Shown one piece after another: positions 1 to 32,034 of a stretch of DNA of 32,034 bases. The translations under genes and the position numbers were made by a program. The notes beneath the pieces are model-generated. The model did no database searches. It was not told the origin of the DNA and saw nothing but the letters and a program-made list of their open reading frames with translations. Source of the stretch: Alteromonadaceae bacterium (GTDB lineage Bacteria; Pseudomonadota; Gammaproteobacteria; Enterobacterales; Alteromonadaceae); the NCBI GenBank assembly GCA_013216005.1, contig JABSOJ010000018.1, positions 1 through 32,034 on the forward strand, read 5' to 3'. How positions within the stretch are numbered: position 1 is the first letter of the stretch; each line of letters opens with the position of its first letter.

Positions 1-196
1 ATAGGTTTGAACTCATGTAAATTAATAGAAAACATTGTTGAACTGTAACCCTAATTTAGCCTATATGGTCGGTGCCTAAAAAAGGTATATTAAGTAATTA
101 ATGAATAAGTATTGTTGTAAGGTGAGTAATAGTCGGCAGTAAATTAAATAAGCATTGTGGTATATTTACTTTAATATTTCATATAAGGTGAAGGCT

Positions 197-619
197 ATGA
201 ATATGAGTTTTTTTGAAATTATAAAGTTAGGTCAAAGATATATGAAACTTTGGCCAAATAAAGCAGTATTGATAAATTATTTTGCTGAATACCGTGCGGT
301 ACAAGTCAGTCGATTTGTTTGTCGTTATTTTCCGACCATCGCTATAATAATTTTTATTGTGCAATTGTATTTTGGGTCTTTTTCCATATTGCCACAGGCA
401 TTAATGTATGTAATATTTATATTGAGCATGCCTGTTCAAGCCTTGGTTATGTTAGGTGTTAAAGCGGATAAGTTTTTACCTCCAGCTCTGGCCTCCTGGT
501 ATAAAGAAGGAGTGGCACGTGTGAATGAGAGTGGTGGTGACATTAAACTTTCTCTGCAAAAACCTCGATATTTCGATTTAGCTAATTTACTCAATCTGAC
601 ATACTCAAAAGTCGTATAG
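197..619 (+). CDS. yfbV: YfbV/UPF0208 (DUF412) family inner-membrane protein
   Basis: The protein is about 140 aa and matches the YfbV family from recall: an N-terminal FFEIIKLGQRYMKLWP stretch corresponding to the FFSLFRRGQHYSKTWP region of E. coli YfbV, two hydrophobic segments (roughly residues 45-65 and 70-90), a short P-x-Q turn between membrane segments, and a C-terminal PPALASWYKEG motif (compare PPAILNWFYE). In E. coli, YfbV is an inner-membrane protein reported to help insulate the Ter macrodomain; that role is not shown by this sequence. I chose ATG 197 because AAGGTG lies 6 nt upstream and family members begin close to this residue. An in-frame ATG at 203 is also possible, and an upstream ATG at 155 would add 14 atypical residues. 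It is a stand-alone gene followed by a weak hairpin. Confidence 0.85.
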   Translation: MNMSFFEIIKLGQRYMKLWPNKAVLINYFAEYRAVQVSRFVCRYFPTIAIIIFIVQLYFGSFSILPQALMYVIFILSMPVQALVMLGVKADKFLPPALASWYKEGVARVNESGGDIKLSLQKPRYFDLANLLNLTYSKVV

Positions 620-651
620 TCGTATAACAAATAAATTATAGATGTATACTG

Positions 652-685
652 CCAAAACAAATCACTTTTAAGTTTTTTGTTTTGG
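652..685 (+). terminator. Hairpin after yfbV, possible weak terminator
   Basis: CCAAAACAAA (652-661) pairs perfectly with TTTGTTTTGG (676-685) across a 14-nt loop. No T-run follows the stem, so intrinsic termination would be weak. It could equally be only a processing or 3'-end stabilising structure. Confidence 0.35.
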
Positions 686-724
686 GCGTTAGCTTATCTT
701 TTATAAAGTCATATCTTTTTTCCG

Positions 725-730
725 TATAAT
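725..730 (+). promoter_or_regulatory. Candidate -10 element for the peroxiredoxin gene
   Basis: A perfect TATAAT hexamer lies about 60 bp ahead of the preferred peroxiredoxin start. No convincing TTGACA-like -35 is present at 16-18 bp spacing, so the assignment rests on the -10 alone. Confidence 0.35.
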
Positions 731-790
731 TCGCCATTATATATTAATCGTTACCACCTAATTTTTATGTACTTTTTGAGAAACCAAACT

Positions 791-1345
791 ATGCGGAGTT
801 ATAATTTATATTTTTTTCTGGTTATTTATTTATTAAGTTTTGTTGCATCTGCTACCGATTTAAAAGTAGGAGACTTAGCACCGAACTTTAAACTTCAGGC
901 TACAAATGGTGATTATTACCAATTAAGTGATTATAAAAATAAACAAGTGGTTGTTTTGGCTTGGTATCCTATGGCAAATACTCGGGGTTGCACGATTGAA
1001 TGCCGCTCGTTAGTTAAACATGGTAATTTAATACGAAAATATAATGCCAGTTATTTTATGGCCAGTGTTGATCCACTCGATAAAAATCGTGAATTTGCTA
1101 AAAAGACAGGTGCTGATTTTCCAATGCTCAGTGATCCTAGTAAACAAACCGCTAAAGATTATAATGTGTTAAACTTTTTTAAGGTGGCAAGCCGCACTAC
1201 GTTTTATATTTCAAAACAGGGACGTATCTTAAAGATTGATAAAGATATTAATCCAGAAACTGCCGCACAAGATATTGCAAAAACTTTACAGACACTAAAC
1301 ATCGAACCTAAAAAACATAGAAGAACAAATGGCAAAACCGAATAA
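791..1345 (+). CDS. Secreted/periplasmic peroxiredoxin (AhpC/TSA, Bcp-like)
   Basis: This is a thiol peroxidase of the AhpC/TSA thioredoxin-fold superfamily, which reduces peroxides with a peroxidatic cysteine. From ATG 791 the protein is 184 aa. Residues 1-21 look like a signal peptide (basic start, hydrophobic LYFFLVIYLLSFV core, ASA cleavage site), so it is probably exported. The mature part opens with KVGDLAPNFKL, typical of the family. The active-site segment is GCTIEC, with C67 as likely peroxidatic and C71 as likely resolving cysteine. The gap of three residues is shorter than the CxxxxC of classical E. coli Bcp. An upstream in-frame ATG at 767 would add eight residues before the signal peptide; I prefer 791 because it gives a cleaner signal peptide, but neither start has a good Shine-Dalgarno sequence. 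The 3' end overlaps the next gene by 17 bp, so the two are probably co-transcribed. Confidence 0.85.
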   Translation: MRSYNLYFFLVIYLLSFVASATDLKVGDLAPNFKLQATNGDYYQLSDYKNKQVVVLAWYPMANTRGCTIECRSLVKHGNLIRKYNASYFMASVDPLDKNREFAKKTGADFPMLSDPSKQTAKDYNVLNFFKVASRTTFYISKQGRILKIDKDINPETAAQDIAKTLQTLNIEPKKHRRTNGKTE

Positions 1346-1580
1346 AAAGGGACCAACAAAGACGGTCGATATATTCTGTAAAAGTCGTAACCGTCAACTT
1401 TTTAAATACCGAAAGGGTGGCAAAGGCGCGTTGGTAAAATGCTTTAAAGAGCGAATTAGTCAGGACTTTACCGAAATTCCAGGCACATGTCCCGGATGTG
1501 AAAAAATATTTGCCAGAGATATGCTGATAAAAGGAACACCAGCGTTTAAGATCATTGGCGGAAAGGTATGGTTTAAATAA
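1329..1580 (+). CDS. Small basic zinc-ribbon-like protein, function unknown
   Basis: An 83-aa lysine-rich protein with four cysteines (C17, C38, C54, C57). The last pair forms TCPGCEK, a typical zinc-knuckle half-site, so one zinc ion held by four cysteines is a reasonable prediction. The C-terminal motif ARDMLIKGTPAFKIIGGK looks conserved-family-like, but I cannot attach a named function. The start overlaps the preceding peroxiredoxin gene by 17 bp in a different frame, with AGAAGA just upstream as a weak ribosome-binding site. This implies translational coupling. Positive charge and a zinc ribbon would fit nucleic-acid or ribosome contact; that is inference only. A long antisense reading frame over the same region is treated as a shadow. 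Confidence 0.7.
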   Translation: MAKPNKKGPTKTVDIFCKSRNRQLFKYRKGGKGALVKCFKERISQDFTEIPGTCPGCEKIFARDMLIKGTPAFKIIGGKVWFK

Positions 1581-1690
1581 TTGATACAATACTTTTCAAT
1601 ATGACTTATTTAATAAAAGTAGTTTAAGAAAGGTTATTTAACAATCAGTTAATAAAGGTAGTTAAAATAGAAAGTCAAAAATGTGAAAAA

Positions 1691-1906
1691 ATGAGTAAAT
1701 TTAAAAGAAACTTGAATTCCATCAATGGAAATAAAAATGACGCACCAGTCGAAACAGGTAGAGGTACTGTCAAAGATAACTTCTTAGCGGCGTTAGTAAC
1801 TTCCCGTGTTTTTAAAATGCAAGTGGTAAAAGCGAAGAAAGGAAAAGGAGCTTATAAGAGAAAAGACAAACATAAAGGACGAGAGTCCTATTTAATGGCT
1901 GCTTAG
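1691..1906 (+). CDS. arfA: Alternative ribosome-rescue factor ArfA
   Basis: A 71-aa basic protein. Residues about 27-60 match the ArfA core from recall: VKDN, a short helix ending near VFKMQVVK, then KKGKGAYKRKDKHK, equivalent to E. coli KKGKGSYMRKGKH. ArfA binds ribosomes stalled at the end of non-stop mRNA and recruits release factor 2, as a backup to tmRNA. The N-terminus carries about 16 extra residues relative to E. coli ArfA. In E. coli the arfA mRNA is itself made non-stop by a hairpin cut by RNase III, and a small hairpin occurs at the matching place here (1876-1889). There is no clear Shine-Dalgarno sequence. ATGTGA, a start directly followed by a stop, lies 5 nt upstream of the start codon. 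Confidence 0.85.
   Translation: MSKFKRNLNSINGNKNDAPVETGRGTVKDNFLAALVTSRVFKMQVVKAKKGKGAYKRKDKHKGRESYLMAA
1876..1889 (+). promoter_or_regulatory. Hairpin in the 3' coding end of arfA
   Basis: AGGAC (1876-1880), loop GAGA (a GNRA tetraloop), GTCCT (1885-1889): a perfect 5-bp stem covering codons about 62-67, after the conserved ArfA core and before the stop. It is followed by ATTTAAT. Its position matches the hairpin that truncates arfA mRNA in E. coli, suggesting the same self-limiting control by tmRNA. The stem is short, so the role is inferred from position. Confidence 0.45.
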
Positions 1907-2080
1907 GTTAAAGTTGTTATTAAATAGAACGCTTGTTGGGTATCAAAGTCTTTTCAATAATTTAAATTATAGCGCTTCATTTATCATCTTAAGTTTTTTA
2001 ATAGAAATAGAATAAAGTAAAATTTTTCAGTTAACTATTAACCTCTTCACTTATTCATGCTTTAATAACTGTTAATATTT

Positions 2081-2238
2081 GGCTCTGTTCCATAATACTG
2101 TTGTCCCTCGATGAATCCCCTATTTTTAAAGGGTTAGGCGATAAATTGGTTTTTTAACGAGAATTAGTCACAGAGTCCTAGATATAAGGGTTGAGTTTAA
2201 TTCCATTTGAAGGGACAACAATTATCTACAACAGAGCC
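2081..2238 (+). mobile_element. 158-bp MITE-like element, copy 1, with 8-bp target duplication
   Basis: The ends are GGCTCTGTT and AACAGAGCC. The terminal 28 bases match as an inverted repeat at 22 positions, in two blocks (outer 9 and inner 10, TGTTGTCCCT). It is flanked directly by TAATATTT on both sides (2073-2080 and 2239-2246), a perfect 8-bp target duplication. There is no reading frame of useful length, so it would need a transposase in trans. The reverse complement at 21785-21942 is identical over all 158 bases. End sequence and 8-bp duplication resemble families such as IS6 or IS1595, but I cannot assign one. It fills most of the 359-bp gap between arfA and rmuC; the rest of that gap (1907-2072) is AT-rich with no supported feature. 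Confidence 0.88.
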
Positions 2239-2265
2239 TAATATTTACAGTGTCGGTGGTTATTA

Positions 2266-3702
2266 ATGACTTTTTCGTTTGAAACAATAACATTATTGCA
2301 AGTTAGTCTGGCAATTTCTGTATTGCTTTTTATCTTGTTATTTATTAATTTTTTACGAATTAAAGCAATGCTTAACGCAAATGTGGAACAAACAGCGCAA
2401 AGTCAAAAACTATTAGAAAAGTATTCACTTGCTACTGAGTTGAACGAGAAATATCAACAACAGCTACAGCAGACATTAACGCTTAATCATCAACAAGTTA
2501 TTGGGCAACAAGGCGAGTTGAAAATGTATTTTGAGCAACAAATCGCTGATTTGAAAATTAAAACTTTACGCCAGAACTCGGAACAAACCAGTCAGCAAGA
2601 TGATAAATTCCATCGTTTTTCTCAAAAATTAACGGAAGTTTTACATGAGCATAAAGCACAGTTTAATCAAAATCAGCTAAAGTCAGTTGATCAATTAGTT
2701 GAACACCTTAATAAAAGCACCCAGGCGAGCCGTGAAGAACTATCTAAAGCTTTAATTGTTAACAGTGAAACTTTGAGTAAGCGTTTCGATGCTTTAACTA
2801 CTGCTACGGATGAAAGGTTAAAAGATATCAGCGGGCAAGTTGAGAAGCGTCTCGCTGATGGTTTTGATAAAACCACTAAGACATTTAATGATATATTACA
2901 GCGTTTGGCGCTGATTGATGATGCACAGAAAAAAATAACAGAGTTGTCGACCAATGTGGTGAGTTTGCAGGAAATTCTGGCCGATAAACGTTCTCGTGGT
3001 GCTTTTGGCGAGGTGCAGTTAAATGCATTGATACGGAATGTATTACCTGAACAGCACTTCTCTTTGCAGCATACGTTATCTAACGGTAAAATTGCCGATT
3101 GTGTTTTATTTTTGCCCAAACCTACGGGTAATGTCGTTATCGATTCTAAATTTCCTTTAGAAAGCTACCGTAAAATGACGGATACTCATTTAGGTGATAT
3201 GGACCGTAAAGCTGCGGAACGCCAATTTAAAGTCGATATTAAAAAACACATCAAGGATATCAGTGATAAATATCTTATTGATCAGGAAACGGCTGACGGC
3301 GCACTTATGTTTATTCCAGCTGAAGCTGTGTTTGCTGAAATTCATGCACATCACAGTGATTTGGTTGATTTTGCGAATAAAAAACGTGTTTGGATCGCAT
3401 CGCCCACTACCTTAATGGCTATTTTAACGACAGCGCGTTCAGTATTAAAAGACGAAGCAACCAGGCAGCAAGTTCATGTTATACAAGCGCATTTGTCTGA
3501 TTTAGCCCAAGATTTCAATCGTTTTCGTGGCAGGTTTGAAAACTTGGCAAAACACATAGATCAAGCTGCTAATGATGTGAAGCAAATCAATACTTCAGCA
3601 CAAAAAATTAGCCATCGTTTTGAAAAGATTGAACAGGTGGAATTAGATGAAGCTAAGGTTGATAAACCAAAGCCTAACAATTTGTCGCAGCTTGAAGAGT
3701 AA
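2266..3702 (+). CDS. rmuC: RmuC family DNA recombination protein
   Basis: A 478-aa protein with the RmuC plan: an N-terminal membrane segment (about residues 8-28, rich in L, I, V and F), a long glutamine-rich coiled coil (about 35-240), then the RmuC domain (about 240-440). The domain carries RSRGAFGEVQLNAL, IADCVLFLP and VVIDSKFPLE, which fit the restriction-endonuclease-like fold of the family. E. coli RmuC is 475 aa and limits inversion between short inverted repeats; its biochemical activity is not settled. ATG 2266 is supported by GGTGG 8-12 nt upstream and by the membrane segment starting immediately. The MITE ends 27 bp before the start, so any promoter beyond it has been displaced. 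The gene converges on dapD with hairpins between them. Confidence 0.92.
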   Translation: MTFSFETITLLQVSLAISVLLFILLFINFLRIKAMLNANVEQTAQSQKLLEKYSLATELNEKYQQQLQQTLTLNHQQVIGQQGELKMYFEQQIADLKIKTLRQNSEQTSQQDDKFHRFSQKLTEVLHEHKAQFNQNQLKSVDQLVEHLNKSTQASREELSKALIVNSETLSKRFDALTTATDERLKDISGQVEKRLADGFDKTTKTFNDILQRLALIDDAQKKITELSTNVVSLQEILADKRSRGAFGEVQLNALIRNVLPEQHFSLQHTLSNGKIADCVLFLPKPTGNVVIDSKFPLESYRKMTDTHLGDMDRKAAERQFKVDIKKHIKDISDKYLIDQETADGALMFIPAEAVFAEIHAHHSDLVDFANKKRVWIASPTTLMAILTTARSVLKDEATRQQVHVIQAHLSDLAQDFNRFRGRFENLAKHIDQAANDVKQINTSAQKISHRFEKIEQVELDEAKVDKPKPNNLSQLEE

Positions 3703-3710
3703 AGAGAACA

Positions 3711-3745
3711 ATACCAATCGAGAGAATCTAATCGATTGGTATTTT
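3711..3745 (+). terminator. Intrinsic terminator downstream of rmuC
   Basis: ATACCAATCG (3711-3720) pairs perfectly with CGATTGGTAT (3733-3742) across a 12-nt loop and runs into TTTT. It begins 9 bp after the rmuC stop. Read on the minus strand it is followed by TGTTCTCTTT, so it could also act late for dapD. Confidence 0.75.
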
Positions 3746-3790
3746 CCAAGCTGATATTTCTTAAGTTGAATGTTTAGCCAGCTTGGTTTT
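3746..3790. terminator. Second hairpin between convergent rmuC and dapD
   Basis: CCAAGCTG (3746-3753) pairs with CAGCTTGG (3779-3786) over a 25-nt loop and is followed by TTTT on the + strand. It probably acts as a backup terminator between the convergent genes. The large loop lowers confidence. Confidence 0.5.
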
Positions 3791-3813
3791 GTATTGGTAT
3801 TGGTATAATACTG

Positions 3814-4644
3814 TTATTCTTCACTAATTGAACGCAATAAAGCATTAATGCCAACTTTAGCACGTGTTTTGGCATCTACTTTTTTAACGATAATTGCGGC
3901 ATATAAACTATGGGTGCCACATTTAGAAGGTAAGTTACCTGCGACAACCACTGAGCCAGCGGGAACACGACCATAATGGATTTCACCCGTTTCACGGTCA
4001 TAAATACGCGTGCTCTGGCTAATATAAACGCCCATTGAAATCACAGCACCTTTTTCAATAATAACACCTTCAACAATTTCAGATCGAGCGCCAATAAAGC
4101 AGTCATCTTCAATAATAGTTGGATTAGCCTGTAGTGGCTCTAAAACGCCACCTATGCCCACGCCGCCTGACAAATGTACATTTTTACCTATTTGAGCACA
4201 TGAGCCTACAGTTGCCCAAGTATCAACCATACAACCTTCATCAACGTAGGCACCAATATTCACATAACTTGGCATTACTACAACATTTTTGCCAATGAAA
4301 CACCCTGTTCTAACGGTAGCTGGAGGAACGATGCGAACGCCATCAGCAGCAAACATTTCTTCAGTATATTGACTATATTTCAGTGGTACTTTGTCGTAAA
4401 ATTTACTTTCTGCGCCTTCGATAACTTCGTTCTCCCAAATACGAAAAGAGAGAAGAACCGCTTTTTTGATCCATTGATGAACCACCCATTCACCCGCAAT
4501 TTCTTCTGCAACTCTGGCCGAACCATTGTTTAATTTAGCTAACGTCTTTAAAACAGCATCCTTAACGTCTTCAGTTACAGTTTTTGGTGTGATATTAATG
4601 CGATCTTCAAATGCTTGTTCTATGATTTTTTGTAACTCAGTCAT
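3814..4644 (-). CDS. dapD: 2,3,4,5-tetrahydropyridine-2,6-dicarboxylate N-succinyltransferase
   Basis: The enzyme transfers succinyl from succinyl-CoA to tetrahydrodipicolinate in the succinylase branch of lysine and diaminopimelate synthesis, in the cytoplasm. The protein is 276 aa (E. coli 274). An N-terminal helical part (about 1-100) contains the family block [16 protein letters not shown]. It is followed by a left-handed beta-helix of hexapeptide repeats, including [20 protein letters not shown] and [13 protein letters not shown], then [15 protein letters not shown]. The start ATG has AGGA 7-10 nt upstream on the minus strand. It lies 47 bp downstream of glnD in the same direction, and the glnD-dapD pairing is common in gammaproteobacteria. 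Confidence 0.97.
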
Positions 4645-4691
4645 TAATTTTCCTATTTAATTTTTTGTAATTTAAAATGTTGTAAAAATTG

Positions 4692-7334
4692 TTAATTACT
4701 TTTGTTTGATAATTTTTCAATTAAAAGTTGCTGTTCCTGTGCTGTTAATGCTTTGTTCTCAGCATTTGAAACCGTGAACACGTCTTCTGCTTTTTCGCCA
4801 AAGGTAGTAATTTTTGCAGAATGGATAGTGATTTTGCAATCTTGAAATACCTGAGCAAAATGAGCTAATAAACCAGGGTGATCTAAAGCTACAATTTCTA
4901 ATAACGAACTTCTCTTGGTTTGTGTTTCAATAAAAGTTACCTGAGTGGGTATTTTAAATTGTTGTAGTTTTTTCGTTATTGGCTTAATGTTAATTTCTCT
5001 GAACTTTTCTTTAGACAGGGCTCTTGAAATAGACTTAGCAATGTCTAAAGCCCGTGAATTTTCTTCTACGGGTCTACCTTTTTGATCTAATACGACAAAA
5101 GTATTGATGGTATAACCCGTTTTACTGGTTATTATTTTTGCGTCATGAATCGATAGTTTTTTATTATTGAGCGAATTTACCGTAGAGGCAAAAATTTTGG
5201 AACGATCTTTTGTATAGACAAAAACTTCTGTGCCACCGCGATAAGGTTTAGGACTAATTAAAATTAGGGGGGTTTTTTTATCGTGGTTGAGTATATTTTT
5301 GCAATGCCAGGCTATTTGCTCTGGAGAGTAACGTAAAAAGTAATCTGCTTTAAACTCAGTCCATAAATTGGATAAATCAGCTTTATTAATATCTGATTCG
5401 TCAAGTAACTCAATTGCCTGTTGTTGGTTTTCTCTTATTTTTGAACGTAAATCTACCTGTTTTTCCAATCCTCGACGAAAAGCTCGTTTAGTGTTGAAGT
5501 ATAATTCTTCCAGTAAATTTGCTTTCCAGCTATTCCACAAAGTTTCATTGGTTGCCCGCATATCGGCAACCGTCAGGCAGTATAAAAAGTCCAGATGAGC
5601 TTCATCCCGTACTATTCCTGCAAATTTTTTGATAACCTCTTCGTCAGATATATCTCGACGTTGTGCAGTGACCGACATTAATAAATGTTTCTCTACCAAC
5701 CAAGATATCATCCGTGCATCATGTTTGTTTATTTTATGAGCTTCACTAAAGCTTAATGCATCAATTGCACCTAATTTTGCGTGATCACCACCACGTCCTT
5801 TGGCAATGTCATGAAATATACCCGCTAGGTAAAGTACTTCAGGTTTTCTTATACGTTGTACTATTTTACTGCACAGAGGAAACTCATGGTTATGCTCAGT
5901 TTGACTGAAGCGGTAGAGGTTTTTGATTAATCTGAAACTATGCTCATCGACAGAATAAGCATGAAATAAATCAAATTGCATTTGGCCGACAATAGAACGC
6001 CATTCTGGCAAATAAGCACCTAAAATACTGTATCGATGCAATAATGTGAACGCAAGGCCTAAACCACGCGGGTGTTTGATAATATCGATAAATATGCGGC
6101 GAGATTCAGCATAATCATTTAAACCTGAAATCAGTCTACGACGAGCATTTCTCAATAGTCTCAGAGTATCTGGGTGTAAGCCTTTGATTACCGGGTTTTG
6201 TGCAATAACTAAAAACATTTCCATTATTTTAGTTGAACGCATGAATATTCGACTGTCACTGGGTTTTATTAAACCATCAACAAGGATGAAGTCGTCGTTA
6301 ATTGGTTTAACTTCCCTGTCTGCGCCTTTTTTTAAAATAGCATGATCAAAATGTTGCAATAACATGGTGTTTAACTCAGCAACCCGGGCAATAATACGAA
6401 AGAAACGTTTCATCATTCTTTCTATTGCCAGTTTTCCTTCATCACCGAAACCCATTAATTTGGCAACGTCACCCTGATAATCGAAGAGTAGGCGGTTTTC
6501 ATTACGTCCGGAAATAATATGCAAAGCAAAGCGCATTCGCCATAGGTAATCTTCACACTCCTGCAATTCAAAGAATTCATTTTGGGTTAAATATTTATGC
6601 TCAACTAATTCTTCAAGCGAGTCAGCTGCAAAGTGCCGTTTGGCAACCCAGCCAATAGTTTGAATGTCGCGCAAACCGCCGGGATTTGATTTTAAATTTG
6701 GCTCTAGTGTGTAAGCTGCACCGTGATAAACCTGATGACGTTTTATTTGCTCTTCCCGTTTGGCAATAAAAAACTTTTCAGACGTCCAGAATATATCTTC
6801 GTTTAATAGTGGTTGTAAATGATGAGTTAGGGAATCATTGCCACAAATTTGACGCATTTCCATTAAATTGGTCGCGACAGTAACATCATTGACTGCTTGT
6901 TTTAAGCATTCTTTAATACTTCTGACACTATGACCTATATCAAGTTTGACATCCCAGAGCTGGGTGATAAATGCTGATATTTTTTCTTCAATTATCGTAT
7001 CGGTTGTTTCTTGGGTAAGTAATAAAATATCAACATCGGAATGAGGATGAAGTTCAGCCCGACCATAACCACCAACTGCAATTAAGCTGATTTGATATTC
7101 ATCCAGACTATGCTGGCACCATAATTTTATCAGAATTTGATCAACGAAATGTGCACGGGTAGCTACAAGCGTAGCAGAGTCAGCTGTTGAGAATAGTTCT
7201 TTAAGCCACTCAGTAAATGATTGGGTTAACTCGCAAATTTCTGAACTACTTAATGGTTCGGCGGTAATAGCCAGTTTGGCAGTTAAATGCTCAGGTACTA
7301 TTAACTTCTCAGGCACTATCGTTTGTGAATCCAA
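4692..7334 (-). CDS. glnD: Bifunctional PII uridylyltransferase/uridylyl-removing enzyme GlnD
   Basis: GlnD senses glutamine and adds or removes UMP on PII proteins, controlling glutamine synthetase activity and nitrogen gene expression. The protein is 880 aa (E. coli 890). The nucleotidyltransferase motif [19 protein letters not shown] is at about residues 88-106, with D100 and D102 as metal ligands. NPGGLRD at 217-223 is conserved. The HD hydrolase motif is [14 protein letters not shown] at about 505-518, and two ACT domains follow at about 700-880 (the second begins near [14 protein letters not shown]). Translation starts at TTG (7334): an in-frame stop lies upstream and no ATG is available. 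AGAAG upstream may serve as the ribosome-binding site. It is between map and dapD on the same strand. Confidence 0.97.
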
Positions 7335-7469
7335 TTGCTTATCTTCTGTTGGTGATTTTATTTGCCAACATTTTTATTAATATATTTACTAATGTATTAA
7401 TAAAAGCTGACAATGTAAAATTTCAGTGGATGTATAGCTTACGTTATTAGCAAATTTTATTTATAACGA

Positions 7470-8258
7470 TTAGTTATGTAATATTCTTGGAATAGTATCG
7501 TCTTTGCGTAAGGTTAAAATTTCACAGCCTGTTTTGGTTACCACAAGAGTATGTTCCCATTGGGCTGATTTTTTTCCATCAATGGTGTAAACAGTCCAAT
7601 TATCTTCTTTATCTAAAATGGTATTACCACGACCCAGATTGATCATAGGTTCGATGGTAAAGCACATGCCTTCCTGTATTTTGGTTTTGTCATTATTTTT
7701 GTAATGAACAATTTGCGGTTCTTCATGAAATTCGGTGCCAATACCATGACCGCAGTATTCTTTAACAATAGTGTAACGACCTGCTTTTTTGATGAATTTT
7801 TGAATCGTAGCGCCAATTTCACCAAAAGCCACTCCGGGTTTTACTTTTTTTAATGCTAAATATAAGGCTTCTTGTGTCAATCGGCATAAGCGGCTGTCTA
7901 CAGGTGAAACATCTCCAATGAGAAACATTTTACTGGAGTCACCGTGAAAGCCATCTTTGATCACCGTTACATCGATATTTACAATGTCACCGTCACCAAG
8001 CTCAGTATCATCAGGAATACCGTGGCAAACGACATGGTTAATTGAAGTACAGATAGATTTAGGAAAGCCGTGGTAATTGAGTGGTGCTGAAATAGCTTGT
8101 TGAACTTCTTCCGTGTATTTGGCACATATGGCATCTAATTCATTGGTGGTGATACCTGCTTTAACATGTGGTCCAATCATTTCTAAAAGTTCAGCTGCGA
8201 GCTGGCCAGCAACACGCATTTTTTCAATTTCCTGCTGGTTTTTTATTACTATTCCCAT
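7470..8258 (-). CDS. map: Type I methionine aminopeptidase
   Basis: This enzyme removes the initiator methionine from nascent proteins with small second residues. The protein is 262 aa, the usual size for a short bacterial form with no N-terminal zinc finger. Metal and substrate residues are visible: H79 in NHVVCHG, D96 in IVNIDVTV, D107 in HGDSSKMF, the GHGIGTEFHEEP block, the Glu of FTIEPM and the late Glu of WEHTLVVT. The divergent arrangement with rpsB is conserved in enterics, although here another gene lies between them. The gap to glnD is 135 bp and AT-rich, with no strong terminator, so read-through into glnD is possible. Confidence 0.97.
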   Translation of the reverse strand: MGIVIKNQQEIEKMRVAGQLAAELLEMIGPHVKAGITTNELDAICAKYTEEVQQAISAPLNYHGFPKSICTSINHVVCHGIPDDTELGDGDIVNIDVTVIKDGFHGDSSKMFLIGDVSPVDSRLCRLTQEALYLALKKVKPGVAFGEIGATIQKFIKKAGRYTIVKEYCGHGIGTEFHEEPQIVHYKNNDKTKIQEGMCFTIEPMINLGRGNTILDKEDNWTVYTIDGKKSAQWEHTLVVTKTGCEILTLRKDDTIPRILHN

Positions 8259-8397
8259 TTATACCTCAAAGTGTTTGGCTAAATAGCCGTAAAATTTATC
8301 CATATGTTCCTAAACTTAATTTTCAGTTAGTTTAGGGGGTTACTCAAGTTACATGAGTATAGTTAGAAAAGAAGGACTAGGAAATACCTAGCTGTCT

Positions 8398-9045
8398 TTA
8401 TTCTTGATTCAATTCTATTTTTATTGCATCAATGATAGTTTTCGGCGCTTGAATATATAAATTATGATTCAACAAAATTAATTTATCATCTATAGCAAGT
8501 AGCAGTGCCGGAATAGCGTTGGTACCTATAATTTCACGCAGCGATAAAATATCGTGCATGGTTATTTCGGCATCTTGTGTCAGTTTATCTTTATTAAATA
8601 CTTTACCTGGTGGTGAAAGTTTTAATTGGCTGATGATTTGGTCAAAGTCATCTTTGTTCGATAACTCATTGCCTTCTTGAAAGTGAGCTTGTTGCAGAGC
8701 GTTGAGCAGTGACAATGATGCTTGTGGCGCTTTACTTTCGGTCCACGCCATAACATTTGCCGCAATAGTGGAATCTTTTTCAATACTGAGCTGGTTAATG
8801 TAGTTATCACTGAATGTTTGTTGGCTATCTTCTTTTACAGCATCGATTACCTGAGGTGTTATCTTTTCGTCACCTTCAAAATGAGCACAGTGCCAAAGGT
8901 TAATTTTCATCAGGGGAAATGCTGTTGCAATTTCATTGGTTAACTTTGTTGCCGTGTAGCTCCAGGGACAATGAGTATCATAAATAAAAAACAACTCAGT
9001 AGTAGGTTCTAAATGGTTATTTTTTTCAGCAGAGGATTGAGTCAT
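8398..9045 (-). CDS. DsbA-like thioredoxin-fold protein with CPWS active-site motif
   Basis: A 215-aa protein without a signal peptide, so probably cytoplasmic. The N-terminal strand LFFIYDTHCPWSY places C26 where DsbA-family proteins have CxxC; the second cysteine is serine (CPWS). A helical insert follows, and the C-terminal part has GTNAIPALLL, whose proline (about residue 179) is in the position of the cis-proline facing the active site. This suits the FrnE/COG3531-type DsbA relatives. A single active-site cysteine argues for glutathione-dependent, isomerase or transferase chemistry rather than classic disulfide formation; that is inference. It lies between map and the divergent rpsB, 139 bp upstream of map on the same strand. 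The gap holds small hairpins (for example CTAGG-AAATA-CCTAG at 8377-8391) but no strong terminator. Confidence 0.75.
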   Translation of the reverse strand: MTQSSAEKNNHLEPTTELFFIYDTHCPWSYTATKLTNEIATAFPLMKINLWHCAHFEGDEKITPQVIDAVKEDSQQTFSDNYINQLSIEKDSTIAANVMAWTESKAPQASLSLLNALQQAHFQEGNELSNKDDFDQIISQLKLSPPGKVFNKDKLTQDAEITMHDILSLREIIGTNAIPALLLAIDDKLILLNHNLYIQAPKTIIDAIKIELNQE

Positions 9046-9207
9046 TACTTTGTGTTTTCTTTAAAAGTTGAATTGAATAGGTGAATTTTAACGTGCGTAA
9101 TTCAAATAAACCAGCGTAAAAATCGATTTAAAAATACATACCCTTAATTTCTTTAGAAATGGATTGCTAACTCGGACAAATAACTAGTTAAAAAATGGTT
9201 TTTATGT

Positions 9208-9220
9208 TATAAAGTGCGCC
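9208..9220 (+). promoter_or_regulatory. Candidate rpsB promoter: -10 and GC-rich discriminator
   Basis: TATAAA (9208-9213) is followed by GTGCGCC. A GC-rich discriminator after an AT-rich -10 is the pattern of growth-rate-controlled and stringently controlled promoters of ribosomal genes. The predicted start near 9220 gives a leader of about 265 nt. The -35 region is poor. Confidence 0.5.
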
Positions 9221-9485
9221 GCTGGAACAATCGATTTATATCGTCTATTTATTCAGCGAATAACCAGTATCAAAATAATTTGATACTTACTATAAAACTC
9301 ACATACATCTGTTAAAGATATACCGGGGTGCCCAGCTTATTTTTATTAAATAAATGTTTTTGTTTTTCTATTATCAATAAATATTATTGTCAGGTAGTAG
9401 TAAATTGATTTAAGGCATAATTAATAAGCATAAAGGGTCGTGTATATTGGGTGTATGAACGCTTAACCCCATTAAAGGAAAAAAC
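9221..9485 (+). promoter_or_regulatory. Long structured 5' leader of rpsB-tsf
   Basis: The 440-bp gap 9046-9485 has no gene. Its distal part looks like an mRNA leader: a perfect hairpin AGTATCAAA-ATAA-TTTGATACT (9266-9287), a GGGGTGCCC segment (9325-9333), and ACCCC (9466-9470) just ahead of the AAAGGAA ribosome-binding site (9474-9480). ACCCC can pair with GGGGT at 9325-9329 or with GGGT at 9435-9438 or 9449-9452. In E. coli, ribosomal protein S2 represses rpsB-tsf through a structured leader, so a similar role is likely here. The exact fold is not established. Confidence 0.5.
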
Positions 9486-10214
9486 ATGCCAAACGTTTCT
9501 ATGCGCGATATGCTTAAAGCAGGTGTTCACTTCGGTCACAAAACCCGTTATTGGAACCCAAAAATGAAACCATACATTTTTGGTTCACGTGACAAAGTTC
9601 ATATTATCAACCTTGAACAAACAGTACCTATGTTTAATGAAGCTTTAGCGCTTTTAAACAACGTATCTTCTAAAAAAGGTAAGATTTTATTTGTTGGTAC
9701 TAAACGTGCTGCAAGTGATGCAATTAAAGCATCTGCAATAAAATGTGACCAATTTTATGTTAACCACCGTTGGTTAGGTGGAATGTTGACTAACTGGAAA
9801 ACAGTTCGTCAATCAATCAAACGTTTAAAAGATCTTGAAGTTCAAAGCACTGACGGTACTTTTGAAGCGCTTACTAAAAAAGAAGCGTTAATGCGTACAC
9901 GTGAAATGGAAAAGCTTGATAAAAGTTTAGGTGGTATTAAAAACATGGGTGGCTTACCTGACGTTTTATTTATCATTGATGCTGATCACGAACACATTGC
10001 TATTAAAGAAGCTAACAACTTAGGTATCCCGGTAATTTCTGTAGTAGATACTAACTCAAATCCAGATAACGTTGATTACATCATTCCAGGTAATGATGAT
10101 GCTATTCGTGCTGTTACCTTGTACACAGATTCTGCTGCAAACTCGATTTTAGAAGGTCGTGAGCAAAATATCGTAGTACAAGCTGAAAAAGACGGATTTG
10201 TTGAAGCTGAATAA
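9486..10214 (+). CDS. rpsB: 30S ribosomal protein S2 (uS2)
   Basis: A structural protein of the small subunit that joins late at the head-body junction and contacts S1. The protein is 242 aa (E. coli 241) and has the family's opening [22 protein letters not shown], split here as MRDMLKAG then [12 protein letters not shown], plus [22 protein letters not shown] and [14 protein letters not shown] 9486 has an excellent AAAGGAA ribosome-binding site. Codon use is visibly biased toward a few codons (CGT, GGT, AAA, GTT), as expected for a highly expressed gene. It is followed by tsf, the usual partner, with two large hairpins in the 163-bp gap. Confidence 0.99.
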
Positions 10215-10260
10215 TTAGCCAGCTATCAAAAATTAACAATAAACGTTTAATTTAGATTTT

Positions 10261-10300
10261 GAAGCAGAGAGTATTTCTCTGCTTCATTGTATTTAATTTT
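10261..10300 (+). terminator. Partial terminator/attenuator between rpsB and tsf
   Basis: GAAGCAGAGA (10261-10270), loop GTATT, TCTCTGCTTC (10276-10285): a perfect 10-bp stem, followed by a T-rich but interrupted tail. It probably lowers tsf transcription relative to rpsB or ends a share of transcripts. Confidence 0.6.
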
Positions 10301-10308
10301 AATACTTT

Positions 10309-10347
10309 GACTACTTGGAAATGCTGAAACGGTATTTCCAAGTAGTC
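10309..10347 (+). promoter_or_regulatory. 14-bp perfect hairpin in the tsf leader
   Basis: GACTACTTGGAAAT (10309-10322) pairs without mismatch to ATTTCCAAGTAGTC (10334-10347) over the 11-nt loop GCTGAAACGGT. No T-run follows (TGGTATATCTG), so it is not a standard terminator. It ends 30 nt before the tsf start and leaves the AAGGA site free. Possible roles are mRNA processing, 3'-end protection of rpsB mRNA or control of tsf. Confidence 0.55.
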
Positions 10348-10377
10348 TGGTATATCTGAATATTTAAGGAATTATTT

Positions 10378-11253
10378 ATGACTGTTACTGCTGCAATGGT
10401 TAAAGAATTACGTGAACGCACAGCTGTGGGCATGATGGATTGTAAAAAAGCTTTAGTTGAAGCTAATGGCGATATGGAATTAGCTATCGATAACATGCGT
10501 AAATCAGGTCAAGCAAAAGCGGCTAAAAAAGCCGGTCGTATTGCTGCTGAAGGTGTTATTTTAACTAAAGCTGAAAACGGTGTTGCTACCATTGTTGAGC
10601 TTAACTGTGAAACTGACTTTGTTGCTCGTGATGAAAGCTTTGTTGCTTTTGGTGCTAAGCTTATCAAAGTAGCATTTGCTGCAAAAGCAAATTCAATCGA
10701 AGTACTTAACGCTGAGAAAATCGGTGAATTATCGGTTGAAGAAACGCGTGCTAACTTAGTAAATAAAATTGGTGAAAACATGACTGTACGTCGTGTAACT
10801 ACCATTGAAGGTGCTGAACTTACTGCTTCATACGTACATGGTGGCCGTATTGGTGTTATTGCTGCGATGAATGGTGGTGATGCTGAACTTGCTAAAGATA
10901 TCGCAATGCACGCTGCAGCTGCTAATCCTCAGTATGTTAAGCCTGAAGATGTTCCAGCTGATGTTGTTGCAAAAGAAAAAGAAATTCAACTTGATATTGC
11001 TTTACAAAGTGGCAAACCAAAAGAAATCGCTGAAAAAATGGTAAATGGTCGTATGGCTAAATTTACTGGTGAAGTGAGTTTGACGGGTCAACCATTTGTT
11101 AAAGATCCTTCAATGAAAGTTAGTCAGCTTCTTAAAGATAAGTCTGCAGATGTAACGACTTTTATCCGTTTTGAAGTTGGTGAAGGTATCGAGAAAAAAT
11201 CTGAAGATTTTGCTGCTGAAGTTGAAGCACAAATTGCTGCTGCAAAAAAATAA
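10378..11253 (+). CDS. tsf: Translation elongation factor Ts
   Basis: EF-Ts exchanges GDP on EF-Tu. The protein is 291 aa (E. coli 283). The N-terminal UBA-like domain has [19 protein letters not shown], followed by the conserved core with [13 protein letters not shown], the TDFV segment that inserts at the EF-Tu nucleotide site. HMHAAAANP-type sequence ([14 protein letters not shown]) and the C-terminal QPFVKDPS block follow. ATG 10378 has AAGGA 8-12 nt upstream. Alanine- and lysine-rich composition with biased codons marks high expression. It follows rpsB and is followed by its own terminator before pyrH. Confidence 0.99.
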
Positions 11254-11351
11254 TTTTTATTTAATCAAGTAAATTGTTTAAATAAACAGCGTTTAATGGT
11301 CTATTGGCCATAATGTTGGACAAGGGCTTTCCGTTGTCTGATAAACGTATT

Positions 11352-11390
11352 AAAATAGCTGGGGTCTGATTTGATCACGGCTATTTTTTT
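11352..11390 (+). terminator. Intrinsic terminator downstream of tsf
   Basis: AAAATAGC (11352-11359) pairs with GCTATTTT (11380-11387), and the T-run continues to 11390. The 20-nt loop is large, but the run of seven T's makes this a credible terminator separating rpsB-tsf from pyrH-frr. Confidence 0.65.
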
Positions 11391-11476
11391 ATCCACTATT
11401 TTTTCATTTTTTTGTTCAGGTTCAAATATTGAATTTGAGCGGAGATTTAAGTCAATTTTAAGGAATGTTTTATCTC

Positions 11477-12217
11477 ATGAGTACAAATCCTAAACCAAGA
11501 TATCGTCGTATTCTATTAAAATTAAGTGGTGAAGCATTAATGGGAGATGAAGGATTTGGTATCGACCCTAAAGTGCTGGATCGCATGGCTCAAGAAATTA
11601 AAGAATTAATTGAAATGGGTATTCAAGTTGGTCTTGTAATTGGTGGTGGTAACTTATTCCGTGGTGCAGGGCTTGCTGAAGCCGGTATGAACCGAGTTGT
11701 TGGCGATCAAATGGGTATGTTAGCCACCGTAATGAATGGGCTGGCAATGCGTGATGCTCTACATCGTGCTTTTGTTAATACCCGTTTAATGTCTGCTATT
11801 GATTTAGCTGGGGTATGTGACAGATATAACTGGGCAGAAGCAATTAGTTTGCTAAAATCAGGCCGAGTTGTTATTTTTAGTGCAGGAACGGGTAATCCAT
11901 TTTTTACTACCGATTCTGCTGCCTGTTTGCGCGGTATTGAAATTGAAGCTGATGTTGTGCTTAAAGGAACTAAGGTTGATGGTATATATTCGGCTGATCC
12001 GGTGACTAACCCCGATGCTGATTTATTTGCACATTTAACCTATGATGAAGTTTTAGATAAAGAATTAAAAGTAATGGATTTGGCAGCCTTTACTCTCGCA
12101 CGGGATCACAATATGCCTATTCGTGTTTTTAATATGAATAAATTAGGTGCGCTTAAATCTGTTATTATGGGTAGTGACGAAGGTACTACAATAGACCATT
12201 TGAAGGTGACCAATTAA
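11477..12217 (+). CDS. pyrH: UMP kinase
   Basis: This cytoplasmic hexameric kinase phosphorylates UMP to UDP with ATP; it belongs to the amino-acid-kinase fold and is usually activated by GTP and inhibited by UTP. From ATG 11477 the protein is 246 aa (E. coli 241). Motifs are [14 protein letters not shown] (phosphate-binding lysine), [25 protein letters not shown] and [16 protein letters not shown], with [10 protein letters not shown] before the C-terminus. I chose 11477 because the AAGGA at 11460-11464 is 12 nt away; the in-frame ATG at 11465 directly abuts that site and would be poorly used. It precedes frr by 83 bp, as in E. coli. Confidence 0.97.
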
Positions 12218-12300
12218 TTAGTGCAATTGGTATTATTTGAAACTAATTAAGTAAATGTGTTTAAGCTATATTTTTTAAGGTTTTTTTAAAGGAACGTAAA

Positions 12301-12858
12301 GTGATAAATGAAATTAAGCAAGACGCTCAAGAGCGTATGGGTAAAAGTATTGACTCATTAAAGGGTAATCTTAATAAAGTTAGAACTGGTCGTGCGCATA
12401 GATCATTACTTGATAATATTGTTGTTGAATATTACGGAATGGATACTCCGCTAAATCAGGTTGGTAATATTTCAACTCCAGATGCCCGTACTTTGGCAAT
12501 TACAGTTTTCGATAAAGGCATGATTGGTGCTGTAGAAAAAGCAATTTTGAAATCTGATTTAGGTTTAAATCCGTCATCGCAAGGCACATTGATCCGTATT
12601 CCTTTACCACCATTAACAGAAGAACGCCGTAAAGATTTAGTTAAAGTGGTCCGTAACGAAGCTGAAAATGGTAAAATTGCTATTCGTAATATTCGCCGTG
12701 ACGCTAACTCTGATATTAAAAGTTTAGAAAAAGATAAAGAGATCAGTGAAGATGAACAACATCAGGCTGAAGATCAAATTCAAAAACTTACAGATGCTTT
12801 TGTTAAGCAAGTTGATGATTTATTAAACTCGAAAGAAACGGAATTAATGGAAATTTAA
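12301..12858 (+). CDS. frr: Ribosome recycling factor
   Basis: RRF, with EF-G, splits the post-termination ribosome. The protein is 185 aa, the same as E. coli. Visible family blocks are [59 protein letters not shown], and the C-terminal [21 protein letters not shown], spread through a three-helix bundle with a central beta-rich domain. Translation starts at GTG (12301), with AAAGGAA 6-12 nt upstream; the nearby ATG at 12308 is out of frame. A strong terminator follows. Confidence 0.98.
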
Positions 12859-12880
12859 TTTTCTATTACATATTCGTGAT

Positions 12881-12908
12881 CGCCGTAGATAATAGCTACG
12901 GCGTTTTT
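12881..12908 (+). terminator. Strong intrinsic terminator after frr
   Basis: CGCCGTAG (12881-12888), a 7-nt loop, CTACGGCG (12896-12903), then TTTTT (12904-12908). The stem is a perfect, GC-rich 8 bp, 22 bp beyond the frr stop. It separates the translation genes from the envelope cluster. Confidence 0.9.
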
Positions 12909-12984
12909 ATGTTCAGGATGAACGGTATGTCACGATCACATGGATGTGAAAGAGTGACGATGTTCAGGATGAACGGTATGTCAC
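12909..12984. repeat. REP-like repeat: two 25-bp copies and GGA/TGGA-loop hairpins
   Basis: An identical 25-bp sequence occurs at 12909-12933 and 12960-12984, offset by 51 bp. Each copy contains the hairpin GTTCA-GGA-TGAAC. Between them lies TCACA-TGGA-TGTGA (12936-12949), and GTGAC (12954-12958) can pair with the final GTCAC (12980-12984), enclosing the second copy. There is no coding potential. It directly follows the frr terminator and ends about 57 bp before uppS. This is the character of a dispersed intergenic repeat, though only the local copies are visible. Confidence 0.7.
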
Positions 12985-13041
12985 ATTAAATAACGATGAT
13001 ATATTTTTTTTGCAATTTGGTTTATTTTGAAAAACTTAAAG

Positions 13042-13779
13042 ATGATAAATAATACAAACAAAAAAATTCCTCAACACGTAGCTATTATTATGGATGGCAA
13101 TGGGCGTTGGGCAGAGCATAGAGGTAAAACTCGTGTAGCTGGCCATAAAGCCGGAGTTGAATCTGTACGGGCTGTTGTAACCACAGCGCGTGAGAGTGGC
13201 GTTAAAGCATTGACACTTTTTGCTTTCAGTAGTGAAAATTGGCTGAGACCTGAAAAAGAAGTCAGTGTTTTGATGGACTTATTTATGTTCGTTTTAACAC
13301 GGGAAGTTAAACGTTTACATAAAAATGGCATTCGCTTTGAAGTTATTGGGGACCTCAGTAGGTTTTCGAAAAAATTACAGCAAAAAATAAGTGAAGCACA
13401 AGAATTAACTGTAAATAATGAAGGTATGTTATTATCCATCGCAGCAAATTATGGCGGTCGGTGGGATATTACCCATGCGGCTAAAAAAATGGCTGAAGCG
13501 GTGAAAAATGGGCAATTGGCTGTTGAAGATATAACTGAATCAACGTTAAATAGTTTCACTTCATTAGCGGCTGCTCCTGAGCTCGATTTGTTGATCCGAA
13601 CGGGTGGGGATTACCGCATCAGTAATTTTTTATTATGGCAGGCAGCTTACACAGAATTTTATTTTACTGAAGTTTTATGGCCAGATTTTGATGAAAAGGA
13701 ATTTGGCAAAGCATTAGATGTATTTGATCAACGTGAACGACGTTTTGGTCATACAGGTGCGCAAGTAATAAATAAATAA
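13042..13779 (+). CDS. uppS: Undecaprenyl diphosphate synthase (cis-prenyltransferase)
   Basis: The enzyme adds eight isopentenyl units in cis to farnesyl diphosphate, making the C55 carrier for peptidoglycan and O-antigen. From ATG 13042 the protein is 245 aa (E. coli 253). Family motifs: [13 protein letters not shown] with the catalytic Asp, [28 protein letters not shown]-type [30 protein letters not shown] and [11 protein letters not shown]. An in-frame TTG at 13027 would add five residues; neither start has a good ribosome-binding site. It opens the envelope cluster. Its substrates derive from the isoprenoid pathway in which dxr, two genes on, acts. Confidence 0.95.
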
Positions 13780-13870
13780 AATAAATAATCAAATTACTTG
13801 TTGAACATTTAAAAATATAAAAGTTAATTCAGAAATTACAAAATTTCATAATCATTAAAAGGGCTATGTC

Positions 13871-14737
13871 TTGTTAAAACAAAGAATCTTAACTGCACTA
13901 GTATTGGCTCCGTCAGCAATAGCGGCAATATTTTATTTACCGCTTGCGTATTTTTCATCTTTATTGTTATTTATTATGGCCGTAGGCGCTTGGGAATGGG
14001 GGCCATTAATGGGCTTTTCCAGCCGATTACGCAGGTTGGCTTTTGTACTGACCAATATAATAATAATCAGTTTATTGTGGTACTTTTTTCCTCTTGAAGA
14101 ATTGTGGTTGAAACAGCATCAGCTTCAACAACCTATTCTTTACATGCTCTGGTTAGCCGTTGGCTGGTGGATATTATCAGCGATAATGACATGTTTATAT
14201 CCGAGATATAGTAAATTCTGGGCTAGTCACCGTTCTATCAGAGCTATTTTTGGCTGGTTAACTTTAGTACCCGCATGGCTTGCTTTTATGGTCATTCGTA
14301 CCAGTGATTATCAAGTTGATAGCTACCACGGTGCTCAATTGTTAATGTCACTGTTTGTGATGGTCTGGAGTGCCGATATTGGCGCTTATTTTATTGGTAA
14401 AGCGATAGGTAAAAAGAAACTTATGCCTAATGTAAGTCCAGGGAAAACCTACGAAGGTTTTTTGGGTGGGGTTGCATTTGCCTGTATTTTAGTTTGTATT
14501 GCTGGTTTAATTTTGGATTGGAGTATCTCTGAATTTTTGTTGGTTCTTGGTGTTACTGTTGTTATTACAATCGTTTCAGTGTTGGGTGATTTGAACGAAA
14601 GTATGTTTAAACGTCAGGCTGGAGTTAAAGATAGTGGGTCAATTTTGCCTGGGCATGGTGGAATTTTGGATAGAATTGACAGTCTAACTGCAACGGCACC
14701 AATATTTGCTCTTTGTTACGCTTTAATTGGCTGGTAA
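13871..14737 (+). CDS. cdsA: Phosphatidate cytidylyltransferase (CDP-diglyceride synthase)
   Basis: An integral inner-membrane enzyme making CDP-diacylglycerol from phosphatidic acid and CTP, the branch point of phospholipid synthesis. The protein is 288 aa, dominated by hydrophobic segments (about 7-9). The CdsA signature is near the C-terminus: SMFKRQAGVKDSG followed by LPGHGGILDRIDS, with the conserved K-D and H-G-G-x-x-D-R. Translation starts at TTG 13871: an in-frame stop lies just upstream, the first internal Met is about residue 37, and AAGGG sits 7 nt before the TTG. A four-codon out-of-frame ORF (ATG 13866) overlaps the start. It is followed 14 bp later by dxr. Confidence 0.96.
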   Translation: MLKQRILTALVLAPSAIAAIFYLPLAYFSSLLLFIMAVGAWEWGPLMGFSSRLRRLAFVLTNIIIISLLWYFFPLEELWLKQHQLQQPILYMLWLAVGWWILSAIMTCLYPRYSKFWASHRSIRAIFGWLTLVPAWLAFMVIRTSDYQVDSYHGAQLLMSLFVMVWSADIGAYFIGKAIGKKKLMPNVSPGKTYEGFLGGVAFACILVCIAGLILDWSISEFLLVLGVTVVITIVSVLGDLNESMFKRQAGVKDSGSILPGHGGILDRIDSLTATAPIFALCYALIGW

Positions 14738-14751
14738 AAGGGTATTATATT

Positions 14752-16023
14752 ATGTCTGTAGAACATTTAGACAACTGTCGTAATTTATGTATTTTGGGTT
14801 CAACAGGATCAATAGGTAAAAGTACACTGGATGTAGTACGCCTTCACCCTGACAAGTTCAAAGTACTCAGCCTTTCGGCAAATACCCGTGTTGATTTGTT
14901 GTTTGAGCAATGTATTGAATTTGAACCTGAGCATGTTGTTATGTCGACTCAACATCATGCTGATCAACTACTTGAACGGTTAAAACAAGCTGGAATATTA
15001 AACATCAGTGTTACTTTTGGTGTGCAGGCATTGGTTGATATTGCCAAGTCGCGCAGTACTGATACTGTGATGGCTGCGATTGTGGGAGCTTCAGGGCTTT
15101 TACCAACATTAGCTGCGGTAGAAGCTGGCAAAAGGGTTTTACTTGCCAATAAGGAAGCTTTGGTTACTTCTGGTGCTATTTTTATTGAAGCTGTAAAAAA
15201 ATCAGGTGCACAATTACTCCCGATCGATAGTGAACATAATGCAATATTTCAATGTTTGCCGATGAATGTTCAGCAGCAATCGGTTTCTTGTCAGTTAGCT
15301 GAGAATGGTATTACTAAAATATTGTTAACTGGTTCCGGAGGTCCGTTCAGAACATTGAGTAATGAAGAACTAGTTAATGTAACTCCAGAGCAGGCGTGTG
15401 CCCATCCTAATTGGGTGATGGGACGTAAAATATCGGTAGATTCTGCCACTATGATGAATAAGGGGCTGGAGTTCATAGAAGCTAAATGGTTGTTTGATAT
15501 TGACGCTGAAGATATTCAGGTAGTATTGCACCCTCAAAGTACCATTCATTCTATGGTACAGTATAAAGACGGTTCAGTAATTGCTCAGATGGGTAATCCT
15601 GATATGCGAATTCCTATAGCGCATGCTTTGGCATTTCCTCAGCGTATAGAGTCAGGTGTTGAGCCGTTAGATTTTTTTAATGTTGCTGCATTTGAATTTC
15701 AAGCGGTGGACTTTGAAAAGTATCCAAACTTAAAATTAGCCATTGAAGCATGTAAAAAGGGGCAGGCGGCGTGTACGGCATTAAATGCTGCAAATGAAGT
15801 TGCAGTTGATGCTTTTTTGAACGGATTAATTAAATTTACTGAAATATTTAAAATAAATGAAACTTCTGTGAATAAATTTGTCTCAGAAAAGGTGATTAAT
15901 ATTGATGATGTTGTTGATTTAGATTCGAGAGTACGGAAGTTTTCTAGATCTTTATTAAAAACATTTTCTGAAAATGTATTGGAAATAGCAAAGCCTAACT
16001 CTGGAGATGTAAAACAATCGTGA
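14752..16023 (+). CDS. dxr: 1-deoxy-D-xylulose 5-phosphate reductoisomerase
   Basis: The enzyme converts DXP to MEP with NADPH, the committed step of the non-mevalonate isoprenoid pathway, and is the target of fosmidomycin. From ATG 14752 the protein is 423 aa. Motifs: NADPH-binding LGSTGSIGKSTLDV at 15-28, LLANKEALVTSG, the metal and substrate block PIDSEHNAIFQCL, GSGGPFR, and HPNWVMGRKISVDSATMMNKG (split as HPNWVMGRKIS and VDSATMMNKG). AAAAGGG precedes this start, and E. coli Dxr begins just ahead of the same LGSTGSIG motif; the longer ATG 14713 start would overlap cdsA by 25 bp. The stop overlaps the rseP start by one base (TGATG), implying coupled translation. The symbol ispC is a synonym. 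Confidence 0.97.
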   Translation: MSVEHLDNCRNLCILGSTGSIGKSTLDVVRLHPDKFKVLSLSANTRVDLLFEQCIEFEPEHVVMSTQHHADQLLERLKQAGILNISVTFGVQALVDIAKSRSTDTVMAAIVGASGLLPTLAAVEAGKRVLLANKEALVTSGAIFIEAVKKSGAQLLPIDSEHNAIFQCLPMNVQQQSVSCQLAENGITKILLTGSGGPFRTLSNEELVNVTPEQACAHPNWVMGRKISVDSATMMNKGLEFIEAKWLFDIDAEDIQVVLHPQSTIHSMVQYKDGSVIAQMGNPDMRIPIAHALAFPQRIESGVEPLDFFNVAAFEFQAVDFEKYPNLKLAIEACKKGQAACTALNAANEVAVDAFLNGLIKFTEIFKINETSVNKFVSEKVINIDDVVDLDSRVRKFSRSLLKTFSENVLEIAKPNSGDVKQS

Positions 16024-17375
16024 TGGATTTTATTTGGAATTTGGGCTCATTTGTTATTGCTCTGGGTATTTTGGTTGCTGTACATGAATATGGCCATTTT
16101 TGGGTTGCACGTAAAAACGGTGTTAAAGTCGAGCGTTTTTCAGTTGGCTTTGGCAAGACTATTTTTAAAAGAAAGGATCGTTACGGAACCGAGTTTGTCC
16201 TCGCTCTGATCCCATTAGGTGGTTTTGTTAAAATGCTCGATGATCGAGTTGATGATGTAAAACCACAAGACAAGGATAAAACATTCAATAGTAAGTCGGT
16301 ATATCAGCGTATCGCTATTATTGGCGCAGGGCCTTTTGCCAATTTTGCTTTTGCAATATTTGCGTTTTATTTAATGTTTTTAATTGGTGTGCCAAGCATT
16401 AAACCTGTTGTTGGTAGTGTGATGAAAGATTCTATCGCCGCTCAAGCTAAATTACCTGACAATGTAGAAATCGTTGAAGTTGCTGGACATGAAACCCTTG
16501 ACTGGCAAGATGTTAATTTGGCTTTGGTTGGTCAAATTGGTAATGATAGTATCGAAATAAAAGCTAAAGAGGCTGATAGTCAATATATTCGACGTTATTT
16601 ATTAGATACTAAGCAATGGACGTTTTCTCCTTCAGAAGAGTCATCGTTAACGAGTTTAGGCATAACGCCTTATAGACCTAAAGTATATAATCAACTTGCT
16701 CATATCGCCAAAGACAGTCCTGCTGATATTGCTGGTTTTAAGGTAGATGATAAATTAATTGCGATTAATGGAGAGTCTATACAAGCGAGTTGGAAACATT
16801 TTTCTGATAGAATTAAGTTGTTTCCGAATGAACAAGTGGTAGTTACTATTGAAAGAAACCAAGTGACACAAGAGTTGATTGTAACTCCTTCACTTAAACA
16901 AGTTGCTGGTAAAAAAGTGGGCTATTTAGGTGTCGCACCCAAATTTGATTCATGGCCGAAGGAGTATCAAATTGAAATTTCATATGGAATTGTTGATTCG
17001 CTCGGGCAGAGTGTCAAACGTACATGGGATTTAGTTACTTTAAGTTTTAATATGATCGGTAAGTTAATCACTGGTGATGTATCAGTAAAGAATTTGAGTG
17101 GTCCGATTGCCATTGCGCAAGGAGCTGGAAATAGTGCAGGCTACGGACTTGTATATTTTTTAGGTTTTTTAGCATTAATCAGTATTAATTTGGGCATAAT
17201 TAATCTTTTACCACTGCCAGTACTAGATGGTGGGCATTTACTTTATTATGTAATTGAAATTTTAACAGGGAAACCTGTGCCAGAGAAAATACAGGAAATA
17301 GGGTTTAAGTTTGGTGCTATCGCATTGCTCGGTTTGATGAGTCTTGCATTGTTTAATGATTTATCGCGTTTATAA
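16023..17375 (+). CDS. rseP: Site-2 intramembrane metalloprotease RseP
   Basis: RseP cuts the anti-sigma factor RseA within the membrane after DegS, releasing sigma E; it also clears remnant signal peptides. The protein is 450 aa (E. coli 450). The zinc motif HEYGH is at residues 21-25 in the first membrane segment, two PDZ-like domains follow in the periplasm (about 115-310), and the third zinc ligand is in LPLPVLDGGHLL near the C-terminus, before LSRL at the end. I chose ATG 16023, which overlaps the dxr stop in TGATG; GTG 16020 is a possible alternative. It is upstream of bamA, a standard neighbour, so the sigma E protease is encoded next to the outer-membrane machinery whose failure it reports. 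Confidence 0.98.
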   Translation: MDFIWNLGSFVIALGILVAVHEYGHFWVARKNGVKVERFSVGFGKTIFKRKDRYGTEFVLALIPLGGFVKMLDDRVDDVKPQDKDKTFNSKSVYQRIAIIGAGPFANFAFAIFAFYLMFLIGVPSIKPVVGSVMKDSIAAQAKLPDNVEIVEVAGHETLDWQDVNLALVGQIGNDSIEIKAKEADSQYIRRYLLDTKQWTFSPSEESSLTSLGITPYRPKVYNQLAHIAKDSPADIAGFKVDDKLIAINGESIQASWKHFSDRIKLFPNEQVVVTIERNQVTQELIVTPSLKQVAGKKVGYLGVAPKFDSWPKEYQIEISYGIVDSLGQSVKRTWDLVTLSFNMIGKLITGDVSVKNLSGPIAIAQGAGNSAGYGLVYFLGFLALISINLGIINLLPLPVLDGGHLLYYVIEILTGKPVPEKIQEIGFKFGAIALLGLMSLALFNDLSRL

Positions 17376-17466
17376 CGGTTCAATACTCAAACTTTGACAT
17401 TTTATTTTCAATAAGTTTGCGTATGTGCCTAATAATAATTAAAGAAGTAAATTAAGTTAATATTTT

Positions 17467-19938
17467 ATGATAATTAAAAAAATTGCCTTAGCGGTATTAT
17501 ACGGTACGTTGGGAACAACGGTACAAGCAGCAGAAAATTTTCAAGTTGAAGATATTCAAATTATGGGATTACAACGTGTTGCATTGGGTGCTGCACTAAC
17601 TCATATTCCATTTAATGTCGGTGATACATTGAATGAGTTTCGTATTTCTCAGTCTATCAAAGCTTTGTATAAATCAGGTCATTTCAACGATATTAGAGTA
17701 TCTCGTGACGGTGAGCGGGTTATTTATCGAGTCAAAGAAAGAGAAACAATTAATGAAGTGACTTTTGATGGCAATAGCGATCTAAAAGACGAGCAATTAA
17801 TTCAAAGTTTAAATGACAGTGATATTCGTGCCGGTGAGACTCTGGATAAAACAATTATCGCAGGTATAGAGTTTGGGCTTGAAGACTTCTATCACAGTGT
17901 GGGTAAATATAATGCTGACGTAAAAGCTGAAATTACTAATTTGCCCCGTAACAGAGTAGACATTAAGTTTATTTTTACTGAAGGTGATGCTGCGGCAATT
18001 AAACAAATTAATATTGTTGGTAATGAAGTTTTCTCTGATGAAGAATTATTAGAAAAAGCAGAGCTTACTTTTGATTCGCCATGGTGGGATTTTATGGCTC
18101 AGGATCGTTACCAGAAACAAACCTTGCAAGGGGATATGGAAACTATTGAAAGCCATTATCTGGATCGAGGTTATCTTCGCTATAAAGTTGATTCTACTCA
18201 AGTCTCAATGACACCAGATAAAACTGGCGTATATATCGCGTTAAATGTCGATGAAGGTGAAAAATATACCGTAAGTGAAATTGATTTTATCGGTGATATG
18301 GCTAATTTTGATAATGCCATCAAAGCAATTAATCCTCTTCGAAAAGATAAATTATATAACGGGGCTGAAGTTACTTATACCGAAGATGTCATCAGCAGAT
18401 TTTTAGGTCGTTATGGCTATGCTTACCCTAAAGTAGAAGTATTACCTAAAATTAACGATGAAGATAACACGGTTAAATTAACTATTTCAGTTGATCCCGG
18501 TAAACGTGTTTACGTTAACCGCATCAATTTTGAAGGTCATGAAGTTACAGCCGATAGAGTATTACGTCGTGAAATGCGTCAAATGGAAGGTGCCTGGCTT
18601 TCGAACAATTTAGTTGAGTCATCAAAAGCATGGCTTGCACGCTTACCTTATTTGGAAACTGTAGAGTTTGAAACTAATCAACTACCTGGTGAAGATGATT
18701 TAGTTGATATAGATTTTACCGTTAAAGAACAACCATCAGGCTCATTTACTGCAGGTATTGGTTATGGCTCAATGACCAAATTGAGTTTAAATGCCGGTAT
18801 ACAGCAAAATAACTTTTTAGGTACTGGTAACCGTTTATCTTTTAATATTAATACGGTAAGTTACTCACGCAGCGCAAGTGTTTCATATACCGATCCTTAC
18901 TTTACAGTAGATGGTATATCTCTGGGTGGTAATGTTTTTTATACTGAGTTTAATGCAGGTAGTGCTAATTTAGTTCAATACAATAATAAAACCTATGGTG
19001 TAGGGCTGAATTTTGGTATTCCAATCAGCGAATATATACGGATGAATTTTGGACTAGGCTATAAAAATAACGGTATTACCCGTTTAAAGAGCTACGAACA
19101 AATTCAACGTTTTTATGATTTATATTCAGATCCAAATGATCCCGATGGTGGTTTGGTTTTTGAAAACTTTGATGTAACGGTTGGTATTTCTCGTACAACG
19201 TTGAATAGAGGTACATTTCCTACCGCTGGTTCAGAACAAAGGTTGTCATTAAAAGCGACAACACCAAATTCTGATAATAACTATTTTAAGGTAAATTTAG
19301 ATGCGAAATGGTACTTCCCGCTGAGCCGTGATCAGCGCTGGAGTTTCTTGACTCGTTTGCAAATTGGTTACGGTAATGGTTATGGTAAAGTATTCGGAAA
19401 TGATCAAATGCTACCGTTTTGGGAAAATTTCCGTGCAGGCGGATCAGATACCTTACGTGGTTTTGAAAGTAATATCGTAGGTCCGAGAGCTATTTTTGTC
19501 AGACCAACGAGCATTAATGGTTCACCAGATCCATTGGGTAATACTGGCTGTTGTTTAGGTCCTGATTATGACACTATCGAGGCTTCTCGACGTTCGGTTG
19601 GTGGTAATGCCAGTGTAATTGGCGGTATCGAGTTGATTGTACCAACGCCATTTTTAGATGATGGTTTTTCAAATAGTGTGCGTACCAGTATCTTTGTAGA
19701 TGTAGGTAATGTATGGGATACTGAATTTAGTCTTGACGATTATAAAGATTTAGCAGAGGATGAGTACCTGAAAGTAGACGATTATTCAGATATAGGTCGT
19801 TATCGAGCATCTGCTGGTATATCTGTTCAATGGTTATCGCCCATGGGACCAATGATTTTTAGTTTTGCCAGATCGTTAAAAGAAGAAGAAGGTGATGACA
19901 CTAAATTCTTTAGCTTTAACATTGGTAGAACTTTTTAA
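17467..19938 (+). CDS. bamA: Outer-membrane protein assembly factor BamA
   Basis: BamA inserts beta-barrel proteins into the outer membrane. The protein is 823 aa (E. coli 810). Residues 1-21 form a signal peptide ending VQA before AENF. Five POTRA domains follow (about 22-420), starting with FQVEDIQIMGLQRV, and then a 16-strand barrel (Omp85 family, about 425-823) ending in F. The lid-loop motif RGF is at 664-666 in SDTLRGFESN. The extracellular L6 loop carries adjacent cysteines (C695, C696), where E. coli has two cysteines about ten residues apart. ATG 17467 has only a weak ribosome-binding site. The 91-bp gap from rseP shows no terminator, so it may be co-transcribed with rseP. Confidence 0.98.
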   Translation: MIIKKIALAVLYGTLGTTVQAAENFQVEDIQIMGLQRVALGAALTHIPFNVGDTLNEFRISQSIKALYKSGHFNDIRVSRDGERVIYRVKERETINEVTFDGNSDLKDEQLIQSLNDSDIRAGETLDKTIIAGIEFGLEDFYHSVGKYNADVKAEITNLPRNRVDIKFIFTEGDAAAIKQINIVGNEVFSDEELLEKAELTFDSPWWDFMAQDRYQKQTLQGDMETIESHYLDRGYLRYKVDSTQVSMTPDKTGVYIALNVDEGEKYTVSEIDFIGDMANFDNAIKAINPLRKDKLYNGAEVTYTEDVISRFLGRYGYAYPKVEVLPKINDEDNTVKLTISVDPGKRVYVNRINFEGHEVTADRVLRREMRQMEGAWLSNNLVESSKAWLARLPYLETVEFETNQLPGEDDLVDIDFTVKEQPSGSFTAGIGYGSMTKLSLNAGIQQNNFLGTGNRLSFNINTVSYSRSASVSYTDPYFTVDGISLGGNVFYTEFNAGSANLVQYNNKTYGVGLNFGIPISEYIRMNFGLGYKNNGITRLKSYEQIQRFYDLYSDPNDPDGGLVFENFDVTVGISRTTLNRGTFPTAGSEQRLSLKATTPNSDNNYFKVNLDAKWYFPLSRDQRWSFLTRLQIGYGNGYGKVFGNDQMLPFWENFRAGGSDTLRGFESNIVGPRAIFVRPTSINGSPDPLGNTGCCLGPDYDTIEASRRSVGGNASVIGGIELIVPTPFLDDGFSNSVRTSIFVDVGNVWDTEFSLDDYKDLAEDEYLKVDDYSDIGRYRASAGISVQWLSPMGPMIFSFARSLKEEEGDDTKFFSFNIGRTF

Positions 19939-20017
19939 CGAATAACTGGCATTAATATTTTGTATATATAAAATGCGGATATAAGAACAACAAAATTTCA
20001 CATTGTAGGAGAAGAAA

Positions 20018-20536
20018 TTGAAAAAATTTATTAAATCTATCGCTATTGTAACGGCAGCATCGAGTTTTTTATTAGCGAGTTCAGCTATGGCTGCAGATCA
20101 AAAAATTGGCGTAGTAAATTTTCAGGAAATCATGGGAAAAATACCTCAAGCATCTGCTGTAATGCAAAGCTTAGAAGCTGAATTTAAAGATGAACAAGCA
20201 GGATTAACTGCACTTGAAAAAGATATTAAGTATCTTCAAGAAAAGAAGAAGCGTGATGGTTCTTTGATGAGCGCTAAAGAAAAAGAAGCGTTAGATAAAG
20301 AAATTGGTGAGAAATATAAAGATTACCAAACTAGAGGCCAAGCATTTCAACAGAAAGTGAATGTCCGTCAACAAGAAGAACAAAGTAAAATTATTGCTCT
20401 TGTTCGTCAAGCTATTGATAACATCGCAGCTAAAGGTAAATTTGATTTAGTGCTTGAGCAAAAATCTGTTGTTTACAATAAGCCTGAACACAGCATCACA
20501 AGTCAAGTTGTTGAGCAAGTAAGTAAACTTAAATAA
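20018..20536 (+). CDS. skp: Periplasmic chaperone Skp (OmpH family)
   Basis: Skp is a trimeric, jellyfish-shaped chaperone that holds unfolded outer-membrane proteins for BamA. The protein is 172 aa (E. coli 161). A signal peptide (about 1-25, basic KKFIKS then a hydrophobic core, cleaved after SAMA) leads to ADQKIGVVNF, the conserved first strand. The middle is a long charged helix (lysine- and glutamate-rich, about 50-130) forming the tentacle. Translation starts at TTG 20018, with AGGAGA just upstream; an in-frame TAG lies directly before it and the first ATG is inside the signal peptide. It is followed by a strong terminator. Confidence 0.95.
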   Translation: MKKFIKSIAIVTAASSFLLASSAMAADQKIGVVNFQEIMGKIPQASAVMQSLEAEFKDEQAGLTALEKDIKYLQEKKKRDGSLMSAKEKEALDKEIGEKYKDYQTRGQAFQQKVNVRQQEEQSKIIALVRQAIDNIAAKGKFDLVLEQKSVVYNKPEHSITSQVVEQVSKLK

Positions 20537-20610
20537 TTTTTAGTTTTTAATGTGATTTAAAAATTAGTTAAAATGTTACTTTCTAGTTAACACTAGTTTA
20601 GTAAAAAGTG

Positions 20611-20650
20611 AAAAAGTACTTATTGAAAAATAGTACTTTTTTGTTTTTTT
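20611..20650 (+). terminator. Intrinsic terminator after skp
   Basis: AAAAAGTACT (20611-20620) pairs with AGTACTTTTT (20632-20641), extended by ATT/AAT past one bulged T and capped with a GAAA loop; the T-rich tail runs to 20650. It separates bamA-skp from lpxD, so lpxD probably needs its own promoter or depends on read-through. Confidence 0.85.
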
Positions 20651-20734
20651 AATCCCTACATTAGTTGATAATTTGGTACAATTGGCATTTGAATTCATCA
20701 ATAATCTTTAATGATTGACCTATTGTGAGACACC

Positions 20735-21826
20735 ATGAGTTACACACTTGCAGAAATCGCAGAAAAAATTGACGCAACTCTTATTTCTTCATCTCAAGGG
20801 GATGGCGACAAATGTAAAGTTGACAGTCTCGCGACTTTAGCTTCTGCGGGAGCCGGTCAGATTGCTTTTTTGTCAAATACCAAATATCGCCAGCAATTAT
20901 CGTCAACTAAAGCTAATGCTGTTATTCTCGATCAAGATTGTCTTGATGATATTCAAAACCCTGCTTTTCATGCCTTAGTGATGAAAAACCCATATATGGG
21001 TTATGCTATTGTTGCACAATTATTGGATAATACTCCCGCTACAGCAAAAGCAATACACGCAAGTGCTGTTATCGCGCAAGACGCTTCTTTAGGCGAAAAC
21101 GTTAACATTGGTGCAAATACCGTTATTGAATCGGGAGCTGTTATTGCTGACAATGTTTCTATTGGAGCTGGTTGTTTTATTGGTGAGCAAGCGCGTATTG
21201 GTGCTAATACATCATTGTGGTCAAATGTCAGTATCTATCATCGAGTTGAAATAGGTCAACATTGTTTAATTCAAGCGAACACCGTTATTGGTTGTGATGG
21301 TTTTGGATACGCAAAAGATAATGGCAGTTGGTTTAAGATCCCTCAATTAGGTACCGTGATTATCGGTGACAATGTTGAAATTGGCGCAAGTACGACAATT
21401 GATCGCGGTGCATTAGAAAATACACTTATCAGTAATGGTGTTATTTTAGATAATCAAATTCAAATCGCACATAATGTAGTTATTGGTGAAAATACGGCAA
21501 TGGCTGCCTGTAGTGTTATTGCTGGCAGTACTGTTGTTGGTAAGAACTGTTCAATTTCAGGTTTAGTTGGCATTAATGGTCATATTGAAATCACAGATGG
21601 TTGTGTTTTCACAGGTCAAGCTATGGTAACAAAATCTATCACAGAACCTGGTGTTTATTCTTCTGGTACTCCGGCAGTTGCAAATAGAGAGTGGAATAAA
21701 AACAATGCCAGAATCAGGCGTTTAGATGGTTTATCTAAGCGAGTGAAGAGTTTAGAAAAAGCATTTGAGAATGTAGTTAAAAATGGCTCTGTTGTAGATA
21801 ATTGTTGTCCCTTCAAATGGAATTAA
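20735..21826 (+). CDS. lpxD: UDP-3-O-(3-hydroxyacyl)glucosamine N-acyltransferase, MITE-altered C-terminus
   Basis: LpxD adds the second acyl chain in lipid A synthesis, from acyl-ACP to UDP-3-O-acyl-glucosamine. The protein is 363 aa (E. coli 341). It has an N-terminal uridine-binding domain (about 1-100), a left-handed beta-helix of hexapeptide repeats (about 105-315) and a C-terminal helix. The catalytic His is H246 in IQIAHNVVIG. The last 13 codons (residues 351-363) and the stop lie inside the 158-bp MITE. Without the element and one target copy, the frame would continue as AVD then TAA, giving an inferred ancestral 353 aa. The catalytic and helix parts are intact, so the protein is probably functional. 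The terminator ahead of the gene implies a local promoter; a TACAAT at 20677-20682 is only a weak candidate. Confidence 0.96.
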   Translation: MSYTLAEIAEKIDATLISSSQGDGDKCKVDSLATLASAGAGQIAFLSNTKYRQQLSSTKANAVILDQDCLDDIQNPAFHALVMKNPYMGYAIVAQLLDNTPATAKAIHASAVIAQDASLGENVNIGANTVIESGAVIADNVSIGAGCFIGEQARIGANTSLWSNVSIYHRVEIGQHCLIQANTVIGCDGFGYAKDNGSWFKIPQLGTVIIGDNVEIGASTTIDRGALENTLISNGVILDNQIQIAHNVVIGENTAMAACSVIAGSTVVGKNCSISGLVGINGHIEITDGCVFTGQAMVTKSITEPGVYSSGTPAVANREWNKNNARIRRLDGLSKRVKSLEKAFENVVKNGSVVDNCCPFKWN

Positions 21827-21942
21827 ACTCAACCCTTATATCTAGGACTCTGTGACTAATTCTCGTTAAAAAACCAATTTATCGCCTAACCCTTTAAAAA
21901 TAGGGGATTCATCGAGGGACAACAGTATTATGGAACAGAGCC
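21785..21942 (-). mobile_element. 158-bp MITE-like element, copy 2, inside the 3' end of lpxD
   Basis: It is the exact reverse complement of 2081-2238 (158 of 158 bases). It is flanked by a different perfect 8-bp direct repeat, TTAAAAAT, at 21777-21784 and 21943-21950. Different duplications around identical elements prove two separate insertions, not one duplicated segment. The first 42 bases supply the final codons and stop of lpxD; the remainder is the non-coding spacer before fabZ. No transposase is encoded. Confidence 0.92.
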
Positions 21943-22049
21943 TTAAAAATGCAGTTGATTAAAAAATTAGGCAGAGTGCAAGCAATTAAATTATAGTAGT
22001 TTCATTTATAAAAAGTAGTGGATTTAATAATATAGTAAGGAAAAATAAC

Positions 22050-22502
22050 TTGGAATCTTCAAAAAGCGCAATAAATTTAAACGAAATTAAAAACTTGATC
22101 CCGCATAGATACCCCATGTTATTAATTGATCGTGTAATCGATCATGAACCGGGTAAGTGGTTACATGCCATCAAGAACGTTACCATTAATGAACCTATTT
22201 TTAATGGCCATTTTCCTGAAATTGCGATTTTTCCTGGCGTTTTGATACTTGAAAGTATGGCACAGGCTACGGGGATTTTAGGATTTAAAACAGAGCCGGA
22301 ACGTGGCGAAAATGAAATGTATCTTTTTGCTTCAATAGAACAGGCTCGTTTTAAACAGCCTGTAATTCCGGGTGACACTATGCATTTGCATGTTGAGTTA
22401 CTGAAAGAGCGTCGTGGTATGTGGAAATTTCAGTGTGAAGCCAAAGTTGATGGCAAAGTTGTCTGCACTGCTCAATTAATGTGTGCTAGAAGAGAATTAT
22501 AA
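22050..22502 (+). CDS. fabZ: 3-hydroxyacyl-ACP dehydratase FabZ
   Basis: FabZ dehydrates 3-hydroxyacyl-ACP in fatty-acid elongation and competes with LpxA and LpxD for hydroxyacyl-ACP, which is why it sits among them. The protein is 150 aa (E. coli 151), a single hot-dog fold. Catalytic H54 is in NGHFPEI and E68 in [24 protein letters not shown] is the conserved opening. Translation starts at TTG 22050: an in-frame TAA precedes it, AAGGAA lies 7 nt upstream, and the next Met is inside the conserved core. The spacer from lpxD (223 bp) is long because of the MITE. Confidence 0.97.
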
Positions 22503-22582
22503 TCATTCTTTTAAAATCTGAAATTTATCTTGCTGAGACACTTGTTTCAGTTAGGTTATAAAAGTTCTAATTAGGATAAAAA

Positions 22583-23380
22583 ATGACAGATAGTGATATG
22601 CATAATAACGATATAAACCCGCATGCGATAATTGAATCAGGTGCTGTTATCGGGAATAACGTCAAAATCGGTCCATGGACATACATCAGTAAAGATGTTG
22701 TTATCGGTGATGATTGCCATATTAGCTCACATGTCGTTATTAATGGACCAACACTAATAGGTAAGGGCAATCGTATTTTCCAATTTGCCAGCATAGGTGA
22801 AGATTGTCAGGATTTAAAATATGCCGGTGAGCCAACAGAATTAGTGATTGGCGATAATAATACTTTTCGGGAATGCTGTACTATTCACCGGGGTACTATT
22901 CAAGATCAAAGCCTGACCCAAATTGGCAACAATAATTTATTCATGGCTTATACCCATGTAGCTCACGATTGTATGATTGGCAGTCACTGTATTTTAGCGA
23001 ACAATGTTTCAATTGCTGGTCATGTTCATGTTGGTGATCATGCTATTATTGGTGGCATGTCAGGCGTTCATCAATTTTGTCATATTGGGGCGCATAGTTT
23101 TGTTGCAGCTAATGCTCTGGTATTAAAAGACATACCTACTTACGTGATGGCCTCTGGTCATCCGGCAAAACCTTTTGGTTTAAACTCTGAAGGTTTAAAG
23201 CGTAGAGGTTTCAGTAAAGATTCAATATTAAATATTAAACGTGCTTATAAAGCTGTTTACCGTAAACATCTGTCTCTTGAAGATGCATTGATTGAAGTAC
23301 ATAAACTGGTTGAACAATGCCCGCAAGTGAAAATTTTTGCTGAATCTATTGAAAGTTCATCCCGTGGAATTATTCGGTAA
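22583..23380 (+). CDS. lpxA: UDP-N-acetylglucosamine 3-O-acyltransferase
   Basis: LpxA carries out the first, reversible step of lipid A synthesis, acylating UDP-GlcNAc from 3-hydroxyacyl-ACP. The protein is 265 aa (E. coli 262) and almost entirely a left-handed beta-helix with a helical C-terminus. Catalytic H128 is in THVAHDC (E. coli H125). FQFASIGEDCQDLKYAGEPT and EGLKRRGFS match the family. ATG 22583 has AGGA 6 nt upstream; an alternative ATG at 22598 lacks this. It is 80 bp from fabZ. The following gap to lpxB is unusually long at 379 bp and holds a repeat. Confidence 0.98.
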   Translation: MTDSDMHNNDINPHAIIESGAVIGNNVKIGPWTYISKDVVIGDDCHISSHVVINGPTLIGKGNRIFQFASIGEDCQDLKYAGEPTELVIGDNNTFRECCTIHRGTIQDQSLTQIGNNNLFMAYTHVAHDCMIGSHCILANNVSIAGHVHVGDHAIIGGMSGVHQFCHIGAHSFVAANALVLKDIPTYVMASGHPAKPFGLNSEGLKRRGFSKDSILNIKRAYKAVYRKHLSLEDALIEVHKLVEQCPQVKIFAESIESSSRGIIR

Positions 23381-23483
23381 TAAAATTAGTATTAAAGCAG
23401 CCGGGAGTACGAAGCCGGGTTAAATTCTGAAACTGGGATTAGGATTAATTAGTCTTTTAATCTAGTTTCACTAACTGATAATA

Positions 23484-23733
23484 CCAATTATCATAAATAA
23501 CGGGTCTGTTTTCAGTGAGGATAAATTTTCAATAACATAGTTTTTCCAGATAAAAACTAAATACCTACATCGACGTGCATGGATGCACTAATGCAGCGAA
23601 GGCATGGAAGGTTAAGAACTGCTATGTAGGCAAGGCGTTTCATTGAGCAATAGCTGGGCTATTGGGATTGAAAATAACGCGGTTATTGGCGTTTTACACC
23701 AACTGAAAATGACCAGTTACTTATGCTAATTGG
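23484..23733. repeat. About 250-bp near-palindromic repeat between lpxA and lpxB
   Basis: The ends read CCAATTA and TAATTGG. The left arm (about 23484-23536) and the reverse complement of the right arm (about 23682-23733) match over most of about 52 nt, sharing CATAA, TAAC, GGTC, TTTTCAGT, TAAA and CAATAAC. Internal hairpins include GTGCA-TGGA-TGCAC (23575-23588), CAATAGC-TGG-GCTATTG (23648-23664) and CCTACAT/ATGTAGG (23564-23570 with 23624-23630). There is no coding frame. No clear target duplication is visible. This fits a dispersed MITE or REP-type element. The remaining 100 bp of the gap (23381-23483) has a weak hairpin but no gene. Confidence 0.65.
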
Positions 23734-23759
23734 ACTAATTAATATAAACAAGAAACGTT

Positions 23760-24956
23760 GTGACATCACCTTTAGAAATAGAATCAACCTGCCAATCTGC
23801 TCAAACCACAGTACCTGTATTTGCTATTGTGGTTGGCGAGCACTCAGGTGACACACTTGGCGCTGGTTTGATATCAGAATTAAAATTGCTGTATCCAAAT
23901 GCCAGGTTTGTCGGAATAGGCGGACCTAAAATGCAAGCGCATGGCTTTGAAAGTTTATTTGAAATGGAAGAACTTTCAGTGATGGGGATTGTAGAAGTTT
24001 TAGGTCGTCTTCGTCGTTTGATGTATATAAGAAAAAATTTAATAAAATATTTTTCCGAGCTTCAACCTGATGTGTTTATTGGCATCGATGCCCCTGACTT
24101 TAATCTTACCCTTGAAGAAAAACTTAAAGTTACGGGGATCAAAACCGTGCATTATGTCAGTCCTTCGGTTTGGGCTTGGCGTGATAAACGAATTTTTAAA
24201 ATCGCCCGCGCAACGAATATGGTTTTATCACTTTTGCCGTTTGAAAAAGAGTTTTATGATAAACATCAGGTGCCTTGTACTTTTGTCGGTCATTCACTTG
24301 CCGATGATATTCCAATGGTTTCTGATCAGCAGCAAGCCAGAATTGATTTAGCATTACCTGCAAATAAAAAAATACTTGCCTTAATGCCCGGTAGCCGGGG
24401 TGGTGAATTGTCACGTTTAGTTGCTCCTTTTTTACAAAGTGCACAGCAATTACGAGCGGCAGACAAAGATTTATGTTTTGTTGTGCCTATGATCAGTGAA
24501 AAAAGAGCACAACAATTTAAAAGTTTGCAACAATCGTTAGCTCCGGGGTTACCTTTAACTGTTTTTGTCAATAAAACTCAACAAGTGATGGCAGCAAGTG
24601 ATTGTTTATTAATGGCTTCTGGCACGGTAAGTTTAGAAGCGGCATTAGTGAAAAGACCAATGGTCATTTGTTATAAATTTAACTTACTTACTTATTATTT
24701 AGCTAAAGCACTGGTTAAATTGGAATGGTTTTCACTCCCTAATTTACTAACAAAAAAATCATTAGTGCCAGAGTTGTTACAAAATGAAGTTTCACCTGAA
24801 AACATAGTGCCTTTGGTGGTTGAACGTTTATATAAAGATCAATCACAACTTAACAGTGCTTATATTGATATTCACAATACGCTCAAACAAAATGCCAGTA
24901 AACAAGCAGCAAAAGCTGTTCAGGCACTCGTTAGGAAAGAAACTTTTGCCAAATAA
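23760..24956 (+). CDS. lpxB: Lipid A disaccharide synthase
   Basis: LpxB joins lipid X to UDP-2,3-diacylglucosamine, releasing UDP and forming the lipid A disaccharide at the inner membrane. It is a GT-B-fold glycosyltransferase. The protein is 398 aa (E. coli 382). Motifs: [66 protein letters not shown] and [12 protein letters not shown]. Translation starts at GTG 23760; the first internal Met is too far downstream (about residue 60), and the first 16 residues are an extra tail relative to E. coli. The ribosome-binding site is weak. Its end overlaps the likely start of rnhB. Confidence 0.96.
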
Positions 24957-25674
24957 AACATCTCTTGATAACACTAAGCCAAAAAGTACCGCGTCTAAAA
25001 AGACTAGGTTGAAAAACACTAAGCCCAAAAAGGTATTGCCTGCTTTTGAATATCCAATTGCCTATTGTATTGCTGGTGTTGACGAAGTGGGACGTGGACC
25101 ATTGGTGGGGGATGTAGTAACTGCAGCTGTTATTTTAGATCCAGATCATCCTATTGAAGGTTTAATGGACTCTAAAAAACTTTCCGAAAAAAAACGTAAT
25201 CTGTTATCGGTTGAAATTAAACAGTATGCACTTGCGTGGTCAATTGGCCGGGCGAGCCCTGAGGAAATAGATACTTTAAATATTTTGCATGCAACCATGC
25301 TAGCAATGCAACGAGCGGTACAAGGCTTAATAATTGAGCCTGATTATGTTTTAGTGGATGGTAATTGTTGTCCTTCATTTCTTTCTTCTGCTAATGGAAA
25401 TAGAGTACAGAGCACTATTGATTGTCAGGCAGTGGTAAAAGGCGATGATCGCGTTTCAGAAATCAGTGCAGCCTCTATTCTGGCAAAAGTGGTTCGTGAT
25501 GATGAAATGATCGCCTTAGATAAAATACATCCGGAATATGGTTTTGCTCAGCATAAAGGCTATCCGACGAAAGCGCATCTGGAAAAAATAATCGAGTATG
25601 GTGTGCTCGACTGCTATCGTCAAAGTTTTAAACCTGTAGCGAATGTGCTTGCGGCTAATAAGGTGAACCGTTAA
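24946..25674 (+). CDS. rnhB: Ribonuclease HII with a basic N-terminal extension
   Basis: RNase HII cuts RNA in RNA-DNA hybrids and starts removal of single ribonucleotides from DNA. The core (about residues 35-242) has [15 protein letters not shown] with the first catalytic Asp-Glu, [32 protein letters not shown], and the late [18 protein letters not shown] and [10 protein letters not shown] blocks. I prefer TTG 24946 because AGGAAAG lies 6 nt upstream and the overlap with lpxB is only 11 bp. ATG 24892 (18 more residues) is the alternative and has no ribosome-binding site. Either way, a Lys/Thr-rich tail precedes the core, containing the repeat NTKPK twice. Compared with E. coli there is also about a 10-residue insert after VDGN with extra cysteines. 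The stop overlaps the dnaE start (TAATG). Confidence 0.94.
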
Positions 25675-28600
25675 TGAGTGATCTTACAGTAGAGCAGGAA
25701 CACCCAAATCAAGATACTTCAGTTCAGGAAGCTCCATTAAATCAAGCTTCATTAAACCAAGACCCCAAGTTTGTTCACCTTCGTGTACACAGTGATTTTT
25801 CTCTGTGTGACGGGCTTAAAAAGGTTAAACCTCTTATCAGCAAAGCAGCTGATCTGGGAATGCCAGCAATTGCACTTACTGATCAAACTAATTTATGTGG
25901 TTTAGTTAAATATTATCATGCGGCGCATGGTGCGGGTATTAAGGCCATTATTGGTTGTGACTTTTGGGTTATTTCGGATGAGCTCGAAGGTGAACTGACA
26001 CGCTTAGTTATTTTATCAACGAATAATGTCGGTTATAAAAATTTAACCGAATTAATTTCGAATGCTTATTTACGCGGCCATGTTAAAGGTAAAGCAGTAT
26101 TAGACAAGCAATGGTTGATAGAACGTGCTGAAGGGCTTATTTTACTTTCTGGCGCACGGGAAGGTGATATTGGTCAGGCATTGCTCAAAGGTAATCAAGA
26201 ACTTGCTCAAGAGATGCTTGTTTTTTATCAGCAATATTTTGCTAATAGATATTATATCGAACTAATTCGCACAGGCCGGGAAAACGAAGAAAATTATTTA
26301 CATTCTGCCGTAGCCTTCGCAACTGAAAATCAACTACCGGTGGTTGCTACTAATGAAGTGGTCTTTTTATCTCCTGAAGATTTTGAAGCCCATGAAATTC
26401 GTGTGGCCATTCACGATGGTTTTACGTTGGATGATAAACGTCGGCCTAAACGTTATAGCACTGAGCAATACTTACGCAGTGAAGAAGAAATGTGTGAGTT
26501 ATTTGCCGACATTCCGGAAGCACTTGCTAACTCTGTTCAAATAGCCAAACGCTGTAATGTTACAGTGACCCTTGGAGAATATGTTTTACCAGATTTCCCA
26601 ACGGAAGGTCTGGATATTAAGGATTACTTAATTAAAGTTTCCGAGGAAGGGCTGGAAGAAAGACTGGATGAGTTATTTGACCGTGAAGCTGATGACTTTG
26701 CCAAAATTCGCAAAGAATATGATGATCGCTTATCGATTGAATTAGAAGTTGTAAACAACATGGGCTTCCCCGGTTATTTTTTGATCGTGATGGAGTTTAT
26801 TCAATGGAGTAAAGATAATAACATTCCTGTTGGTCCAGGTAGGGGCTCGGGTGCAGGTTCTTTAGTTGCCTATGCACTTAAAATTACCGATCTGGATCCA
26901 CTTGAATTTGATTTGCTATTCGAACGTTTTTTGAATCCTGAACGTGTATCTATGCCTGATTTCGATATTGATTTTTGTATGGACAGGCGTGATGAAGTTA
27001 TTGAGCATGTTGCTAAACTTTATGGTCGTGATGCAGTATCACAGATCATTACTTTTGGTACTATGGCGGCTAAAGCGGTTATTCGTGATGTTGGTAGGGT
27101 ATTAGGTCATCCGTATGGATTTGTTGACCGGATCTCAAAATTAATTCCGGGTGATCCCGGCATGACGCTCGCCAAAGCGTTTGAAATGGAACCTAAACTA
27201 CCTGAGATTTACGCTCAGGATACGGAAGTTAAAGATTTAATTGATATGTGTCGTATTCTCGAAGGTACGACCCGTAATGCAGGTAAACATGCTGGTGGTG
27301 TAGTTATTTCACCAACCACCATCACCGATTTCGCCCCTATTTATTGTGATGATGAAGGTAAAAACCCGGTTACTCAGTTTGATAAAAACGATGTTGAAGA
27401 TGCTGGTTTAGTTAAATTCGATTTCCTGGGATTGAGAACATTAACAATATTGCAATGGGCAATAGAAATGGCAGACGTAAAGCTGCATAAAGAAGCAAAA
27501 GAGCCGATTGATATTGCCGCTATTCCATTAGAAGACCCGGCAAGTTATAAAGTATTGTTAAGATCTGAAACAACTGCGGTATTCCAATTGGAATCCAGCG
27601 GTATGAAATCTCTAATTGCCAAATTAAAGCCTGATTGCTTTGAGGATATTATCGCTTTAGTGGCATTGTTTAGACCCGGCCCTCTGTCATCGGGGATGGT
27701 TGATAACTTTATCGAACGTAAGCATGGCCGTGAAGCTGTAAGTTATCCGGACGAAACATGGCAGCATCTTGATTTAAAACCAATTCTTGAACCAACCTAT
27801 GGTATTATTTTATATCAGGAACAGGTTATGCAGATAGCTCAGGTACTTGCTGGTTATTCGCTGGGTGGTGCGGATATGCTGCGTCGTGCTATGGGTAAGA
27901 AAAAGCCTGAAGAAATGGCGAAACAACGTGCTGGTTTTGAGCAAGGTGCCATTAATCGCGGTGTCGATGGCGAACTGGCGATGAAAATTTTTGATTTAGT
28001 TGAAAAATTTGCCGGATATGGTTTCAATAAATCACATTCAGCTGCCTACGCTTTAGTTTCTTATCAAACGTTGTGGATGAAAACCCATTTCCCTGCGCCG
28101 TTTATGGCGGCAGTTATGTCTGCGGATATGGATAATACCGAAAAAATTGTTACCTTAGTTGATGAATGTGAAAACATGAAAATCGACTTGCTGCCTCCTG
28201 ATGTTAATGCTGGCCAATATAAATTTACCGTCAATGAAGCAAATCAAATTGTCTATGGTATTGGAGCGATTAAAGGGGTAGGCGAAGGTCCTATTAATGC
28301 TATTATTGAGGCTAGGGTAAGTGGTGGTTCATTTGCTGATTTATTTGATTTTTGTGCGCGTTTAGATTTAAAGAAAACCAATAAACGTGTTTTAGAAAAA
28401 CTGATCAAAGCTGGAGCATTAGATAACTTAGGTCCTCACCGTGCGGCGTTATTTGAAAGTTTACCGGAAGCGATAAAAGCAGCAGATCAACATGCAAAAG
28501 CACAAGCTATTGGACAAGATGATTTATTTGGATTGATCAATGAAGAGCCCGAAGATGATCGCCAATCATTTAGAGATGTACCCAAATGGTCTGAGGAAGT

Positions 28601-29237
28601 GTGGCTTGATGGTGAAAAAGAAACCTTAGGTTTATATTTAACCGGACATCCTATTAATCGCTATCTTAAAGAAATAAAGCATTATTCTTCTGGTCGTCTG
28701 GTTTCTTTACAACCCACAAACAAAGACAAAATATCAACGGCTGTTGGTTTAGTTATTGGCGTACGGGTACTGGTAAATAAAAGAGGGCGTCGTTGGGCGT
28801 TAGTGACACTTGATGATAAAAGTGCCCGTATTGATATAAGATTGTTTCCGGATGACTACGATGCTTTTCAAGAATTGTTGGTAAATGATGCAATTTTAGT
28901 CTGTAAAGGACAGGTCAGCTTTGATGATTACTCTGGTGGTATTACAATGACCGCAAGAGATGTTATGAATATTGCACAAGCACGTGAAAATTATGTAAAA
29001 TCACTTGATATTCGAATTAAAAGGTCAGCATTAAAAGTTGATTTTTTTGAACAATTTACTCAAATACTGTCTCAACATAAAGATGGTACATGCCCGGTTA
29101 AAGTGTTCTACCAGCGTGAAGAAGCGCAGGCAACGCTTGAACTAGGGGTTCAGTGGCGAGTTACTCCGGCAGACATGTTGATACATGAATTAAAAACCCT
29201 GCTAGGTGAAGAAAATATCGTCCTGAAATTTAAGTAG
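25674..29237 (+). CDS. dnaE: DNA polymerase III alpha subunit
   Basis: The replicative polymerase (C-family). The protein is 1187 aa against 1160 in E. coli, and the 27-residue difference equals the extra N-terminal tail before [15 protein letters not shown]. Domains in order: PHP (about 32-300), palm and thumb with the catalytic pair in [15 protein letters not shown] (about D428 and D430) and the third Asp in [11 protein letters not shown] (about D582), fingers with [19 protein letters not shown], then helix-hairpin-helix, OB fold ([15 protein letters not shown]) and C-terminal domain. [14 protein letters not shown] is also typical. The start overlaps the rnhB stop by one base, so translation is probably coupled. 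The tail is Gln/Asn-rich with a near repeat ([10 protein letters not shown]). Confidence 0.98.
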
Positions 29238-29275
29238 AGGTTGTTGGTTTTAATACTGATAACCTTAAGTTTATA

Positions 29276-29340
29276 AACTTATGTAAGTAACTTTAGAAAG
29301 TAACTTATGTAAGTAATTTATTTAAGTAACTTTTTGTAAG
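29276..29340 (+). repeat. 13-bp tandem dyad array upstream of accA
   Basis: About five tandem 13-bp units: AACTTATGTAAGT (29276), AACTTTAGAAAGT (29289), AACTTATGTAAGT (29302), AATTTATTTAAGT (29315) and a diverged last unit (29328). The unit is itself a dyad, ACTTA-TG-TAAGT. The array ends 26 bp before the accA start, within the 129-bp dnaE-accA gap. It could be an operator array or a simple sequence expansion. Confidence 0.7.
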
Positions 29341-29366
29341 AAAAACAGATTTAGGTATAAATAAAT

Positions 29367-30323
29367 ATGTCATTTAATTTTTTAGATTTTGAACAACCCA
29401 TAGCTGAACTTAATGCACAAATTGAAGAGTTGGAATTAGTAAATGCCGGTCAAGACTTAGATCTTGATTTGGAAGAGCAAATTTCACAGCTTAGAGAAAA
29501 AAATAAAGAACAGACTCAAAAAATATATGATAACTTAGATGCTTGGCAAACCGCGCGTGTAGCTCGTCATCCCCAGCGTCCGTATACTTTGGATTATATA
29601 CCTCGTATATTCACCGAGTTTGATGAATTAGCCGGTGATCGTGCTTATGCAGATGATAGTGCAATTGTTGGTGGTACAGCGCGTTTAGATGGTAAGCCAG
29701 TGATGATTATTGGTCATCAGAAAGGGCGTAATACGGCTGAAAAAGTTAAACGTAATTTTGGAATGCCCCGTCCCGAAGGTTACCGCAAAGCGTTGCGATT
29801 AATGAAAATAGCTGAGCGGTTTAATATGCCTATTATCACTTTTATTGATACTCCTGGCGCATATCCGGGTGTTGGCGCAGAAGAACGTGGTCAAAGTGAA
29901 GCTATTGCAACAAACTTAAAAGTTATGGCTCGATTAACCGTTCCTATTGTGTGTACTGTTGTGGGTGAAGGTGGCTCTGGTGGCGCGTTGGCTATTGGTG
30001 TTGGCGATCGCGTTAATATGCTTAAATATTCTATTTATTCTGTAATTTCGCCTGAAGGTTGTGCGTCAATTTTATGGAAAACTGCTGAAAAAGCACCGGT
30101 AGCAGCTGAAGCTATGGGGATCACGGCTAAACGGATTAAAGAATTAGATTTGATCACCAATATCATTGATGAGCCATTAGGTGGCGCACATCGTGACTTT
30201 GATCAAATGGCGGCCATGTTGAAACAAGCAATAAAAAGGGATTTAACAGACCTAGAAGGTTTGTCTAAAGAAGAGTTAATTGAAAAACGTTATGACAGAT
30301 TAATGTCTTTCGGTTATTGCTAG
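29367..30323 (+). CDS. accA: Acetyl-CoA carboxylase carboxyltransferase subunit alpha
   Basis: With AccD it forms the carboxyltransferase that moves CO2 from biotin-BCCP to acetyl-CoA, giving malonyl-CoA, the first committed step of fatty-acid synthesis. The protein is 318 aa (E. coli 319). It opens with a helical segment ([18 protein letters not shown]), followed by the crotonase-fold core with [61 protein letters not shown], and [11 protein letters not shown]. The C-terminus ends with [16 protein letters not shown] 29367 follows AGG about 10 nt upstream. The dnaE-accA-tilS order is familiar from other gammaproteobacteria. Confidence 0.98.
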
Positions 30324-30333
30324 AAAGTTGCCT

Positions 30334-30372
30334 CTTGAAGCTTAGCTTACTTTAGCTTTGCTGAGCTTCAAG
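30334..30372 (+). terminator. Long hairpin between accA and tilS
   Basis: CTTGAAGCTTAGC (30334-30346) pairs with GCTGAGCTTCAAG (30360-30372) over a 13-nt loop, with one G-T pair in 13. No T-run follows, so it may be a 3'-end stabiliser or Rho-dependent end rather than an intrinsic terminator. Confidence 0.45.
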
Positions 30373-30449
30373 AAATGATGCCTGTAAGTATTGGTTGGAA
30401 TATTTGAGATCAAGCATTATCTTTTATACTGCTATTAAGCACGTTTTTT

Positions 30450-31805
30450 ATGTCACTAATTGAATCTACATTATTAAATTTTTTTCAACAATATCCTCAA
30501 CGTCCCATTGTGATCGCCTATAGTGGGGGGGTTGACTCTCAAGTTTTACTTCATGCTTTAGCTTCTTTAAATCAACAACAAGCTTTAAATAACGATGTTA
30601 GTGTTTGCCACGTAAATCACGGTTTAAGTGTTAACGCCCAAAAATGGCAGCAATTTGCCCGTCAGCAATGTAAGCAATTAAAGTTACCCTTAGTTGTTTT
30701 TGAAGTTAATGTACAAGCGAAACCCCAACAAAGTTTAGAAGCACTAGCCCGTGATGCTCGTTATCATGCGTTAAAAACATCATCTGCGGACAACGCGTTA
30801 ATTGTTACTGGTCATCATAGTGACGACCAGAGTGAAACCTTTTTATTAGCCCTTAAACGAGGCTCAGGTTTAAAAGGTTTATCTGCCATGGCGCAAGTAT
30901 CCCAGTTCAATCCACAATGCCTGAATCAGCTGCTTGTTCGTCCGTTACTGAAATTAACCAGAAAAGACATAACAGACTACGCACAAAGGCATAATTTGAT
31001 CTGGATTGAAGACGAGTCAAATCAAGACATCCGTTTCGATCGTAATTTTCTCCGTCATCAAATAATGCCGCTGTTGACTGAGCGTTGGCCCAGTATATTA
31101 AGTACTATTAGCCGCAGCGCAGAACATTGTCGGGAAGGTCAGACGTTATTGACGGAATTAGCACAACAAGATTTAACCTTTTGCCAATTGTCTGCTGACA
31201 GCTTATTAATTATTGAATTATTAAAGCTTTCGAAAGCGCGTTTTAATAATGTATTACGTTATTTTTTGGAATGTCAGCAATGTTTGATGCCGAGTTCAGA
31301 ACAACTGGAGCAGGTTCATCATCAATTATTAGCTCAAGCTGACAAATCGCCGGCAGTGAAAGTGGGTGATCATTGGTTAAGACGTTTTAAAGAGGCTTTA
31401 TACTTTACCCCTGATTTAAACGATATTTCTACGTGGCAAACTGTTATTAATGACAATTTAATTAAAAATGGTGATGAGCAAACCATTCAATTACCTGATG
31501 GTTTAGGTGTACTGGATTTTACTTTGTTATCTTCAGGACAACTAACACTAAAACAGGGTGTTATTTCCCACCATTTAAAAATTTTAGCACCTGAAAAAAA
31601 TGAACAGATCTCAATTCGTTTTGCCCATAATAATCCGAGTTGCTTACCTGATTACCGTCAGAAAAACAGACCATTAAAAAAAGTATTACAGGAATTAGCT
31701 ATTCCTCCCTGGCATCGGAAAAGGATCCCTTTTCTTTATTACAATGATGTGCTGGTTGCAGCATTAGGATATTTTATTTGTAAGGAGTACTTAGCGAAGG
31801 AATAA
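30450..31805 (+). CDS. tilS: tRNA(Ile)-lysidine synthetase
   Basis: TilS attaches lysine to C34 of the CAU-anticodon tRNA(Ile), changing both codon reading (AUA) and charging identity; it is essential. The protein is 451 aa (E. coli 432). The ATP pyrophosphatase loop SGGVDS is at residues 25-30. CHVNHGLS, ALARDARYHAL, VTGHHSDDQSETFLL and KLTRKDI, with IWIEDESNQDIRFDRNFLRH, complete the catalytic N-domain. The C-terminal domain ends in KKVLQELAIPPWHRKRIPFLY. The ATG at 30450 has no clear Shine-Dalgarno sequence. Nothing convincing follows in the remaining 229 bp of the window. Confidence 0.96.
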   Translation: MSLIESTLLNFFQQYPQRPIVIAYSGGVDSQVLLHALASLNQQQALNNDVSVCHVNHGLSVNAQKWQQFARQQCKQLKLPLVVFEVNVQAKPQQSLEALARDARYHALKTSSADNALIVTGHHSDDQSETFLLALKRGSGLKGLSAMAQVSQFNPQCLNQLLVRPLLKLTRKDITDYAQRHNLIWIEDESNQDIRFDRNFLRHQIMPLLTERWPSILSTISRSAEHCREGQTLLTELAQQDLTFCQLSADSLLIIELLKLSKARFNNVLRYFLECQQCLMPSSEQLEQVHHQLLAQADKSPAVKVGDHWLRRFKEALYFTPDLNDISTWQTVINDNLIKNGDEQTIQLPDGLGVLDFTLLSSGQLTLKQGVISHHLKILAPEKNEQISIRFAHNNPSCLPDYRQKNRPLKKVLQELAIPPWHRKRIPFLYYNDVLVAALGYFICKEYLAKE

Positions 31806-32034
31806 AGTTCTTTTTTTGATGTTTATTTGATGAAGTGATTTTTCTGTTCATTTTCATATTTTTTATGGAATTGGTATAAAAGGGAAAGTAACTGTCGTTC
31901 CGCACTTGTTTTTTACATTATATTGAGCAAAAAACACTCTAACAACACTGGTTTATGACAGGGCAAACGGGTCTAAATTAAACAGTTTTGTAAATTAACA
32001 GTGAATATAATTTAAACTTTAAGATTATTCTCAA

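Follow-up and report, generated by a model that had tools for sequence, protein, structure and literature searches.

The lpxD gene of an Alteromonadaceae bacterium very probably owes its present 3' end to a mobile element. In a window of 32,034 nucleotides (the whole stretch of DNA analysed here), a non-autonomous 158-bp MITE with ends of the IS1595-transposase type would have inserted after lpxD codon 350, duplicating TTAAAAAT. Translation of lpxD would then run 13 codons into the element and stop at the element's own TAA, with GSVVDNCCPFKWN replacing AVD, and the insertion would have been tolerated because its site lies past the conserved part of the protein, at the end of the C-terminal helix. 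The insertion and its duplication, the empty site in a sister genome, the multicopy family and the ends in common with an IS1595-family element are each directly demonstrated by the comparisons below.

The lpxD locus and its empty site

The interrupted gene is identified as lpxD by a match to TIGR01853 (lipid_A_lpxD; 356 bits, cut-off 242.5), together with matches to the N-terminal domain PF04613 (67.9 bits, cut-off 30.8) and to the hexapeptide repeats of PF00132. It is the only full-length lpxD match in the genome, and fabZ and lpxA follow it in line, as in the sister genome. From what is generally known of lipid A synthesis, the gene is expected to be essential. The features of the locus are as follows.

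20,735 to 21,826, forward strand: lpxD frame from the open reading frame list, 363 codons and TAA; codons 1 to 350 are host sequence, and codons 351 to 363 and the stop come from the element
21,777 to 21,784, forward strand: left copy of the 8-bp target-site duplication, TTAAAAAT, within lpxD codons 348 to 350
21,785 to 21,942, forward strand: 158-bp MITE with IS1595-family-type ends, identical to 30 of the 47 other complete copies in the genome
21,785 to 21,812, forward strand: left arm of the terminal inverted repeat (28 nt), with 79% complementarity to its right counterpart
21,785 to 21,826, forward strand: element-encoded tail GSVVDNCCPFKWN and stop (lpxD residues 351 to 363; TAA at 21,824 to 21,826)
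21,915 to 21,942, forward strand: right terminal inverted repeat arm, pairing imperfectly with the left arm
21,943 to 21,950, forward strand: right copy of the duplication, TTAAAAAT
21,951 to 21,962, forward strand: displaced native lpxD end GCA GTT GAT TAA (A V D stop), past the reach of lpxD translation
22,050 to 22,502, forward strand: fabZ, the next gene (NF000582 FabZ match)

The tail GSVVDNCCPFKWN is encoded by bases 1 to 39 of the element in the lpxD frame, and the TAA that follows also belongs to the element. It terminates in CCPFKWN and includes two adjacent cysteines, and the tryptic C-terminal peptide expected of the tailed protein is NGSVVDNCCPFK, or the same peptide with WN. A sequence-only reading of the window had already placed a 158-bp element at these coordinates, with TTAAAAAT on both sides and with lpxD entering it at codon 351, and it was correct in every detail.

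Removal of the element and one copy of the duplication joins GTTAAAAAT directly to GCAGTTGATTAA. The resulting empty-site gene encodes 353 residues and reads ...LEKAFENVVKNAVD-stop. In the sister genome, which is the only other genome of the genus examined (the genus search covered 2 of 2 genomes), lpxD lacks the element, also encodes 353 residues and ends in ...LEKTLEKSFENAVD-stop (...SFENAVD-stop). The two proteins align without gaps and are identical at 305 of 353 residues. The distance from the old lpxD stop to the fabZ start, calculated from the coordinates, is 87 bp in the window, compared with 90 bp in the sister; from the current stop, with the element included, it is 223 bp. The native ending AVD-stop that the same reading had deduced from the flanks is therefore the ending that the sister gene has, and the exchange of three residues for thirteen, with the gain of two adjacent cysteines, is borne out by the frame and the empty site.

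The tail is peculiar to this gene among the relatives compared. The best 80 of 95 lpxD matches were kept, and 79 of these could be read to a stop (the remaining one, L087, ran off its contig). None of the 79 carries the 13-residue tail, in agreement with the expectation that relatives lacking the element would also lack its tail, and none has two adjacent cysteines within its last 40 residues. Thus far, the tailed lpxD has been seen in one genome only. The last residues of LpxD differ widely among relatives, and the length of the protein ranges from 337 to 366 residues among the 53 relatives matched from residue 1 onwards; lengths were counted from the start of the match, and the minimum of 324 over all relatives represents a partial match.

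The MITE family and its presumed parent

The element is short and non-coding, has inverted ends, occurs in many dispersed and near-identical copies with varied duplications, and has ends in common with an IS element of autonomous type, which are the properties of a MITE. When as many as three mismatches are allowed, its ends are found 69 times (left) and 77 times (right) in the genome, which is a draft in 801 contigs (completeness 93.64, contamination 4.65). End patterns read backwards, used as a control, gave no match in either genome of the genus. The copies comprise 48 complete, 21 left-only and 29 right-only examples, which puts the true number at roughly 77 to 98. Letter-identical sequences account for 31 of the 48 complete copies, that in lpxD included; the others have one difference (10 copies), two (2 copies), three, five or 18 (1 copy each), and two copies of 157 bp were left unscored for differences. 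The family is young and present in high copy number, and reflects a recent burst.

The octamers flanking the complete copies agree at all eight positions in 45 of 48 cases, and at seven, six and five positions in one case each, whereas flanks taken from different copies and paired agree at all eight in 0.27%. The duplications of the complete copies are 93% A+T.

These data bear on whether the lpxD insertion exists in the organism at all. A wrong join made by way of the repeat might have put the MITE between lpxD and fabZ in silico: the assembly is highly divided, short reads can be misjoined at a 158-bp repeat of which dozens of identical copies exist, the MITE may be about as long as a short read, and many contigs end inside it, as the left-only and right-only copies attest. 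Such an artefact is nonetheless extremely unlikely, because the same octamer TTAAAAAT occurs on both flanks of the lpxD copy, as mismatched flanks so rarely do, because the next gene is fabZ, as in the sister, and because the element-free reading matches the sister lpxD in length and in its last three residues. A true insertion is thus the preferred interpretation of the locus. About 50 contigs begin or end within the MITE, which makes the element one of the main reasons why this assembly is fragmented.

The window contains another copy of the element, at the following position.

2,081 to 2,238, reverse strand: second MITE copy, 100% identical, with the duplication TAATATTT at 2,073 to 2,080 and 2,239 to 2,246

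This copy ends 27 bp before the ATG, at 2,266, of a long reading frame that we take to be RmuC-like. The insertion may have displaced the promoter of that gene.

A candidate parent of the MITE is present in the sister genome. There, a 1039-bp element encodes an IS1595 / ISXO2-like DDE transposase (L128:1501-2448) that matches NF033547 (IS1595 family; 175.4 bits, cut-off 75), PF12762 (56.8 bits, cut-off 27) and, in its N-terminal zinc-binding domain, NF050000 (43.2 bits, cut-off 28). Over 25 nt, the MITE ends are 96% (left) and 92% (right) identical to the ends of this IS, and no long match to the sister IS was found in the MITE interior. The right end of the sister copy has decayed.

In the genome under study, a related IS lies on contig C279 (1252-2456), with ends to which those of the MITE are 96% and 84% identical, and its transposase gene is interrupted by the MITE. 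When the MITE and one duplication are subtracted, this IS measures 1039 bp, the same length as in the sister. No intact IS1595 parent was found in the draft assembly, whose single long copy is the one broken by the MITE, and other related transposase pieces lie at contig ends. For the two long IS copies, no clear 8-bp duplication of their own was seen when judged by eye. Contig C279 (L179:1252-2456) is thus a case of a dependent element disrupting a copy of the IS that probably helps it to move.

According to the part of the family description available (PMC8101967), IS1595 elements usually generate 8-bp duplications, and, one group aside, their transposases contain a zinc finger. The MITE resembles this family, as that source portrays it, in its terminal GG and its 8-bp duplications, and its ends are as in the 1039-bp IS. 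It differs from an IS of the family in lacking a transposase gene and in having an interior without long matches to the IS. The MITE was presumably moved by an IS1595-family transposase. An IS6-type element had been the first guess, from the resemblance of the end GGCTCTGTT, and was rejected once elements with these ends were seen to carry an IS1595-family transposase.

The sister genome also carries the MITE, with 15 left and 19 right ends that include 100% identical copies. Comparison of 147 flank ends (one contig end, C142, is counted twice) with the 34 of the sister gave four local matches and no shared insertion point; one of the four matches lies in related DNA, with the two insertions approximately 250 bp apart. 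An old insertion common to both species was therefore rejected, since no insertion point is shared and the lpxD site of the sister is empty. Letter-identical MITEs occur in both species, and the LpxD proteins of the two differ at 14% of residues. The presence of identical elements, with no shared site found, suggests that the MITE has recently moved between the two species, or that the bins are mixed.

In a set of 118 family genomes that contains the two discussed here, the whole element is found in two, both of this genus, and was not found outside it. In a set of 59 relatives, three genomes had a match, and the third (G014) matches the terminal 25 bases only. That genome, from another genus of the same family, has the terminal 25 bases in seven places at 96% identity, and one of these borders a transposase frame of 339 codons. 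The lineage of G014 is a likely source of the parent element. Two other means of spread were considered and set aside: a 40-base piece of the element gave no exact match in a collection of viral contigs, and a plasmid collection gave no match, which argues against carriage by known viruses or known plasmids.

Consequences for LpxD and for other genes

The junction between residues 350 and 351 lies ten residues beyond E341, the last invariant column in an alignment of 30 sequences. Matches to the LpxD family models extend no further than residues 336 and 345, and the alignment with E. coli LpxD (3eh0, 341 aa) reaches as far as 343. AlphaFold2, run with a 30-row alignment, predicts a C-terminal helix at residues 318 to 351 of the window protein and gives the tail no fold (mean pLDDT 52); the corresponding helix in the sister protein is predicted at 317 to 352. 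Both models are of single chains, are middling in quality (pTM 0.63 and 0.58) and are silent on the trimer. Because the junction is beyond the last invariant residue and at the end of the C-terminal helix, the exchange of this loose end is most likely near-neutral, and the tailed LpxD is probably made and working. The earlier description of a rewritten C-terminus is accurate for the sequence; it does not establish a change of function, given that the junction is ten residues past E341, in a part of the protein that varies freely.

An effect on LpxD is conceivable, because the C-terminal helix bundle contacts the acyl carrier protein in the solved structures, as described in the part of the structural report available (PMC6820557). 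Perhaps, then, the tail has been put to use, with the cysteines or the 13 residues as a whole changing trimer stability, the hand-over from the acyl carrier protein or the turnover of LpxD; the tail starts just where the predicted helix ends. This seems very unlikely, however. The tail is confined to a single genome and the relatives end in unrelated residues, it is predicted with low confidence and without a fold, and the element copy is unmutated, so that there has been no time for selection on the tail, or there is no sign of it.

A different concern is that a harmful or half-lethal insertion has been caught in a transient minority state, in which the tail or a stem-loop in the messenger lowers the output of LpxD or of fabZ-lpxA-lpxB. 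The element is predicted to form a strong stem in the messenger (-49.9 kcal/mol, z -6.8, with none of 200 shuffles as stable), the spacing from lpxD to fabZ is much enlarged relative to the 90 bp of the sister, and few of the complete copies interrupt long frames, as detailed below. The tailed lpxD could be a minority state in its population. We consider a harmful state improbable: the lpxD frame is otherwise undamaged, the element contains neither a terminator-like nor a promoter-like site, and C-termini donated by elements persist in strains of Coxiella, according to the section of the published report available (PMC5896051). The search of positions 21,785 to 21,942 found no promoter-like or terminator-like site, and a scan over 20,500 to 22,700 gave no more sites than in shuffles. 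A promoter or terminator made by the element was rejected on these grounds. A near-neutral exchange at the end of LpxD remains the favoured interpretation.

The MITE has stops in all six frames, and the longest open stretch from either border is 24 full codons, or 25 when the junction codon is counted. Because every frame is closed within 25 codons, a gene acquires a new C-terminus wherever the element lands in it. The sequence-only reading had remarked that the lpxD frame is kept open up to its first stop; this is true, and is not special to lpxD, since it follows automatically from the stops of the element.

Frames open for at least 100 codons are interrupted by six of the 48 complete copies, although a frame may be open without being a gene. 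With native losses taken up to the following in-frame stop, lpxD has lost 3 codons, the fewest of the six. The other losses are 22 codons in a SnoaL-like protein, 204 in the IS1595 transposase, 160 in a rhamnosidase-like protein, and 13 and 62 in two frames that lack a Pfam match. Most copies of the MITE are harmless by position.

Copies at contig ends (20 left and 29 right ends; the left end on contig C210 was outside the scan) were searched for interrupted frames of at least 80 codons, which yielded three: a DUF2282 protein, a YCII-related protein and one frame of 96 codons. The YCII-related frame scores below the Pfam cut-off and has no match in the sister. The DUF2282 protein is encoded on contig C358 (3382-3737; L261 / L271; PF10048, 81 bits), where the right MITE end replaces its stop. 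Its ortholog in the sister is 92% identical and ends in ...KPAKK-stop; the TAG of the sister reads TGG at the element border, and the frame then adds at least 23 residues before the contig runs out. The other flank of this copy is off the contig, and its native stop is taken from the sister ortholog. The start of the DUF2282 tail is rich in hydrophobic residues.

These examples raise the possibility that the MITE acts as a portable C-terminus, with new tails on several working proteins (13 residues on LpxD and at least 23 on a DUF2282 protein of secreted type), some of which alter the protein. We think this unlikely. If it were true, the first generation of protein ends made by an element would be observable before selection has acted on them.

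Relation to known elements and significance

Small mobile repeats that supply the ends of genes are known from other bacteria. In Coxiella burnetii, the elements QMITE1 and QMITE2 supply the last residues and the stop of functional genes, such as pntAA, mutT and nagZ, and in one strain enhC gains 33 residues from a QMITE; these statements follow the part of the report that is available (PMC5896051). The QMITEs, as presented there, are similar to the lpxD MITE in copy number, in insertion at the 3' ends of genes and in donating an end. They belong to other element families and another host, and are described as no longer transposing, whereas the lpxD MITE is nearly free of mutations. Moreover, the lpxD case has a relative with an empty site that reveals the native ending, a point of difference from the QMITEs as far as the same text extends.

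Two other systems are instructive. The Rickettsia palindromic elements (Ogata 2000 and 2002, known to us by way of excerpts of a review, PMC10969869) are repeats of about 150 bp that lie in-frame within genes whose protein function is known. According to those excerpts, they are read through as an internal peptide, whereas the MITE in lpxD ends the protein. An ERIC (RU-1) element at the 3' end of the amidase gene ECA3499 removes the stop and adds a C-terminal extension past the conserved domain, as set out in the portion of the report available (PMC2759123). The lpxD MITE is similar in that a small mobile repeat supplies the 3' end of a gene. In contrast, the ERIC copies are old and diverged, and in that portion of the text they are presented without a matched pre-insertion site with target duplication.

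A search of the available literature found no earlier report of an element-donated end of lpxD. The type of event is already in print for the QMITEs, and the lpxD instance is new and unusually clean.

The finding leaves knowledge of lipid A synthesis unchanged. Its value is as a clean and datable case in which a mobile element supplies the end of a core enzyme, with the site, the duplication, the unmutated element and the empty site all readable. In addition, so young and numerous a family provides a modest natural collection of insertions, each in a known frame, from which the tolerance of protein ends could be gauged.
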